In this document: positions 1 through 64,000 of the stretch, one piece after another
How the letters are laid out: each line of letters opens with the position of its first letter
Position numbering within the stretch: the first letter of the stretch is position 1
Source of the DNA: Pseudomonas sp. KU26590
GTDB taxonomy: Bacteria > Pseudomonadota > Gammaproteobacteria > Pseudomonadales > Pseudomonadaceae
Length of the DNA: 64,000 bases
Reading direction: 5' to 3'
NCBI RefSeq assembly: GCF_026153515.1
Contig: NZ_CP110644.1
Span: 5,149,501-5,213,500, forward strand
Position numbers and translations under genes: made by a program
The notes under the pieces: generated by a model
Databases searched by the model: none
Told to the model about the DNA's origin: nothing
What the model saw: the letters and a program-made list of their open reading frames with translations, nothing else

Positions 1-240
1 GAGCTGGGCGACTGTGAGTTGGAAAACCTGATGTTGGTGGTGAAATCGCACACCGCTCGCAACGTGAACAAATCCCTCGGCCGGTCGGGTCGATTCTGGC
101 AGCGGGGCTTTCACGATCGGGCGATCCGATACGAAGAAGACCTGCAGAGCGTCGCGCGCTACATCATTGCAAACCCCATCCGCGCGGGGCTGGTGAGGCG
201 AGTGCAGGATTATCCGCTGTGGGATGCCATATGGGTTTGA
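1..240 (+). CDS. REP-associated tyrosine transposase (RAYT), C-terminal part
   Basis: The reading frame is open from base 1, so the gene starts outside the window and only about 79 C-terminal codons are present. The fragment has the Y1-transposase/RAYT pattern: NVNKSLGRSGRFWQRGFHDR followed by an ARYIIANPIRAGLV helix. The Tyr in that helix is the presumed nucleophile. RAYTs are single-copy HUH-type transposases that are thought to mobilise REP/REPIN sequences. Two identical REPINs lie within 460 bases downstream, which is the usual RAYT neighbourhood and supports the call. The catalytic HUH motif would lie upstream and cannot be checked here. Confidence 0.88.
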   Translation, partial: ELGDCELENLMLVVKSHTARNVNKSLGRSGRFWQRGFHDRAIRYEEDLQSVARYIIANPIRAGLVRRVQDYPLWDAIWV

Positions 241-321
241 CGTGCTGATTTTGATTGCGTGCTGGCTCCAAGCTTGCGAGGGCCGGGCCATTACTGATGA
301 CAGCTGGCGCTACCTCGATCC

Positions 322-409
322 GTAGGAGCCGGCTTGCTGGCGAATGCGTTGGGTCAGGCACATCCATATTGGCTGGCAGATTGCGGTTCGCCAGCAAGCC
401 GGCTCCTAC
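322..409. repeat. REPIN copy 1 (inverted REP pair)
   Basis: The REP arm GTAGGAGCCGGCTTGCTGG at 322 is mirrored by CCAGCAAGCCGGCTCCTAC ending at 409, with about 40 bases between the arms. It is identical over its whole length to the copy at 604-691. It is not coding. Confidence 0.93.
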
Positions 410-603
410 AAATCCGCGTTCGACTATGGATTCGTGGCGTCGGCGCGTGCGTGTGTGAATCCACGTTCGGTTTTGGATCGCGGCGTCGGTGTGCGCGAAT
501 GTTGAATCCAGGACAGCGTCGCATGCACGGCCGGCGTGGGATATTCGACGGCGGCTTATGGGTGTCGCGTCGTTACCGTTGAAAGCTGGCGCGAACTCAA
601 TCC

Positions 604-691
604 GTAGGAGCCGGCTTGCTGGCGAATGCGTTGGGTCAGGCACATCCATATTGGCTGGCAGATTGCGGTTCGCCAGCAAGCCGGCTCCTAC
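604..691. repeat. REPIN copy 2 (inverted REP pair)
   Basis: Same 88-base sequence as 322-409, offset by exactly 282 bases. The flanks (GCTGGCGC before, ACAAAT after) are only partly conserved. This points to tandem duplication of a larger unit with later drift outside the REPIN. The 240-785 gap contains these two repeats and no convincing gene. Confidence 0.93.
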
Positions 692-785
692 AAATTCGTG
701 TTAGCCATTGGACTCGCGGTGGACTCGCCATGGCATTCAGATAGCGCCTGCATCCAGGTCGGATTGGATCTGACAAGATCCAGGA

Positions 786-1160
786 CTACTCAGGTTTGCT
801 CGGCTGCGCATACTCGAACTCAAACACCCGGGCGACTTCCGAGGCGTGCCAGGAGGCGGCGGCAATGCCGTCAGAAGGGCCGGAGAAACGGCCGAGGTGT
901 TCGACGCACTCAAAGAATCCGGTGCGTGGCAGGCGACTGGCGCCTTGGCTGATCACCAACGCGCTGCGCAATGGCTGCTCGGCGCGGGCGTCGAGTGCGG
1001 CGAGGTGTTCAAGGGCCGCGGTCAGGGTTTGCATGGCGGGGGTGGGTAACTGCAACCGCTCCAGCAGCGCGCGATACGTCACCAGATGACGCTGGCGGCG
1101 GGCCAGGTCCAGTTCGGCGAGCAGCCCGTCCCAGTGCTGGCGACTGATGCGCACGCTCAT
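786..1160 (-). CDS. hypothetical protein, partner of the upstream HTH gene
   Basis: A 124-residue soluble protein of no function I can name. It has an N-terminal helical part with a TYRALLERLQLP winged-helix-like stretch and a C-terminal ALVISQGASRLPRTGFFE segment. That segment recalls the ALVV..tGLPG.GFF motif of small alkyltransferase-like or restriction-linked proteins; this likeness is from memory. There is no signal peptide or membrane segment. The ATG overlaps the stop of the HTH gene by four bases (ATGA), so the two are almost certainly translationally coupled. An HTH gene followed by a small partner is compatible with a toxin-antitoxin-like or autoregulated module, but that is inference only. 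Confidence 0.75.
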   Translation of the reverse strand: MSVRISRQHWDGLLAELDLARRQRHLVTYRALLERLQLPTPAMQTLTAALEHLAALDARAEQPLRSALVISQGASRLPRTGFFECVEHLGRFSGPSDGIAAASWHASEVARVFEFEYAQPSKPE

Positions 1161-1519
1161 GCTTCACCCCGCCAGCCCGCAACGCCCAGTTCCCACGCCA
1201 GACTCCGGCGAATGGCCGCGTCCGGCTCACGGGCGCCGCTTTCAATCAGGTCCAGGTAAGAAGGGCTGATGCCGACCGTGCGCGCCAGTTGCGCCACTTC
1301 CAGGCCCTTGGCCTCGCGCAATGCACCCAGCTGAGATAACGAAGGAAGGTCTGCAGCGGCAGCGGACGAGGACTGTTCAGACTCGGCCTCGGTGTGGATC
1401 GCCGCTCCGGACGCCGGGCCACGCGCAACACCCGCCGCGCGCAACAGGGCCTGATACTGCGCCCATGGCAGCACGGCATATTCCGGCTCTCCATCGCGCG
1501 AAATAACCTGAAGATCCAT
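1157..1519 (-). CDS. XRE-family HTH regulator with antitoxin-like N-terminus
   Basis: A 120-residue protein. The N-terminus (MDLQVISRDGEPEYAVLPW) resembles the segment found at the start of several HTH antitoxins. A low-complexity Ala/Ser linker follows, then a Cro/C1-type helix-turn-helix (about residues 60-115: LREAKGLEVAQLARTVGIS, then SYLDLIESGAREPD). The start at 1519 is chosen because the conserved N-terminal segment begins there; an upstream in-frame codon at 1546 would add nine unlikely residues. It is first in a two-gene operon with the 124-aa gene (4-base overlap). Autoregulation is likely by analogy, but no operator was identified. Confidence 0.8.
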   Translation of the reverse strand: MDLQVISRDGEPEYAVLPWAQYQALLRAAGVARGPASGAAIHTEAESEQSSSAAAADLPSLSQLGALREAKGLEVAQLARTVGISPSYLDLIESGAREPDAAIRRSLAWELGVAGWRGEA

Positions 1520-1663
1520 ACCAACACCCCTGTAGGACAAAAACACGCTTTACGTGGTCTTTTTCTAAGTATGGGCGGCATCTTAACAGCGGTTGGCGAC
1601 GACTTGCTTATGTGGAATCACTGAAGCACTGGCTGCGTCAGCGAAAACCGCACAAACGCGCCT

Positions 1664-2113
1664 TCAGATCTTTTTCTCGTGCTCCAGCAAGACAGGCGTC
1701 GCCGGCAAACGCTCAACCACAGCGAGCTTTTCCGGGTTCTGCAGCGCGCGCCATGCACGAAATGCGCTGAGCTCGGCCTCGAGGTGTTTCATCACCCATG
1801 CCAGCACGGCGATGTCATCCAGCATCCCCAGGCCGGGAATCCAGTCAGGGATTGCATCCAGAGGGCTGAGAAAGTACATCAGGCCCGCGACGATCGAGAG
1901 AATCGCCTTACCGCTGATGGCGCGATATTCCCCGCGCCAGTAGGCCAGGCACAACGATTGAAGCAGTTTCAAATCGTCCTTGATCTTACCCAGCCTACCG
2001 CCCTCACTGGCCGTTTTGCCTGCAACGGCAAACAGCAATGCGGGCAAGCGGCCTGCCGCCATCAAGCGCTTGGCCATGGGTAGGTAACGAATGAGATTCC
2101 AGGGTGCTTTCAT
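1664..2113 (-). CDS. YkvA/DUF1232 family small membrane-associated protein
   Basis: A 149-residue protein with the DUF1232 signature SPLDAIPDWIPGLGMLDDIA, around residues 93-112, within a hydrophobic helical region. Family members are membrane-anchored and mostly uncharacterised. The ATG at 2113 has GGAG five bases upstream, which is better placed than the in-frame GTG two codons earlier. It appears monocistronic, with a long intergenic region upstream. Confidence 0.85.
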   Translation of the reverse strand: MKAPWNLIRYLPMAKRLMAAGRLPALLFAVAGKTASEGGRLGKIKDDLKLLQSLCLAYWRGEYRAISGKAILSIVAGLMYFLSPLDAIPDWIPGLGMLDDIAVLAWVMKHLEAELSAFRAWRALQNPEKLAVVERLPATPVLLEHEKKI

Positions 2114-2157
2114 ATCCACTCCACGATTACCGATAAAAATCGACCTGCTGGCTTACT

Positions 2158-2190
2158 GCGTATGTAGCGGCAGCCTACTGACTCATACGC
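2158..2190. promoter_or_regulatory. imperfect palindrome upstream of the DUF1232 gene
   Basis: GCGTATG (2158-2164) is mirrored by CATACGC (2184-2190), with inner TAG/CTA also paired. It lies 45-77 bases upstream of the minus-strand start, so it could be an operator or a leader hairpin. No binding protein can be assigned. Confidence 0.35.
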
Positions 2191-2206
2191 CGATTCCGCA
2201 CCCGAA

Positions 2207-2233
2207 GGTTATCCACACAAATTGTGGATAACC
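2207..2233. promoter_or_regulatory. inverted pair of perfect DnaA boxes
   Basis: TTATCCACA at 2209-2217 and TGTGGATAA at 2223-2231 are two exact DnaA-box consensus sequences in opposite orientation, five bases apart. Together with flanking GG/CC they form 11-base arms. The surrounding 2114-2541 gap holds no convincing gene. Neither dnaA, dnaN nor the usual oriC neighbours are present, so this is more likely a DnaA-binding or titration site than the origin. Confidence 0.6.
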
Positions 2234-2484
2234 TTGTGAACAGACCCGTTTTTCGGGGTCGGAACGCCCGTTCTAACGGGTCCGGACTTAGATCGCGCGT
2301 TTTTTACACACATAAAAACTCGCGAAAGCCGTTGACTCAAAGGGCCTGTGGCGCTAGCCACAACCCAGTGAACACCCCGATGAACACCCTGCAGCCTCCG
2401 ACAAATCCCGGCTTAAAGCACGTTAACCGTCCGACATGGGACTCTGCCCGTCCAGGCCGGTTCGATCAAAAAGAGGCGGAAATG

Positions 2485-2510
2485 AAAATGCCCCGTCGAG
2501 ACGGGGCATT
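2485..2510 (-). terminator. rho-independent terminator of the FKBP gene
   Basis: An 11-bp perfect stem, AATGCCCCGTC / GACGGGGCATT, with a two-base loop. In minus-strand sense it is followed by TTTTCATTT. It lies about 30 bases past the stop codon of the FKBP gene. Confidence 0.85.
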
Positions 2511-2541
2511 TCTTTCAAGCGGTAACCGGACTTACGAACGA

Positions 2542-3330
2542 TTACTTCTTGGCGGCTGGCTTGGCCGGTTCAGCTGCCGGGGCAGCCTCTTCTTCTTCAT
2601 CAGCGCCGGCAGCAGCATCATTGGCGCCTGCTGCTGCAGGGTCCTTGATGCCCAGCAGTTCCAGGTCGAAGACCAGAACCGAGTTCGCCGGGATCGTTGG
2701 GCTAGGGCTTTGTGCGCCATAGGCCAATTCGCTAGGGATGTAGAGTTTGACCTTCTCGCCTACGTGCATCAGCTGCAGACCTTCAACCCAACCCGGGATC
2801 ACGCCGCTCACCGGCAGATCGATCGGGCTGCCGCGCTCAACAGAGCTGTCGAACACTTTGCCGTCAGTCAGCTTGCCTTCGTAGTGAACGGTCACGACAT
2901 CAGTCGGCTTCGGTACTGGACCGTCGGCTTTCTTGATGATTTCGTACTGCAGGCCGGAAGCAGTGGTGGTGACTTCCTTACGCTTGCCGTTTTCTTCGAG
3001 GAACTTCTTGCCGGCGGCTGCCGACTCTTCGCTCATCTTGGCCATGCGCTCTTCAGCGCGCTTTTGCAGGTCGCCAAACGCGGCAACCAACTCTTCGTCT
3101 TTGAGCTTCTGCTCTTTCTTGCCAACGGCGTCTTCGATACCCAGCGCTACCGCTTTGGAATCCAGATCGTCCATGCCTTCCTGAGCCAGGCTTTTGCCCA
3201 TGTTCAGGCCGATGCCGTACGAGGCTTTCTGGGCGGGGGTCTTCAGCTCAACGGTGCTGGCTTGCTTGTCACAGCCCGCGAGTACCAGACCGACCAGGGC
3301 AATCGCCGCTGCCAACCGATGCTGTTTCAT
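2542..3330 (-). CDS. FKBP-type peptidyl-prolyl isomerase, lipoprotein (Mip/FkpA/FklB-like)
   Basis: A 262-residue prolyl isomerase, probably acting as a periplasmic or outer-membrane folding chaperone. The signal sequence MKQHRLAAAIALVGLVLAGC ends in a lipobox (LAGC), so lipidation at Cys20 is expected. An FKBP_N dimerisation domain follows (about residues 35-130, with the Lys/Glu-rich helix typical of Mip). The FKBP fold comes next (about 140-232: DVVTVHYEGKLTDGKVFDSS, then GWVEGLQLM and LAYGAQSPSPTIPANSVLVF). The tail is Ala/Glu/Pro-rich and low-complexity. The start at 3330 is fixed by the signal peptide. Transcription ends at the strong hairpin at 2485-2510. Confidence 0.93.
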   Translation of the reverse strand: MKQHRLAAAIALVGLVLAGCDKQASTVELKTPAQKASYGIGLNMGKSLAQEGMDDLDSKAVALGIEDAVGKKEQKLKDEELVAAFGDLQKRAEERMAKMSEESAAAGKKFLEENGKRKEVTTTASGLQYEIIKKADGPVPKPTDVVTVHYEGKLTDGKVFDSSVERGSPIDLPVSGVIPGWVEGLQLMHVGEKVKLYIPSELAYGAQSPSPTIPANSVLVFDLELLGIKDPAAAGANDAAAGADEEEEAAPAAEPAKPAAKK

Positions 3331-3522
3331 TCTGTTTCCTTGTTCATGCGCCAATAGGGCAAACGAGTAAAGCCGCGAGCTTATCAGGCTGCCGCGATCA
3401 ATGGCTACCGGCATGAGAGGGAGAAAAGGCAGATAAGTTCAGGTATCCAAAGGTTTTCTTGTTTGATCGGGAAATCCGTTCAGTTGGGGTTCAGCGCCCA
3501 GCCACGGGGTGAGCGAACGGCG

Positions 3523-6500
3523 CTAATACACGTCCCGCACGTAGCGCTTTTGCTCGCTCAGACAGCGCAACTGTTCGGCCGCCTTTTCCAGGCTGACGCC
3601 GCCCTGTTCGCTTATGACCCGACGCAAGGCCTGATCGACATCCCGCGCCATCCGCGAAGCATCGCCGCAGATGTACAGGTGTGCACCCTCCTCCAGCCAG
3701 CGCCAGAGTTCGGCACCCTGTTCCTGTATGCGCTGCTGAACGTAGATCTTTTCCGCCTGATCCCGGGAAAACGCCAGGCTCAGCCGGGTCAGCAGTCCGT
3801 CTTCGTGCATGCCTTGAAGCTCGTCCCGGTAGTAAAAGTCAGTGGCCTGATGCTGTTCGCCGAAGAACAGCCAGTTACGGCCCCGATCGCCCCGGGCACG
3901 CCGCTCCTGTAAAAAAGCCCGAAACGGCGCCACGCCGGTGCCCGGGCCGATCATGATCATCGGCACATCGCCATCGAGCGGCGGGCGAAAATGCCGGGTG
4001 GGTTGCAGGAAAATCGGCACCTCGCACTCGCCCGCCCGATCCGCCAGGAAGGTCGACGACACGCCTTTGCGCGGGCCGTAGCGCACAGCGGAAACCGTCA
4101 GGTGAACTTCATCGGGATGCGCCTTGGCGCTCGACGCGATGGAATAAAGCCGCGGTTGCAGCGGCTTGAGATGGTCAAGCCATTCCATGGCAGAGCAGGC
4201 AATCGGAAACTCTCGCAGCACGTCCGCCAACTGCCGCCCCCACAGCCAATCCTTCAGCTCGCTTTTGAAGGGTTCGGTCAGCAGGGTTTTCAGGTCATTG
4301 CTGCCGTTGCGCTCGGCGATGAATGCCAAGGTGTCTGCACCAGGTCGCGCGATTTCAAATTGCTCGGCCAGCGCCTGACGCAGCGGCACGTCGACCGCCT
4401 TCACGCCGCGCACCGGCTGCTCGGCATTCAGTCCCGTGAGCTCGAGCAGCTCGCTCACCAACTCAGGGCAATTGCGCGGCCACACCCCTAAAGCGTCGCC
4501 GGCTTCGTAGGTCATGCCCGATCCCTCAAGGGTCAGCGCCAGCTGCCGCGTGTCCTTGGCGGCACCGTCCGCGTTCAGTCTCCGATTAAGCGACAAACGC
4601 GCGTGATGGGGCTGTGTCCGTGAAGGCTGCTGCCCAAAAACCGGGGCGTTGTCGCCAACCGAAAGGGTAGGAAGATTCAGCGACAGCGCCTGCTGCAACC
4701 CCGTGAACCAGCTGTCTGCGTGGACCTGGTATTCGCCGTCGCAATCGACTCGGGCGATCAGCGATGAAGCGCCCAAGTGATGCAGGCGCTGGTCGAGGTT
4801 CTTGCCGTGCTGGCAAAAGCGGTCGTAACTCGAATCACCCAGCGCCAGAACGGCGTAGCGCAGCGACTCCAGACGCTCTTGCCGGGCTGCCAGTGACTGC
4901 CAGAATCGTTGCCCGTTGTCTGGCGCTTCGCCGTCGCCGAAGGTGCTGCTGATCAGTGCGACGTTCTGCAGCTGGTCCAGACGCCCGGAGGGAAAACTGT
5001 CCATCGCCGCCACCTGAACCGGCACGCCGGCCGTCTTCAACCGGTCGCCAAACTGTCTGGCCAACGCTTCGGCGTTCCCGGTCTGAGATGCCCAAAGCAG
5101 CGTCAACAGCGGCGCCTGGTCGGGTGCTGTCTGCGTCTCGGTCTCGGCTTGGGGCAATTCAAGGAAGCGATGCCCGATCAGCTCGACCTTGCGCAAGACA
5201 ACCGCACAGCACTTGAATTCAGGCTGGCGAGAGATCGGGTCGACGGCGTCGTTGGTCACTGCGTTGATCGCCAGCTTTTCGCCGTACACGTCGTTCCAGT
5301 GAAAGGGCGCGAAGCAGTTGCCCGGCAACACGCGGTCGCTGATCACCGCAGGCAGCACCGCAAGGCCTCGGGCGGAACGGATCTCCACGCCATTGCCTTC
5401 GCAGATCCCCAGCGCAAGGGCATCGTCGGGGTGCAGCTCGACGAACGGCCGCGCATTCAGCGCGTTCAGTGTCGGGACTTTCCCGGTCTTGGTCAGCGTG
5501 TGCCACTGATGTTGGAGGCGGCCGGTGTTGAGCACCATGGGAAATGCATCGTTGGGCAGTTCAGCTGCAGGCATGTGCGGGCGTGGGAAAAATACCGCCT
5601 TGCCGTTTGCGGTGGGAAAAAGGATCGCAGGACGTGTAGCTGCGCCCTTCTCAACGGGTCGTGCGTCGATATCGCCGAGGTAACGAATCGGGTTGCGTGT
5701 GCGCTCTTCGTCGGGCGCGCATGGCCACTGCACCGGTTGATCCCGCAGCCGCCCATAGCTGGCGCCGCGAATGTCGTAGCCCGTGGCGGGGTTCCACGCC
5801 TGTTTGATTTCCCCGAACACCTCCTGTGACGAGGCGTAACTGAAAGCATCAGCGAAGCCCATTTCACAGGCGACCCTGGCGATGATCTGCCAGTCCGGCA
5901 GCGCCTGGCCCGGCGCATCAACGGCTTTTTGCGTCAGGTTGAGGGTGCGTTCGGAGTTGATCATCACCCCTTCCGCCTCAGCCCAGAGCGCGCCCGGCAA
6001 CAGGATGTCGGCGTAGCGATTAGTCTCGGTGTCGAGGAAGGCGTCCTGGGTGATGACCAGCTCGGCGGCCTTCAGCGCGTCGATGACCGTGGTGCGGTTG
6101 GCAACGCTGGCCACCGGGTTGGTGCAGATGATCCAGCAAGCCTTGATCACGCCGTCGCGCATCTGCTCGAACAGGTCGATGGTGCCGCCGCCGGGCGTGT
6201 GCGGGATGCTGCCCTGGGGGATGCGCCAGAGGTCTTCGATGAAGCGGCGGTCGGCATCCACCAGTACCGAGCGCTGTCCGGGAAGCCCTGGGCCCATGTA
6301 GCCCATTTCCCTGCCGCCCATGGCATTCGGCTGGCCGGTCAGGGAAAAAGGACCGCTGCCGGGCCGACAAATCGCTCCGGTCGCCAAATGCAAGTTGCAC
6401 AGCGCATTGGTGTTCCAGGTGCCGTGGGTGCTCTGGTTCAGGCCCATGGTCCAGCAACTCATCCACTCCTGCGCCGCGCCGATCATCCGCGCAGCCTGAC

Positions 6501-7329
6501 GGATGTCGGCTTCGGCCAGGCCGGTGATCTGCGCGACGCAAGCGGGCGTGTACGCGGCGAGGAATTCGGGCATGACGTCCCAGCCCTGGGTGAACGAGGC
6601 GATGAAATCGGCATCGGTGTCGCCGTTCTCCACCAGCAAGTGCAACAGGCCATTGAGCAGCGCGAGGTCGGTGCCCGGTTTGATTTGCAGGAACAGCCCG
6701 GCCTTGTCGGCGGTGGCGCTGCGCCGGGGATCGACGACGATCAGCTTCGCCCCGGCCTTGACCCGGTCCATCATGCGCAGGAACAGGATGGGGTGACAGT
6801 CGGCCATATTGGCGCCAATCACGAAAAACAGATCGGCCTTGTCGAAGTCATCGTAGGACCCCGGCGGGCCGTCCGCGCCCAACGAGAGCTTGTAGCCGCT
6901 GCCCGCGCTGGCCATGCACAGCCGCGAGTTGGACTCGATATTGGCCGTGCGCACGAAGCCCTTTGCGAGCTTGTTGGTCAGGTATTGCGCCTCCAGGGAC
7001 ATCTGCCCCGAGACGTAGAACGCCAGTGCGCCGGGGCCGTCGCGATCCAGAATCCCACGCAAGCGTCGGGCGGTTTCGCTGATCGCAGCGTCCATGTCAG
7101 CACGCACCGGCTCGTGGCTGCGCTGATGGCGGATGTAGGCGGACTCCATCCGCCCCGACTCGGCAATCGCCTGGCCGCAGGTGGTGCCTTTGGTGCACAG
7201 TCGGCCGAAATTGCTCGGGTGTGTCTTGTCGCCGACGACCTTGATGACCCGGTTGCCCTCGACCTGCATGACGATGCCGCAGCCGACACCACAATAAGGA
7301 CACACGCTCTTTACGCTGCTGCTCGCCAT
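3523..7329 (-). CDS. nasA: assimilatory nitrate reductase fused to a diflavin (CysJ-like) reductase
   Basis: A 1268-residue cytoplasmic enzyme reducing nitrate to nitrite. Residues 1 to about 700 are a molybdopterin oxidoreductase of the NasA/NarB group. Cys10, Cys13, Cys17 and Cys45 are the [4Fe-4S] ligands, and Cys138 in NSRLCMASA is the expected Mo ligand. From about 740 a flavodoxin domain begins (LLWASQTGNAEALARQFGDR), then a FAD-binding domain (YSIASS near 1060) and an NADPH-binding domain (GPGTGVAPFRAFLQERR near 1128, ending YVRDVY). The fusion lets one polypeptide take electrons from NAD(P)H to nitrate, replacing the separate NasC/NasB reductase. The start at 7329 places the cluster motif at the N-terminus. 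It is divergent from nirBD and preceded by a sigma54-type promoter and an antitermination leader. Confidence 0.95.
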   Translation of the reverse strand: MASSSVKSVCPYCGVGCGIVMQVEGNRVIKVVGDKTHPSNFGRLCTKGTTCGQAIAESGRMESAYIRHQRSHEPVRADMDAAISETARRLRGILDRDGPGALAFYVSGQMSLEAQYLTNKLAKGFVRTANIESNSRLCMASAGSGYKLSLGADGPPGSYDDFDKADLFFVIGANMADCHPILFLRMMDRVKAGAKLIVVDPRRSATADKAGLFLQIKPGTDLALLNGLLHLLVENGDTDADFIASFTQGWDVMPEFLAAYTPACVAQITGLAEADIRQAARMIGAAQEWMSCWTMGLNQSTHGTWNTNALCNLHLATGAICRPGSGPFSLTGQPNAMGGREMGYMGPGLPGQRSVLVDADRRFIEDLWRIPQGSIPHTPGGGTIDLFEQMRDGVIKACWIICTNPVASVANRTTVIDALKAAELVITQDAFLDTETNRYADILLPGALWAEAEGVMINSERTLNLTQKAVDAPGQALPDWQIIARVACEMGFADAFSYASSQEVFGEIKQAWNPATGYDIRGASYGRLRDQPVQWPCAPDEERTRNPIRYLGDIDARPVEKGAATRPAILFPTANGKAVFFPRPHMPAAELPNDAFPMVLNTGRLQHQWHTLTKTGKVPTLNALNARPFVELHPDDALALGICEGNGVEIRSARGLAVLPAVISDRVLPGNCFAPFHWNDVYGEKLAINAVTNDAVDPISRQPEFKCCAVVLRKVELIGHRFLELPQAETETQTAPDQAPLLTLLWASQTGNAEALARQFGDRLKTAGVPVQVAAMDSFPSGRLDQLQNVALISSTFGDGEAPDNGQRFWQSLAARQERLESLRYAVLALGDSSYDRFCQHGKNLDQRLHHLGASSLIARVDCDGEYQVHADSWFTGLQQALSLNLPTLSVGDNAPVFGQQPSRTQPHHARLSLNRRLNADGAAKDTRQLALTLEGSGMTYEAGDALGVWPRNCPELVSELLELTGLNAEQPVRGVKAVDVPLRQALAEQFEIARPGADTLAFIAERNGSNDLKTLLTEPFKSELKDWLWGRQLADVLREFPIACSAMEWLDHLKPLQPRLYSIASSAKAHPDEVHLTVSAVRYGPRKGVSSTFLADRAGECEVPIFLQPTRHFRPPLDGDVPMIMIGPGTGVAPFRAFLQERRARGDRGRNWLFFGEQHQATDFYYRDELQGMHEDGLLTRLSLAFSRDQAEKIYVQQRIQEQGAELWRWLEEGAHLYICGDASRMARDVDQALRRVISEQGGVSLEKAAEQLRCLSEQKRYVRDVY

Positions 7330-7347
7330 ATTCCGTTTCCTGAAAGC

Positions 7348-7402
7348 AAAAAAAGACGCCCTGTTCTCATCCGTTGAAAAACGGAGAGCACACGGCGCCT
7401 TT
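7348..7402 (-). terminator. leader terminator (attenuator) of nasA
   Basis: In minus-strand sense, AAAGGCGCC pairs with GGCGTCTTT and is followed by a T7 run. An inner CCGTT/AACGG stem extends the hairpin. It lies inside the 108-base untranslated leader, upstream of the nasA start, so transcription would stop before the gene unless it is antiterminated. The outer stem is identical to that upstream of nirB. Confidence 0.85.
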
Positions 7403-7433
7403 GTCGTGAATATGGCAATCGGCGTTGATTGCC
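7391..7433 (-). promoter_or_regulatory. ANTAR-type two-hairpin antitermination element, nasA leader
   Basis: Hairpin P1 (7414-7433): GGCAATC, hexaloop AACGCC, GATTGCC, a perfect 7-bp stem. Hairpin P2 (7391-7408): CACGAC, hexaloop AAAGGC, GCCGTG, with one mismatch. Both hexaloops have A at position 1 and G at position 4, the signature bound by ANTAR proteins such as NasR and NasT. P2 uses the 5' arm of the terminator, so P2 and the terminator exclude each other. The predicted start site (about 7437) lies four bases before P1. Confidence 0.8.
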
Positions 7434-7447
7434 TGTGCGGACGATGT

Positions 7448-7463
7448 TGCAAACGGCAGGCCA
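7448..7463 (-). promoter_or_regulatory. sigma54-type promoter of nasA
   Basis: In minus-strand sense, TGGCCTGCCGTTTGCA matches TGGCAC-N5-TTGCW. The GG and GC doublets have the required spacing, with two mismatches in the -24 block. The predicted start at about 7437 fits the leader RNA structure exactly. Confidence 0.7.
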
Positions 7464-7560
7464 GCGCGGGCTGGTGACGTGCAGACCGCATCAGACGCCG
7501 ATACACGATGAATTCAGGCGGGTGGCTTCAGCTTCACGATGGGGCGGTCGGAGGGAAATC

Positions 7561-7575
7561 GCACTGTTTTCGTGC
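7561..7575. promoter_or_regulatory. putative NtrC-binding site
   Basis: GCACTGTTTTCGTGC fits the GCAC-N7-GTGC dyad of NtrC enhancer sites. It lies about 100 bases upstream of each of the two divergent sigma54-type promoters, so one enhancer could serve both. Confidence 0.6.
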
Positions 7576-7675
7576 CGGTCAGGCTGACTCGAATCCCGCT
7601 TCTGCCCGACGGGGCGGGCAGAATCAAGCGCAGAACGCGCCGTACACGGGCGTGACTTACTCACCCATGACCGGC

Positions 7676-7691
7676 TGGCACAGCCATTGCT
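7676..7691 (+). promoter_or_regulatory. sigma54-type promoter of nirBD
   Basis: TGGCACAGCCATTGCT is an exact match to TGGCAC-N5-TTGCW. The predicted transcript starts near 7702 and has a 208-base leader before nirB. Confidence 0.82.
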
Positions 7692-7732
7692 ACGTCTCTA
7701 TCAAGTCCAGCCTGAACACGCGGTTGGCAGCC

Positions 7733-7840
7733 CTGGCCGGTCAACGCGGACCGCCAGCCGTTCACGGCGTCGGGCTCACCAGGTTGGCGTCGACACTGTG
7801 GTCGCGCGGCAACCCCTAAAAGAACAGGCAAAGGCGCCTG
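7733..7840 (+). promoter_or_regulatory. ANTAR-type two-hairpin antitermination element, nirB leader
   Basis: P1 (7733-7757): a CTGG/CGGTC stem with one bulge, hexaloop AACGCG at 7743-7748, then GACCG/CCAG. P2 (7825-7840): CAGGC, hexaloop AAAGGC, GCCTG. Both loops carry A1 and G4, and the P2 loop is the same as in the nasA leader. P2 overlaps the 5' arm of the terminator at 7832-7870. P1 and P2 are about 67 bases apart here, against five in the nasA leader. Confidence 0.78.
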
Positions 7841-7870
7841 GAACCGAGAGGTTCCGGGCGTCTTTTTTTT
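7832..7870 (+). terminator. leader terminator (attenuator) of nirBD
   Basis: A 14-bp stem, AGGCGCCTGGAACC / GGTTCCGGGCGTCT, with GAGA loop and eight T, 40 bases before the nirB start. Its outer stem and the following GCTTTCA tail repeat those of the nasA leader terminator. Confidence 0.9.
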
Positions 7871-7909
7871 GCTTTCAAAAAACCTGATTGGCCTTGGCCG
7901 GGACTCGAT

Positions 7910-10471
7910 ATGACCACCACAGTCGCCCCACTCAACGACGTCCAAACCCTGATCGTGATCGGCAACGGCATGGTGGGTCACCACTGCGTCGAGCAGCTGA
8001 TCGCCGCCGGTGCCCTTGAGCGCTATCGCATTCATGTGTTCGGCGAGGAAGGCCAGCGCGCCTACGACCGCGTGCATTTGTCCGAATACTTCGGCGGGCG
8101 CGACGCCGAGTCACTGGCGATGAGCGCTGCTTCTTTATATGAGCAGACCGGGCTTGCGCTGCACCTGGGTGTGCCGGTGCTGGAAATCGACCGGGCGCGG
8201 CGCGAAGTGGTAACAGCCAAGGGCTGCTTTGGATACGACAAGCTGGTGCTGGCCACAGGCTCCTACCCTTTCGTGCCGCCCATCGAAGGCGCTGAAGGTC
8301 ACTCGCGGCTGGTCTACCGCACCCTGGACGACCTCGACACCATCCGCGCCGCCGCCAGCCAGGCAAAACGCGGCGTGGTGGTCGGCGGCGGGCTGTTGGG
8401 ACTGGAAGCGGCCAACGCGCTGAAGTCGCTGGGCCTGGAAGCCCATGTCGTGGAATTCGCGCCACGCCTGATGCCGGTGCAGCTGGACGACCACGGCGGC
8501 GCTGCCCTGAAGGCGCGCATCGAAGCACTGGGCGTGGGCGTGCACCTGTCCCGCGCGACGCAGTCCATCAGCGCGGGTGAGGAATACCGCTACCGGATGA
8601 ATTTCGCTGGCGATGAATTCCTCGAAACCGACCTGATCGTCTTCTCCGCCGGCATACGCCCCCAGGACGCCCTCGCCCGCCAGTGCGAACTCACCCTGGG
8701 CCCGCGCGGCGGCATCGCCATCGACGAACATTGCCGCACCAGCGACGCTGATATTTTCGCCATCGGCGAATGCGCCGCCTGGAACGGCAGTGTTTTCGGC
8801 CTCGTCGCACCGGGTTATCAAATGGCCCGCAACGTCGCGGCGCAGTTGTGCGACCTGGCCGCCGAGCCGTTCTTCGGCGCCGACATGTCGACCAAACTCA
8901 AATTGCTCGGCGTCGACGTCGGCTCCATCGGCGATGCCCATGGTGCGCTGACAGGTTCGCGCAGCTACCGGTTCATCGATGAGGCCAGCGGCAGTTATCG
9001 CCGCTTGGTGGTGTCCGCCGATGGCAAAAAAGTCCTTGGCGCGGTGCTGGTGGGCGACAACAGCTATTACGACAACTTGCTGCAATACGTGCAGAACGGC
9101 ATAAAGCTGCCCGCCGATCCGTCGAGCCTGATCCTGCCCCACAGCGACGGCGCGCCAACCCTTGGCGCCGATGCCCTGCCCGCCACGGCAACCATTTGCT
9201 CGTGCCACAACGTCAGCAAGGCCTCGATCTGCTCGGCCATCGACGGCGGTTGCACGGACCTTGCCGGGCTCAAGGCCTGCACCAAGGCAGCCACCGGTTG
9301 CGGCGGTTGTGCGACGCTGCTGAAAAGCGTCTTCGAGCATGAGCTGATCGCCCGCGGCGTTGCCGTCGATAAAAGCCTGTGCGAGCACTTCCCCTTTACG
9401 CGTCAGGCGTTGTACGCCTTCGCCCGCGTGGAAAACATTGAAAGCTTCGACGAGATGCTGGCCCGCCACGGCAAAGGCCATCTGGGTTGCGACATCTGCA
9501 AGCCCACCGTCGGCTCGATCCTCGCCTCGTGCTGGAACCGGCCGATCATGGACCCGACCCTGGTGCCGCTGCAGGACACCAACGACACGTTCATGGCCAA
9601 CATGCAGAAGAACGGCACGTATTCGGTGGTGCCGCGCATCCCGGCGGGCGAAATCACTGCGGACGGCTTGATCGCCATCGGCGCGGTCGCGAAGAAATAC
9701 GACCTGTACACCAAGATCACCGGCGGCCAGCGCATCGACCTGTTCGGCGCGCAGTTGCATGAGCTGCCGGACATCTGGGCCGAGCTGATCGCCGCCGGTT
9801 TCGAGACCGGCCATGCCTACGGTAAATCGACGCGGACGGTGAAGTCCTGCGTCGGCAGCACCTGGTGCCGTTACGGCGTTCAGGACAGCGTGCAAATGGC
9901 GCTCAACATCGAGGATCGCTACAAGGGCCTGCGCTCGCCGCACAAGCTGAAGTTCGCGGTGTCCGGCTGCACTCGTGAATGCGCTGAGGCCCAGAGCAAG
10001 GACATCGGCGTGATCGCCACGGAGAACGGCTGGAATCTGTACGTGTGCGGCAACGGCGGCATGCGCCCGCGCCACGCCGAGCTGTTCGCCACCGATCTGG
10101 ACGACGAGACGCTGATCCGCTACATCGACCGCGTGCTGATGTTTTACATCCGCACCGCTGACAAGTTGCAGCGGACGTCGGTCTGGCGCGAGTCCCTTGA
10201 AGGCGGGCTGGATTTTCTGAAAGCCGTCGTGATCGATGACAGCCTGGGGCTCGCCGCCGAACTGGAGGCGCAGATGCAGTTAGTGGTCGACCGTTATGAA
10301 TGCGAGTGGGCGAACGCGCTGAAGAGTCCGGAGAAGCTCAAGCGCTTCCGCACGTTCGTCAACGACAAGGCCGCTGACCCGGACATTCATTTCGTCAAGG
10401 AGCGCAGCCAGCGTCGTCCGGCTCGCGCTGAAGAGTTGAATCTGATTGCTGCTGTGGAGGTTGCTCGATGA
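7910..10471 (+). CDS. nirB: assimilatory nitrite reductase [NAD(P)H], large subunit
   Basis: An 853-residue cytoplasmic enzyme reducing nitrite to ammonium. Domains in order: FAD binding (VIGNGMVGHHCVEQL from about residue 16), NAD(P)H binding (GVVVGGGLLGLEAANAL from about 155), a BFD-like [2Fe-2S] domain (TICSCHNVSKASIC near 428, then CGGC), and the sulfite/nitrite reductase ferredoxin half-domain. The siroheme/[4Fe-4S] ligands are Cys647, Cys653, Cys687 and Cys691 (CVGSTWC, SGCTREC). Length is normal for the family. nirD follows with a 4-base overlap. Expression is probably under sigma54/NtrC control plus leader antitermination (7676-7870). Confidence 0.97.
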   Translation: MTTTVAPLNDVQTLIVIGNGMVGHHCVEQLIAAGALERYRIHVFGEEGQRAYDRVHLSEYFGGRDAESLAMSAASLYEQTGLALHLGVPVLEIDRARREVVTAKGCFGYDKLVLATGSYPFVPPIEGAEGHSRLVYRTLDDLDTIRAAASQAKRGVVVGGGLLGLEAANALKSLGLEAHVVEFAPRLMPVQLDDHGGAALKARIEALGVGVHLSRATQSISAGEEYRYRMNFAGDEFLETDLIVFSAGIRPQDALARQCELTLGPRGGIAIDEHCRTSDADIFAIGECAAWNGSVFGLVAPGYQMARNVAAQLCDLAAEPFFGADMSTKLKLLGVDVGSIGDAHGALTGSRSYRFIDEASGSYRRLVVSADGKKVLGAVLVGDNSYYDNLLQYVQNGIKLPADPSSLILPHSDGAPTLGADALPATATICSCHNVSKASICSAIDGGCTDLAGLKACTKAATGCGGCATLLKSVFEHELIARGVAVDKSLCEHFPFTRQALYAFARVENIESFDEMLARHGKGHLGCDICKPTVGSILASCWNRPIMDPTLVPLQDTNDTFMANMQKNGTYSVVPRIPAGEITADGLIAIGAVAKKYDLYTKITGGQRIDLFGAQLHELPDIWAELIAAGFETGHAYGKSTRTVKSCVGSTWCRYGVQDSVQMALNIEDRYKGLRSPHKLKFAVSGCTRECAEAQSKDIGVIATENGWNLYVCGNGGMRPRHAELFATDLDDETLIRYIDRVLMFYIRTADKLQRTSVWRESLEGGLDFLKAVVIDDSLGLAAELEAQMQLVVDRYECEWANALKSPEKLKRFRTFVNDKAADPDIHFVKERSQRRPARAEELNLIAAVEVAR

Positions 10472-10845
10472 GCCAAACGAATGCGGCAGTGATGGAGATG
10501 CCGAAAACTCAGGTATGGCGCGCGGTCTGTGTCCGTGAGGATCTGGTGCTGAATTCCGGGGTGGTGGCGCTGGTGGGCAATGCGCAGGTGGCGCTGTTTT
10601 ATGTGGCGTCCATTGGTGGCGCGCCGCAGTTGTTTGCGGTGGACAATCGCGATCCGGTCACTGGGGTGAATGTGATTGGCCGGGGATTGATTGGCAGTTT
10701 GGGTGGCGACCTTGTGATTGCTTCGCCTTTGTATAAGCAGCATTACCGGCTGGTGGATGGCACGTGTCTGGAGGATGCGGCCCTGCGACTGGGGACTTGG
10801 CCGGTTCGGTTGGTGGGGGATGTGGTCGAGGTCGATGTCGGATAA
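10468..10845 (+). CDS. nirD: nitrite reductase small subunit
   Basis: A 125-residue protein with the Rieske-like fold of NirD (VCVREDLVLNSGVVALVGNA ... QLFAVDNRDPVTG ... SPLYKQHYRLVDGTCLED). As is usual for NirD, the CxH and CxxH cluster ligands of true Rieske proteins are absent, so it is structural or an assembly partner of NirB. The ATG overlaps the nirB stop (ATGA), giving translational coupling. No nitrate transporter or siroheme synthase gene follows in this window. Confidence 0.95.
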   Translation: MSQTNAAVMEMPKTQVWRAVCVREDLVLNSGVVALVGNAQVALFYVASIGGAPQLFAVDNRDPVTGVNVIGRGLIGSLGGDLVIASPLYKQHYRLVDGTCLEDAALRLGTWPVRLVGDVVEVDVG

Positions 10846-10914
10846 GTTTCGCGCGAGTCTGGATCCGCGGCGTGGCTTAGAAAGATCCAGGGCATCTGCC
10901 TAACGGCAGACTGT

Positions 10915-11130
10915 TTCGCCTTCGGCGAGTTACTTGATAAAGCCCCAAGTAACCAAGGGCTTGTGCTCCTGGTTGGGCTCCTCCTTCGTCGGAGTACCTT
11001 CACTCCGGTCTCGCTCCGTGGGCCCGCGCCGAACGGACATCCATGTCCGCAACGGCGCTCTCGCCGCATCCATGCGGCTCGGCCCACTGCGCGAGACCTG
11101 CGTTCAGCCTGCACCCAAGTCGCGTTCTGC
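10915..11130. repeat. dispersed intergenic repeat (non-coding)
   Basis: A stretch beginning around CGCCTTCGGCGAGTTACTTG and running through several short palindromes (TCCTTCGTCGGAGT, CGGACATCCATGTCCG, GCCGCATCCATGCGGC). I recall very similar sequence in many intergenic copies across pseudomonads, in both orientations. It contains open frames with no protein-like composition. The call rests on recollection and palindrome density, not on a database search. Confidence 0.5.
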
Positions 11131-11185
11131 GGTGTTTAGGCTTTTTGGGTAGGAAGATCAAAAGCGCTTTTAAGCAGATCTAAGG

Positions 11186-11274
11186 CTTCCCGGCTGAAGC
11201 CGGTCCTACGGGGGCGCCGCCGGTCCTGCTGGATGCACGCGCCGCTTTTAGTGGGACCGGCTTTAGCCGGGAAG
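11186..11274. repeat. REP pair of the ACCGGCTTTAGCCGG type
   Basis: CTTCCCGGCTGAAGCCGGTC at 11186 is mirrored by GGGACCGGCTTTAGCCGGGA ending near 11274. It is a different REP class from the one beside the RAYT gene; further copies are at 35902-36019 and 44849-44977. Confidence 0.88.
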
Positions 11275-11298
11275 AGGCCAGTTCAGGCGCTGACATTC

Positions 11299-11429
11299 GA
11301 TCGTTCCCACGCTCCGCGTGGTAACGCAGCCCCGGACGCGCTGCGTCCTGCAGGCGACGCGGACTCATGTCTGGGCGATGCGACGCGGAGCGTCGTGGAC
11401 GGTGTTACCACGCGTAGCGTGGAACAATC
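11299..11429. repeat. palindromic MITE-like element
   Basis: 131 bases with long imperfect terminal inverted repeats: GATCGTTCCCACGCTCCGCG at the left, CGCGTAGCGTGGAACAATC at the right. The interior is made of further GACGCGGAGCGTC-like palindromes. No gene is present. It looks like a non-autonomous dispersed element. Confidence 0.65.
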
Positions 11430-11468
11430 ATGAGCACCCAACATCTGCCCACTACAGGGTGGAGAACA

Positions 11469-11602
11469 GTAGGAGCGTGGCTTGTCCCGCGATCTGGCGC
11501 GAAGCGGCAGCAAGATGGATAAACGCGGTGTGCCAAGTGAAACACAGCCGTCAGATTCCACGGCTGCTGCGCAGCCGATCGCGGGACAAGCCACGCTCCT
11601 AC
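11469..11602. repeat. REPIN of the GGAGCGTGGCTTGTCCCGCG type
   Basis: GTAGGAGCGTGGCTTGTCCC at 11469 is mirrored by GGGACAAGCCACGCTCCTAC ending at 11602. It is a third REP class, also seen as a degenerate copy at 31339. Confidence 0.88.
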
Positions 11603-11658
11603 GGCCTATGGCCAGGATCAACAGCAGATTGCGCTGCCCATTCCCAAATCCCGGGCAC

Positions 11659-11682
11659 AAAAAAAGCGACCGTAAGGTCGCT
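11659..11682 (-). terminator. terminator of the tRNA operon
   Basis: AGCGACC-GTAA-GGTCGCT, a perfect 7-bp stem, followed in minus-strand sense by a run of seven T. It lies about 45 bases beyond tRNA-Asp. Confidence 0.88.
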
Positions 11683-11725
11683 CTCTTTGTCGTTACGAGG
11701 AGTTCAAGGGCCTCGTAACTCAATA

Positions 11726-11802
11726 TGGCGCAGCGGACGGGACTCGAACCCGCGACCCCCGGCGTGACAGGCCGGTATTCTAACCGACTGAACTACCGCT
11801 GC
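11726..11802 (-). tRNA. tRNA-Asp (anticodon GTC)
   Basis: A 77-base cloverleaf with encoded CCA. The acceptor stem is GCAGCGG/CCGCTGC with G discriminator. The anticodon loop is CCTGTCACG and the T arm has GGTTCGAGTCC. It is transcribed with the tRNA-Val 19 bases upstream. Confidence 0.97.
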
Positions 11803-11821
11803 GCGTAACACTTGAAACGAA

Positions 11822-11897
11822 TGGTGGGTGATGACGGGATCGAACCGCCGACATTCTGCTTGTAAGGCAGACGCTCTCCCAGCTGAGCTAATCACCC
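11822..11897 (-). tRNA. tRNA-Val (anticodon TAC)
   Basis: A 76-base cloverleaf with encoded CCA. The acceptor stem is GGGTGAT/ATCACCC with A discriminator. The anticodon loop is CCTTACAAG and the T arm has GGTTCGATCCC. It is the first gene of the two-tRNA operon. Confidence 0.97.
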
Positions 11898-11917
11898 TTC
11901 GCTTCGGTGTGGCGCGC

Positions 11918-11946
11918 ATTCTACGGAGCGATCAAAAAGCTGGCAA
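11918..11946 (-). promoter_or_regulatory. sigma70 promoter of the tRNA operon
   Basis: In minus-strand sense, TTGCCA and TAGAAT are separated by exactly 17 bases. They are followed by the GC-rich discriminator GCGCGCC typical of stringently controlled stable-RNA promoters. Confidence 0.8.
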
Positions 11947-12055
11947 GCACTTTTTGAAATAATTTTATAATCCTTCCAAAGGCTTACATCAGGGTTGGCC
12001 GCAGGGGCGCAGCAGCGAATAATGCCCCCCTTTGTATAAAGGAGAGATGTACCCC

Positions 12056-12976
12056 ATGTGGTTCAAAAACCTGCTTGTCTATCGCCTGACCCAGGACCTG
12101 CCATTTGACGCCGAGGCGCTGGAAACCGCGTTGGCGACCAAGCCTGCACGTGCCTGTGCCAGCCAGGAGTTGACCACTTACGGTTTCATCGCCCCGTTCG
12201 GCAAGGGCGAAGACGCGCCACTGGTGCACGTCAGCGGTGATTTCATGCTGATCTCGGCGCGCAAGGAAGAACGCATCCTGCCCGGCAGCGTGGTCAACGA
12301 TGCATTGAAAGAGAAAGTCGAAGAGATCGAGACCGAGCAGATGCGCAAGGTCTACAAGAAGGAACGCGACCAGCTCAAGGATGAAATCATCCAGGCCTTC
12401 CTGCCCCGCGCCTTTATCCGTCGCTCGGCCACTTTCGCCGCCATCGCCCCCAAGCAAGGCGTGATTCTGGTCAACGCTTCCAGCCCCAAGCGCGCCGAAG
12501 ATCTGCTGTCTACCCTGCGTGAAGTGGTCGGCTCGTTGCCGGTGCGTCCGGTGACCGTCAAGACCGCGCCAACCGCGGTCATGACCGACTGGGTCAAGAC
12601 CAGCAAGACCGCCGAGCATTTCTTCGTGCTGGACGAGTGCGAACTGCGCGACACCCACGAAGACGGCGGCATTGTGAAATGCAAACGTCAGGACCTGACC
12701 AGCGACGAAATCCAGTTGCACCTGAGCACCGGCAAAGTCGTCACTCAGCTGTCGCTGGCATGGCAGGACAAGCTGTCGTTCGTGCTGGACGACAAGCTCG
12801 GCATCAAACGCCTGAAGTTCGAAGACCTGCTGCAGGATGAAGCCGAACAGAACGGCGGCGACGATGCGCTGGGTCAGCAGGACGCCAGCTTCACCCTGAT
12901 GATGCTGACGTTCGGCGAGTTCCTGCCGCAATTGATGGAAGCACTGGGCGGCGAAGAGATTCCTCAGGGGATCTGA
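12056..12976 (+). CDS. rdgC: recombination-associated protein RdgC
   Basis: A 306-residue DNA-binding protein. RdgC forms a ring-shaped dimer on duplex DNA and limits RecA-driven recombination; it acts at the nucleoid. The opening [20 protein letters not shown] and the segment [20 protein letters not shown] are characteristic, and the length matches the family. The start at 12056 has GGAGAG nine bases upstream; an earlier in-frame ATG at 12032 lacks a good site. A TATAAT at 11966-11971 could be its -10 box, though the -35 is poor. No operon partner; a REPIN follows. Confidence 0.95.
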
Positions 12977-12990
12977 TTTCACCTCTCTCT

Positions 12991-13077
12991 GTAGGAGCCG
13001 GCTTGCTGGCGAACGCATCACGTCAGATCACTTAAATGTTGCTGATACACCGCGTTCGCCAGCAAGCCGGCTCCTAC
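12991..13077. repeat. REPIN copy 3
   Basis: Same REP arms as the RAYT-adjacent copies (GTAGGAGCCGGCTTGCTGG and inverse) with a different spacer. It sits 15 bases after the rdgC stop and 43 bases before the symporter start. Confidence 0.92.
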
Positions 13078-13119
13078 AGTTTCCGCGTTCACTTCATACC
13101 AATAAGAAAGGAGCAGGCC

Positions 13120-14082
13120 ATGCGTGCCCTGGCTGCGTTGAGTCGTTTTGTCGGTAATACCTTCGCGTACTGGGTGCTGCTGTTTGCCGTGCTGGCGTTC
13201 CTGTTCCCGTCCTGGTTCATCGGCCTCAAGTCGTACATCGTGCCCTTGCTGGGGCTGGTGATGTTCGGCATGGGCCTGACCCTCAAGCTCGATGATTTTT
13301 CTGAAGTCGTGCGCCATCCCTGGCGCGTGACTTTGGGCGTGATTGCGCATTTCGTGATCATGCCCGGCGTGGCGTGGCTGCTTTGCCAGCTGTTTCAACT
13401 TCCGCCGGAAATCGCCGTGGGCGTGATTCTGGTCGGCTGCTGCCCGAGCGGCACATCGTCCAATGTTATGACCTGGCTGGCGAAGGGTGACCTGGCGCTG
13501 TCGGTGGCCATCGCCGCCGTCACCACCCTCCTCGCCCCGCTGCTGACCCCGGCGCTGATCTGGCTGCTGGCGTCGGCGTGGTTGCCGGTGTCCTTCATGG
13601 AGATGTTCTGGTCGATCCTGCAACTGGTGATGCTGCCGATCGTGCTCGGCGTCATTGCTCAACGCCTCCTCGGCGCCAAGGTGAGTTTTGCCGTCGACGT
13701 GCTGCCGCTGGTATCGGTGGTGAGTATCGTGATGATCGTCTGTGCGGTGGTGGCAGCGAGTCAGGCGAAGATCGCCGAATCGGGCCTGTTGATCATGGCC
13801 GTGGTGATCCTGCACAACAGCTTCGGTTTTCTGCTGGGTTACTTCACCGGCAAGCTGTTCAAGCTGCCGCTGGCCCAGCGCAAATCGCTGTCCCTGGAAG
13901 TCGGCATGCAGAACTCAGGCCTCGGCGCCGCACTGGCCGCTGCGCATTTCTCGCCATTGGCGGCGGTGCCGAGCGCGCTGTTCAGCGTCTGGCACAACAT
14001 TTCGGGTGCGTTGCTTTCGACGTACTTCCGGAAGATGAAGCCGGATGCGGTGGTCGCGGAAGAGAAGCCGATTGTCGGTTGA
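13120..14082 (+). CDS. bile acid:sodium symporter family (BASS) transporter
   Basis: A 320-residue inner-membrane protein with nine or ten hydrophobic helices. Family motifs are visible: GLVMFGMGLTLKLDDF (about residues 45-60), CCPSGTSSNVMTWLAKGDLA (about 107-126) and SLEVGMQNSGLGAALAAAHF (about 255-274). BASS proteins carry organic anions, such as keto acids or bile-acid-like compounds, with Na+; the substrate here is unknown. The ATG at 13120 follows AAGGAGCAGGCC. It appears monocistronic, flanked by REPINs on both sides. Confidence 0.92.
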   Translation: MRALAALSRFVGNTFAYWVLLFAVLAFLFPSWFIGLKSYIVPLLGLVMFGMGLTLKLDDFSEVVRHPWRVTLGVIAHFVIMPGVAWLLCQLFQLPPEIAVGVILVGCCPSGTSSNVMTWLAKGDLALSVAIAAVTTLLAPLLTPALIWLLASAWLPVSFMEMFWSILQLVMLPIVLGVIAQRLLGAKVSFAVDVLPLVSVVSIVMIVCAVVAASQAKIAESGLLIMAVVILHNSFGFLLGYFTGKLFKLPLAQRKSLSLEVGMQNSGLGAALAAAHFSPLAAVPSALFSVWHNISGALLSTYFRKMKPDAVVAEEKPIVG

Positions 14083-14155
14083 ACAGACCAGTTCCCGGCT
14101 CTGCGACGAACATCGGTGCCGGTTGTACACCGGTCCGATGGAAAACACAGGACCC

Positions 14156-14257
14156 GTAGGAGCCGCCGGGGTGGCGCTCCACCTTGCTGGCGAACCTGAT
14201 CTGTCAAAGACATTAACGCTGTCTGACACACGCTTTCGCCAGCAAGCCGGCTCCTAC
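14156..14257. repeat. REPIN copy 4, left arm interrupted
   Basis: The right arm (CCAGCAAGCCGGCTCCTAC) is intact. In the left arm, GTAGGAGCCG and CTTGCTGGCGAA are separated by about 17 extra bases (CCGGGGTGGCGCTCCAC), themselves partly palindromic. Confidence 0.8.
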
Positions 14258-14332
14258 AGTTCAAGGCCAGCCAGCGCATTGTGAGCAAATTAAAGCGTCA
14301 GCCAGCGCATCCCGCGAAGGTTGTTGCGCCTG

Positions 14333-16204
14333 CTAACGCACCGCACCCCGCAACTGCGCCACCCTTTCGCGCACCAGCGCCGGTTGCGATTCCTCTCCCG
14401 TCAACGCCGGCCCGGCCACCAGGGTCACGCGCGACCACAGCCTGCGAAACACGCCCTTGTTCGGGTCGCGGCTGAAGAAGCTGCCCCATAACCCCTGCAA
14501 CGCCAGCGGAATCACCGGCACGTCGGTCTCTTGCAAGATCCGGGTCATGCCGCTTTTGAAGGTGTCGATCTCGCCGTCGGTGGTCAGCTTGCCTTCCGGG
14601 AAGATGCACACCAGCTCGCCTTCGTTCAGGTAATGGGCGATGCGTTCGAACGCTTTGTCGAACACCGCCTTGTCCTCCTTGATGCCGGCAATCGGGATCG
14701 CCCCCGCCGTGCGGAAGACGAAATTCAGCACCGGCAGATTGAAGATCTTGTAGTACATGACGAAGCGGATCGGCCGGCGCACGGAGCCGGCAATCAACAG
14801 CGCATCAACGAACGACACATGGTTGCAGACCAGCAATGCCGCGCCTTCATCAGGGATCAGGTCGAGGTCGCGATGCTCCACGCGGTACATGGAATGGCTG
14901 AGCAGCCAGATCATGAAGCGCATGGTGAACTCGGGCACGATTTTGAAGATGTAGGTGTTGACCGCGATGTTCATCAGCGAGACGACGAGGAACAGCTGCG
15001 GAATCGACAGTTTCGCCACGCTTAGCAGGATGATCGAAACGATCGCCGAGACCACCATGAACAGCGCATTGAGGATGTTGTTGGACGCAATGACCCGCGA
15101 GCGCTCTTTCTCCGACGTTCGCGATTGGATCAGCGCGTACAGCGGCACGATGTAAAACCCGCCGAAGACGCCGATGCCGAGGATGTCCAGCAACACCCAC
15201 CACGCCTGCCCGTAACCCAGAATCGCCAGCCAGTTGTTGGCCTGCACGTTCTGCGGGAAATCGCCGGAATGCCACCACAGCAACAAGCCGAACACGGTCA
15301 GGCCCATGGAGCCGAACGGCACCAGACCGATCTCCACTTTGCGCCCGGACAGTCGTTCGCAGAGCATGGAACCTGCGGCGATGCCGATGGAGAACACCGT
15401 CAGAATCAGGGTGACGACGGTTTCATCGCCGTACAGAAAATCCTTGGCGTAGGCCGGGATCTGCGTCAGATAAATCGCCCCGACGAACCAGAACCACGAG
15501 TTGCCGACGATGGATCGCGACACCGCCTTGGTTTGCCCAAGGCCGAGTTTCAGGGTGGCCCAGGATTCGCTGAAGATGTTCCAGTTCAGGCGCATGTCCG
15601 GCGACGCGGCCGCTGCCGGCGGAATGCCCCGGCTGGCGAGATAACCGAGACACGCCACCGAGACCATCGCCGCCGCGACGAGAGGCGCGTAATGGGTCGC
15701 CGACATCATCACCCCGGCACCGATAGTGCCCGCGAGGATCGCCAGAAACGTTCCCATTTCCACCAGGCCGTTGCCGCCCACCAGTTCGTTTTCGTGCAGG
15801 TGCTGCGGAAGGATCGAGTACTTCACCGGCCCGAACAGCGCCGAGTGGGTGCCCATGGCGAACAGCGCGGCCAGCATCAGTGACAGGTGATTAAAGAGAA
15901 AACCCGTGGCCCCCACGACCATGATCGCGATCTCCAGGATCTTGATCATGCGGATCAGCTTGTCCTTGGGGTATTTCTCGCCGAACTGCCCGGCCAGCGC
16001 CGAGAACAGAAAGAACGGCAGGATGAACAGCAAGGCGCAGAGGTTGACGTAGATGGAACGGTCGCCGTCGATGCTCAGCTTGTAGAGAATGGCGAGGATC
16101 AGCGACTGCTTGAAGATATTGTCGTTGAACGCCCCGAGGGACTGGGTCACGAAAAACGGCAGAAAGCGCCGCTTACCCAACAAACTGAACTGCGACTGAC
16201 TCAT
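14333..16204 (-). CDS. MFS transporter fused to a PlsC-type acyltransferase (LplT/Aas-like)
   Basis: A 623-residue inner-membrane protein. Residues 1 to about 400 form a 12-helix MFS domain of the lysophospholipid transporter type, opening with FLPFFVTQSLGAFNDNIFKQ. The rest is a 1-acylglycerol-phosphate acyltransferase domain: VCNHVSFVDALLI is the N-H-x4-D catalytic motif, then FPEGKLTTDGEI is the FPEG-type block. This suggests uptake and re-acylation of lysophospholipids. The AMP-ligase (acyl-ACP synthetase) domain of the three-part Aas homologues is missing. The start at 16204 gives a standard MFS N-terminus. No close operon partner. Confidence 0.9.
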   Translation of the reverse strand: MSQSQFSLLGKRRFLPFFVTQSLGAFNDNIFKQSLILAILYKLSIDGDRSIYVNLCALLFILPFFLFSALAGQFGEKYPKDKLIRMIKILEIAIMVVGATGFLFNHLSLMLAALFAMGTHSALFGPVKYSILPQHLHENELVGGNGLVEMGTFLAILAGTIGAGVMMSATHYAPLVAAAMVSVACLGYLASRGIPPAAAASPDMRLNWNIFSESWATLKLGLGQTKAVSRSIVGNSWFWFVGAIYLTQIPAYAKDFLYGDETVVTLILTVFSIGIAAGSMLCERLSGRKVEIGLVPFGSMGLTVFGLLLWWHSGDFPQNVQANNWLAILGYGQAWWVLLDILGIGVFGGFYIVPLYALIQSRTSEKERSRVIASNNILNALFMVVSAIVSIILLSVAKLSIPQLFLVVSLMNIAVNTYIFKIVPEFTMRFMIWLLSHSMYRVEHRDLDLIPDEGAALLVCNHVSFVDALLIAGSVRRPIRFVMYYKIFNLPVLNFVFRTAGAIPIAGIKEDKAVFDKAFERIAHYLNEGELVCIFPEGKLTTDGEIDTFKSGMTRILQETDVPVIPLALQGLWGSFFSRDPNKGVFRRLWSRVTLVAGPALTGEESQPALVRERVAQLRGAVR

Positions 16205-16346
16205 CTTCCCTGGTCCTGAGTGGCGCCGGTGTCGGCTTTCGGATGGGAACGCCGAACGGCGGTTCCGGGCCACATTGAAGACGACACCGGCGGCAAAGTC
16301 GAGCACGCGCTCCAACGCATAGCCCGTTAGCGCGCGCGAGCGCTAT

Positions 16347-17489
16347 TCACCGTGAGGCAGCGATGCACGGCGAAACGAACAGCTCGCCTTTATAGGCGCC
16401 GCTCACGGTGCGCTTCATGATCACCAGCCACAGCACTGTCAGCGCGGCGACCAGCACGCTGCCAAGGACCGCGAAGAACCCGAGATGAAGCACTGCGCCC
16501 AACTTCAGGGTGGTCAGCGCGAACACCCCCAGCGGAAAGGTAAAACCCCACCAGCCCAGGTTGAACGGGATGCCGTTGCGCAGGTAACGCGCGGTGATCA
16601 GCAGCGCCATCAGGCACCACCACACGCCGACACCCCATAAAATCACGGCGCCAATCAGGCCAAGGCCCGAGGCGATTTCGCCGACGCCGGGCAAGCCGTT
16701 GGCGGCGAAGATGAGCGGCGAATCACCGCCCAGCACGATCAGCCCGAATGCGCCGGTGCTGATCGGTCCGAGGGCGAGCCAGCTCGACGCAGCCATGCTT
16801 TCGTGGGGCAGTTTGTGCAGGGCCATGCGCAGCAGGAGGATGGTCAGGATGCTGAAGGCGACCGGCACCGACATCGCCCACAACACGTAACTGGTGATGA
16901 GCACGCCGAACTGGCTGTGACTGTCGATCAGATGCGGCGCCAGCAGCCCGCCGCTGACCGCCGCCACTTCACAGGCCACCAGAGGCAGAAGCCAGACGGC
17001 GGTCATCTGGTCGATACGGTGTTCCTGGCGGGTGAACATCAAAAACGGGATGACCACGCCGCAGGCCAGGGACATCGCCACGTCCAGCCACCACAAGAGT
17101 TCGGCGAGCGGCAGAACGGTATCGCCCCAACGCGGCAGGCCGAAGGTGAGCAACCCGTTGATGACGGTCGCCAGGCCCATGGGAATCGTGCCGAAAAACA
17201 TCGACACCGTGGAATGCCCGAACACCCGCCGCGCCTCGTCGAAAAACATCACCCAGCGGGCGAGATACAGAGCGCTGAAGGTCAGGAACAACACGATGTT
17301 GAGCATCCACAACGCTTCGGCCACCTGGAACAGGCCGGGGATGTTCACCGGAAGCTGCACCAGCACAGCTGAAAGAATACCGGTGCCCATGGTCGCGGCG
17401 AACCAGTTGGGGGTGAATTGACGGATGACTTCCCGGGGATGGCTCAGTTGGCTGAGCGGTCTGCGGGGGATAAAAATGGCGTGGTTCAT
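16347..17489 (-). CDS. SLAC1/TehA (TDT) family transporter
   Basis: A 380-residue inner-membrane protein with about ten hydrophobic helices and the family opening FTPNWFAATMGTGILS (residues 25-40). TDT/SLAC1 proteins include tellurite-resistance TehA, malate uptake Mae1 and sulfite exporters; substrate cannot be told from sequence alone. It lies upstream of the MFS-acyltransferase gene on the same strand (142-base gap), so co-transcription is possible but not shown. Confidence 0.88.
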   Translation of the reverse strand: MNHAIFIPRRPLSQLSHPREVIRQFTPNWFAATMGTGILSAVLVQLPVNIPGLFQVAEALWMLNIVLFLTFSALYLARWVMFFDEARRVFGHSTVSMFFGTIPMGLATVINGLLTFGLPRWGDTVLPLAELLWWLDVAMSLACGVVIPFLMFTRQEHRIDQMTAVWLLPLVACEVAAVSGGLLAPHLIDSHSQFGVLITSYVLWAMSVPVAFSILTILLLRMALHKLPHESMAASSWLALGPISTGAFGLIVLGGDSPLIFAANGLPGVGEIASGLGLIGAVILWGVGVWWCLMALLITARYLRNGIPFNLGWWGFTFPLGVFALTTLKLGAVLHLGFFAVLGSVLVAALTVLWLVIMKRTVSGAYKGELFVSPCIAASR

Positions 17490-17735
17490 GGCGGGCTCCT
17501 GTCCTCGTGTGAGGTGGTACCCATAGTAGGGCCGGCGCTGATATCGACTAAGCGGGTAATTTAGCTATACCTCATAGATTTTCCCGATATGGCTGACACC
17601 CACCGTTCTGCGCTCCTGCGACACCGCGCCGCTCAGACCTTGGTCGTAACAGACGAACCCCACGCGGCGTGCGAGACTGTCCGGCCGGCGAGGGATCGCC
17701 ACTGAAACCGCTAGCCGCTTGTCTCCGGAGTTCCC

Positions 17736-20700
17736 ATGTCGCTGTCCAGCGGGTTGATCGCTGCCGTCGCCCTGGCCTATATGGCCATCATGTTCGCCAT
17801 CGCCTTTTACGGTGACCGTCGCAGCACCCCGTTGCCGCCGCGCCTGCGCGCTTGGGTGTACAGCCTGTCGCTGGCGGTTTACTGCACCAGCTGGACGTTT
17901 TTCGGCTCGGTCGGCCAGGCCGCCGAACAACTCTGGTCGTTCTTGCCGATCTACCTCGGGCCGATTCTGCTGATGCTGCTCGCGCCCTGGGTGCTGCAAA
18001 AAATGGTGCTGATCAGCAAACAGGAAAACATCACCTCCATCGCCGACTTCATCGCCGCCCGCTACGGCAAGTCGCAGACCCTCGCGGTCGTGGTCGCGCT
18101 GATCTGCCTGATCGGCGTGTTGCCCTACATCGCGCTGCAACTCAAAGGCATCGTGCTGGGGGTCAACATTCTCATTGGTGCCGGCGCCGATGCCACCGGC
18201 ACGCGCGCCCAGGACACCGCGCTGATCGTGTCGCTGGTGCTGGCGCTGTTCACCATCGTCTTCGGCACGCGCAACCTCGACGCCACCGAGCACCACCGCG
18301 GCATGGTCCTGGCGATCGCCTTCGAGTCTCTGGTCAAGTTGTTCGCCTTCATGGCCGTCGGCGCATTCGTCACCTTCGGCCTGTACGACGGCGTGGATGA
18401 CCTGTTCAACCAAGCCATGCTCGCACCGCGTCTGGAGGAGTACTGGAAAGAAACGGTGAACTGGCCCTCGATGGTGGTGCAGACCGGCGTCGCGATGATG
18501 GCGATCATCTGCCTGCCCCGGCAGTTTCACGTCACGGTAGTGGAGAACATCGAGCCCCAGGATTTGCGCCTCGCCAAGTGGGTGTTCCCCGCCTACCTGC
18601 TGCTCGCAGCCGTTTTCGTGGTGCCGATTGCGCTGGCCGGGCAGATGCTGCTGCCCGCCTCCGTGCTGCCCGACTCGTTCGTGATCAGCGTGCCATTGGC
18701 CCACGCGCATCCGGCGCTGGCGATGCTGGCGTTCATCGGCGGGGCCTCGGCCGCCACTGGCATGGTGATCGTCGCCAGCGTTGCACTGTCGACCATGGTT
18801 TCCAACGACATGCTGCTGCCGTGGCTGCTGCGGCGCAAAACCGCCGAGCGCCCGTTTGAAGTGTTCCGCCACTGGATGCTCTCGGTGCGCCGGGTCAGCA
18901 TCGTGGTCATCCTGTTGCTCGCCTACGTCAGTTATCGATTACTTGGCTCGACCGCGAGCCTGGCGACCATCGGCCAGATTGCCTTCGCCGCCATCACGCA
19001 GCTGATGCCGGCGATGATTGGGGCGCTGTACTGGAAGCCAGCCAATCGACGCGGGGTGTTTGCCGGGCTCGCCGCCGGGGTGTTCATCTGGTTTTACACC
19101 CTGGTGCTGCCGATCATTGCCCACAGCATGGGGTGGTCGCTGAGCAGTTTCCCGCTGCTGGCGTGGCTGCACAGCAACCCCTTCAATCTGCCGATCAGCC
19201 CGCTGACCCAGGGCGTGGTCCTGTCGATGCTCGGCAACCTGGCGTTGTTTGTGTGGGTCTCGCTGCTGTCGCGAACGCGCGTGTCGGAACACTGGCAGGC
19301 GGGCCGTTTCATCGGTCAGGAATTGCAGGCGCGGCCCAACAATCGTTCGCTGCTGGCGGTGCAGATCGAGGATTTGCTCAAGCTCTCGGCTCGATTCGTC
19401 GGCGAAGAGCGGGCGCAACAGAGCTTCATCCGCTTCGCCTACCGCCAGGGCAAAGGCTTCAACCCCAATCAGAACGCCAACGGCGAGTGGATCGCCCACA
19501 CCGAACGTTTGCTGGCGGGGGTGCTGGGCACGTCGTCGACGCGGGCGGTGGTCAAGGCGGCGATTGAAGGCCGCGACATGCAGCTCGAGGATGTGGTGCG
19601 TATCGCCGACGAAGCCTCCGAAGTGCTGCAGTTCAACCGCGCGCTGCTGCAAGGCGCCATCGAAAACATCACCCAGGGCATCAGCGTGGTGGATCAATCC
19701 CTGCGGCTGGTGGCCTGGAACGCGCGCTATCTGGAGCTGTTCAATTACCCGGAAGGCTTGATCAGCGTGGGCCGGCCCATCGCCGACATCATTCGCTACA
19801 ACGCCGAGCGTGGTTTGCTCGGGCCTGGTGAAGCGGAGGTGCACGTCGCCCGGCGCCTGCACTGGATGCGTCAGGGCCGCGCGCATACGTCCGAGCGGTT
19901 GTTTCCCAATGGCCAGGTGATCGAGCTGATCGGCAACCCGATGCCGGGCGGCGGCTTCGTCATGAGTTTCACTGACATCACCGCGTTCCGCGAGGCCGAG
20001 CATGCGCTCAAGGGCGCCAATGAAAGCCTCGAACAGCGCGTGGCTGAACGCACGCGGGAGCTGTCGCAGCTGAACACGGCACTGAGCGAAGCCAAAGCCC
20101 ACGCGGAAGCCGCCAATCAGTCGAAAACCCGGTTTCTCGCCGCCGTCAGTCACGACCTGATGCAGCCGATGAACGCCGCGCGACTGTTCTCCGCGGCCCT
20201 GCTGCACAACGACGATAACGTGCCGGCGGAAGCGAAACAGCTGATCCATCATCTGGACAGCTCGCTGCGTTCGGCCGAAGACCTGATCAGCGACCTGCTG
20301 GACATTTCGCGCCTGGAGAACGGCAAGTTCACGCCGACCATCACGCCGTTCGCGCTGAACAATCTGTTCGAAACCCTCGGCGCTGAATTCAAGGCCCTGG
20401 CCCAGGAGCAGGGGCTGGACTTCCGTGTGCGCGGCAGCCATTTGCGCGTCGCCAGCGATGCCAAGCTGCTGCGGCGGGTGTTGCAAAACTTCCTGACCAA
20501 TGCGTTTCGCTACGCCAAAGGGCCTATTCTGCTGGGGGTGCGGCGCCGTAACGGGCAGCTGAGCCTCGAGGTCTGGGACCGGGGGCCGGGTATTCCCGAG
20601 GACAAACGGCAGGTGATTTTCGAGGAGTTCAAGCGGCTGGACAGCCATCAGACCCGCGCCGAGAAGGGCCTGGGTTTGGGACTGGCGATTGCTGACGGCT

Positions 20701-21209
20701 TGTGTCGCGTGCTCGGTCATCCTCTGCAAGTGCGTTCATGGCCGGGCCAGGGCAGCGTCTTCAGCGTTACGGTGCCGCTGGCGCCTGCGTTGCCGACGCC
20801 GGCCGCTGCGCCGACCGAACCTCTGCGTGCCCCGCTGAACGGAACGCAAATCCTCTGCGTTGATAACGAAGACAGCATCCTGATCGGCATGAACAGCCTG
20901 CTCAGCCGCTGGGGTTGCCAGGTCTGGACCGCGCGCAATCGCGAGGAATGCCAGGCCCTGCTCAACGACGGCATTCGCCCGCACCTGGCGTTGGTGGATT
21001 ACCACCTGGACCACGGCGAAATCGGCACCGAACTGATGGCCTGGCTGCGCACGCAACTGGGCGAGCCGGTCCCCGGTGTGGTCATCAGCGCCGACGGCCG
21101 CCCGGAGCTGATCGCCCAGGTACACGCCGCCGGCCTGGAGTACCTTGCCAAACCGGTGAAGCCCGCCGCACTGCGGGCGTTGTTGAGTCGGCATGTGCGG
21201 TTGGGTTGA
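17736..21209 (+). CDS. hybrid sensor histidine kinase with SSF transporter-like sensor domain
   Basis: A 1157-residue inner-membrane sensor. Residues 1 to about 500 are a sodium:solute symporter (SSF)-like domain with some 13 helices. A linker, a PAS domain (about 625-745), a coiled coil (ESLEQRVAERTRELSQLNTA) and the HisKA box FLAAVSHDLMQPMNAARLFS follow, with phospho-acceptor His806. The HATPase has GPGIP and GLGLGLAI motifs. A C-terminal receiver carries phospho-acceptor Asp1088 in LALVDYHLDHG. The layout is that of NahK/CbrA-like SSF kinases, with the added receiver that CbrA lacks. GGAG lies six bases before the ATG. No response regulator is adjacent, so output must be encoded elsewhere. 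Confidence 0.95.
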   Translation: MSLSSGLIAAVALAYMAIMFAIAFYGDRRSTPLPPRLRAWVYSLSLAVYCTSWTFFGSVGQAAEQLWSFLPIYLGPILLMLLAPWVLQKMVLISKQENITSIADFIAARYGKSQTLAVVVALICLIGVLPYIALQLKGIVLGVNILIGAGADATGTRAQDTALIVSLVLALFTIVFGTRNLDATEHHRGMVLAIAFESLVKLFAFMAVGAFVTFGLYDGVDDLFNQAMLAPRLEEYWKETVNWPSMVVQTGVAMMAIICLPRQFHVTVVENIEPQDLRLAKWVFPAYLLLAAVFVVPIALAGQMLLPASVLPDSFVISVPLAHAHPALAMLAFIGGASAATGMVIVASVALSTMVSNDMLLPWLLRRKTAERPFEVFRHWMLSVRRVSIVVILLLAYVSYRLLGSTASLATIGQIAFAAITQLMPAMIGALYWKPANRRGVFAGLAAGVFIWFYTLVLPIIAHSMGWSLSSFPLLAWLHSNPFNLPISPLTQGVVLSMLGNLALFVWVSLLSRTRVSEHWQAGRFIGQELQARPNNRSLLAVQIEDLLKLSARFVGEERAQQSFIRFAYRQGKGFNPNQNANGEWIAHTERLLAGVLGTSSTRAVVKAAIEGRDMQLEDVVRIADEASEVLQFNRALLQGAIENITQGISVVDQSLRLVAWNARYLELFNYPEGLISVGRPIADIIRYNAERGLLGPGEAEVHVARRLHWMRQGRAHTSERLFPNGQVIELIGNPMPGGGFVMSFTDITAFREAEHALKGANESLEQRVAERTRELSQLNTALSEAKAHAEAANQSKTRFLAAVSHDLMQPMNAARLFSAALLHNDDNVPAEAKQLIHHLDSSLRSAEDLISDLLDISRLENGKFTPTITPFALNNLFETLGAEFKALAQEQGLDFRVRGSHLRVASDAKLLRRVLQNFLTNAFRYAKGPILLGVRRRNGQLSLEVWDRGPGIPEDKRQVIFEEFKRLDSHQTRAEKGLGLGLAIADGLCRVLGHPLQVRSWPGQGSVFSVTVPLAPALPTPAAAPTEPLRAPLNGTQILCVDNEDSILIGMNSLLSRWGCQVWTARNREECQALLNDGIRPHLALVDYHLDHGEIGTELMAWLRTQLGEPVPGVVISADGRPELIAQVHAAGLEYLAKPVKPAALRALLSRHVRLG

Positions 21210-21254
21210 GCGTCAGGTTGGCGGACACCAACATAATGCGAACGCCGATCCACT

Positions 21255-22106
21255 GTAGGAGCGCGCTTGCCCGCGATCGGCTGCGCAGCAGTCGTCAAAC
21301 CCGCCGCCCCGGTTTTGCCTGACACACCGCATGCAACGGTCTGCTGCCGCTGCGCGCCAGATCGCGGGCAAGCGCGCTCCTACAGTTTTTGAAGTGTCCG
21401 CAGTGTCCGCAGTGTCCGAAGAATACGCCGCAGACCACGAACCGTGCCTGACCGTGCCCAAATTCCGCGCCAAAACACGACCCATTGTAGGAGCGCGCTT
21501 GCCCGCGATCGGCTGCGCAGCAGTCGTAAACCTGATGCCCCGGTTATGCCTGACACACCGCATGCAGCGAGTTGCTGCCGCTACGCGCCAGATCGCGGGC
21601 AAGCGCGCTCCTACAGTTTTTGAAGTGTCCGCAGTGTCCGAAGAATACGCCGCAGACCACGAACCGTGCCTGACCGTGCCCAAATTCCGCGCCAAAACAC
21701 GACCCATTGTAGGAGCGCGCTTGCCCGCGATCGGCTGCGCAGCAGTCGTCAAACCCGCCGCCCCGGTTTTGCCTGACACACCGCATGCAACGGTCTGCTG
21801 CCGCTGCGCGCCAGATCGCGGGCAAGCGCGCTCCTACAGTTTTCATCCGCAGTGTCCGCAGTGTCCGCAGTGTCCGCAGTGTCCGCAGTGTCCGGAGAAT
21901 ACGCCGCAGACCACGAACCGTGCCTGACCGTGCCCAAATTCCGCGCCAAAACACGACCCATTGTAGGAGCGCGCTTGCCCGCGATCGGCTGCGCAGCAGT
22001 CGTAAACCTGACACCCCGGCAATGCCTGACACACTGCATGCAACGGCTGCTGCCGCTGCGCGCCAGATCGCGGGCAAGCTCACTCCTACAGTTTTCATCC
22101 GCAGTG
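21255..22106. repeat. nested tandem array: four REPIN-bearing units plus a 9-bp minisatellite
   Basis: Units begin with GTAGGAGCGCGCTTGCCCGC at 21255, 21487, 21709 and 21963 (periods 232, 222 and 254). Each has an inverted arm GCGGGCAAGCGCGCTCCTAC; it has diverged to GCGGGCAAGCTCACTCCTAC in the last unit. A conserved tail (GACCACGAACCGTGCCTGAC and onward) links units 1-4. The period varies because the tail holds different numbers of the 9-mer AGTGTCCGC: about three, two, then five copies, and one degenerate. The whole 21210-22137 gap is this array; open frames inside it are repeat artefacts. Confidence 0.92.
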
Positions 22107-22137
22107 CCCGAAGAATTCGCAGCAGTGGTGGACGGCG

Positions 22138-22992
22138 CTACTCAACCTTCCTGAACACAAACACCAACCCCACCACAATCAGCACCATCCCCAGCAAACT
22201 CATCAGGGCGAGGCGGTTGCCGTAGATCAGGTAGTCCATGATCGCGGTGACGCCGGGCACGAGGTAAAACAGGCTGGTAACGTTGACCAGATTGCCCTGG
22301 GCGATCAATCGGTAGAGCAGAAACGTCGCCAGCACCGACACCACCAGCCCCATGTAAAGCACAGGCACGTAAAAGCCGATGCTGTGCTCGAAGTGAAAAG
22401 GCTGAAACGGCACGAACACGGCACACACCACCGTCCCGGCGAGGTACTGCACCGGCAACGTACCGAGGGGGTTGTAGGTGATGCGTTTCTGCATGATCGA
22501 GCCGCCGGTCATGCTCAACATGCCGAGCACGCCGAACGCCATGCCGGCGAGGGATCCGCCGTCGCCGATGCCTTGCCAGACCACCAGCACCAGGCCGGCC
22601 AGCCCCAGACTCAGGCCGAACATGCGTGACGCCGAGCGGCTGCGCTCGACCAGCACCGCCGTGAGAATCGGCTGCACGCCCATGATCGTGGCCATGACGC
22701 CGGGCGCGACTTTCATGTCGAGCGCCAGCAGGTAGCAGATCTGATACGCCCCCAGCAGCACCGCCCCTGTCATCAACGCGAAGCCCATCGAGGCTCGTGT
22801 GGCGGGAAGCTTGTACCCCAAGGCCGGGATCAGGATCGCCAGCGCCACGAGCGCCAGCAAAAAACGGAACAGCAGAAACGCAAACGGCGAGGCGTGGGTC
22901 AGCCCCCACTTGGAAACAATCGCGCCGCTGCTCCAGAGCAGGACGAAAAGCGTCGTCGTGGCCATCGAGGCCAAGGCTTTATTAGCGAACAT
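22138..22992 (-). CDS. EamA/DMT family permease
   Basis: A 284-residue inner-membrane protein with ten hydrophobic helices in two EamA repeats (first from VLLWSSGAIVSKWGLTHASP, second from GMAFGVLGMLSMTGGSIMQK). DMT-family EamA proteins mostly export amino acids or metabolites; the substrate is not evident here. The stop lies directly beside the repeat array. A short Val/Pro-rich frame upstream on the same strand (23095-23193) might be a leader peptide. Confidence 0.9.
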   Translation of the reverse strand: MFANKALASMATTTLFVLLWSSGAIVSKWGLTHASPFAFLLFRFLLALVALAILIPALGYKLPATRASMGFALMTGAVLLGAYQICYLLALDMKVAPGVMATIMGVQPILTAVLVERSRSASRMFGLSLGLAGLVLVVWQGIGDGGSLAGMAFGVLGMLSMTGGSIMQKRITYNPLGTLPVQYLAGTVVCAVFVPFQPFHFEHSIGFYVPVLYMGLVVSVLATFLLYRLIAQGNLVNVTSLFYLVPGVTAIMDYLIYGNRLALMSLLGMVLIVVGLVFVFRKVE

Positions 22993-23094
22993 GAGTCACC
23001 TGTGATTCAGACAAAATCGGACCCGGCACGAACCGGATTCACGGATGTTTTGCGGGCGTTTGCAGGCTTGGACCAACAGCAATAAAACGGTCGG

Positions 23095-23193
23095 TCAGCC
23101 GAGCACAACGACGCCTGGCTGTGCAACGACGCACACGACAGGGCTGTTCACAGGTGGGGGTGGCGGGTAACGCGTGATGAAGGCGATTTGCAT
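23095..23193 (-). CDS. possible Pro/Val-rich leader peptide
   Basis: A 32-codon frame in the 22993-23390 gap. It contains five consecutive Pro codons (YPPPPP) and eight Val codons, three of them in a row, close to the stop. An in-frame ATG at 23262 would make it 55 codons. The composition suggests a regulatory leader peptide sensing amino-acid supply for the downstream permease gene, whose start is 102 bases on. However, no clear ribosome site or terminator hairpin is visible, so this may be chance. Confidence 0.28.
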   Translation of the reverse strand: MQIAFITRYPPPPPVNSPVVCVVAQPGVVVLG

Positions 23194-23390
23194 GCAACCG
23201 CGCGGTTCAGCGACAGCACAGGCTGTGGCACGGAACGCGAAATGTGGGTTGGATGCAGGCATCGTGCTCGTCTTCTCAAGGAGGAATGACTCAGCGTTGC
23301 AGCATGTTGCAACACAGAGGCCGACTATAAACAGCCGACGAGGTCTAGCGCAACAGCGTTGTTGGACGTCGGCCAATTTGACCGGACGAC

Positions 23391-24713
23391 TCAGTCCAGC
23401 AGGTTCAGCGGATACTGCACCACGATATACAAGCGGTCGATATCGTCGCCCCCCTGAGCGTCGTTACCCCGGTGCGAAACATGGGCCACGTCGAATGACA
23501 GGTTTTTGGCCGGTCCCGACTGAACGACATATTTGAGGTCGATGTCGCGCTCCCAGTGACGTCCGTTCTTGCCCTGAATCGGCTGATAACGTCCGGTGAC
23601 GTCGTCTAACGGCTGATACACCGCGCCCCGTGGCGCATGGGTACCATCAATGTCGCTGCCCCGCACATAGCGGGTCATGAACGTGAGACCGGGAATGCCA
23701 ACGGCGGCGAACGAAAGGTCGTAGCGCGCCTGCCACGACTGCTCATGCGCGCCGTTGAAGTCGGCATATTTGATCGAGTTGGCCAGATAGATCGAGTCGC
23801 CCCCCACAAAGTCGAACGGCGTGTCGCCGTCGATCTTCTGCCAACCGAGGGAGAATCCCTGCGGACCAACGCTGTACTTCGCCAGCAGGCTGTAAGCGGT
23901 GTTATTCAGTGCGCCTGCCTTTGCGTCGCCCTGATCCAGGGTGCGGTAGAGATTGCCGTCCAGCAAAAACGAACGGTTGTTCGACAGCACGCTCAAGTGA
24001 TGCAGATTGGTGTAGTACTGCCGCCAGGTGTCAGTGAGCTGTGAGGCGTACACCGAGCCGCCGAATGCGGAATCTCCAGTGGTCTCGACGCCCATCAGAC
24101 TCAGCGACGAACCGCGGGTGCTGGCACCGTAGCCATCGAAATCGCCTTTGGCTGTCGAAGCGTTTTGGTTCTTGAAGGCGGTAAAGTGCCCGGCCACCAG
24201 CTTTAGTCCATCGATGTCGCGGCTGTCGAGATAAAAGCCCGTGGCGTACTCCGGTTGCAGGCGCTTGTCGCCGGTATCGAGCACTGGGGTTTCCACTTCC
24301 ATTTCGCCAAACTTCAGCGTGGTCTTTGAAATCCTCAGTTTGAGCGCGCCGCCGGCATCGGAATAATCGTCGGCAGCTCGCCCGTCATCGCCCAGCGGCA
24401 ACAGCCCGGTTCCGGCCCGCCCCTTTCCGCTGTCGAGTTTCAGGCCGTAGAACGCATGCGCATCGACGCCGAACCCGACAGTGCCTTGGGTAAAACCTGA
24501 TTGCAGATTGGCGATGAACCCCTGCGCCCACTCCTGGCGGTAACTTTGCCCGGAGTGCCCTGTGCGATAGTCGTTATCCAGAAAGAAGTTGCGCGCCAGC
24601 ACATTCAGCGAGGTATCGGCGAGAAAACCATGTTCTTCATCGGCAGTGCCCGCCATCAGGTTGCTAGAGCACGAGAGTAACGCGAGGGACAACAGGGATA
24701 TTCGGCTTGCCAT
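23391..24713 (-). CDS. OprD-family outer-membrane porin
   Basis: A 440-residue precursor. The signal peptide is MASRISLLSLALLSCSSNLMA; the mature part opens with an OprD-type segment (GFLADTSLNVLARNFFLDND). It has alternating beta strands, internal YRQEWAQGFIANLQSGFTQG and a strand ending VVQYPLNLLD. OprD porins form 18-stranded channels for basic amino acids or small carboxylates; which substrate cannot be told. Length is normal (OprD about 420-450). It is monocistronic, with no regulator beside it. Confidence 0.93.
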   Translation of the reverse strand: MASRISLLSLALLSCSSNLMAGTADEEHGFLADTSLNVLARNFFLDNDYRTGHSGQSYRQEWAQGFIANLQSGFTQGTVGFGVDAHAFYGLKLDSGKGRAGTGLLPLGDDGRAADDYSDAGGALKLRISKTTLKFGEMEVETPVLDTGDKRLQPEYATGFYLDSRDIDGLKLVAGHFTAFKNQNASTAKGDFDGYGASTRGSSLSLMGVETTGDSAFGGSVYASQLTDTWRQYYTNLHHLSVLSNNRSFLLDGNLYRTLDQGDAKAGALNNTAYSLLAKYSVGPQGFSLGWQKIDGDTPFDFVGGDSIYLANSIKYADFNGAHEQSWQARYDLSFAAVGIPGLTFMTRYVRGSDIDGTHAPRGAVYQPLDDVTGRYQPIQGKNGRHWERDIDLKYVVQSGPAKNLSFDVAHVSHRGNDAQGGDDIDRLYIVVQYPLNLLD

Positions 24714-24848
24714 GGATCTGCCTTCTTCAAAGTGTTCCTGGCAAAAAGGCGTGATGACGACAACCAGGAGCGATCAATGGTCGGCGCAGGGTGGTTCGCG
24801 GGATTGAATGGGCGTGCTATTAGCCGTGAATGGCCGTCCGCCAGAAAC

Positions 24849-24882
24849 AAAAAAGCGCCGCTGCACAAGGTGCAACGGCGCT
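24849..24882 (-). terminator. terminator of lpxO
   Basis: AGCGCCG-C-TGCAC / GTGCA-A-CGGCGCT, a 13-bp stem with one mismatch and a three-base loop. In minus-strand sense it is followed by TTTTTTG. It begins 17 bases after the lpxO stop. Confidence 0.9.
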
Positions 24883-24898
24883 CGATAAAACCGTTTTT

Positions 24899-25837
24899 TT
24901 ACCCGAATAGCCAGTAGCCCAGCAGCGTCAGCACAATCACCGCCAGCACCGGACGCAAGATGCGATAGGCCTTGGGGTTGGCGCGTTTGAACTGCTTGAC
25001 CTTGCCGCTGAAGCTGTTGCTGAACCGCTTGCTGAACGCATACGCCTGATTGATCCCGCCGACGCGTTCGTCATCGGTGTTCTGCGGCGCGGTGGCACGG
25101 CCCAGAAACGCGCTGACACGGCGGTTGACGGCGATCATGAAGCGATTGCTCAGCGGCCGCTCGATGTCGCAGAACAGAATGACGCGGGTGACGTCGGTTT
25201 CGTTCTTGACCCAGTGCACGTAGGTTTCATCGAACATCACGTCCTCACCGTCGCGCCAGGCGTACACCTGACCGTCGACGAAGATGCGGCAATCGTCGGA
25301 GTTCGGCGTCGACAGGCCCAAGTGATAACGCAGGGAGCCGGCGAACGGGTCGCGGTGCGGGTTCAGGTGGCTGCCGCCGGGCAACAGGGCGAACATCGCA
25401 CCTTTGACGTTGGGAATACGGCTGACCAGTTCCACGGTCTTGGGGCACAACGCCTCGGCAGACGGCAGCGGTTTGTCGTACCACTTCAGGTAAAAACGCT
25501 TCCAGCCTTTCTTGAAGAACGAGCCGAAACCCGCGTCGTTGTCCTTGGCGGCGGCACGGATATAGCCTTCGTCGAACAGGTGCATGGCTTCGTCGCGGAT
25601 GGTTTCCCAGTTATCGCGCAGCACATCGAGCTCGGGAAACTTGCTGCGGTCCAGGTACGGCTTGGACGGCACGCTGGAGAACAGGTACATCAAGGCGTTA
25701 TACGGGGCGAACAGTGCGGAGTGATTCACGAACTGGCGCAATACTGGCAAACGCGCCTTGCCGCGGAGGTGCACGTACAGCGTGCTGCCGACAAACAGCA
25801 GCAGAATCGCCGCTTTGACAGCAAAAGAAAGGGTCAT
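24899..25837 (-). CDS. lpxO: lipid A 2-hydroxylase LpxO (aspartyl/asparaginyl beta-hydroxylase family)
   Basis: A 312-residue Fe(II)/2-oxoglutarate dioxygenase. It has an N-terminal transmembrane segment (about residues 5-23) and another at the C-terminus (about 290-310). The core carries the iron-binding motif SHLNPHRDPFAG with the second His in THE VHWVKNE block, and the 2-oxoglutarate Arg in TRVILF. LpxO hydroxylates a secondary laurate of lipid A at the inner membrane, altering outer-membrane charge and peptide resistance. It ends in its own terminator. It is one of two lipid A modification genes in the window; EptA at 48-50 kb is the other. Confidence 0.9.
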   Translation of the reverse strand: MTLSFAVKAAILLLFVGSTLYVHLRGKARLPVLRQFVNHSALFAPYNALMYLFSSVPSKPYLDRSKFPELDVLRDNWETIRDEAMHLFDEGYIRAAAKDNDAGFGSFFKKGWKRFYLKWYDKPLPSAEALCPKTVELVSRIPNVKGAMFALLPGGSHLNPHRDPFAGSLRYHLGLSTPNSDDCRIFVDGQVYAWRDGEDVMFDETYVHWVKNETDVTRVILFCDIERPLSNRFMIAVNRRVSAFLGRATAPQNTDDERVGGINQAYAFSKRFSNSFSGKVKQFKRANPKAYRILRPVLAVIVLTLLGYWLFG

Positions 25838-25995
25838 GAAACTCTCCTTGGAACAGGGCCGAACCGCGCGGCCCGAAGCTTACGCTGCTGAAACCGCCGC
25901 CGGATGACCTGGGACAATCTTCCGGCGGGTTTCGAATGGCGGCCATCATAAGCCTTAGTCCGCCGGGTAAAAAGCCGAAGCGGCCGCTGACACGA

Positions 25996-26970
25996 CTATT
26001 GCGTCAGCTCGCGTTCAGTAAACAGATCGCTGAAGAGCATGCTCGACAGATAGCGCTCACCCGAATCCGGCAGCACCACCACAATTGTCTTGCCCTGCAT
26101 TTCCGGCTTTTCGGCCAGGCGCACCGCTGCATGCATGGCGGCGCCGCAGGAAATACCGCAGAGAATCCCCTCCTCCTGCATCAGCCGCCGCGCCATGGCT
26201 TTGGCTTCCTCGTCGCTGACCAGTTCGACGCGGTCGACGATCGAGAGGTCGAGGTTTTTCGGGATGAAACCCGCGCCGATGCCCTGAATCTTGTGGGGGC
26301 TGGGTTTGATCTCTTCGCCGGCCATCGCCTGGGTGATGATTGGCGAGCCCATGGGTTCAACGGCCACCGAAATGATCGGCTTGCCCATCGCGTGCTTGAT
26401 GTAACGCGAAACGCCGGTGATCGTGCCGCCGGTGCCGACGCCCGCGACCAGCACGTCGATGGCGCCGTCGGTGTCGTTCCAGATTTCCGGGCCGGTGGTT
26501 TTCTCGTGAATGGCCGGGTTGGCCGGGTTCTCGAACTGCGCCGGCATGAAGTACGTGGCGGGATCACTGGCAAGCAGTTCCTCGGCCTTGGCGATGGAGC
26601 CTTTCATGCCCAGCGCCGGCTCGGTGAGCACCAATTCGGCGCCGAGGGCCTTGAGCACCTTGCGTCGCTCTATACTCATTGAGGCCGGCATGGTCAGGGT
26701 CAGCTTGTAACCACGGGCTGCGGCGACAAACGCCAGGCCGATGCCGGTATTGCCGGAGGTGGGCTCGACGATGGTCATGCCGGGCTTGAGCTTGCCGCTG
26801 CTTTCGGCGTCCCAGATCATGTTCGCGCCGATCCGGCACTTCACGGAATAGCCCGGATTACGCCCCTCGATCTTGGCCAGGATGGTGACCCCGCGTGGCG
26901 CGATGCGGTTGATCTGCACCAGTGGCGTGTTACCGATGGAATGGGCGTTATCTGCGTAAATACGGCTCAT
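25996..26970 (-). CDS. cysK: cysteine synthase A (O-acetylserine sulfhydrylase)
   Basis: A 324-residue PLP enzyme making cysteine from O-acetylserine and sulfide in the cytoplasm. PLP Lys44 is in [14 protein letters not shown]. The substrate loop is [13 protein letters not shown] and the phosphate loop is [14 protein letters not shown]. The length and the SKxxN-like N-terminus are those of CysK rather than CysM. It is monocistronic, divergent from the DUF748 gene. Confidence 0.96.
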
Positions 26971-27096
26971 GACCGGGTCCTTGTGCAGGTTTGGAAAAGC
27001 TCAAAGCCTATGCCTTGAGCCGGTGCAACGTCCAGTCGAAGCGAACCGATCACATCGCCAGCAGTCAACAAAACTACGTCACTGGAGAGTGGAAAC

Positions 27097-28170
27097 ATGA
27101 AACGTCGTTACAGCTGGCCGTTATGGACAATTGTTGGCTTGGTGGTGGTACTGATCGCCGTCCACATCGCGCTGCCCTACGTGGTGCGCAATTACCTCAA
27201 CGAAAAACTCGCCGACATGGGCGACTACCGCGGTCAGGTCACCGATGTGGACCTAGCCCTGTGGCGCGGGGCCTACCGCATCAACGGCCTGAAAATCGTC
27301 AAGGTCGACGGCAAGGTGCCGGTGCCGCTGCTGAACGCGCCGGTCATCGACATTGCTGTCAGTTGGCATTCGCTCTGGTACGACCATGCCGTGGTCGCCG
27401 AGGTCGCGTTCGCCAGCCCCGAACTCAACTTCGTCGACGGTGGCCCGGACAAGCGCCAGTCCCAGACCGGTGCGGGCACTGACTGGCGAGCTCAGCTGAA
27501 CAAGCTGCTGCCCATAACCCTTAACGAGATGCGCATTCAGGACGGCAAGATCACCTTTAACAACTTCAACTCGACGCCGAAAGTGAAAATCGATGCCGAC
27601 AATATCAACGCCAGCATCTATAACCTGACCAACGTCGACGATAAAGCGGGCAAGCGCGATGCCCGCTTCGAGGGCAAGGCCATGCTGTTGGGGCACGCAC
27701 CACTGGAAAGCACAGCAACGTTCGACCCGTTCAGCCTGGAGGATTTCGACTTCAAACTGCGCGCGACCGGTATCCAGCTCAAGCGCCTGAACGACTTCGC
27801 CTCGGCCTACGGAAAATTCGACTTCAACGCGGGCGATGGCGATGTGGTCATTGAAGCCCAGGCCACCAACGGCCAGCTGAGCGGCTACATCAAGCCCCTG
27901 CTGCGTAACGTCGATGTATTTGACTGGCAGCAGGACGTCGAGAACCAGAACAAAGGCTTCTTCCGCTCGATCTGGGAAGCCGTGGTTGGCGGCAGCGAAA
28001 CGGTGCTCAAGAACCAGGGGAAGAACCAGTTCGCCACCCGTGTCGAACTCAGCGGCAGTGTTCACAAACAGGACATCAGTGCGTTCGAAGCGTTCTTGCA
28101 GATCCTGCGCAATGCTTTCGTGAAGGCGTTCAATACGCGCTATGACAGCGGCAAGAGCGAGGCGAAATAA
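27097..28170 (+). CDS. DUF748 family protein
   Basis: A 357-residue protein with an N-terminal membrane anchor (PLWTIVGLVVVLIAVHIALP, residues 7-26) and a periplasmic part rich in beta strands. The stretch YRGQVTDVDLALWRGAYRIN is typical of DUF748/AsmA-like proteins. These are thought to act in outer-membrane lipid transport or envelope homeostasis, but this member is uncharacterised. GGAG (27087-27090) lies before ATG 27097. A REP follows. Confidence 0.8.
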   Translation: MKRRYSWPLWTIVGLVVVLIAVHIALPYVVRNYLNEKLADMGDYRGQVTDVDLALWRGAYRINGLKIVKVDGKVPVPLLNAPVIDIAVSWHSLWYDHAVVAEVAFASPELNFVDGGPDKRQSQTGAGTDWRAQLNKLLPITLNEMRIQDGKITFNNFNSTPKVKIDADNINASIYNLTNVDDKAGKRDARFEGKAMLLGHAPLESTATFDPFSLEDFDFKLRATGIQLKRLNDFASAYGKFDFNAGDGDVVIEAQATNGQLSGYIKPLLRNVDVFDWQQDVENQNKGFFRSIWEAVVGGSETVLKNQGKNQFATRVELSGSVHKQDISAFEAFLQILRNAFVKAFNTRYDSGKSEAK

Positions 28171-28197
28171 ACGCAGCGTTTTGACTGGCGCATCCCT

Positions 28198-28279
28198 GTA
28201 GGAGTGAGCTTGCTCGCGAAGCGTTTAGTCAGCGATGACCTTGATCGCTGACACGCCTCCCTCGCGAGTCAGCTCACTC
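28198..28279. repeat. REPIN of the GGAGTGAGCTTGCTCGCGA type
   Basis: GTAGGAGTGAGCTTGCTCGC at 28198 pairs with TCGCGAGTCAGCTCACTC ending near 28279. The right arm covers the last codons and stop of the DUF2442 gene, so that C-terminus has been reshaped by a REP. Confidence 0.82.
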
Positions 28280-28831
28280 GCCCTCTTCGCCTGCCCCGTT
28301 GTCGACGCCGTTCGTGTTGTTGACGCCGCTCCCTTTGTCAACTCCATACGCCCCACGCTTCTCGGCCAGCAACACACCGTTGCCTGACTGATTCTGCAAC
28401 GCATCCCACCCCAGACACGCCAGCGCCAAGGTGCGCGGTGCGGCCTCGCTGCCGTTGGTGTAGCGGGTGATGCTGCGCGTACTGACGCCCAGTGCTTCGG
28501 CCGCCAGGGCCAGCGGCAAACCGGTGCGCGCGCGCCAGCCGATGAATATCCGCGTGTTCTCGTCGGTGGCGGCCTGCGCCTTGGCGTCCAGATAAAGGGT
28601 GTCGGCGCCGATCTGGATGTCGGCCTCGGCCCACTCGACGGTCCAGCCGTCGTCGCCGATCTGCGCCTGCTTGAAAATGTTCGGATCCCTGAGCGGTTGC
28701 AGCCCCGGAAATGCAGCGATGTCGCTGTTAAGGTCGAGGACGTATTTCATGTCGTTGATGAATGTCAGCGCCAATTTTTGATGAGCCAGCGCCTCTACGG
28801 TTTTGAGGCGCGGACGTTTCATGGATGCCAT
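28274..28831 (-). CDS. DUF2442 domain protein with C-terminal helix-turn-helix
   Basis: A 185-residue protein. The N-terminal part (MKRPRLKTVEALAHQKLALT onward) is a DUF2442 domain, and the later WRARTGLPLALAAEALGVST plus RSITRYTNG is an HTH. The C-terminal 25 residues are Gly/Asn/Asp-rich and partly derive from REP sequence. It overlaps the upstream DUF4160 gene. Candidate starts are 28840, 28831 and 28822; 28831 is ten bases after GGAGG, while 28822 would give a classic ATGA overlap. DUF2442/DUF4160 pairs recur in bacteria and have been proposed as toxin-antitoxin-like; the HTH half would fit an autoregulating antitoxin. Confidence 0.78.
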   Translation of the reverse strand: MASMKRPRLKTVEALAHQKLALTFINDMKYVLDLNSDIAAFPGLQPLRDPNIFKQAQIGDDGWTVEWAEADIQIGADTLYLDAKAQAATDENTRIFIGWRARTGLPLALAAEALGVSTRSITRYTNGSEAAPRTLALACLGWDALQNQSGNGVLLAEKRGAYGVDKGSGVNNTNGVDNGAGEEGE

Positions 28832-29049
28832 CGTTTCCATTCCTCCAGCAATTCTGTTTGGTGGGCCCTTACCCATTCGAGCGCCTCCCTGAGTACGGCG
28901 GCCGGGGCGTGGCCGAGCATGGGTTCAACCAACCGCAGACAGATCAACACATCCAGCCCGCCACCGGTCAGGTGCACGTGAGGCGGCAGGTGATCCTTTT
29001 CCCGCAGTTGAATTCTGTATTTGTCCCTGAATCTGTATTTGGTCGACAT
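28819..29049 (-). CDS. DUF4160 domain protein
   Basis: A 76-residue protein with the family signature REKDHLPPHVHLTGGG (H-x-P-P-H-V-H). It is first gene of the pair with the DUF2442-HTH gene, overlapping by 13 bases. The function is not established; the conserved His pair suggests a nuclease-like or metal-binding site, which is inference. The start at 29049 (MSTKYRF) is preferred over an upstream frame with no family similarity. Confidence 0.82.
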   Translation of the reverse strand: MSTKYRFRDKYRIQLREKDHLPPHVHLTGGGLDVLICLRLVEPMLGHAPAAVLREALEWVRAHQTELLEEWKRWHP

Positions 29050-29256
29050 GGAAAATAAGGTATCGCTATTTTGGCGATACCTCAACAGCAGTTACAATTT
29101 TCTGCCCGGTCAGACCGTGACGCCCCATTCAGATACTGAATAAAGCGTCTGCGTTCCCAGTCACAAGAGGTGCGCGGTATAGTCGCTGCATTCTTTGCGC
29201 CCTATCTTGCGCGGTTCAGGCCACGGGTCTGCCCGCCTTGTTCGAGGATTTTCCCG

Positions 29257-30102
29257 ATGAAATTCGAAGGCACCCACGCCTACGTCGCCACCGACGATCT
29301 GAAGCTTGCGGTCAATGCCGCCATCACCCTGGAACGCCCGTTGCTGGTCAAGGGCGAGCCCGGTACCGGCAAGACCATGCTCGCCGAGCAACTGGCCGAG
29401 TCTTTCGGCGCGCGGCTGATCACCTGGCACATCAAATCGACCACCAAGGCGCATCAGGGCCTCTACGAGTACGACGCGGTCAGCCGCCTGCGCGACTCGC
29501 AACTGGGCGTCGACAAGGTCCACGACGTGCGCAACTACCTGAAGAAGGGCAAGCTCTGGGAAGCCTTTGAATCCGAAGAGCGGGTCATTCTGTTGATCGA
29601 CGAGATCGACAAGGCGGACATCGAATTCCCCAATGACCTTCTGCAAGAACTCGACAAAATGGAGTTCTACGTTTACGAGATCGACGAGACGATCAAGGCC
29701 AAAAAGCGCCCGATCATCATCATTACCTCCAACAACGAAAAAGAACTGCCGGATGCCTTTCTGCGCCGCTGCTTCTTTCACTACATCGCCTTTCCCGATC
29801 GCAGCACCCTGCAGAAGATCGTCGACGTGCATTACCCGAACATCAAGAAGGACCTGGTCAGCGAGGCGCTGGACGTGTTCTTCGACGTGCGTAAAGTCCC
29901 GGGCCTGAAGAAAAAACCCTCGACCTCCGAGCTGGTGGACTGGCTCAAATTGCTGATGGCCGACAACATCGGCGAAGCAGTACTGCGCGAGCGCGACCCC
30001 ACCAAAGCCATCCCGCCGCTGGCCGGTGCGCTGGTCAAGAACGAGCAGGACGTGCATCTGCTTGAACGCCTGGCGTTCATGAGCCGTCGCGGCAATCGCT
30101 GA
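29257..30102 (+). CDS. MoxR-family AAA+ ATPase
   Basis: A 281-residue ATPase. Walker A is GEPGTGKTML (near residue 33) and Walker B is VILLIDEIDKAD (near 110). Sensor 1 is IIIITSNNEKEL and the arginine finger is in LRRCFFHYIAF. MoxR ATPases pair with VWA proteins as chelatase-like chaperones that insert metals or remodel enzymes. The next gene, 46 bases downstream, is such a VWA protein, so the two form an operon. The target is unknown; no oxidoreductase is next to them. The start at 29257 follows GAGG. Confidence 0.92.
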   Translation: MKFEGTHAYVATDDLKLAVNAAITLERPLLVKGEPGTGKTMLAEQLAESFGARLITWHIKSTTKAHQGLYEYDAVSRLRDSQLGVDKVHDVRNYLKKGKLWEAFESEERVILLIDEIDKADIEFPNDLLQELDKMEFYVYEIDETIKAKKRPIIIITSNNEKELPDAFLRRCFFHYIAFPDRSTLQKIVDVHYPNIKKDLVSEALDVFFDVRKVPGLKKKPSTSELVDWLKLLMADNIGEAVLRERDPTKAIPPLAGALVKNEQDVHLLERLAFMSRRGNR

Positions 30103-30148
30103 GCCTTTTTTGGTCAAGCTTATTTAGATCAAGCGCGGGACGCCGACT

Positions 30149-31327
30149 ATGTTGCTCAACCTGTTCAACGAAATGCGCGCGGCCAAAGTGCCGGTTTCGT
30201 TGCGTGAACTGCTCGACCTCATCAACGCGCTGAAGCAGCGCGTGACGTTCGCTGACATGGACGAGTTCTATTACCTGTCGCGCACGATCCTTGTGAAAGA
30301 CGAGCGCCATTTCGACAAGTTCGACCGGGCGTTCGGCGCGTACTTCAACGGCCTGGAAAAGCTCGACGATCACTTGCAGGCGCTCATCCCCGAAGACTGG
30401 CTGCGCAAGGAATTCGAGCGCTCGCTGACGGCTGAAGAGCGCGCGCAGATCCAGTCCCTGGGCGGCCTGGACAAACTGATCGAAGAGTTCAAGAAGCGTC
30501 TGGAAGAGCAAAAGGAGCGCCACGCCGGCGGCAATAAATGGATCGGCACCGGCGGCACCAGCCCGTTCGGCTCAGGCGGTTACAACCCCGAGGGGATTCG
30601 GGTGGGCGACGCCGGCCAGCGTCAGGGCAAGGCCGTGAAGGTCTGGGATCAGCGCGAGTACAAGAACCTCGATGATGGGGTTGAGCTGGGCACGCGCAAC
30701 ATCAAAGTGGCGCTGCGGCGTCTGCGCAAGTTCGCGCGTCAGGGTGCGGCGGACGAGCTGGACATCGACGGCACGATCGACCACACCGCTCGCGACGCCG
30801 GCCTGCTCAACATCCAGATGCGCCCCGAACGCCGTAACACCATCAAGCTGTTGCTGCTGTTCGACATCGGCGGCTCGATGGACGCCCACGTGAAGACCTG
30901 CGAAGAGCTGTTCTCGGCCTGTAAGACCGAGTTCAAGCACATGGAGTATTTCTACTTCCACAACTTCGTTTACGAATCGGTGTGGAAGAACAACCAGCGC
31001 CGCACCTCCGAGCGCACCGCCACCCAGGACCTGCTGCATAAATACGGCGCCGACTACAAAGTCATCTTCATCGGCGACGCCGCCATGGCGCCCTACGAAA
31101 TCACCCAACCGGGCGGCAGCGTCGAGCATTGGAATGAAGAAGCGGGCTACGTCTGGATGCAGCGGTTCATGGCCAAGTTCAAGAAGATCATCTGGATCAA
31201 TCCGTACCCCAAAGACGCCTGGGCCTACACCACCTCCACCAACATCGTGCGGGACTTGATCGAAGATCAGATGTACCCGCTGACCCTGAGGGGGTTGGAG
31301 GAAGGGATGCGGTATCTGGCGAAGTGA
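30149..31327 (+). CDS. VWA domain protein, CoxE-like MoxR partner
   Basis: A 392-residue cytoplasmic protein. The N-terminal helical domain (VSLRELLDLINAL) is followed by a Gly-rich linker (about residues 128-160) and a VWA domain with MIDAS motif DIGGSMDAH (near 237-245). The C-terminus has the family block KKIIWINPYPKDAWAYTTST. Such proteins bind metal through MIDAS and act with MoxR ATPases. Length is normal. It is the second and last gene of the operon. Confidence 0.9.
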   Translation: MLLNLFNEMRAAKVPVSLRELLDLINALKQRVTFADMDEFYYLSRTILVKDERHFDKFDRAFGAYFNGLEKLDDHLQALIPEDWLRKEFERSLTAEERAQIQSLGGLDKLIEEFKKRLEEQKERHAGGNKWIGTGGTSPFGSGGYNPEGIRVGDAGQRQGKAVKVWDQREYKNLDDGVELGTRNIKVALRRLRKFARQGAADELDIDGTIDHTARDAGLLNIQMRPERRNTIKLLLLFDIGGSMDAHVKTCEELFSACKTEFKHMEYFYFHNFVYESVWKNNQRRTSERTATQDLLHKYGADYKVIFIGDAAMAPYEITQPGGSVEHWNEEAGYVWMQRFMAKFKKIIWINPYPKDAWAYTTSTNIVRDLIEDQMYPLTLRGLEEGMRYLAK

Positions 31328-31338
31328 TGCCGAGACCG

Positions 31339-31458
31339 TAGGAGCGTGGCTTGTCCCGCGATCGGCGACGCAGTCGTCGTACAACCGGATTGTGCGGGAC
31401 ATCAGGCTGAACGCCTTCATCGAATCATAGGCCGCATCGCGCACATATACGCTCCCAC
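31339..31458. repeat. degenerate REPIN (GGAGCGTGGCTTGTCCCGCG type)
   Basis: The left arm GTAGGAGCGTGGCTTGTCCC is intact. A decayed right arm (GCGCACATATACGCTCCCAC) lies about 100 bases on. The rest of the 31328-31651 gap is AT-rich and has a TTGACA at about 31495 that may belong to the next gene's promoter. Confidence 0.65.
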
Positions 31459-31651
31459 AGAGTGAGAATGTATATGTTTTTACATCGTGGGTATTGACAT
31501 GGACTACAGGTAGCTGATTACGTCATTTCATCAGTTTAAAACCAACTGATCATCGCAACCCAACAAAGTGAGTTATTCATTGGACTGAATGGAAAAAATT
31601 CCGACGAATACGGCTGCTTGGGATTTAGCAAAAAACAAAATGGAATTGACA

Positions 31652-32584
31652 ATGAAGAACAATACATTCAAAACAACTGCCCTACTCCTGGCAATGGTGT
31701 TGACATTCTGCGGATTTATTAGCGGGGCAGTAAGTGCCATGGAATTTTTTGATGCTGAACAAAATAAGTCGCTCAATCTTGAGATGAACAATCCCATTAC
31801 TGCAACAGAAGTGGCACCATCCGCTGAAATCATCAACACCGCCGAATCTGAAATCACGGAGCTACCCGATAAACTAACGCGTGTGTACGGCAGAACAAAC
31901 AACGAGGAAGACAAAGCATACTACAGCTTCACGTCCACTCGCGGACAGCGGGTTATGATCTACAATCTACCATCGAGGTCCCAGGGACCGGACTGGAACG
32001 TCGAATATAAAATTGACGAAGATTGGATTCAGGTTCCCGCCAAGCAGAGCTTCATATCCTCGGAGCTGCCACCCAACCAGAAAGTTCTAATGAGAATTTC
32101 CAGGTCTCCTGGCATGACTGTGTACAAGGGCGACAGTTATTCGGTGGAGTTCGGTTCAGCGCCTTATATCAACAGACAAAGAACTGACATGTCAGGAGAT
32201 TACGAGTGGTTTCTAGTCTATTTCCATGATCATTTCTTTAGACACAACTTGACCTGGAGAACATCGGTAATCGATTCAACAGGTCACCCGGTTGAGGGTG
32301 CAATGGTCCATCTTGTCTTAAACCCTGATGAGCACAAACCTGCCAGCTTGATAATAAAAGAATACATCACAGATTCTTCAGGCTTTATCTATGGCACCAT
32401 GAGGTTCGATGACTGCATCGGTAGAAACACAACCCAACCTTTCACTGGAGTTCTCAACAACCGCCTAAAATGGAGGGCCACCTACAATACGGGCTACTGG
32501 AGTCTCTCAGTCAGAGGGAATGATATCGGTGGTACAGAACCATCACCCCTAACACAAATGTGCTCTGCCGACACTGTCCAATAA
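31652..32584 (+). CDS. secreted orphan protein, Ig/PPC-like beta-rich
   Basis: A 310-residue precursor. The signal peptide is MKNNTFKTTALLLAMVLTFC and on to SGAVSA. The mature part has a beta-rich block (about residues 65-160: DKLTRVYGRTNNEEDKAYYS, GQRVMIYNLPS) like pre-peptidase C-terminal domains. A second block (SVIDSTGHPVEGAMVHLVLN ... ITDSSGFIYGTM) has the look of an invasin/Ig-like repeat. I recognise no family. Codon use is AT-rich: lines 31741-31800 and 32221-32280 hold 22 and 23 G+C of 60, unlike the neighbours, so it is probably horizontally acquired. An in-frame ATG at 31640 is the alternative start. Confidence 0.72.
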   Translation: MKNNTFKTTALLLAMVLTFCGFISGAVSAMEFFDAEQNKSLNLEMNNPITATEVAPSAEIINTAESEITELPDKLTRVYGRTNNEEDKAYYSFTSTRGQRVMIYNLPSRSQGPDWNVEYKIDEDWIQVPAKQSFISSELPPNQKVLMRISRSPGMTVYKGDSYSVEFGSAPYINRQRTDMSGDYEWFLVYFHDHFFRHNLTWRTSVIDSTGHPVEGAMVHLVLNPDEHKPASLIIKEYITDSSGFIYGTMRFDDCIGRNTTQPFTGVLNNRLKWRATYNTGYWSLSVRGNDIGGTEPSPLTQMCSADTVQ

Positions 32585-32604
32585 CTCCCCCAAACCCAGT
32601 AGGA

Positions 32605-33204
32605 TCAATCGGTGCTGCCGGGTTTACAAACTGCTGGCGAGAAAAACCTCGCATACTTTGCGTCCAACCCCTCCAACGTTCGATGAACGATTCCTGCCAA
32701 AATGAATATGTATTCCCGTGCCGCTCCACTGAGTGCTTTATCCTCATTCATCAAGCTGTAGAGAACGCTCTCTTCCTGCTGCGCCAGCTCAAAACCTAAC
32801 CCAACCGGTTTAATTAAACCTGCCTCATCAATGGAAAAGGTAAAGGCCTTTCTTGCCAACTCTGGGTTGTTATGCTCAAGCTTTGCTTTTAAAGCGTCTC
32901 GCATGCCTTCCATGTCCGTCGCCAGCAATTCAGCTGCCCGGCTGCGAGCATCCAGCTTTACCTGTTCACAAAACTCCCAAGGACTCAGGGACCTAAAAAA
33001 AACACCGCCATCACCTGACGGTCTCAATGTCCCATCAAGCTTGACCTCATGATATTCAACGTCCGGCGCAGGGGCCTCAACCTCTGCGGCCTGCGTATGC
33101 TCAGCTCCGGAGCCGAGTGGTGCCTCTCTTTTTACCTCGTCGCCAGTTGCCCCAACAGCCTGCGGGTAAGAGAGATTTTGATCGACGACTGATGTCAGGT
33201 TCAT
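32605..33204 (-). CDS. hypothetical protein
   Basis: A 199-residue protein with no signal peptide or membrane segment. The N-terminal 70 residues are Ala/Glu/Pro-rich and disordered. A helical domain follows from FRSLSPWEFCEQVKLDARSR onward, with two Cys (in EFCEQ and AVCKPG). GAGGTG precedes ATG 33204. It is convergent with the secreted orphan gene and ends 20 bases from it. Composition is intermediate between that gene and the core. I cannot assign a family; the disordered N-terminus followed by a compact helical domain would fit a secreted effector or a chaperone-like protein, but nothing proves either. Confidence 0.68.
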   Translation of the reverse strand: MNLTSVVDQNLSYPQAVGATGDEVKREAPLGSGAEHTQAAEVEAPAPDVEYHEVKLDGTLRPSGDGGVFFRSLSPWEFCEQVKLDARSRAAELLATDMEGMRDALKAKLEHNNPELARKAFTFSIDEAGLIKPVGLGFELAQQEESVLYSLMNEDKALSGAAREYIFILAGIVHRTLEGLDAKYARFFSPAVCKPGSTD

Positions 33205-33310
33205 CTACACACCTCATATCAAGAACTCATGAAGTGCTTAGCGACCCCCGCTCGAAAATAATGACCTCTTAATGCTGACCAGAATTTCTGACAAGTACGT
33301 AGGACATAAG

Positions 33311-34243
33311 CTACAACGCCAAACTGCCCGCAAGCGATTGCTTGAACACTACCTGTTCCCTGTGCGCCACGTCCTGCACCACGGCTTTCATTCGCACCAC
33401 ACTCCCCGGCAGTTTCTGCGCCAGCCTGGCCAGTGACAACGGCGTCAGCGCACCGAGTCTTGGATAGCCACCGATGGTCTGTCGGTCGTTGAGCAGGACG
33501 ATCGGCTGGCCGTCTGGCGGGACTTGAATGCCGCCGAGCGGGATGCCTTCGGAGATCATCGGTTTGCCCTGGTAAACCAGCTCCGGCCCCAGCAGGCGTA
33601 TGCCCATGCGGTCGGCGCGGCTGTCCAGGGTCCAGTCGCTGTTGAACGCATCGAACAGGCTCAAGCCGCTGAACTGGCCGATCTGCGCACCCAGCACCAC
33701 GTCCAGGGGACGCTGGTCGGAAAAGTCGGGAACGAGGTGATCGGGCAACGCGTGAAGCTCAAACGACGCCCCTGAATAAGTCAGTTGATCGCCTTCAGCC
33801 AGCGCTTTGCCGCTTCCTTCGAGCCCGCCCAGCCCTTCGCGTGTGACGGTGGCGCAGCTGCCGAGCACATCGAGCGCCGCAAATCCGCCGGGCGCCGCGA
33901 GGTAGGCACGGGCACCGGTGATAGGCCGGGTAAAACGTAGCTGCTGGCCTTTTCGCACGAAGAAGCTGCGCCACGGCGCAATCGAGCGATCGTCAAGCAT
34001 GGCGCCCAGATCCGCACCGGCAAGCGCCAGGCAGCAGTCGGATTCGGCCAGCAGCGTCAGACCGCCCAGGGTCACTTCGATAACGGCAGCGTCCAGCGCG
34101 TTGTTCAGCAGTTTGTTGGCCCACGACATCGACACCCAGTCCAGTGCCCCGCCCTGGGTGACGCCAAGATGCCGCACGCCAAACCGTCCCGCGTCCTGCA
34201 ACAGGCACAGCGGCGTGCTGCCTTTAACCGTCAACATGCTCAT
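33311..34243 (-). CDS. pxpC: 5-oxoprolinase subunit C (biotin-dependent carboxyltransferase family)
   Basis: A 310-residue cytoplasmic subunit of the ATP-dependent PxpABC enzyme that opens 5-oxoproline to glutamate. The family opening LLQDAGRFGVRHLGVTQGGA, with LDWVSMSWANKLL, and the block GMRLLGPELVYQGKPMISEG identify KipA/AHS2 proteins. The start overlaps the pxpB stop by four bases. It is the last gene of the operon pxpA-pxpB-pxpC. Confidence 0.93.
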   Translation of the reverse strand: MSMLTVKGSTPLCLLQDAGRFGVRHLGVTQGGALDWVSMSWANKLLNNALDAAVIEVTLGGLTLLAESDCCLALAGADLGAMLDDRSIAPWRSFFVRKGQQLRFTRPITGARAYLAAPGGFAALDVLGSCATVTREGLGGLEGSGKALAEGDQLTYSGASFELHALPDHLVPDFSDQRPLDVVLGAQIGQFSGLSLFDAFNSDWTLDSRADRMGIRLLGPELVYQGKPMISEGIPLGGIQVPPDGQPIVLLNDRQTIGGYPRLGALTPLSLARLAQKLPGSVVRMKAVVQDVAHREQVVFKQSLAGSLAL

Positions 34244-34944
34244 GCCAAGCCCTCCAGCGGCGTGTCGTCGCCGCCCAGGCGAATAAACTCGGCGTGATCA
34301 ATGGCGGCAAACCGCACGGTATCGCCGGGCTGCATCAGGCTGTAACCGTCGATTTCGCGATCAAACAGTCTGGCCGGGGTGCGCCCGAGGATGTTCCAGC
34401 CGCCGGGCGACTCTAGCGGATAGGCCGCCGTTTGCCGTTCAGCGATGCCGACACTTCCCGCCGCCACGCGTTTGCGCGGGGTCTTGATGCGCGGCGCGGC
34501 GAGAACTTCTTCCACCAGCCCCATGAACGCGAACCCCGGCGCAAAGCCCAGCGCGAAGACTTGATACTCGCGCTGGCTGTGGCGGCGAATCACCTCCTCC
34601 ACCGACAACCCGCTGCGCTTCGATAACAGGCTTAACTCGGGCCCGACACTGAGGTCGTACCAGACCGGCAATACATGCTGCCGACCGCTTTGGGTGGCAT
34701 CGGGTGCGAGATCGGTCAGTGCTTCGGTAATGATTGCCCGAGCCTGGGTGGGACTCAGCGCCAACAGTTCGTAATGCACCATCAACGTGGTGTAGGACGG
34801 CACCAGATCAATCAAATGCGCAGCGAAACCTTCGCGCAGCCGCAACGTCGCGGCGAGCATCCACGGCATGTTGGCCTCGTCGATGGCGTCGAACAGGCGG
34901 ACCATCAGGCAATCGATGGCGACGACTTCGATGCGCAGGTTCAC
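34240..34944 (-). CDS. pxpB: 5-oxoprolinase subunit B
   Basis: A 234-residue protein of the KipI/AHS1 family. Motifs are [12 protein letters not shown] (about residues 48-59), the loop [20 protein letters not shown], the [15 protein letters not shown] block and the typical [16 protein letters not shown]. It forms the enzyme with PxpA and PxpC. Both of its ends overlap neighbours by four bases (ATGA), so the three subunits are coupled. Confidence 0.93.
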
Positions 34945-35705
34945 AGGGCGGACGGTCCGGCATCAGCGCTGTTCAACGCCTGACGAATACGCTGGACGGC
35001 GTCGATGGAACTGGCGTTATCGCCATGCACGCACAAGGTGTGGGGGTGCAGCCGCAGCTCGCTGCCATCGCTGGCGATCAAGGCTTCGCCTCGGGACAAG
35101 GTCATGGCCTGGGCGATGATGACTTCCGCGTCGTGATGCACGGCGCCGGGAAGGCTGCGCGAGACCAGACGCCCCACGCTGTCGTAGGCGCGGTCGGCAA
35201 AGGCCTCGAACCACAGTGTGACGCCGAATTCATCGGCAATGGCTTGCGCCGCCGCGTTGTCGCGCATGGCCAGCAGCATCAGCGGCAGTGCCGGGTTGTA
35301 GAGGGCGATGGCTTCGATGACGGCGCGCAGTTGCGTGGGGTTGGCCATCATGTCGTTGTACATCGCGCCGTGGGGTTTGACGTAGCTGACGTGGCTGCCT
35401 TGGGCGCGGCAAACGCCGTCGAGCGCGCCGATCTGGTAATGCAGCAGGTCTTGGATTTCTTGCGGGGAACAGGCCATCGAGCGGCGGCCGAAACCGACCA
35501 GATCCTGATAAGCCGGGTGCGCGCCAATGGTGACGTTGTTGGCCAGGGCCAGCGCGACGGTCTTGCGCATGACGCTCGGGTCGCCGGCGTGGAAGCCGCA
35601 GGCAATGTTGGCGCAATCGATGTAGGGCATGACCTCGGCGTCCAGACCCATGGTCCAGGCTCCGTAGCTTTCGCCGATATCACAATTCAATAACAGGCGG
35701 CTCAA
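34941..35705 (-). CDS. pxpA: 5-oxoprolinase subunit A (LamB/YcsF family)
   Basis: A 254-residue protein, opening [14 protein letters not shown] with the family motifs [14 protein letters not shown] and [17 protein letters not shown]. PxpA binds 5-oxoproline. It is the first gene of the operon. There is no adjacent permease or regulator, which is unusual only in that many pxp operons carry one. Confidence 0.94.
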
Positions 35706-35901
35706 AGGCGTGACTCCTGTGCGAACGAAACGGGGAGAGGCTCGAGTGTACCCGCGGGGTTGTCAGGTTGGCAGCGCGGGACACGGGGCTGTGCGTTGGG
35801 GGCATTCTTCGGCGCGAGTGGCCGAAGCGTCCAACTAATAAAAGCGCGGGGGGAGGATAAGAAAAAGTGAACAGCGCGAGGGATCTTTACTGACTGGGGC
35901 C

Positions 35902-36019
35902 CCTTCCGGGCTGAAGCCGGTCCTAGGGGCGCGCGGGGTGCTCTGCTAATCGCCTTCCCGGCTAAAGCCGGTCCTACGGAATATTGCGCTCAGTAGGACC
36001 GGCTTTAGCCGGGAAGGCG
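35902..36019. repeat. cluster of three REP sequences (ACCGGCTTTAGCCGG type)
   Basis: Copies at about 35902-35927 and 35951-35979 (same orientation), and an inverted copy at 35993-36019 (GTAGGACCGGCTTTAGCCGG). They fill part of the 35706-36063 gap, which otherwise shows nothing. Confidence 0.85.
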
Positions 36020-36063
36020 TCAGCAAGATCACCACCCAGTCAGGCGAGGCCGGGCAATCCGCC

Positions 36064-36588
36064 TCAACGCCAGTCGCGACCCACCGGTCGCACGTGGTGC
36101 CGACCGACGAACAACCAGTCGATGAACACCACAACACTTTCGATGACCAGCGAGAACAGCAGCGCACACAGCAGGCCCCAGCCGATGACTTCCGGCGACA
36201 GCAGCACCTGCCAGGTGTAGCCATTCCAGGTTTCGTTGCGGATATCGGTGTCGGCGGCCGTCAGCACATGCCAGGCGCGGGTGTACCACGGGCCTTGCAG
36301 GGCCAGCCATTCGCGGTCAAGGGTCTGATTGCGGGTGAGCAGGTTGCTGATGTTATTAGCGTCGGCGCGGAACACCGGGTCATCGCTGCTGGTGTAATGC
36401 TGGATCAGCGCCTGCACGTCGCCATTGAAGAACCGCTGGGCAGTCTCGTTATAGCCGCGCAGGCTTTGTTGCGCTTCCAGCATGTGCGCTTCGACGCGCT
36501 TGGTGTAGTCGCTGATGAAGCCCGGAATCTGCACGCCTATCAACAGGCCCGCCGTGAACAACACCAGTCGCAGGTAGCTTCGCAGCAT
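36064..36588 (-). CDS. DUF2937 family membrane protein
   Basis: A 174-residue protein with an N-terminal transmembrane helix (YLRLVLFTAGLLIGVQIPGF), a helical middle (EAHMLEAQQSLRGYNETAQR) and a C-terminal transmembrane helix (VIGWGLLCALLFSLVIESVV). This matches the DUF2937 layout; the function is unknown. The start at 36588 is 13 bases after the stop of the glutamine amidotransferase gene, so the two are co-transcribed. Confidence 0.8.
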   Translation of the reverse strand: MLRSYLRLVLFTAGLLIGVQIPGFISDYTKRVEAHMLEAQQSLRGYNETAQRFFNGDVQALIQHYTSSDDPVFRADANNISNLLTRNQTLDREWLALQGPWYTRAWHVLTAADTDIRNETWNGYTWQVLLSPEVIGWGLLCALLFSLVIESVVVFIDWLFVGRHHVRPVGRDWR

Positions 36589-36601
36589 AGATCCCTCTCT
36601 T

Positions 36602-37375
36602 TCAGGCTGTGCCTTCGGCAACGCATTCGCCGCGGCGCCAAAGACTCCAGTGACCCGGCTCGTAGCGATTCCAGGTCTCGTTTTCGGTCAGGGGCTCGGT
36701 AGCAATCACCGTCACCACATCGTTGGGCGTGGTTTCCGCCTGGAAATCGACGATGACGTCGACGTCTTTGAGGCGCGCCGGCCCAAATGGGGCGCGGCGG
36801 GTGATGTGCACCAGCTTGGTCGAACAGTAGCAAAACAGCCAGTCGCCATCACTGAGCAGCGCATTGAACACGCCTTTGCTGCGGTATTCGTTGCAGGCTT
36901 CGACAAGGGTCGGCAGCAACTGCTCGATCTCGACCGGCTCAGGGAACGCTTCACGGACCCGGTTGAGCAGATCGCAGAATGCCGCTTCGCTGTCCGTGTC
37001 GCCCACTGGTCGATAGAAGGTCGCGCCGGGATGAAAATCCGCGAGTTGGCCGTTATGGGCGAAACACCAGTTGCGCCCCCACAGTTCGCGCACGAAAGGA
37101 TGGGTGTTGGAGAGGCAGACCTTGCCGACGTTGGCCTGACGGATGTGGCCGATGACCACTTCGCTCTTGATGGGATAACGCTGGACCAGCTGCGCGACTT
37201 CCGACTCGCTGCTCGCGGCAGGGTCCTGAAACAGGCGCAGGCCACGGCCTTCGTAGAAACCGATGCCCCAACCGTCGCGGTGCGGACCGGTGCGACCACC
37301 GCGCTGCATCAGCCCGGTAAAGCTGAACACGATGTCCGTGGGTATGTTGGCACTCATGCCCAGAAGTTCACACAT
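36602..37375 (-). CDS. class II glutamine amidotransferase (YafJ-like)
   Basis: A 257-residue cytoplasmic Ntn-type enzyme. Cys2 (MCELLGMSAN) would be the nucleophile after Met removal. The glutaminase signatures are GGRTGPHRDGWGIGFYEG, SNTHPFVREL and WCFAHNGQL. YafJ-type proteins are stand-alone glutamine amidotransferases of unknown acceptor. Length is normal. It is followed by the DUF2937 gene. Confidence 0.9.
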   Translation of the reverse strand: MCELLGMSANIPTDIVFSFTGLMQRGGRTGPHRDGWGIGFYEGRGLRLFQDPAASSESEVAQLVQRYPIKSEVVIGHIRQANVGKVCLSNTHPFVRELWGRNWCFAHNGQLADFHPGATFYRPVGDTDSEAAFCDLLNRVREAFPEPVEIEQLLPTLVEACNEYRSKGVFNALLSDGDWLFCYCSTKLVHITRRAPFGPARLKDVDVIVDFQAETTPNDVVTVIATEPLTENETWNRYEPGHWSLWRRGECVAEGTA

Positions 37376-37426
37376 GCTCAGGTCTCGGTGCGTTGAAGCA
37401 CCCGTCTGGGAAGATGCCGGTCACGA

Positions 37427-37942
37427 TCACAGTTTGGGTTCGACGCGATGGCGGCCGCTCGGCCCCGGCGTTGAGGCAGCCACTGGCGTTGTCGCGGGCG
37501 ACTGACTGGCGAAGCGCCCGGGGGCTTGGTCTGCATAAGGCTCGTCATGTTCCTTCTGCTCGGCGGCGGCCTGTGCAGCAGCGGCTTCTGCATGGGCCAG
37601 ACGGGCTTTTTTCTTGCGCAGGAACGGCAAGCGGATCAGGGCGTAAATGAGGTAGAGCCCCAGAGCGATGGCGCCGTAAGTGGCGAGGTCGAGCACGGCG
37701 CGCCAGACGTTGTTGCCGACTTTAAGCGCCAGATCCAGCACGCTGATCGCCAGCGCCGGGGCGTATTGATCCTTGGCCGGATCAACGATCGTCGGGCAGA
37801 ACAACAGCACGGCGCCGATCACGCGCAAGGGTTCGCGCAGGTAGCGCCACATCCAGCCGGTCAGCTTGAACCACACCAACAGACAGCCCAACGCAGCGAA
37901 CGCGTAAAGGCCCCAGGCAATCAGATAGTCGTTGTCGGTCAT
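37427..37942 (-). CDS. conserved inner-membrane protein
   Basis: A 171-residue protein with two or three hydrophobic helices (YLIAWGLYAFAALGCLLVWF; VIGAVLLFCPTIV; GAIALGLYLIYALI). A basic patch LRKKKAR follows, then an Ala/Glu-rich coiled segment and a Pro/Ser-rich tail. It matches what I recall as a conserved hypothetical membrane protein in pseudomonads; no function is known. The start at 37942 is the first Met of the hydrophobic frame; the upstream frame is not protein-like. Confidence 0.72.
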   Translation of the reverse strand: MTDNDYLIAWGLYAFAALGCLLVWFKLTGWMWRYLREPLRVIGAVLLFCPTIVDPAKDQYAPALAISVLDLALKVGNNVWRAVLDLATYGAIALGLYLIYALIRLPFLRKKKARLAHAEAAAAQAAAEQKEHDEPYADQAPGRFASQSPATTPVAASTPGPSGRHRVEPKL

Positions 37943-38093
37943 GACGTCCGTGGTAAGGCAGGTAAAGAGGCGCTTATGATAACGACTTTTCACCAGCCCG
38001 GCTTCCCCGGCTTCAGTTATCGGTCTGCCGTGTGTCCAGCACCGGGCAGCGCAACCGATCCCTTTCAGATGAGCCCACGTGAGAGAGCCCAGC

Positions 38094-40151
38094 ATGCCTT
38101 CCGCCCCACACACTTCAACCGCCCCCGTCGCCCGCAAGGCTGACGGCGCCGACCCGTACGCCTGGCTGCAAAACCGCGACACCGATGAAGTGCTCGATTA
38201 CCTCAAGGCCGAAAACGCCTGGCAGGACCAGCAGCTCGCCGACCTGCAGCCGTTGCGCGAAACACTGTTTCAGGAAATCAAGGGCCGCATCCTCGAAACC
38301 GACCTGTCACTGCCCTCCCCGTGGGGCCCGTATCTTTATTACACCCGCACCACCGAGGGCGACGAATACGCCCGTCACTACCGCTGCCCGCGTCCGGCCG
38401 ATGACTCCCAAACCCTCGACGACAGCGCTGAAGAGTTGCTGCTGGACCCTAACGAACTGGCCGGCGGTGGCTTCTTCTCCCTCGGTGCCTTCAGCGTCAG
38501 CCCCGACCATCAGCGCCTGGCTTACAGCCTCGACACCAGCGGCGAGGAGGTTTATCAGCTGTACGTCAAGGAACTGAGCAGCGGCGCGGTCAGCAGCCTG
38601 CCGTTCGAGGACTGCGACGGCAGCATGACCTGGGCCAACGACAGCCAGACGCTGTTCTTCGGCGAACTGGACGACACCCACCGTCCGCACAAGCTGTATC
38701 GCCACACACTGGGCGAGGAATCCGCCGAACTGGTGTTCAGCGAGCCGGACGGGCGCTTCTTCTTGCACTGCTATCGCAGCAGTTCGGAGCGGCAGTTGAT
38801 CGTGGGGCTGGACAGTAAAACCACCAGCGAGGCCTGGGTGCTGGACGCTGGCACGCCCGAGCAAGCATTCGTGTGCATGGCACCGCGCAGCGAAGGCCAC
38901 GAGTATTCGGTGGACCACGGGCTGATCGACGGCGAATGGAGCTGGGTGATCCGCAGCAATCAGGACGGCATCAACTTTGCGCTGTACCACGCGCCTGAAA
39001 AAACCGATGGCATCCCGAAACGTGACGACTGGCAGAACCTGATTGCCCACAGCGAGACGGTCATGCTCGACGGCTTCAGCCTCAACGCCAAAGGCCTGAC
39101 CTTGAGCCTGCGCGAAGGCGGATTGCCGATCGTCGAAGTGCACCCCCAAGGTCTGCCGGCGTATCGCGTGCAACTGCCGGATGCCGCGTACAACCTGTAC
39201 GTGCAGGACACCCTTGAATTCGAGAGCGACAAGATTCGCCTGCGCTATCAGTCACTGAATCGTCCGCCGCAGGTGTGGCAATTGTCGCTGGCCACCGGGG
39301 AAAAAATCGCACTCAAGGAAACGCCCGTACTGGGTGTGTTCGACGCCGATGCCTACGTCAGCCAGCGGTTGTGGGCGACGGCAGCCGACGGTACGCAAGT
39401 GCCGATCAGCCTGGTCGTCAAACGCGAGTTGGCCGGTCAGACCGTTCCGCTGTATCTGTACGGCTATGGCGCGTACGGCGAAAGCCTGGACCCTTGGTTT
39501 TCCCATGCCCGGCTGAGTCTGCTTGATCGCGGCATCGCTTTCGCCATCGCCCATGTGCGCGGCGGCGGTGAGCTGGGCGAAGCTTGGTACCGCAACGGCA
39601 AGCAGGAGCACAAGCAGAACACCTTCAGCGACTTCATCGCCTGCGCCGAACACTTGATCGCGGAGAACATCACCACTGCCGAACAATTGGTGATCAGCGG
39701 CGGCAGTGCTGGCGGCCTGTTGATTGGCGCGGTGGTCAATCAGCGTCCGGAGCTGTTCAAGGCGGCCATTGCTGAAGTGCCGTTCGTCGATGTGCTGAAC
39801 ACCATGCTGGACCCTGATCTGCCGCTGACCGTCACCGAGTACGACGAATGGGGCAACCCGCAAGAGCCGGATGTTCACGCGCGGATCAAGGCCTATGCGC
39901 CTTATGAAAATGTCACGGCCCAGGATTATCCGGCCATGCTGGTGATCGCGGGCTATAACGACAGTCGCGTGCAGTACTGGGAAGCGGCCAAGTGGGTGGC
40001 GAAACTGCGTGATCGCAAAACCGATGACAATCTGCTGTTGCTCAAGACCGAACTGGGCGCAGGCCATGGTGGCATGAGCGGGCGTTATCAGGGATTACGT
40101 GACGTAGCACTCGAATACGGATTTATTCTGAAAGTGCTGAACATGGCCTGA
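38094..40151 (+). CDS. ptrB: oligopeptidase B (S9A serine peptidase)
   Basis: A 685-residue cytoplasmic peptidase cutting small peptides after Arg or Lys. The N-terminal seven-bladed propeller begins with the family block DPYAWLQNRDTDEVLDYLKA. The C-terminal alpha/beta hydrolase has catalytic Ser near 538 in ISGGSAGGLL, Asp in GYNDSRVQYWEA and His in GAGHGGMSGR. Length is typical. GAGAGAG precedes ATG 38094. It is divergent from the conserved membrane protein gene. Confidence 0.95.
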   Translation: MPSAPHTSTAPVARKADGADPYAWLQNRDTDEVLDYLKAENAWQDQQLADLQPLRETLFQEIKGRILETDLSLPSPWGPYLYYTRTTEGDEYARHYRCPRPADDSQTLDDSAEELLLDPNELAGGGFFSLGAFSVSPDHQRLAYSLDTSGEEVYQLYVKELSSGAVSSLPFEDCDGSMTWANDSQTLFFGELDDTHRPHKLYRHTLGEESAELVFSEPDGRFFLHCYRSSSERQLIVGLDSKTTSEAWVLDAGTPEQAFVCMAPRSEGHEYSVDHGLIDGEWSWVIRSNQDGINFALYHAPEKTDGIPKRDDWQNLIAHSETVMLDGFSLNAKGLTLSLREGGLPIVEVHPQGLPAYRVQLPDAAYNLYVQDTLEFESDKIRLRYQSLNRPPQVWQLSLATGEKIALKETPVLGVFDADAYVSQRLWATAADGTQVPISLVVKRELAGQTVPLYLYGYGAYGESLDPWFSHARLSLLDRGIAFAIAHVRGGGELGEAWYRNGKQEHKQNTFSDFIACAEHLIAENITTAEQLVISGGSAGGLLIGAVVNQRPELFKAAIAEVPFVDVLNTMLDPDLPLTVTEYDEWGNPQEPDVHARIKAYAPYENVTAQDYPAMLVIAGYNDSRVQYWEAAKWVAKLRDRKTDDNLLLLKTELGAGHGGMSGRYQGLRDVALEYGFILKVLNMA

Positions 40152-40180
40152 CGAAATCTGCGCGGGCGGTGTGTCACATG

Positions 40181-40213
40181 GCAAGCCCCGGACGCTGTAA
40201 AGTTCGGGGCTGC
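40181..40213 (+). terminator. hairpin after oligopeptidase B
   Basis: AGCCCCGGAC ... GTTCGGGGCT, about 9 bp with one mismatch and an 8-base loop. There is no clear T-run, so termination by this hairpin alone is uncertain. Confidence 0.45.
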
Positions 40214-40269
40214 TCTCACGCCAGCCAGTGCTTCACGCAATCTCCCGGAACACTCAACAAGAACTCGCC

Positions 40270-40737
40270 ATGTCTACACTACTCAACAAAGAAATTCGCG
40301 ACATGCTGATGGACTGCGGTCTGTTCATCGCCCTGACGCCGGCTGAATTTGCCGCCGCTGCGGGGTACTTCAGCATCAGCAGCATTGAAAAGGGCGACGC
40401 GATCTTCAACGAAGGCGACGCAGGCACATTCATGTGCATCATTCATTCGGGCACGGTCTCGGTGCAGAAGCTCAACGGCGAGGGCCATCCGGTGGAGACC
40501 GCCATTCTGCGCAGCGGCCGCGCGTTTGGCGAAATGGCGGTTCTGGACGGCGAACGACGCTCGGCCACGTGCGTCGCCGCTTCGTCGTGCTATCTGCTGA
40601 ACCTGGGCAAAGACTCGCTGGACAAAATGCTCAACGAGGCGCCGAAAGCGGCGGCAAAAATCATCCGCGCGATTGCGGTGGCGATGTCAAAGCGGTTGCG
40701 CATGATGGACGGTCAGGTGGTGGCGCAGCAGGATTGA
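40270..40737 (+). CDS. cyclic nucleotide-binding domain protein
   Basis: A 155-residue protein. It is a single CAP-type cNMP-binding fold (KGDAIFNEGDAGTFMCIIHS; the phosphate-binding cassette is SGRAFGEMAVLDGERRSATC, with FGE and RRSA). No DNA-binding HTH follows; the C-terminus is one long helix. It is therefore a stand-alone sensor that may bind cAMP or c-di-GMP and act through partners. It is short compared with Crp (about 210). Confidence 0.88.
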   Translation: MSTLLNKEIRDMLMDCGLFIALTPAEFAAAAGYFSISSIEKGDAIFNEGDAGTFMCIIHSGTVSVQKLNGEGHPVETAILRSGRAFGEMAVLDGERRSATCVAASSCYLLNLGKDSLDKMLNEAPKAAAKIIRAIAVAMSKRLRMMDGQVVAQQD

Positions 40738-40753
40738 GAGCGTCGAGCGTGAG

Positions 40754-41041
40754 TCAGGGACTGGGCTTGGCCGACGGCTGCAAGCCGGGCAATGGCTCAT
40801 CGTCCTTTGGCGGACCTGGCTGGGGAATCTTCGGCAGCAGCGGCGGATTGCCCTGCCCGCCAGAGTGGGGAGTGGCCGGAGGTGCGACCTGCGGATACGG
40901 CGTTGGTGTGGCGGTGCCGGGCGAACCCTCGGAAGCCGCGATGGGCTCGGGTGTATTCAGAGCAGGTTGCAGGCTCTCGGCAGACGCTTGCGACACGCCG
41001 AGCACAGTGATGACAATCGTCAGTAGAATGGAGCACTTCAT
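40754..41041 (-). CDS. small secreted Pro-rich protein
   Basis: A 95-residue precursor with signal peptide MKCSILLTIVITVLGVSQAS (cleavage probably ASA|ES). The mature part is Pro/Gly-rich (TPTPYPQVAPPATPHSGGQG, PKIPQPGPPKDDEPLPG), disordered, with no Cys after the signal. No family recognised. It is convergent with the cNMP-binding gene and ends 16 bases from it. Confidence 0.62.
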   Translation of the reverse strand: MKCSILLTIVITVLGVSQASAESLQPALNTPEPIAASEGSPGTATPTPYPQVAPPATPHSGGQGNPPLLPKIPQPGPPKDDEPLPGLQPSAKPSP

Positions 41042-41151
41042 CGTTGGCCTCCCCTGCCAATCTTTCGCTTATCGCTCAGGCTACTCCTGCGCAACGCATC
41101 GCGCTCTGACAAATTGCGCGGCCTGCGGCCCGACCCTTTGACGAGTTATCC

Positions 41152-41838
41152 ATGAAACGTTTTGTTCTGCTCGACACCACTCCGATCCCCGATAACGGCG
41201 GCGCCCTGTGCCTGTTCGAGTACGGCGAAGATTTTGTCATCAAGATTCAGGGCGGCGACGGCGGCCAGTTGATGAACACGCGCATGCACGGCTCCGAAGA
41301 CGCCCTGGCTGAAATACCGTGCAAGAAGGTCGCCTCGCGCCTAAGCCCGCGTGTATTGATCGGCGGACTGGGCATGGGCTTTACCTTGGCGTCGGCACTC
41401 AAGCACCTGGGCAAGAACGGCGAAGTGGTGGTCGCCGAACTGGTGCCCGGCGTCGTCGAGTGGAATCGCGGCGCGCTGGGCGAGAAATCCGGCAACCCGT
41501 TGCAGGACCCGCGGGCCAAGGTGGTGGTGCAGGACGTCGCCCAAGTGCTGAAAGCCGAGCCTCAGGGCTTTGACGCGATCATGCTGGACGTCGACAACGG
41601 CCCGGAAGGCCTGACGCAAAAATCCAACAGCTGGCTGTATTCGGCCGGCGGCCTTGCGGCCTGTGCCAGCGCGCTACGCCCCAAAGGCGTGTTGGCGGTG
41701 TGGTCCGCCAGCGCCGACGCGGCCTTCAGCGACAAACTGCGCAAGGCCGGTTTCAAGGCCGAAGAGGTCAAGGTCTACGCCCACGGCAACAAAGGCACAC
41801 GGCATACCATCTGGATCGCTGAAAAACTGAAGGGCTGA
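41152..41838 (+). CDS. spermidine synthase-like methyltransferase-fold protein
   Basis: A 228-residue cytoplasmic protein with a Rossmann core: PRVLIGGLGMGFTLASALKH (motif I, about residues 66-85), VVVAELVPGVVEWN, then DAIMLDVDNGPEGLT. It resembles the SpeE/spermidine synthase-like family but is short and lacks most of the N-terminal beta domain. An aminopropyltransferase role is not certain; it could be an unrelated methyltransferase-like enzyme. Confidence 0.78.
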   Translation: MKRFVLLDTTPIPDNGGALCLFEYGEDFVIKIQGGDGGQLMNTRMHGSEDALAEIPCKKVASRLSPRVLIGGLGMGFTLASALKHLGKNGEVVVAELVPGVVEWNRGALGEKSGNPLQDPRAKVVVQDVAQVLKAEPQGFDAIMLDVDNGPEGLTQKSNSWLYSAGGLAACASALRPKGVLAVWSASADAAFSDKLRKAGFKAEEVKVYAHGNKGTRHTIWIAEKLKG

Positions 41839-41908
41839 TCGACGGGCAAAGCGCTAGACTTGCCTGCATTGCTCTCCATCGCCAACAGAACACGAAACAG
41901 GTGACGCC

Positions 41909-42280
41909 ATGAGTTCGGCCAACACGCCAACCAACACTTCCAAACTGGATCGCATCCTCGCCGACGCCCAGCGTGATCGCGAAATGGGTTACCGCGACAA
42001 GGCCCTGCGCATGTACCCGCATGTCTGCGGCCGCTGCGCCCGGGAATTCGCCGGCAAACGCCTCAGCGAGTTGACCGTTCACCACCGTGACCACAATCAC
42101 GACAACAACCCCCAGGACGGCTCCAACTGGGAACTGCTGTGCCTGTACTGCCACGACAACGAACACTCGCGTTACACCGATCAGCAATACTTCTCGGAAA
42201 GCTCGACCAGCAGCCCCAAGACTGCCAAGGCGACCCACAACCCGTTCGCCGCGCTGGCGGGGTTGATGAAGAAGGACTAG
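41909..42280 (+). CDS. yajD: YajD-family HNH nuclease
   Basis: A 123-residue protein. The HNH domain has paired Cys (CGRCAREF; CLYCHDNEHSR) and the HHRDHNHDNNPQDG catalytic block near residues 56-69. The layout matches YajD. HNH proteins of this type are putative nucleases of unknown target. It is followed by a repeat-rich gap. Confidence 0.9.
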   Translation: MSSANTPTNTSKLDRILADAQRDREMGYRDKALRMYPHVCGRCAREFAGKRLSELTVHHRDHNHDNNPQDGSNWELLCLYCHDNEHSRYTDQQYFSESSTSSPKTAKATHNPFAALAGLMKKD

Positions 42281-42285
42281 TAGAC

Positions 42286-42394
42286 GAGCTGCAAGTTTTG
42301 AGCTGCAAGCGGCAAGTAAAAGCACAGCGGCGTTTGTCGGGCCGCCGTTCACCGCCTCTTGCAGCTTAAAGCTTGGAGCTTGGAGCTTGCAGCT
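42286..42394. repeat. AGCTGCAAG inverted/direct repeat cluster
   Basis: GAGCTGCAAG occurs at about 42286 and again at about 42300. The inverse family (CTTGCAGCTT; GCTTGGAGCTTGGAGCTTGC) follows near 42359-42394. It is a Pseudomonas-type intergenic repeat. Confidence 0.6.
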
Positions 42395-42443
42395 GACTCT
42401 TTCCCCTATACTCCTGCGCTTTCTCTGATGAGCACCCTCCCCC

Positions 42444-42932
42444 GTGGCCAATAAACGCTATGCCTGCATCGGCTTGTTCAATCCCAAATCCCCGGAAAAC
42501 GTCGGTTCGGTGATGCGCGCAGCAGGCTGCTATGGCGTAGCGTCGGTGTTCTACACCGGCAAGCGCTACGAGCGTGCGCGTGATTTCGTCACTGACACCA
42601 AGAAGATCCACCAGGACATTCCGCTGATCGGCATTGATGACCTGCGCAAGATCATCCCGCTGGGCTGCGTGCCGGTGGCAGTGGAGCTGGTCGAGGGCGC
42701 ACGTGCGCTGCCGGAGTACACCCACCCTGACCGGGCGATCTATATCTTCGGGCCGGAAGACGGCTCGCTGGATAAAGAGATTCGCGATTGGTGCGAAGAC
42801 GTGGTGTACATCCCCACGACGGGCTGCATGAACCTCGCGGCGACGGTCAACGTCGTGCTTTACGACCGCATGGCCAAAGGCATCAACACCCGCTCTGGCC
42901 CGCAGTTCGGACGGGAAACCGATCGCACCTGA
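42444..42932 (+). CDS. TrmH/SpoU-family RNA 2'-O-methyltransferase
   Basis: A 162-residue SPOUT methyltransferase. The knot is marked by NPKSPENVGSVMRAAGCYGV (residues 13-32), then IYIFGPEDGSL and VYIPTTGCMNLAATVNVVLY. The family modifies tRNA or rRNA ribose; which RNA cannot be told. It starts with GTG. Confidence 0.9.
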   Translation: MANKRYACIGLFNPKSPENVGSVMRAAGCYGVASVFYTGKRYERARDFVTDTKKIHQDIPLIGIDDLRKIIPLGCVPVAVELVEGARALPEYTHPDRAIYIFGPEDGSLDKEIRDWCEDVVYIPTTGCMNLAATVNVVLYDRMAKGINTRSGPQFGRETDRT

Positions 42933-43017
42933 CGTCCGCGCGCTGACAAAACGAATTGAACAGTTTGTTCATGTGACAGTCAGCTTTAAGGACCCTACCC
43001 TTCATGGAGAACGCATC

Positions 43018-43389
43018 ATGAGCGACACACCGATCATTGAACGCATCGAACGACCTTTGCACGATTACCCGGAGCAGAACGTACAGGGCTGGGAGCGCAT
43101 CGGCTCGCTGGCAGGTGGTGTCCTGATGATGGGCAAAGGCCTGCGCCGCGGCGGGATCTTTGGTCTGGTGGAGCTGGCAATCGGCGGCGCCGTACTGGCC
43201 CGCGGCATCACTGGCCACTGCTCGGCCAAAGCGTTGATCGACAAGAGCCGCAGCGAAATGGACGTGGCCCGTTCGCGCATCCAAGAAGCCGGCGCCGAAC
43301 TGAGCAAGCTGAAAACCAAGGCTGAAGTCGCTGTAGAAGACGCTGTCGACACTGGCGTTGACGCGTTGAAAGGTCCGAAAGGCGTCTGA
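43018..43389 (+). CDS. DUF2892-like inner-membrane protein
   Basis: A 123-residue protein with a Gly-rich hydrophobic hairpin (GSLAGGVLMMGKGLRRGGIF; GLVELAIGGAVLARGITGHC) like the YgaP-type DUF2892 pair of helices. A charged helical tail (SRSEMDVARSRIQEAGAELS) follows. Function unknown. GGAG (43004-43007) precedes the ATG at 43018, and a terminator lies just past the stop. Confidence 0.78.
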   Translation: MSDTPIIERIERPLHDYPEQNVQGWERIGSLAGGVLMMGKGLRRGGIFGLVELAIGGAVLARGITGHCSAKALIDKSRSEMDVARSRIQEAGAELSKLKTKAEVAVEDAVDTGVDALKGPKGV

Positions 43390-43409
43390 TCCACGCTGCA
43401 TCGCACGCA

Positions 43410-43448
43410 AGCTCGTGACGGCTGAACCGACAGCCTCACGAGCTTTTT
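43410..43448 (+). terminator. rho-independent terminator
   Basis: AGCTCGTGA / TCACGAGCT, a perfect 9-bp stem extended by GGCT/AGCC, followed by TTTTT. It ends the DUF2892-like gene. Confidence 0.88.
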
Positions 43449-43451
43449 GCT

Positions 43452-43901
43452 TTAGCCCGCACGAAAAATGAGGTAATCCTCCCAGTCGTCCTCGGGCACG
43501 CTGCCTTCGCTGAGCATGCGGCCGGACTGAGAAATACGCTGCTTGTGCACCTGTTCCCGGTCCCCGCACACCAGAGGGTGCCAGAGCGGCAGGTCCTTGC
43601 CCTCGCTGACCAGCCGATAGCCGCAGGTGGGCGGCAACCATTTGAATTCGTCAGCCTGCCCGGGCGTCAGCTGAATGCAGTCCGGGACCTGGGCCCGGCG
43701 ATTCGGGTAATCAGTGCAGGCGCAGGTGCTCAGGTCCAGCAGCTTGCAGGCGATGCGCGTGTAGTAAACGCTGCCGTCGTCCTCGTCCTCAAGCTTTTGC
43801 AGGCAGCACAAACCGCAGCCGTCACACAGCGACTCCCACTCGACTGCATCGAGCTGCTCGAGGGTTTTGCGTATCCAGAAGGGTTCTACGATGGCGGCCA
43901 T
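43452..43901 (-). CDS. ycgN: YcgN-family cysteine cluster protein (UPF0260)
   Basis: A 149-residue protein. The Cys cluster [15 protein letters not shown] is followed by [24 protein letters not shown] and PTCGYRL, the CxxCxxCC arrangement of the zinc/iron-sulfur UPF0260 family. Function unknown. The start at 43901 gives the family N-terminus ([16 protein letters not shown]). Confidence 0.9.
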
Positions 43902-44205
43902 GGTTCTCGCGCAAACAGCTGTGGGCAATGAAAGGCCGCCAGTCTAGAGGCACAAGCCACTTGGGCCAAGCACGGGCGACTGTCGGTATGACGCGTGCAT
44001 CAAGCCGGACCTGCTTTGGCGGGGTAACGCCGCAGGCTTGTCAGCAGGGAGGCGGGGCAGTAGCTTTAGGCCCTCGCGGACAGGTCTGCCATTGCTCGCG
44101 CCGATAAAACCCCCTTTGCGACGATACCTGCCGTCAACGGCCCATCTGAATGATCACGCCGCCCGCTGCAGGCGGACGATTTATCTCTCTTTCAGGATCG
44201 AATCC
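43902..44205. other. non-coding gap
   Basis: I see no gene, repeat or clear terminator here. Promoters for the flanking divergent genes must lie here but were not identified. Confidence 0.5.
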
Positions 44206-44799
44206 ATGAGCGCCAATCCACGTGTTGCCGAGTACGCCATCGACCCGCAATTCATCGAACGCTGGTCGCCGCGCGCATTCAGCGGCGAAAGCATTCCCCA
44301 GGAAACCCTGCTGAGCTTTTTTGAAGCCGCGCGCTGGGCGCCTTCGGCGTACAACTCACAACCATGGCGTTTTCTCTACGCCCGTCGTGACACGCCAAAC
44401 TGGGAGCGCTTCCTCGGCCTGCTGAATGAATTCAATCGCGGCTGGGCGCAGCATGCCTCGGCGCTGGTGATCGTCATTTCCAAAACCACCTTCACCGCCC
44501 CCGGCGCGACCGAAGAAACGCCGGCACTGTGGCACACCTTCGACACGGGCTCGGCGTGGGGATATCTGGCGCTGCAGGCGAGCATCAGCGGCTGGCACAC
44601 CCACGGCATGGCGGGTTTTGATCAGGAATTGACTCGCAAGGAGTTGAAGATTCCAGAGGATTACGCAGTGCATGCGGCGGTGGCGATCGGCAAGCTGGGG
44701 GATAAATCAACCTTGGCCGAGTACCTTCAGGCTCGGGAAACGCCGAGCCCGCGTCGACCGCTGGCTGAGCTGACGGCTGAGGGGGATTTCAGTTTGTAA
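44206..44799 (+). CDS. nitroreductase-family protein
   Basis: A 197-residue FMN-dependent NAD(P)H oxidoreductase. Motifs are RWSPRAFSGESIPQETLLSF, the FMN site ARWAPSAYNSQPWRF (residues about 42-56), and GWHTHGMAGFD. Substrate is unknown. GGATCG precedes ATG 44206; the long upstream frame is not protein-like. Confidence 0.9.
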   Translation: MSANPRVAEYAIDPQFIERWSPRAFSGESIPQETLLSFFEAARWAPSAYNSQPWRFLYARRDTPNWERFLGLLNEFNRGWAQHASALVIVISKTTFTAPGATEETPALWHTFDTGSAWGYLALQASISGWHTHGMAGFDQELTRKELKIPEDYAVHAAVAIGKLGDKSTLAEYLQARETPSPRRPLAELTAEGDFSL

Positions 44800-44848
44800 G
44801 AGCGGGAATAAGCGCGATGTTTGAGTGGGACCGGCGAGGCCCCTAATT

Positions 44849-44977
44849 GTAGGACCGGCTTTAGCCGGGAAGGCGTCAGAAGCCACGCCGCAAAATGCAT
44901 GGCGTACAAAACGGCCTCTTCCCGGCTGAAGCCGGTCCCACTAAGCGCTGTCAGCAGGACCGGTTTCAGCCGGGAAG
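44849..44977. repeat. cluster of three REP sequences (ACCGGCTTTAGCCGG type)
   Basis: GTAGGACCGGCTTTAGCCGG at 44849; inverse copy at 44917-44942; a diverged third copy at 44955-44977. The third ends just before the next gene's stop. Confidence 0.86.
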
Positions 44978-44980
44978 TGC

Positions 44981-45913
44981 TCAATACCCCTTCGCGAAAT
45001 CCACTTCTCCGCGCAACGCCTCACCGGCCGCATAGGCCTTGAGGTTGTCCACGAACAGCTGGGTCATCGCCGGCGGCGAAGTCGGCGCCGAGCTGTGACC
45101 GGTGAGCAACAGGCCCCACGCCGTCCAGAACGGATGACGCTGGGGCAATGGCTCCTGCCGGCAGACGTCAATGACCGCCCCCGCCAGATGCCCTTCTTTC
45201 AGCGCTTCGACCAGATCCGCATCCACCACCGACGTGCCCCGGCCGACATTGATGAACAACGCCGAAGGCTTGAAGCAGGCAAACAGTTTAGCGTCGTAGA
45301 GGTCGTGGGTCTGCGCCGTGTTGGGCAGCAGGTTGATGACGAAATCGACCTCGGCCACCAGACGCGGCAAGTCCTCCAGCGCAGCGACTTCAACGAACGG
45401 CGCTTCAGTCCGCGCGCTCGACGCAATGCCATACAACTCGACGCCAAACGGCACGAGGAACTGCGCAACGTGCCGGCCAATGTCGCCCGTCCCGACGATC
45501 AACGCCTTGCGCCCGGACAGGCTGCGGCCCATGCGATTGTCCCACTTGCGCTCGACCTGACTGACCAACCGGGCCAGCACTTCACGCTCGTGTACGAACA
45601 TGTAGGTCAGCACGAACTCGGCCATCACCTGACCGAAAATGCCGACGGCGCGGGTCAGTTGATAGTCGCGGTACAGCCCGTCAGCCAGCAGCGGCGTGAT
45701 GCCGGCCCAGGTCGATTGCAGCCACTTGGGTTTATGGCCCTGGCGCAGCAGATTCGCCAGCAGGTCAGGCTGGCCAAGCCAGATCGGTGCCTCGGCGGCC
45801 ATTTTCGACAGTTCGGCGGAGTTGCCGCTGCTCAGCACTTCGATCTCGGGAGCCGTCTGGCGGAGCAGTTCGGTGTAAACGGGGTAATCGTGTTCGGCGA
45901 TCAGAACGCGCAT
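44981..45913 (-). CDS. D-2-hydroxyacid dehydrogenase
   Basis: A 310-residue NAD(P)-dependent enzyme. The Rossmann motif is GTGDIGRHVAQFL, with NLLPNTAQT and the INVGRGTSVVDADLVEAL block. The His of the usual active-site pair is seen in the LLTGHSSAPTSP block. The protein is like the GhrA group of glyoxylate/hydroxypyruvate reductases; substrate uncertain. The first Met of the family frame is 45913. Confidence 0.88.
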   Translation of the reverse strand: MRVLIAEHDYPVYTELLRQTAPEIEVLSSGNSAELSKMAAEAPIWLGQPDLLANLLRQGHKPKWLQSTWAGITPLLADGLYRDYQLTRAVGIFGQVMAEFVLTYMFVHEREVLARLVSQVERKWDNRMGRSLSGRKALIVGTGDIGRHVAQFLVPFGVELYGIASSARTEAPFVEVAALEDLPRLVAEVDFVINLLPNTAQTHDLYDAKLFACFKPSALFINVGRGTSVVDADLVEALKEGHLAGAVIDVCRQEPLPQRHPFWTAWGLLLTGHSSAPTSPPAMTQLFVDNLKAYAAGEALRGEVDFAKGY

Positions 45914-46043
45914 GGATTCAAAACTCGAATAATCGGGGCATGCGACCGCGCAGCGTTCCGGACCGTGCTCGGTTGAGAGGTCAGGTCTGGCGCATGCAGC
46001 GGTCCGGTGTACCCCTGCGGTGGATTGCAGGGTCAGAAATCGA

Positions 46044-46337
46044 TCACATCGGATCGTTGCGGCGCAGCAGCTCTTCGGGCAAGTGCTCGATGTAATCGTC
46101 TTCGGCCGGTGGCATCTGCAGGTGGTAGCCCTGCTTTTCCAGATTGGCGAGCACCGCGTGAATGTCTTCACGGGCCAGGGCGCGTTCCGGCGACAGGACC
46201 AGATTGAAGGCGTGCTGCGGCTTGCCGAACGCGGTCAGCAATTCCTCGGGCACACGCTCCAGGGCGTCGCTCTTGAGGACATACAGGTACATTTCGTTCC
46301 TGCGCGGGCTGCGGTAAATGGAACAAATACGTTTCAA
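46044..46337 (-). CDS. ycgL: YcgL domain protein
   Basis: A 97-residue protein that fits the YcgL family throughout ([40 protein letters not shown]). Function unknown. The start overlaps the RNase D stop by four bases (ATGA), so it is coupled to rnd. Confidence 0.92.
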
Positions 46338-47467
46338 GGCTGTTCTCCGGCGTTGGCCAGGCTGTCGAGCAGCATCTGGCCCATCAATTCGCGGCGCCAG
46401 CCACGCAACGAATCGGGCAGTTTATAGGGACCGTCTGGGTAACCGGTCTTGAGCAGAGCTTCGAGGGTCTTTTTGCGCAGCATCAATTCCGGCGCCATGT
46501 CGAGGCGCTCGGCTTGCTGCTGGCCAATGACGCGCAAGCTCTTGAGCACGTTAGAGGCCTCGATCGGCAGCGGCTCCGGCAACGCGGGCGGCCACAGATC
46601 CGGCGACACGCTGCCGGCTTTCTTGATCAGGTCGAGCAGAAACTCGCCGTCCTGACGCACGGTCTTGGGGTGCATATCATCGATTTTCGCCAGTGCGGCG
46701 AGGTTGTCCGGCTGGGACTTTGCCAGCGGCCAGAGCGAATGTTCGCGCAGGATACGGTTGCGTGGCTGATTGCGCAGGCGCGCCTGTTGCTCGCGCCAGG
46801 CGCAAAGCTCACGCAGCACGGCGAGTTGCGCGCGGGACAGCTTCCACGCCAGCTTGGCGTCACGGTAGGCGTCATAAGGATCGGTTTCACGGCGCAGATT
46901 GGCGACCAGTTCGGCACCGTCGTCCAGCACCCACGCGTACTTTTCTTCGGACAAGCGCGGACGCAGCAGGTTGTACACCTCGGCCAGGTGCACGGCGTCT
47001 TCGGCGGCGTAGCTGATCTGGGTTTCCGAAAGCGGACGCTGTAGCCAGTCGGAACGCGTCTCGCCTTTCGGCAGATCGATGTTCAGGACTTCCTGGACCA
47101 GACGCGAATAACCCATCGAGAACCCGAGGTTCAGATAGGCGGCAGCCAGTTGCGTGTCGAACAGCGGCGCTGGGAGGCTGCCGGTCAGGCGCAACAGCAC
47201 CTCAAGGTCCTCGCTGCAGGCGTGAACGACTTTGATGACGTCAGGGTTTTCCAGCAGCGCGGCCAGAGGTTTCCAGTCGCTTATCAGCAACGGGTCGATC
47301 AGGTAAGCGCGTGAACCATCGCCGATCTGCAACAGAGCGGCGATGGGATAGAAGGTGTCGACCCGCATGAATTCGGTGTCGAGCGCGACGTAGGGCAGCG
47401 TCTGCCACTGTGCGCAATGTTCGGCGAGGCTATGGTCGTCGCGAATCCAGTGAATATCGATGGCCAC
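46334..47467 (-). CDS. rnd: ribonuclease D
   Basis: A 377-residue 3'-5' exoribonuclease. The DEDD domain begins with [10 protein letters not shown] (Asp/Glu pair), then [13 protein letters not shown] and [16 protein letters not shown]. One HRDC domain follows (about 215-290). It matures tRNA 3' ends. Length is that of RNase D. It is the first gene of the rnd-ycgL operon. Confidence 0.95.
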
Positions 47468-47600
47468 ACGGCTCTCCCTCGAAGAATGGCGCGCAGTATA
47501 TATCGCTACAAGCGGTTACCGGGCATCCGTCCTGCAAGTCTCGAACAACTTCATCTTTGAAGCGCCCAAATAGCCGCCGCGGCGACGACCGTCCATCCGA

Positions 47601-48260
47601 TCACTGACCGGCCTTGCGCAGCACGTACACCCGCCACATGGCGTAGCCGGGGAGAAAGTCGTGGTGATCGACGATCCTGAAACCCGCCCGCGAGAACTCG
47701 GACTCGATGTCGCTGCGGCACACCACGAATCGATTGCGGGCCGCAGACAGTTCAACGTCCAGTCGACCCTGCTGACGTTTGCGACGCCACGATTTCACGT
47801 TGCCATCCACCCACAGCCCGACGATGGCCGTGTCGCGGGTCACTCGATGAAACTCGTCGAGAATCGCGCCGCGCTTTTCGCTGTCGGCCAGATGATGGAA
47901 CAGCCGCATGCAGAAGATGCAGTCCACCGCGTTGGCGGACAGCCCGATGGAATACGCCGAGCTCTGGAACGTGCGAATGCGCTTGCGCACCTCGCTTGAC
48001 GACTGCGCCTCGGCGAACGCGAGCATGTCGGTGGAAGGATCGGCCGCAAGGATCACCCGATTGGCATGTTCGGCCAGCACCGGCCAGAAACGCCCGGCGC
48101 CCGACGGCAAGTCCAGCACCAGTCCGGGCTCGCCCGCATCCCGCAACGCCTTGCGCGCCAGCTGCGCATCGCGCCAGAGACTCAGACGTCGACCAAGCGA
48201 GTGTTCATGCTGACGCACGTACTGCTCCAATGGGCTCTTTTGGCTGAGGGGCTCACTCAT
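47601..48260 (-). CDS. class I SAM-dependent methyltransferase
   Basis: A 219-residue protein. Motif I is LVLDLPSGAGRFWPVLAEHA (residues about 46-65), then VILAADPSTDMLAFA, and FCMRLFHHLAD. It overlaps the eptA stop by eight bases, so it is translated with EptA. Such methyltransferases are often found beside lipid A or polysaccharide genes; the substrate is not known. The start at 48260 is the first Met of the family frame. Confidence 0.85.
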   Translation of the reverse strand: MSEPLSQKSPLEQYVRQHEHSLGRRLSLWRDAQLARKALRDAGEPGLVLDLPSGAGRFWPVLAEHANRVILAADPSTDMLAFAEAQSSSEVRKRIRTFQSSAYSIGLSANAVDCIFCMRLFHHLADSEKRGAILDEFHRVTRDTAIVGLWVDGNVKSWRRKRQQGRLDVELSAARNRFVVCRSDIESEFSRAGFRIVDHHDFLPGYAMWRVYVLRKAGQ

Positions 48261-49902
48261 TGGCCAGTACCCCGTCCGTATAAATCCCCCGACAACCCGC
48301 GAACATGTCCAGCGCAGGGTTGTAGACGTTTGTCCGCACTTGCAGCAGGCCCAGCATCGAATGGAACAGGTTGTCCTGACTGAGCGGCGCATTCCGTTCT
48401 TTTTGCAGGCAATGGGTATCCACGGCAAATGACTGCTGATAGTTCTCGGAGAACCAGGCAATCATCGGGACATGTTTCTGTTGGTCGGGCGCCAGCATGT
48501 AAGGCGTGCCGTGAAGGAACAGGTTGTATTCACCCAGCGACTCGCCGTGATCGGAGAGATACACCATGGCCGTGTCCACTTTGCCCTGGTTGTTGCGCAG
48601 GATATCAATCAGCGACGCCAGTACATGGTCGGTGTAAAGCAATGTGTTGTCGTAACCGTTGACAATACTTTCCCGGGAACAATTATTCAGCGCATTGCTT
48701 TCGCACACCGGGGTGAACTTCTCGAATTCTTTTGGATAACGCTTGAAGTACTCAGGACCATGGCTGCCCATCTGATGAAGGACCAGCACCGTGTCCTTGT
48801 CCAGCGTGTCGATGAAGTGCTGCAGGCCTTGCAAGAGAATTTCATCGCGGCACTCGTTGTTGGCACACAGCCCCGGATCCTTGAGGTTGCTGACATCCTG
48901 CAATGTCACACGGTCGCAGGTGCCCTTGCAGCCCGACTGGTTGTCGCGCCAGATCACATCGAGCCCTGCGCGTTTCAGCACATCGAGCATGCCTTCTTCA
49001 TTGCGCGCGGTCGTCGCGTTGTAATCCTTGCGGCCCATGTTGGAAAACATGCACGGCACCGACACCGCCGTCTCCGTGCCGCACGAATGCACATCAGTAA
49101 AGGTAAGCAGGCCGCGCTCCTTGCTCAGCTGTGGAGTGGTATCGCGGTTGTAACCCAAGATGCCGAAATTCTCGGCCCGGGCACTTTCGCCCACGACCAG
49201 CACGGTCAGTGACTTGCGCTTGTGCTGCTGCCAGTCGCTGGCCAGTTTGGCATCTTGACCGATGCTCACGAAAGGCCGTTGCGCGGATTTTACCTGTTCG
49301 CTCAAGTAACCCGCGGACGCCGCGAGGTAGTTGCTGGGCACAACCATCAGGCGCAGCTCATGGTGATTGCGAAACAGCGACGACAGGCCTTGGTAGTTCA
49401 ACAGCGCTACCCCACCGATTGCAACTGCGCACACCACGGACACCAACGCCTTGCTCAGCAACTCACGGGGCCAGCGACGATAGGCAATCGGCGTTTTGAA
49501 AAGAATGAACGAAGGCACAACACCCAAAAAGAACAAATAACCGAGCAACTTCAACGAGAGCAGATCGCGCACTTCGGTGATATTGGTTTCAGCAAAGTTT
49601 CTGAACATTCCCGCGTCAATCATCACGCCGTATTGGCTCATGAAGTAAGCCACGCCGGCACTGATGAAAAAGATAACGATCAACACCGGTTTCAATACGC
49701 GTTTGAACGCTAAGAGCGTGAAGAAGATATTAAAGACACAGAACACCATGAGCGCGAACGCACCACGCAACAACAGGCCCTTACCGTCAGAATCGGTAAT
49801 TGCAAATAAATGCTGCCAGAGGGTCAGGTTAAACCCGATCAACAGAAAGGCACTGGCAAGCAATGTCACAAGCTCGGGACGAACTGCTTTGACGTTCAGC
49901 AT
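48253..49902 (-). CDS. eptA: lipid A phosphoethanolamine transferase EptA
   Basis: A 549-residue inner-membrane enzyme with five N-terminal helices (LVTLLASAFLLIGFNLTLWQ onward) and a periplasmic sulfatase-fold domain. The zinc and nucleophile region is SCGTETAVSVPCMF, with the catalytic Thr near 276. Other metal ligands are in LVVGESARAENFG, HQMGSHGPEY and YLSDHGESLGEYNLFLHG. It moves phosphoethanolamine onto lipid A phosphate and gives polymyxin tolerance. It forms an operon with the methyltransferase. No PmrAB-like regulator is adjacent. Confidence 0.93.
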   Translation of the reverse strand: MLNVKAVRPELVTLLASAFLLIGFNLTLWQHLFAITDSDGKGLLLRGAFALMVFCVFNIFFTLLAFKRVLKPVLIVIFFISAGVAYFMSQYGVMIDAGMFRNFAETNITEVRDLLSLKLLGYLFFLGVVPSFILFKTPIAYRRWPRELLSKALVSVVCAVAIGGVALLNYQGLSSLFRNHHELRLMVVPSNYLAASAGYLSEQVKSAQRPFVSIGQDAKLASDWQQHKRKSLTVLVVGESARAENFGILGYNRDTTPQLSKERGLLTFTDVHSCGTETAVSVPCMFSNMGRKDYNATTARNEEGMLDVLKRAGLDVIWRDNQSGCKGTCDRVTLQDVSNLKDPGLCANNECRDEILLQGLQHFIDTLDKDTVLVLHQMGSHGPEYFKRYPKEFEKFTPVCESNALNNCSRESIVNGYDNTLLYTDHVLASLIDILRNNQGKVDTAMVYLSDHGESLGEYNLFLHGTPYMLAPDQQKHVPMIAWFSENYQQSFAVDTHCLQKERNAPLSQDNLFHSMLGLLQVRTNVYNPALDMFAGCRGIYTDGVLANE

Positions 49903-50100
49903 AAAACTCTGCTTGGCTGGAAATGAGAAATCAAACGCGGAAGGAACCCCGCCGATGCCGCGAACTTTAGGCATCGGGCCATCAATTTTTTGTGAAAAGG
50001 ATGAGAACGATTGGTGGGGTGGGATCGTTGCTTTTCAAAGAAGGATCCTGTGGTACGAGCCGCAGGAACCCAGTCAGGGCCTTCACTAGCCGAACAAGCT

Positions 50101-51726
50101 TTATGCCGAGCAGGTCTGCGCCGCTGCATCCTCAATAATCATCTGCGCTGCCTTCTCGGCGATCATCACGGTCGGCGAGCACGTATTGCCGGAGGTAATA
50201 TTGGGCATGATCGACGCATCCACCACGCGCAGGCCGGTGATGCCGTGCACGCGCAGGCGTTCGTCAACCACGGCGTCGCGGCCCTGCCCCATCTTGCAGG
50301 TGCCGACCGGGTGAAAGATCGTCGTGCCGACGACGCTGGCCGCCTCACGCAGTTCTTCCTCGGTTTGCAGGCTCGCACCGGGCAGGTACTCCACCGGCTC
50401 GAAGCGGGCCAGCGCAGGCGCGGCGGCGATGCGACGGGTCAGGCGAATCGCGTCGGCAGCTACCTTGAGGTCGGTCTCGTGACTCAAATAATTCGGCTGA
50501 ATGATCGGTGCGGCATCGGCCAACGCCGAACGGATCTCCACCGTGCCACGGCTCTGCGGGCGCAAATCGCACACTGACGCAGTGAATGCGGGAAACCCGT
50601 GAAGCGGCTCGCCGAAGCGCTCGAGGGACAAGGGCTGCACGTGATATTCGAGATTGGCGCTTGCCTGCTCCGGACCCGAGCGCGCAAAAGCGCCCAGCTG
50701 GCTCGGCGCCATCGCCAACGGACCGCTGCGATTGAAGGCGTAGCGCAGGCCCATGTTCATCTTGCCCCACAGGCTGCCGGCCATCTGGTTCAGCGTCTGG
50801 CCGTTGCTGATCTTGTAGATCAGGCGCAACTGCAGGTGATCCTGCAAATTCGCGCCAACGCCGGGCAGCTCATGCCGAACGCCGATACCGAGCTTTTCGA
50901 GCAATGGCCGCGGCCCGATGCCGGAGCGTTGCAGGACCATGGGCGACCCGATGGCTCCGCAGCAGAGGATGACTTCTCGCCGAGCGCGAAGGGTCTGTTC
51001 CTGCCCGTTGACGCGCGCAATGACCCCGCTGGCGCGACTGTTTTCGAACACCACCCGCGACACCTCCGCACCTGTGATCACCGTCAGGTTCGGTCGCTTC
51101 AACGCTGGCCGCAGAAATGCCTTGGACGCGTTCCAGCGCACACCGCGACGCTGATTCACCTGAAAATAGCTGCACCCTTCGTTATCGCCGCCGTTGAAGT
51201 CGGGGATCGACGGGATGCCGGTTTGCGCCGCTGCCTCACGGAACGCATCCAGCAAGGTCCATGACAGACGCTGCTGCTCGACGCGCCATTCGCCTCTCGC
51301 ACTGTGAAGTTCTGAGTCGCCGGCGTAGTGGTTTTCCGAGCGTTTGAAGATCGGCAGGACGTCCTTCCAGCCCCAGCCCGTGTTGCCCTGCTCCGCCCAC
51401 CCGTCGTAGTCCCGGGCCTGGCCGCGCATGTAGATCATGCCGTTGATCGACGAGCACCCGCCCAGTACTTTGCCGCGAGGGTAGTTGAGGGCCCGCCCGC
51501 CGAGGCCGGGCTCCGCTTCGGTTTTGAAGCACCAGTCGGTGCGCGGATTGCCGATGCAGTAGAGGTACCCCACCGGCACGTGAATCCAGGCGTAGTTGTC
51601 CTGGCCGCCGGCTTCCAGTAACAGGACCCGGTGGGCAGGGTTCTGTGAAAGCCGATTGGCCAGCAGGCAGCCTGCCGGCCCTGCGCCGACGATGATGTAG
51701 TCATGGAGACCGACGTCCGTTTGCAT
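50101..51726 (-). CDS. GMC-family oxidoreductase (choline dehydrogenase-like)
   Basis: A 541-residue FAD enzyme. The dinucleotide motif is YIIVGAGPAGCLLANRLSQN (residues about 10-29). The GMC signature is NYPRGKVLGGCSSINGMIYM. The catalytic His is in TIFHPVGTCKMGQGRDAV. The substrate is an alcohol of unknown kind; BetA-type choline oxidation cannot be assumed as no betB/betI is adjacent. The start at 51726 gives MQTDVGLHDYI directly before the motif. Confidence 0.9.
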   Translation of the reverse strand: MQTDVGLHDYIIVGAGPAGCLLANRLSQNPAHRVLLLEAGGQDNYAWIHVPVGYLYCIGNPRTDWCFKTEAEPGLGGRALNYPRGKVLGGCSSINGMIYMRGQARDYDGWAEQGNTGWGWKDVLPIFKRSENHYAGDSELHSARGEWRVEQQRLSWTLLDAFREAAAQTGIPSIPDFNGGDNEGCSYFQVNQRRGVRWNASKAFLRPALKRPNLTVITGAEVSRVVFENSRASGVIARVNGQEQTLRARREVILCCGAIGSPMVLQRSGIGPRPLLEKLGIGVRHELPGVGANLQDHLQLRLIYKISNGQTLNQMAGSLWGKMNMGLRYAFNRSGPLAMAPSQLGAFARSGPEQASANLEYHVQPLSLERFGEPLHGFPAFTASVCDLRPQSRGTVEIRSALADAAPIIQPNYLSHETDLKVAADAIRLTRRIAAAPALARFEPVEYLPGASLQTEEELREAASVVGTTIFHPVGTCKMGQGRDAVVDERLRVHGITGLRVVDASIMPNITSGNTCSPTVMIAEKAAQMIIEDAAAQTCSA

Positions 51727-51786
51727 GCGTCCCTCGCTGATATTTTTTGTTTTTATGCAGGGCCCATCCTGAAGTTTTTCGCCACA

Positions 51787-51822
51787 AAACAAAAGACCGC
51801 CGCATGTTTCCATGGGGCGGTC
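51787..51822 (-). terminator. terminator of the malic enzyme gene
   Basis: GACCGCC-C-CATG / CATG-C-GGCGGTC with GAAA loop. In minus-strand sense it is followed by TTTTGTTTT. It starts 35 bases after the malic enzyme stop. Confidence 0.88.
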
Positions 51823-51856
51823 CGGTTGAAGCGTTTGCCGTCAGTGACGGGCGCGA

Positions 51857-53545
51857 TTACACCGCGCTGCGACGGTAGCTGCGGTAGTTCGGCATCCAGA
51901 AGTTACGCTCGATGGCTTCGACGAGCATTTCCTCGGTGGTCTCCAGGGCCACGCCTTCAGCCTGAGCCTGCTTGGCCACGGCCAACGCAATCTTCTTGCT
52001 CACCTGTTGAATCTCCTTCAGCGGCGGCAGGACAGCGTCACCTTTGCCCGTCACCATCGGCGAGCATTCCGCCAGCGCATTGGAAGCCGCCATCAGCATT
52101 TTGTCGGTGATGCGCGTGGCTTTCGACGCCACAACACCCAGGCCGATGCCCGGGAAGATGTAGGAGTTGTTGCACTGCGCGATGTGGAACGTGCGATCGC
52201 CTACGGTGACAGGGGCAAAAGGACTGCCGGTGGCGACCAGCGCGTCGCCGTTGGTCCAGGTCAGGACTTCCTGCGGCGTGACTTCGACCTTCGAGGTCGG
52301 GTTGGACAGCGGCATGACCAGCGGTTTGGCGCAGTGCTTGTGCATCTCGCGGATGACCTGCTCGGTGAACAGGCCGCGCTGGCCGGACACGCCAATCAGG
52401 ACAGTCGGCTTGCCATTGGCGACCACGTCCAGCAACTCGGGCGAGCCCTCGCCGCTCGACCAGCCCGCCACATCGCCGGACTTCTGCGCGAGGTTCTTCT
52501 GGAAGTCCAGCAAGTTGTCCATGCTGTCGGTCAGCAACCCGAAGCGGTCGACCATCATCACGCGTTTGCGCGCTTCGGCTTCGCTCAGGCCTTCGATGAC
52601 CATGGCCGCAATGATGTGCTCGGCAATCCCGCAACCTGCCGAACCCGCGCCCAGGAACACCACGCGCTGCTGGCCCAGGGTTTCATGCTTGGCTTTGCAC
52701 GCCGCCAACAAGGTGCCCACGGCAACCGACGCGGTGCCCTGAATGTCGTCGTTGAAGCAGCACAACTCATCGCGATATTTTTCCAGCAACGGCATGGCGT
52801 TGGTCTGGGCGAAGTCTTCGAATTGCAGCAACACGTCCGGCCAGCGGCTCTGCACCGCCTCGATGAACAGCGCGATGAAGTCCTCGTATTCCTTGCCGGT
52901 GACGCGCTCGTGGCGCCAGCCCATGTACATCGGGTCGTCCAGCAGCTCTTTGTTGTTGGTGCCCACGTCGAGCACGATCGGCAAGGTATACGCCGGGCTG
53001 ATACCGCCGCACGCGGTGTAGAGCGACAGCTTGCCGATTGGGATGCCCATGCCGCCGATGCCCTGATCGCCCAGGCCGAGGATGCGCTCGCTGTCAGTCA
53101 CCACGATGATTTTGATGCGATCTTTCGTCGCGCTTCGCAGGATATCGTCGATGCGATCGCGCTCGGGGTAGGAGATGAACAGCCCGCGGTGGGTGCGGTA
53201 GATCTTCGAGAATTCCTGACACGCCTGACCCACGGTCGGGGTGTAGATGATCGGCAGCATCTCGTCGAGATGCGAATCCAGCAGGCGGAAGAACAGGGTT
53301 TCGTTGTTGTCCTGAATCGAGCGCAGATAAATGTGTTTATCCAGGTCGCTCGCGCATTGCTGGTACTGGTTGTAAACGCGGGTGACCTGCTCTTCGATGG
53401 TTTCGACGTTCTGGGGCAGCAGGCCGACCAGGTTGAAATCGATGCGCTCTTGCGGTGTGAACGCACTGCCCTTGTTGAGCAGCGGCATTTCCAGCAACGA
53501 AGGGCCGGCATAGGAAATATATAAAGGTCGCGAGGTCTTGGTCAT
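51857..53545 (-). CDS. maeA: NAD-dependent malic enzyme
   Basis: A 562-residue enzyme decarboxylating malate to pyruvate. The family blocks are [35 protein letters not shown], the NAD site [16 protein letters not shown], and [16 protein letters not shown]. The size is that of the SfcA/MaeA class. The start at 53545 opens [20 protein letters not shown]. It ends at a clear terminator. Confidence 0.95.
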
Positions 53546-53940
53546 TTGCAGTGATCGCCTTTTCTCTGTTTGCTCTATCAATATGTAGTCGAAACGATGC
53601 CCCGGAGGTCGGTGTACGCGACGCTCAACGCAGGATCCGTCCGAAGAAATAGGGGGTAAAAACAGGGTGCCTATCTTACTCGCCTGAAAACGATTGCGAC
53701 ATTTTGTCGCTCATCGATTGCGAAATGATGGCCGGAAGTCGTCGGACCGGTCAGGAATTCGCCTGACATCGCGAACAGCGCGCCCGACTACGGTCACAGG
53801 TAAAACGAACGTGCGACGTGCTGCTCCTTTCGCAAGGAGACATTGGATTTGTGGTCACACACTCGCCATCGTTAAAGGTCTTACACATTGAACTGGCGAT
53901 AGGCCATTGCAGTCACATTGATATCAAACCGGAGATATCA
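53546..53940. other. non-coding gap
   Basis: No gene, repeat or RNA is evident. CCGGAGATATCA before 53941 provides the ribosome site for the next gene. Confidence 0.5.
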
Positions 53941-54171
53941 ATGTCAGACCAGCGCATCTTTCGTATCCACTACCGCTTTCTGGACGAGCAGCGAGTATTC
54001 CTACAACCCGACACAGTGCTGGAAGAAGCAGACGCCTGGTACTACGCCTGTCTGCACGCAGGCATTGGTGTGCTGCACAACCTGTCCAAGACACGGGAGG
54101 AGCTGACAGCGTTGATGGCCCATGGTCGCCGGTATGGTTTGACGGACGTACGCTGGGCGGAGTGGGTATGA
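53941..54171 (+). CDS. small hypothetical protein (possibly DUF6555)
   Basis: A 76-residue soluble protein (SDQRIFRIHYRFLDEQRVFL, then EADAWYYACLHAGIG and a basic C-terminal half). The AWYYA.LHAG stretch recalls small DUF6555-type proteins of pseudomonads; this assignment is from memory. The ribosome site CCGGAG is well placed. No operon partner. Confidence 0.65.
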   Translation: MSDQRIFRIHYRFLDEQRVFLQPDTVLEEADAWYYACLHAGIGVLHNLSKTREELTALMAHGRRYGLTDVRWAEWV

Positions 54172-54216
54172 TTGGTTGATATACAAGCCGATCTACCCAC
54201 TTTTTTGATGCCGTGA

Positions 54217-54894
54217 TCAGGCCTGTCCAACGCGCTGAATCACATAACTCACCTCAAACCCATGCACACACCCAATCACGTTGAATCCCTTGAAATAGCC
54301 CGTCGCGCGAAGCAGGTCCACAGCCGGACCGACTTCAGGTGAATGCTGGAAGTCGCCGTAGTCGTCGAACACGATAAACCCGCCCGGTACGACGCTGGGC
54401 GAATACAGCAGGAAGTCCAGCAGCACATTACGCCCGGCGTGGCCGCCATCGATGTGCAAGAGCGCCACCTTCGGCGACAGGTTGTAGAAGCGCTCGGCAC
54501 ACAACTCCGAATACCCCCTCAGCACCAGAGCGTTCGAGAACAGTTTCTCCTGGTAGTAACTGAACTCTTCAAACTGATTGGGCAGCTCAAAGGGATCAAT
54601 CCCGATGATGCGGCGCTCGCGGTTGCAGACCTCATTCATCAGCACCAGCGACTTGCCCTTCCAGACACCAATCTCGACCACGTCGCCGGGAATGCCTTCG
54701 ACCAGAAGCGCCAGGTAACCCAGTAACCGCACATGATCGTGAAACGACAACTCCTTGCGCGGCATCGCCCGCTCGGCAGGCAACGTGCTCTGCGCCTGCT
54801 CGAAATGCTTGCCGATCAGCGTCCAGATCTGCGCGATCGAGTCATTGAGTTCCGGGTTGCTGATGAAATCGTTGAGCTCTTGGATCGTAGTCAT
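54217..54894 (-). CDS. TylF/CmcI-like class I methyltransferase
   Basis: A 225-residue protein. Motif I is GDVVEIGVWKGKSLVLMNEV (about residues 68-87), then RIIGIDPFELPNQF and the macrocin-type metal site LLHIDGGHAGRNVLLDFLLY with VFDDYGDF. This matches the macrocin O-methyltransferase family, which methylates sugars or small molecules. It lies next to the polysaccharide locus, so a sugar substrate is possible. Confidence 0.85.
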   Translation of the reverse strand: MTTIQELNDFISNPELNDSIAQIWTLIGKHFEQAQSTLPAERAMPRKELSFHDHVRLLGYLALLVEGIPGDVVEIGVWKGKSLVLMNEVCNRERRIIGIDPFELPNQFEEFSYYQEKLFSNALVLRGYSELCAERFYNLSPKVALLHIDGGHAGRNVLLDFLLYSPSVVPGGFIVFDDYGDFQHSPEVGPAVDLLRATGYFKGFNVIGCVHGFEVSYVIQRVGQA

Positions 54895-55216
54895 GGCTTC
54901 TCTGACTGGCTGGAAGGGTGGAGGGATTGGGGGATGGGGCGTGGAGCGATCTCGTCCCGTGAAGGGCGTGAGATCGAGAGTAGGCGGGGGTTGGGAAAAG
55001 TAAAGGCCCGAGCACACCATCCTGGATGCTCGATTATCGATGTGCCCCAAACCCGGGCTCATTTTCAGTACATGATCCCGGATCCGGCAACCCGCGGCCC
55101 TCATACCACGCTGTCAGGGGGGCTTTTGACTTCAGCGTTTAGCCTGTCTGCGACGGCGGACTGTTTTGTTCAACACTCAGAAGTCCCGGCCGGCACTGAG
55201 TGGCAGCAGCAGGGAC
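54895..55216. other. non-coding gap
   Basis: G-rich and partly repetitive before about 55000, otherwise without a recognisable gene, RNA or repeat. Confidence 0.45.
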
Positions 55217-56050
55217 TCATCCCTGGGCTGTGGACCAGTCAACCCAATGGAAGTGCCAGGTCATGAGAATCAGCAAACCGAACGCAATTCTGTAGTAGGC
55301 AAACACGGCGTAACTGTGGCTTGCGATGAACTTCAACAAACCGCGAACAGCAATCATCGCGAAGACAAACGACACCACAAAGCCAAGGGCAAACACTGGC
55401 AAGTCCGCGGCGACAAACAGGTGGCGGTATTTATAGCCGGAATACACGGCTGCACCGACCATGGTGGGCATCGCCAGAAAGAATGAAAATTCGGTCGCCG
55501 CCGTCCGCGACATTCCGAACAATAATCCACCGATTATCGTCGACCCGGAGCGCGAGGTTCCGGGGATCATTGCAAGGCATTGAGCGAACCCTATCTTCAG
55601 GGCATCACTCCAGCGCATGTCATCCACCTCCTCCACGCGAACGGCATGATTACGCTTCTCCGCCCACAGCATCACACATCCACCAACAATCAGAGCGACC
55701 GCAACGGTGATCGGGTTGAACAAGTACTCATGAATGATATCGGCGAACAAGACACCCAGTACAACAGCAGGAAGAAAGGCAATAACAAGATTGGCCGTGA
55801 AGCGCCGGGACGCGGGCTGAGTCCTCAAACCGCCGACGGTGGTAAAGATCTTGCGTCGAAAGGCCCACACCACCGCAAGAATGGCGCCTAACTGGATAAT
55901 GATATTGAACGCCATTGCGCGCTCACCACCAAAGTTCAAAAGATCCGCCACGATAATCTGGTGACCGGTGCTGGAGACAGGCAAAAACTCTGTGAGACCC
56001 TCCACCACACCCAATATAACTGCCGAAGCATTTGCCGTAATGTCCATCAT
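55217..56050 (-). CDS. uppP: undecaprenyl-diphosphatase
   Basis: A 277-residue inner-membrane BacA/UppP enzyme recycling undecaprenyl diphosphate. Catalytic motifs are [17 protein letters not shown] (residues about 14-30) and [17 protein letters not shown]. It has eight hydrophobic helices. Its position after the glycosyltransferase gene is consistent with support for exopolysaccharide and peptidoglycan synthesis. Two ATGs are adjacent at the start; the first is used here. Confidence 0.93.
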
Positions 56051-56166
56051 TTATCCTTGCTAACGCCGCCGCACTTTAGTGATCCTGGACATGGAATCAG
56101 CGTTCGCCAAGTTCCATGACAGCCCGTTCGAATATTCGCTACTGCCGGGTTAGGCCGGGCTATCAT

Positions 56167-56431
56167 TTACTGCCCTCTCGTAGAAACTTTACTCGGAGTT
56201 TCCACTTCGACCACCGACACCTGTTCCACAGGTTTAACTGGGCTACCCGTCGGGGGAGCTTCGGGTCTGGCCTGGGAAGCGAGTACCGGTTGTTCACTGC
56301 GCCCGGGCGGATTGACCGTTGTGGTTGCGCCGGCTTTTGTTGCGGATTGTGTGGCTTCGCCTCTCATAATGTTGCGAAGCACATACATGAAAAACATCGG
56401 AATCCCGATGACATAGCGTTGGCACAGACGC
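56167..56431 (-). pseudogene. 3' fragment of the WecG/TagA-like glycosyltransferase gene, cut off by IS5-family element
   Basis: In minus-strand sense this codes for the last 87 residues of the original protein: RLCQRYVIGIPMFFMYVLRN, then a Thr/Pro/Ser-rich tail to the stop at 56167. Joined to the part at 57629-58299, with one TTAG removed, it continues the frame exactly as the family continues (EP-x-R-x-x-RRY.IG.P.F..R..R). It has no start of its own. It could be read through the IS only as a fusion, so it is probably not expressed. Confidence 0.88.
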
Positions 56432-56435
56432 TTAG

Positions 56436-57628
56436 GGAAACTCTGAAAAAGACTTCCAAATCTGGTGAAATACGCCAGTCCCAAGCACTGAACGGTTGAG
56501 TCCCGATGAAGCAGATGTCCTTCGCTGACGCCGAATACGCTGGCAAACGCAAACAAACCCGCCGTGAACGCTTCCTGATCGAGATGGATCAGGTCGTGCC
56601 CTGGAATGGCTTGGTCAAACTGATCGAGCCGCACTATCCAACGGGAGAAGGTGGTCGTCCGGCATACCCGTTGATGGCGATGTTGCGGGTTCATCTGATG
56701 CAGAACTGGTTCGGTTATAGCGACCCAGCTATGGAAGAATCGCTGTACGAAACTACGATTCTGCGCCAGTTTGCCGGGCTGCATCTGGATCGGATTCCAG
56801 ACGAAACCACGATCCTCAACTTCCGCAGATTGCTCGAAAAACATGAGCTGGCCGGTGGGATTTTGCAGGTCATCAATGGCTATTTGGGCGACCGTGGTTT
56901 GTTGTTGCGCCAAGGCACCGTGGTCGATGCGACGATCATTCATGCGCCGAGTTCGACCAAGAACAAGGACGGCAAACGCGACCCTGAAATGCATCAAACC
57001 AAGAAGGGAAATCAATACTATTTCGGGATGAAATCGCACATCGGTGTCGATGCCGAATCCGGTTTGGTGCATAGCGTAGTGGGCACTGCGGCGAATGTGG
57101 CGGACGTAACCCAGGTCGATCAGTTACTGCACGGAGAAGAAACTTACGTCTCTGGCGATGCCGGTTACACCGGCGTCGAAAAGCGCCCCGAGCATCAAGA
57201 TCGCCAAATGATCTGGTCGATTGCTGCGCGGCCCAGCAGCTATAAAAAGCATGCAAAGAAGAGTCTGATCGGGCGCATGCGTCGCAAAATCGAATACGCG
57301 AAAGCTCAACTGCGCGCCAAGGTTGAGCATCCGTTTCGAGTAATCAAGCGCCAGTTTGGTTATACGAAAGTACGCTTCCGAGGCCTGCTGAAAAACACTG
57401 CGCAGCAGACCACGCTGTTTGCTCTGTCGAACCTGTGGATGATGCGAAAACGATTACTCAATGCAGGAGAGGTACGCCTTTAATGCGGAAAATGAGTGCT
57501 GAAAAGCGCTTGTACGCAGAAAAAAGCGGGGATTGAGAGAGCAAAAGGTCTAATTTTCGATTGAGTCGACATTTTTTGAGCCTCAAGCAACGGGGCTGTT
57601 AAAAACGCGTGCCTACTTCAGACCTTCC
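56436..57628. mobile_element. IS5-family insertion sequence, complete
   Basis: A 1193-bp element. Left end: GGAAACTCTGAAAAAGAC. Inverse of the right end: GGAAGGTCTGAAGTAGGC (13 of 18 match). It is flanked by a 4-base TTAG direct repeat (56432-56435 and 57629-57632), which is the IS5-type target. Length equals that of IS5 subgroup members (about 1.2 kb). It interrupts the WecG-like gene in reverse orientation. Confidence 0.93.
56506..57483 (+). CDS. IS5-family DDE transposase
   Basis: A 325-residue transposase. It has an N-terminal DNA-binding part (WNGLVKLIEPHYPTGEGGRP). The DDE residues are D in GTVVDATIIHAPSS, D in YVSGDAGYTGVEKR and E in AKVEHPFRVIKRQFGYTKVR. The frame is intact and fills the element, so the IS may be active. 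ATG 56506 is the first in frame. Confidence 0.95.
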   Translation: MKQMSFADAEYAGKRKQTRRERFLIEMDQVVPWNGLVKLIEPHYPTGEGGRPAYPLMAMLRVHLMQNWFGYSDPAMEESLYETTILRQFAGLHLDRIPDETTILNFRRLLEKHELAGGILQVINGYLGDRGLLLRQGTVVDATIIHAPSSTKNKDGKRDPEMHQTKKGNQYYFGMKSHIGVDAESGLVHSVVGTAANVADVTQVDQLLHGEETYVSGDAGYTGVEKRPEHQDRQMIWSIAARPSSYKKHAKKSLIGRMRRKIEYAKAQLRAKVEHPFRVIKRQFGYTKVRFRGLLKNTAQQTTLFALSNLWMMRKRLLNAGEVRL

Positions 57629-58299
57629 TTAGGTTCCTTGCACAGTCTGTAGAGCCACTCCGTTCCCGTAAGGCGCATGATCTCTGGAGCTCGGTCCACA
57701 CGGCCTGACGCAAAATCAAGGATCGCACCCCCACAAACGATGATTGCAGGCCCCGTTATTTGTGCCTTCAACAGCTGCGCAACCTGTTCCTGCTTGGGCA
57801 TGCCCATGGCAAGAATAATCACAGCGAGACTCGAGGCGATATGCCGGGCTTTAAACATATCTACATAGATTCCCGGGGACTGAAATCCGTCAAGCGAGAC
57901 AATGTCTCTGGACCCGGTCAGTGCTTCGGCGCCGAGGGTCAGCCAAGGCTCCTGAGTACCAAAAGCAAAGTATTGAATCGGGCGAGGTGTGCCTTCGCCC
58001 AGTCTCGCAATAAGACTGGGAATAAAATCAGTACCATTGAGATTCAAACCCGGATAGAGACCGTTCAACTTGCAGGCCATCTTGATGCCTATGCCATCAC
58101 GAAGCAGACAGTCTATTTTTTCAAAGCTGTCTCTAACATCGGCACGCTGTTCAATCAGATTATAGGCATGCTGATTCAAGAACCCCACGACCAATGGCTT
58201 ATCGGTGTGGGCAATTTGCGTGAGCAGCGAGTCATAACCTACTGCATCGAGGAGCGACAGCCAATCCAACGCGCTCTCGGTACTATTTACCTGTGTCAT
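57613..58299 (-). pseudogene. WecG/TagA/CpsF-family glycosyltransferase gene, 5' part, truncated by the IS
   Basis: A 228-codon frame: 224 native residues and EGLK from the IS end before a TAG. The GT26 features are visible: VGFLNQHAYNLIEQRADVRD, LLRDGIGIKMACKLNGLYPG, GTDFIPSLIARLG, AMGMPKQE, CGGAILDFASGRVDRAPE and LTGTEWLYRLCKEP. GT26 enzymes add a sugar to lipid-linked saccharides (N-acetylmannosamine, glucuronic acid in GumM). The missing C-terminal segment is known in TagA to contact the membrane. The core could therefore fold but may not act. Start 58299 (MTQVNS) has a weak GAGAA; 58335 is the alternative. Confidence 0.88.
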
Positions 58300-58351
58300 A
58301 TATTTCTCGATTGTAGATAATGGCCCAACACCCATTGAAGGATTAGATGCC

Positions 58352-59386
58352 TTGAAAATATTCGGAAACAGGTTTCTCTTTTCATGCGGTCTGCTGCTGA
58401 GCCCCATGATGGTGATCAACGCGGTCCAGTCGGCGAATCTTCCTTTGGTGCAAATCAACCTTGCGGGTGCCGCGTTTGGAGAACAGAAATTGCCCGGCAC
58501 CCTGGGCTACAACTATTTTTTTCCTACGTTCAATGACCTTGAACAGTGGCGTGTCAGGCATTTGAAGGTGATACGTTTCCCGATACTGTGGGAACGATTG
58601 CAGCCGCGCCTCAACGGCGATTTCGATCCCGCCTACGCGGCGTTGATCGACACGTTCCTGACCCAAGTGAGCCAGAAAGGCATGACTGCCATTCTGGATG
58701 TTCACAACTACGGGGCTTACCGTGGCAAGGCCATAGGTTCGAGAGAAGTGCCTTTGGCCGCGTACCGCGATCTCTGGAGCCGGATCGCCGGACGATGGCA
58801 CAGCAGAACCGGGCTTCATGGCTACGACTTGATGAATGAGCCGCACGATGAGGCTGATGCCGGCTGGCCTGCCGCCGCTCAGGCGGGCATTGATGGCGTG
58901 CGCTCCGTTGACACGACCCGCCCTATCTACGTCGAAGGACGTGCGTGGTCCAGCGCAGCGCTTTGGCCCGCGCTCAACGATGATCTTCTTGACCTCAAAG
59001 ACCCTTCCGATCAGTTGATCTTCTCGGCGCACCTTTACCTGGATAGCAATGGAAGCGGGACTTACCAGAGCGGCCCGGGATTGCTGTTCGACCCGATGGT
59101 GGGCGTCAACCGCGCCAAGCCGTTTGTTGAATGGCTCGAGCGGAACGGTAAACAGGGCCATATCGGCGAGTTTGGCTTCCCCGGGGATGATGCGCGCTGG
59201 CACGAAGCTGGCAAATTGCTCCTCCAATACCTGAAGGCGCATTGCATTCCCGTCGCCTATTGGGCCGCGGGCTCCATGTGGGGCAGCTACCCGCTGTCCA
59301 TTGAACCCGCCAACGGTGTGGACCGCCCGCAATGGAAAACGCTTGCGCCGTTTGTGAACTCCGGCGAGTGCAAAGGCCGGTTCTGA
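58352..59386 (+). CDS. secreted glycoside hydrolase family 5
   Basis: A 344-residue precursor with signal peptide (LFSCGLLLSPMMVINAVQSA). The GH5 TIM barrel has catalytic acid Glu163 in YDLMNEPHDE and nucleophile Glu273 in GHIGEFGFPG; RFPILWERLQP and LDVHNYGAYRG are also seen. It probably cleaves beta-1,4-linked glucan or the polymer made by the surrounding genes. The start is TTG at 58352, with GAAGGA ahead of it; the only near ATG stops at once. It is encoded opposite to the other genes of the locus, 52 bases from the glycosyltransferase start and convergent with the acyltransferase. Confidence 0.9.
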   Translation: MKIFGNRFLFSCGLLLSPMMVINAVQSANLPLVQINLAGAAFGEQKLPGTLGYNYFFPTFNDLEQWRVRHLKVIRFPILWERLQPRLNGDFDPAYAALIDTFLTQVSQKGMTAILDVHNYGAYRGKAIGSREVPLAAYRDLWSRIAGRWHSRTGLHGYDLMNEPHDEADAGWPAAAQAGIDGVRSVDTTRPIYVEGRAWSSAALWPALNDDLLDLKDPSDQLIFSAHLYLDSNGSGTYQSGPGLLFDPMVGVNRAKPFVEWLERNGKQGHIGEFGFPGDDARWHEAGKLLLQYLKAHCIPVAYWAAGSMWGSYPLSIEPANGVDRPQWKTLAPFVNSGECKGRF

Positions 59387-59418
59387 CGCAGCGTGCTGCA
59401 CTACCCGACCTTCAGTCA

Positions 59419-60549
59419 TCAGATACGACCACCGCGAGTTATTTCAGGCAGTGGTTGTCGGCCCTTGTAAGCATCACGGATGAACCGCTGCGCCGGCATT
59501 TCGAAATGTTTGAATACGAAATAGGAAAGCAGCAGCGTGATCCCGACGAAGCAGCAAAACAGCAGCGGACTGTATCCAGGGATAGCCATCCCCAGAGCAC
59601 TAAACGCAATGGCGACGCAGAGCTGAATCGGAAAATGGATCAGGTAGCTGGCATAGGTCAGATTCCCCAACACTTCGATCATTCGCTGCAATGGCGGCGA
59701 GACCTTGAAATCCGTTGCCGCGACGTAAAGCAGTATGGGTACATAAAACATCAAGAACAGAGGCGCAAAAGAGCCGCGGCTTGCAAGACCGGTGATACCT
59801 GCGGCGACGGGTACGATGACGAGCAGGAAGCAGGCGACGATGGTAAGAAGCTTGTGGAATCGGGTGCCTTTGAAATAACGCAGTGCGATGGCCGACAATC
59901 CGCCGATGTAAAAGACAGCGAAGCAGTCAAGGATGGGCGTGTGCAGGCCCGCAACCTTTAGCGCCGCGCAGCCCCCCACCACGGCAATATTGATCAGTGC
60001 TGACTTTCCCAACACCCTCAGGCCGAGGAAGAAACCCAGGTAGACAAGTACCTCAATGGACACTGACCAGATGGGGCCGTTAAAACTTTCGCCATCCTGG
60101 AAGCCCCAATTGCTGGCCATAAACAGTTGCAATGCAAAATGCTTGAGGTCATTGAACATAAAGACCATGTAGTGCCCATGGCCACTGAAATACACCACCT
60201 GAAGTCCGGCGACAATGAACAGCGTCACGATGTGCAGCGGGTACAACCGGGAAAAGCGCAACACAAAAAACTTTGCAGGCGACATCAGACGTGCCGCCAG
60301 AACATCCCGATACTTCCAAAAGAAGATGAACCCACTGATGCACCAGAATACCTGGACGCCGTAGTAACCATATTCATAGAAAAGTTTCAGCAATCCATAA
60401 AACGGCTGTTGCTCTCTGATAAAGCCAACGGGCGCATCGGCGACGTAGAAGAAATGCTGGTAATGCCATACCAGCACAGCAAACGCCGCCGCGAACCGAA
60501 TGATCTCCAGGCCCAGCAGTTTACTGCCGGTTTGTTTTACAACGTCCAT
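59419..60549 (-). CDS. acyltransferase family 3 (OafA-like)
   Basis: A 376-residue inner-membrane protein with about ten helices. The family opening is LGLEIIRFAAAFAVLVWHYQ (catalytic His) and the loop has FWCISGFIFFW and RFSRLYPLHI, PIWSVSIEVLVYLGFF. It probably adds acetyl groups to the exopolysaccharide. It lies 19 bases after the glycosyltransferase-initiating gene, in the same operon. Confidence 0.9.
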   Translation of the reverse strand: MDVVKQTGSKLLGLEIIRFAAAFAVLVWHYQHFFYVADAPVGFIREQQPFYGLLKLFYEYGYYGVQVFWCISGFIFFWKYRDVLAARLMSPAKFFVLRFSRLYPLHIVTLFIVAGLQVVYFSGHGHYMVFMFNDLKHFALQLFMASNWGFQDGESFNGPIWSVSIEVLVYLGFFLGLRVLGKSALINIAVVGGCAALKVAGLHTPILDCFAVFYIGGLSAIALRYFKGTRFHKLLTIVACFLLVIVPVAAGITGLASRGSFAPLFLMFYVPILLYVAATDFKVSPPLQRMIEVLGNLTYASYLIHFPIQLCVAIAFSALGMAIPGYSPLLFCCFVGITLLLSYFVFKHFEMPAQRFIRDAYKGRQPLPEITRGGRI

Positions 60550-60568
60550 GGCGAGAACCCTATCTTAA

Positions 60569-61954
60569 TCAGTAAATATTTCGGGAGAACAAAGTAAAGG
60601 GCGTTTTGACGAGGATCTTCAAATCAAGCCACAGGGACCAGTGATTGATGTATTCCAGATCTTTCGCGACCCGCAGTTGCATTTTTTCAATGGTCTCAGT
60701 TTCACCGCGCAAGCCGCTGATTTGCGCCAGACCGGTAATCCCCGGTTTGATGCGATGACGCGCCATATAAGCCCGGATCTTGTCGCTGTAATAATGATTA
60801 TGAGAGACCGCATGGGGCCGAGGGCCTACCAGCGCCATTTCACCCATCAGCACGTTTATCAATTGCGGGAGTTCATCTACTGACGATTTGCGAAGCAGCG
60901 CGCCGACTCGTGTGATGCGAGGATCACTGCGTGTGGCCTGGGTGGTAACGGGTGTATCGGCATGCACACGCATGGAGCGGAATTTCCAGACCCGAATGAT
61001 GCCGCCGTTCCAGCCATGGCGAGGCTGACGGAAAAACACGGGGCCTGGTGATGACGCCTTGACAGCAATCGCCACAACCACCAGCAGCGGACTCAGGGCC
61101 AGCAAGCCCAGCAACGCCAGACTGCGGTCGAACAACTCTTTTGCAAATGCCGCAGCCGGGTGAGAACTGCGCGTGGTTTCGTTAAGGTAGATCGCAGGCA
61201 GCTGTTCGATTTGCGCGATGGACTGGTTAAGCAGAGGCATCGAACTCAGGTCCGGGACCCAGACAACGTCAACACTCATGTCCAGCAGATCAATGTAAAT
61301 TTGGGTGGTCAGCGCGTTTTGTTCCAGCGGCAAAGCGATATAGACGCGCCTAACGGTACCCGCTTCAATCATTCCACGAAGATCACCCAAGTGGCCGATC
61401 ACCTTTGAAGGGCCCTGCACAACGGGCTCGTCAGGTCCCAGGGTGAGCATACCAAGCAGCGGTACACGCGGGCGCAGACGCTGGGCAAGGTCCTGAGCGA
61501 TCGGGCCTTGGCCGATGATCACCGACGTACGATTTTCGCGCAGTTGGCGCGCATGGCGCACGGCCAGGTAGCGCAGAGGGATAAAAGCCAACGCCTGGAC
61601 GACAAAGCCACACACCGCCCAGTCTCGGAGAATCTCTTTATCCAGTGATTCAAAACCGCCCACCCATACAAAAGCTAAAACGCCACACAGCAGGATGGTC
61701 CAGCCGACCAGAAGCCTGAGCAAGCCGGCGATGTATCCAAATCGTTTGTGATAGACCCGCACAAAACTGTACGCCGGCACGGACCCAAGGACGGTGATGG
61801 TTGCGAGCGCGCGGTATTCGGGGCTGAAAGTGCCCACACGGTGAATGACCATCACAAACAAAAACATGCAAACAGCACTGAGCGCGGCGGCCCAGTGTGC
61901 CCAGAAGGTCAGTCCGCGACGATTGGCAGCAGGATTAGTACGTTGAGCGATCAT
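60569..61954 (-). CDS. undecaprenyl-phosphate sugar phosphotransferase (WcaJ/GumD-like)
   Basis: A 461-residue polyprenol-phosphate hexose-1-phosphate transferase that starts repeat-unit assembly. Four or five N-terminal helices, a CoA-binding-like middle domain (SVIIGQGPIAQDLAQRLRPR), and the catalytic C-terminal domain: KELFDRSLALLGLLALSPLL, FRQPRHGWNGGIIRVWKFRS, RRRKSSVDELPQL-like LLRKSSVDELPQLINVLMGE and SLVGPRPH-like LVGPRPHAVSHN, ending WSLWLDLKILVKT. Size fits WcaJ. It initiates glucose- or galactose-led polymers; which sugar is not known. Confidence 0.93.
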   Translation of the reverse strand: MIAQRTNPAANRRGLTFWAHWAAALSAVCMFLFVMVIHRVGTFSPEYRALATITVLGSVPAYSFVRVYHKRFGYIAGLLRLLVGWTILLCGVLAFVWVGGFESLDKEILRDWAVCGFVVQALAFIPLRYLAVRHARQLRENRTSVIIGQGPIAQDLAQRLRPRVPLLGMLTLGPDEPVVQGPSKVIGHLGDLRGMIEAGTVRRVYIALPLEQNALTTQIYIDLLDMSVDVVWVPDLSSMPLLNQSIAQIEQLPAIYLNETTRSSHPAAAFAKELFDRSLALLGLLALSPLLVVVAIAVKASSPGPVFFRQPRHGWNGGIIRVWKFRSMRVHADTPVTTQATRSDPRITRVGALLRKSSVDELPQLINVLMGEMALVGPRPHAVSHNHYYSDKIRAYMARHRIKPGITGLAQISGLRGETETIEKMQLRVAKDLEYINHWSLWLDLKILVKTPFTLFSRNIY

Positions 61955-62135
61955 CTAAAACCCTCACTAGTCTCATTACATTGCCTGCCAACCGTTACGC
62001 ACGACGCACCGCGCCAATGTTAACTACGAAGCTAAAGGCAACACTCCAGCGTCAGGGCAACTTTCAGTCACCCGTACTTTGCGAAAATGGCCGTCCGCCG
62101 ACCGGTTGTTTCCAGTCGGTTTTGTCAGCGGCTAA

Positions 62136-62660
62136 TTAGAAGAAACCCTGGTCGACAGTGATTGCATCTCCCGGGTGAATGTCCGTCCCCAACGTAGCCT
62201 TTTCAACACCGCGCCTGGCATCGTTGCCACGAATAATACTCACACGCTTATCAGAACCTCGTTCAGTAAGACCGCCCGCCCGCGCAATGGCACGGTCAAG
62301 TGTCAAACCAGGTTCATAGGGATACCCTCCCGGGTTCTTGACTTCACCACTGATGAAAAAATCGCGGTAGGTAACAACACTCACCGACACGCGAGGGGAA
62401 ACGAGGTAACCGTCACGCAGTTTGTTACTGATCGCTTGTTCCACTTCCGATGGTGTTTTTGCGCGTGCATCCACGGTGCCAATAAATGGATAACTGAACG
62501 TACCGGAGTCATTCAGGCGAATTTCCTCAAAGCTCAGGTCCGGCTCGCCGAACACGCTCACTTTCAAGACGTCACCGGAGCTAAGACGGTAAGGCGCCTC
62601 GGCCGCGGTCACCAGACCGGTAACAAACAACAGCGCCATCAACGCGTATCTAATGATCAT
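62136..62660 (-). CDS. polysaccharide export protein (Wza/GumB-like), short form
   Basis: A 174-residue protein with signal peptide MIIRYALMALLFVTGLVTAA. The Poly_export domain (APYRLSSGDVLKVSVFGEPD; GTFSYPFIGTVDARAKTPSE) is followed by an SLBB repeat (DFFISGEVKNPGGYPYEPGL; LTLDRAIARAGGL). There is no lipobox Cys and the C-terminal trans-membrane barrel of full Wza is missing, as in GumB-type proteins of about 200 residues. It would form the periplasmic part of an export channel. It is separated from the barrel gene by 32 bases. Confidence 0.9.
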   Translation of the reverse strand: MIIRYALMALLFVTGLVTAAEAPYRLSSGDVLKVSVFGEPDLSFEEIRLNDSGTFSYPFIGTVDARAKTPSEVEQAISNKLRDGYLVSPRVSVSVVTYRDFFISGEVKNPGGYPYEPGLTLDRAIARAGGLTERGSDKRVSIIRGNDARRGVEKATLGTDIHPGDAITVDQGFF

Positions 62661-62692
62661 GTTTCAAATCTCCTGTACTGCGGTGTTCTGCT

Positions 62693-63847
62693 TCAGAGGC
62701 TGAATTCAAGGCTCAGCAGATAAAGGTTGCGTGTGTAGGATTCGCTGCTGTCGTTCGAATCATTGTTGGTGTGCTGAACGCGCGCGGTGATGCCGACCCA
62801 ACGCCGCAAGGCGTACGTCACTTCCCCGCCATAGATATTTCGACGGTCGTCGCGGGCAAGCCCTTCGTATTGACGGTCAGCGTGGGCAATATCGAAGCCC
62901 GTTTTGATCCGGGAAGACCATTCGTGCTTCCAACCCAGCGTTGTACTGACTTGATGAATGGACGTCGCATCATCATCGCCTTCGTCATAAGCCTTGCGGG
63001 TTTTCAACGAAAAGGTCGAATACGTAAGCGGTTTCCAGTCCACACCCACTTCCCACGTGGGGCTCTTATCGTCCCTGTCGTTGTCCGTAAAATCCTTGCG
63101 CTCTTCGCCGATGCGCAAGTTGCCAGTGGTTTGCGCGGTCGCGTCCCAAGTCAGGCCCACCAGAGCGGCGGTACCTACCGAGCTGCGTCCGCTTCGGGTC
63201 TGCAGATAGTCGAAGTCCGTGTAACGTATTTCGGCAATCGATCGTGTTTTCCCGGTAAGACGGTGGTACCACGTACCTACCAGCGCTGTGGTGTTACGTT
63301 CCTTGTCATCGTTGATGCCGTCGGCATTCTGGTAACGACGCTGCTCGTAGTTGGCCGAGGTATCCAACTGGTTCATGCCTTCAGTTGTTCCCAGGGTGTA
63401 CCCGAGTCCGGCGTGCTTCAGCGTAAGACGGTCGTTATCGACGTTGTCGGCGGTATCGGAGGTCAGCTCCAGTTTTTTGTAGCTGAAGTCATAGTGCACG
63501 CGGCTGATGGAACTGAGCTGCAGCACACTTCGAAATGCCAGGCTTTGGTCGGTGTGACTCGCGGAGCTGACGTCATGGTAGACCTGGTCATCGATTGCAT
63601 ATTCCAGCTGATAGCCGGTGTTCCTGGTGTTCGCCTCCAGGAGCAGTGTCGGATTTACCGAAGTAATCCACGAAGACACTCGCTGGCTGTCCTGCAGCGC
63701 CCGGAAGTTATCGTCGTAACGCTCGCTGAGTTTGAGGGTCGGCGTGAAATCAAAGCCGGCCACGTCAATGCTGGCAGGTTTATCCGCATAGGCGTTGAAG
63801 GACATGCAACCGAGCGCGATAACCCCGCTGGTGGTGATAAGTTTCAT
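62693..63847 (-). CDS. outer-membrane beta-barrel protein of the polysaccharide locus
   Basis: A 384-residue precursor. The signal peptide is MKLITTSGVIALGCMSFNAY, followed by a region with alternating strands, frequent aromatic/charged repeats (FTPTLKLSERYDDNFRALQD; VHYDFSYKKLELTSDTADNV; ...NRNLYLLSLEFSL-like end YTRNLYLLSLEFSL). The C-terminal Phe-rich strand is typical of BAM-inserted barrels. Such proteins often precede wza in EPS operons and may form or anchor the export pore. It is the first gene seen here before the export protein. Confidence 0.85.
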   Translation of the reverse strand: MKLITTSGVIALGCMSFNAYADKPASIDVAGFDFTPTLKLSERYDDNFRALQDSQRVSSWITSVNPTLLLEANTRNTGYQLEYAIDDQVYHDVSSASHTDQSLAFRSVLQLSSISRVHYDFSYKKLELTSDTADNVDNDRLTLKHAGLGYTLGTTEGMNQLDTSANYEQRRYQNADGINDDKERNTTALVGTWYHRLTGKTRSIAEIRYTDFDYLQTRSGRSSVGTAALVGLTWDATAQTTGNLRIGEERKDFTDNDRDDKSPTWEVGVDWKPLTYSTFSLKTRKAYDEGDDDATSIHQVSTTLGWKHEWSSRIKTGFDIAHADRQYEGLARDDRRNIYGGEVTYALRRWVGITARVQHTNNDSNDSSESYTRNLYLLSLEFSL

Positions 63848-63917
63848 AAGGGCATTACCGCAAGTTGCCAGCCGTGGAATGCGGGCTGGGTATCAGTTGC
63901 TAAAAGGAAAGGTAGGC

Positions 63918-64000
63918 TCATGCCAGCAGCGCTCCGCTGATACGCTGCCGCCATACGAAGACGAACACTGCGGCCAGCAACATGGCAACGGCGACACCTG
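63918..64000 (-). CDS. 3' end of a membrane protein gene (partial)
   Basis: The last 26 or so codons in minus-strand sense before a TGA, coding a hydrophobic helix (GVAVAMLLAAVFVFVWRQRI) with a short basic tail. It runs off the window, so family cannot be told. A Wzz/GumC-like chain-length protein or another EPS membrane protein would fit its place beside the barrel gene. Confidence 0.55.
   Translation of the reverse strand, partial: GVAVAMLLAAVFVFVWRQRISGALLA

Follow-up and report, generated by a model that had tools for sequence, protein, structure and literature searches.

Putative ANTAR-type leader RNAs on both arms of a divergent nasA-nirB locus in Pseudomonas

Described systems and the divergent locus

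Antitermination by ANTAR proteins has been described for dual-hexaloop leader RNAs, in which two hairpins (P1 and P2) carry six-base loops with A at position 1 and G at position 4 (A1/G4), P2 overlaps a terminator, and the linkers of the E. faecalis eut elements measure 5-12 bases (PMC3369931). For EutV, binding to a single hexaloop was reported together with a structure in which the two hexaloops of an RNA cannot both be held by one dimer, and a recruit-and-transfer model was proposed (PMC8934654). In the NasS-NasT system of Paracoccus, NasT binds the nasA leader RNA (PMC3795266). A review citing a P. putida study describes NasT antitermination of nirBD via the leader NalA and an action of c-di-GMP through NasT (PMC12830290), while RpoN, NtrC, and NasT are reported to act on nirBD in P. 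aeruginosa (PMC8092218).

The locus analyzed here lies in a window of 64,000 nucleotides, the whole stretch of DNA that was examined, from a 6.18-Mb Pseudomonas genome. Here nasA on the minus strand and nirB-nirD on the plus strand diverge and form an operon pair for nitrate use:

3523..7329, minus strand: nasA, assimilatory nitrate reductase-like protein of 1268 aa, assigned by similarity
7910..10471, plus strand: nirB, nitrite reductase large subunit of 853 aa
10468..10845, plus strand: nirD, nitrite reductase small subunit (TIGR02378, 86.2 bits, cut-off 74.65)

This arrangement resembles the NalA/NasT nirBD system in its sigma54 promoter, NtrC, terminator leader, and NasT as the candidate antiterminator (PMC12830290, PMC8092218). 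Unlike that system, the window holds two mirrored leaders at a divergent locus, with nasA having its own. The A1/G4 hexaloops and the overlap of P2 with the terminator are shared with the EutV, NasR, and AmiR dual-hexaloop elements (PMC3369931), whereas the nirB leader of the window has three hexaloop hairpins and a distance of 67 bases between its distal hairpin, P1a, and P2. Within the scope of literature titles and abstract openings, no three-hexaloop leader and no equation of narK RNA with an ANTAR element was found, the likeliest primary papers (Romeo 2012, Nie 2024) lying outside that scope. The three-hairpin nirB leader is plausibly a new variant; otherwise the two leaders are mostly known in kind, NasT antitermination of nirBD being already published for Pseudomonas. 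For the unsettled matter of how two hexaloops serve one ANTAR dimer, the nirB leaders provide natural variants in recruitment, transfer, and spacing.

In NasA, a molybdopterin-reductase part precedes the CysJ-like flavoprotein part at the C terminus, and none of the matches listed for it reached its NCBIfam cut-off. The CysJ-like fusion aligned over nearly the full length in 7 of 33 relatives, the other 26 aligning only to residue 756 at most. On the nirB tree, the window's gene clusters with those of P. graminis and P. petrae, at 98% identity of the protein. A divergent nasA was present in 33 of 80 named relatives; among the 47 loci without one, L082, L098, and L105 have less than 4 kb of upstream DNA, so that absence there means little.

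Promoter elements and leader RNAs in the window

Both arms carry a promoter-like element, and a palindrome lies between them:

7449..7462, minus strand: sigma54-type -24/-12 element of nasA, GGCCTGCCGTTTGC, found by the pattern GGC-N8-TGC and also covered by the 5' end of the match to Rfam narK
7677..7690, plus strand: sigma54-type -24/-12 element of nirB, GGCACAGCCATTGC, found by sequence pattern
7561..7575, no strand assigned: palindrome GCAC-N7-GTGC, NtrC-site-like, between both promoters

The promoter elements are assigned to the sigma54 type by the sigma54 consensus, and the palindrome is likewise presumed to be NtrC-site-like from the NtrC consensus. The GGC-N8-TGC element occurred in 34 of 34 nasA loci and a sigma54-type element in 79 of 81 nirB leaders. 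Transcription starts are predicted at about 7437 (minus) and 7702 (plus), and the nasA transcript would enter P1 almost at once. A shared NtrC-like site was considered and set aside as weak, the exact GCACN7GTGC motif being present in no more than 7 of the 34 divergent loci when the first 380 of the 450 bases ahead of nasA were read.

Paired A1/G4 hexaloop hairpins had been described in both leaders by an earlier note on this DNA, with AACGCC and AAAGGC before nasA and AACGCG and AAAGGC before nirB, and all four were recovered. It was also borne out that the second hairpin overlaps the terminator in both leaders, that the outer terminator stem (AAAGGCGCC/GGCGTCTTT) is common to them, and that the tails are near-identical. 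The nasA leader comprises the following elements:

7414..7433, minus strand: P1 hairpin, hexaloop AACGCC (A1, G4), from folding (pair probability 0.99-1.0) and covariation
7391..7408, minus strand: P2 hairpin, hexaloop AAAGGC, with one A-C mismatch and exclusive with the terminator, from folding and pair probabilities
7348..7402, minus strand: intrinsic terminator stem and T run, from folding

With two A1/G4 hexaloop stem-loops, a P2 that is exclusive with the intrinsic terminator, and a P1-P2 linker of 5 bases, inside the range of about 5-12 bases for such elements, the nasA leader is of the ANTAR dual-hexaloop kind. Its folding z-score was -4.38. The terminator consumes the loop and 3' arm of P2, and in equilibrium folds the pair probability of P2 was 0.69-0.97, 0.12-0.17, and 0.0 for transcripts ending at 7391, 7386, and 7350, respectively. 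The second of these values is reached five bases past P2, before the 3' arm of the terminator exists, and counts against the mechanism proposed below.

Among the divergent loci, the P1 loop of nasA read AAYG in 32 of 34 (exceptions L061 and L119), and the P2 loop had A1/G4 in 33 of 34 (exception L077, GACGAC). Covariation of the hairpins in relatives, which the earlier note had made a condition of its reading, was found in part, namely for nasA P1 and by score for the nasA terminator; the distal hairpin of nirB did not show it. In nasA P1, double changes occurred in four of seven pairs, and 20 of 500 shuffles attained as many. Taken together, P1 and P2 gave a covariation score of 0.250 versus 0.140 in shuffles (0/500), with 97.3% of cells paired and 24 cells changed on both sides versus 6.2 shuffled. 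All four double-changed pairs lie in P1, while P2 hardly varies and is uninformative either way. For the terminator the score was 0.261 versus 0.165 shuffled (0/500), with no excess in the number of pair types (reached by 420 of 500 shuffles) or of double-changed pairs (184 of 500).

The nasA leader belongs to the Rfam family RF03032 (narK), scoring 59.4 bits against a gathering threshold of 43.2, with a match spanning 7392-7462 on the minus strand. Unlike the leader drawn here, the Rfam model marks one hairpin, opens with a promoter-like stretch, and leaves P2 unmarked and the terminator outside: in its alignment the first 15 bases read as the sigma54 element, pairing is marked for P1 alone, and the 3' end, left without marks, corresponds to P2. 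Judged from these sequences, the narK family looks like a NasT/ANTAR leader.

In the nirB leader, four elements were identified:

7733..7757, plus strand: distal hairpin P1a, hexaloop AACGCG at 7743-7748, from folding, pair probability, and loop conservation
7782..7814, plus strand: middle hairpin P1b, hexaloop ACTGTG at 7795-7800 (A1, G4), a candidate third ANTAR hexaloop
7825..7840, plus strand: P2 hairpin CAGGC-AAAGGC-GCCTG, loop AAAGGC, from conservation and pair probability
7830..7870, plus strand: intrinsic terminator and T run, from folding

Two A1/G4 hexaloop hairpins and a P2 overlapping the terminator are features that this leader has in common with the dual-hexaloop class. Counted from P1a as P1, its P1-P2 linker measures 67 bases; counted from the middle hairpin P1b, which sits inside the P1a-P2 gap, it measures 10. 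The earlier note had overlooked P1b, taken the 67 bases as linker, and offered the contrast with the 5 bases of nasA as a test of how flexible the motif is. Both lengths stand, yet the flexibility of the linker cannot be read cleanly from the contrast, as the 67 bases are themselves folded and contain a further candidate hexaloop near P2. With this correction for the middle hairpin, the interpretation of both arms as ANTAR leaders is supported.

Folds of the growing nirB transcript allowed all three hairpins to coexist up to 7840, with pair probabilities of 0.88 for P1a (outermost counted pair 0.42), 0.99-1.0 for P1b, and 0.97-1.0 for P2, while at 7870 P2 had dropped to 0.0 and the terminator was formed. 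When the 71-base linker was folded alone, P1b was not the minimum-energy fold in the window or in L046, whereas it was in L044, L045, and L047-L050. An anti-antiterminator, in which the 3' arm of P1b would pair with the 5' arm of P2, would suit species with AGGC before both loops but does not fit the window. Rfam reported no narK match for the nirB leader. A covariance model built from nasA leaders reached only E 0.12 for nirB, 0.03 for nasS, and 0.20 for an antisense stretch of the nasA leader; as this antisense stretch scores almost as well, the model lends nirB no real support.

On the nasA strand, a pair of A1/G4 hexaloop hairpins with at least five pairs each, a spacing of at most 12 bases, and a T run behind them was observed once; dinucleotide shuffles of the intergenic DNA produced it in 4 of 3000 cases. 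For the nirB strand, the same five-pair rule with a gap of up to 80 bases gave one observed case and 14 of 3000 shuffles. Within 12 bases none was observed on that strand, because the inner stem of P1b has four pairs before a bulge and escapes the strict rule. These rare matches make it very improbable that the hexaloop hairpins are chance formations beside terminators that are constitutive or only insulate the divergent promoters from each other, and the conserved loops and the covariation in nasA P1 and in the P1 stems pooled over leader families likewise speak against such an origin.

NasS-NasT and the proposed mechanism

An ANTAR protein encoded elsewhere in the genome had been anticipated in the earlier note, and in a test set beforehand NasT was located directly after NasS. 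NasS (L011 4195-5505, NMT1_2) is followed by NasT (L011 5518-6093; 191 aa, Response_reg and ANTAR), and nasT precedes narK and a phosphatase-kinase gene. The NasS-NasT-narK cluster lies 0.8 Mb from the nasA/nirB locus. NasT is one of two ANTAR proteins encoded in the genome. The other (L002 1474-3134, minus strand) is AmiR-like and lies beside a binding protein that was labeled AmiC-like from its position and periplasmic-binding domain.

At a probability of about 0.88, we propose that both arms are driven by sigma54 and that NasT, held by NasS and freed by nitrate or nitrite, antiterminates both leaders, that of nirB being a three-hairpin variant. Each arm would be transcribed from its sigma54 promoter under nitrogen control. 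In the absence of nitrate and nitrite, NasS would sequester NasT, as in studied relatives, and RNA polymerase would halt at the leader terminator. With either ion present, freed NasT would first bind a hexaloop hairpin ahead of P2, at the moment this hairpin emerges, and would then stabilize P2. As the loop and 3' arm of P2 are the 5' arm of the terminator, a P2 stabilized by NasT would let transcription proceed. The nasA leader would act as the standard two-hairpin element with its 5-base linker, while in the nirB leader the distal P1a and the middle P1b, 10 bases from P2, would both precede P2. NasT binding, the ligand response, and read-through at these two leaders are thus predictions of the model.

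Further candidate targets were found in the same genome. RF03032 scored 72 bits for the narK leader, 59.4 for nasA, and 41.5, just under the threshold, for nasS, and the narK leader has the same element as the nasA leader. The nasS leader (L011 4130-4250, genome C1 about 4342130-4342250) has a P1 loop AACGGC. Inspection by eye added a sigma54-like element, a T run, and a P2 that is bulged and carries the loop AATGAC; from this ANTAR-like leader, positive autoregulation of nasST is predicted. A match at E <=0.001 occurred in 33 of 57 genomes, the window's included, all within the genus. Recognizing the Rfam families narK and P11 as sigma54-plus-ANTAR leaders would make both annotatable as likely NasT targets.

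The middle hairpin among nirB and P11-type leaders

The comparison set comprised 81 nirB leaders (the window and L044-L123), and P2 appeared as CAGGC-AAWGRY-GCCYG in all of them. P1a, recognized by G[AG]TC-N6-GA[TC]C, was found in 76, its loop having G4 in 76 of 76 and A1 (AANG) in 68. The middle hairpin, chosen regardless of its loop letters, formed a hexaloop in 66 of the 81 leaders, and position counts refer to these, which have a stem of three pairs and a loop aligned over six letters. Position 4 was occupied by G in 60 of these 66, and the nirB tree shows 3 changes there, as against 8, 8, 11, and 10 changes at positions 2, 3, 5, and 6, respectively; position 1 was A in 47 and G in 14, with 6 changes. 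P1b had A1/G4 in 46 of the 81 leaders. By the state of both hairpins, the leaders fell into these classes:

P1a AANG and P1b A1/G4: 35 leaders, with A1/G4 in all three hairpins
P1a AANG and P1b G1/G4: 14 leaders
P1a AANG and P1b without a hexaloop or with an unlike loop: 19 leaders
P1a G1/G4 and P1b AANG: 8 leaders
P1a not found: P1b AANG in 2 leaders and ANNG in 1
Neither P1a nor P1b: 2 leaders

The middle hairpin may be a further docking site for NasT. Somewhat short of even odds, and thus tentatively, we would regard the nirB leaders as three-hexaloop ANTAR relays in which NasT passes from P1a via the middle hairpin to P2, with a P. syringae lineage that shifted the recruiting AANG hairpin to the middle and kept the switch. 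Close to an even chance is given to the reading in which only P1a and P2 are NasT sites and the middle hairpin is a passive spacer, its A1/G4 loop being incidental or a relic. The 19 leaders that combine an AANG P1a with no or an unlike middle hexaloop, the 14 more with G1, and the prevalence of AANG in P1a (68 of 81) agree with a spacer, whereas the slow change at position 4 of the middle loop compared with positions 2, 3, 5, and 6 does not. As read from the letters, a pair between bases 1 and 6 would be possible in 13 of the 14 G1 loops and in 9 of the 46 A1/G4 middle loops, which would turn them into tetraloops, and several of these loops were folded in this way. Within relatives, neither the P1a nor the P1b stem covaried beyond shuffles (scores reached by 130 and 57 of 300, respectively), which for the middle stem suits a spacer; the support for P1a there consists of sequence conservation. 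Antitermination by EutV in vitro is reported to be abolished when the linker is lengthened by 20 bases (PMC8934654), which argues against a long passive spacer. So do the 11 leaders with an AANG middle loop, ten of which are L051-L060.

These ten P. syringae-group leaders, which form one group on the tree including P. syringae pv. cilantro, P. cichorii, and kin, have the middle loop AACG, with the distal loop being G1 in eight and not found in two. We read this as a recruiting role handed over from the distal to the middle hairpin. As position 1 of P1a changed a single time on the tree, the hand-over counts as one event, not a repeated one. L065, L070, and L071, named P. syringae or P. viridiflava, stand elsewhere on the tree and have retained an AANG P1a. 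If the relay is true, the shift in this lineage would be a natural series for the recruit-and-transfer model of EutV.

From the inner stem of P1a to P2, nominal gaps ranged from 39 to 89 bases in 76 leaders. That folding of the gap yields an unusually short effective linker was rejected: a median of 13 bases remained unpaired in these leaders, and shuffles left fewer (mean 6.3 versus 13.2). The linkers did fold more stably than shuffled ones (lower energy in 69 of 76), and P2 was part of the minimum-energy fold in 75 of 76 leaders versus 61.6 expected. Pooled over the leader families, P1 stems gave a covariation score of 0.530 versus 0.18 shuffled (0/300), with no excess of double-changed pairs (reached in 281 of 300 shuffles) or of pair types (110 of 300).

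Three hexaloop hairpins were also found in most copies of the Rfam 'sRNA' P11 (RF00625), which exceeded its threshold in 82 of 149 genomes of the genus. It resembles the window's nirB leader in preceding a gene of the NirB type, though a different one, and in having P1a, a middle A1/G4 loop, and P2 AAAGGC, and differs in that the window leader scores only 19.7 bits, far under the threshold of 70. From 80 of the 82 genomes (all except G168 and G001) stretches were compared, the P11-type loci being noted as L127-L138 and L147-L226, and in 78 of the 80 a P11-type leader with P2 and T run stood ahead of a NirB homologue encoded on its own strand; L189 and L216, with no NirB homologue shown, were left out. 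The homologues behind these leaders have 33-38% identity to the window NirB. The P2 loop was AAAGG[CT] in 78 of 78, and P1a was found in 63 of 78 by the strict rule and in 77 of 78 by a looser one (A[AG]NG loops, mismatched stems allowed), its stems covarying with a score of 0.310 versus 0.17 shuffled (0/300). The middle hairpin was present in 77 of 78, on which its counts are based, mostly as TCCCG-N6-CGGGA, 3-5 bases ahead of the three inner P2 pairs, with A1 in 73, G4 in 74, and both in 70 of the 78. Positions 3 and 5 of this loop are conserved as much as position 4, so that the loop alone is no proof of protein recognition.

For P. aeruginosa, P11 is reported to be a small RNA that C. elegans reads, with effects on the animal, and that regulates the nirB-nirD-nasC operon (PMC12080996); its name and position lead us to equate the locus with RF00625. 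This report would favor a terminated nirB leader that works mainly in trans as a small RNA, with control of read-through being secondary. We consider such a role improbable for the window: the position of 78 of 80 P11-type leaders ahead of a same-strand NirB homologue is what a cis-acting leader would be expected to show, and the window leader remains far from the P11 threshold.

Single leaders departed from these patterns. In L119 (P. matsuisoli), P2 and the terminator of nirB are kept, with no P1 recognized by the rules in either the nirB or the nasA leader, while L061 has a nirB leader without P1a and P1b and the nasA P1 loop AAAAAC. Elsewhere in the window, at 43344-43391 on the plus strand, a further pair of A1/G4 hexaloop hairpins is followed by a T run, perhaps by chance.
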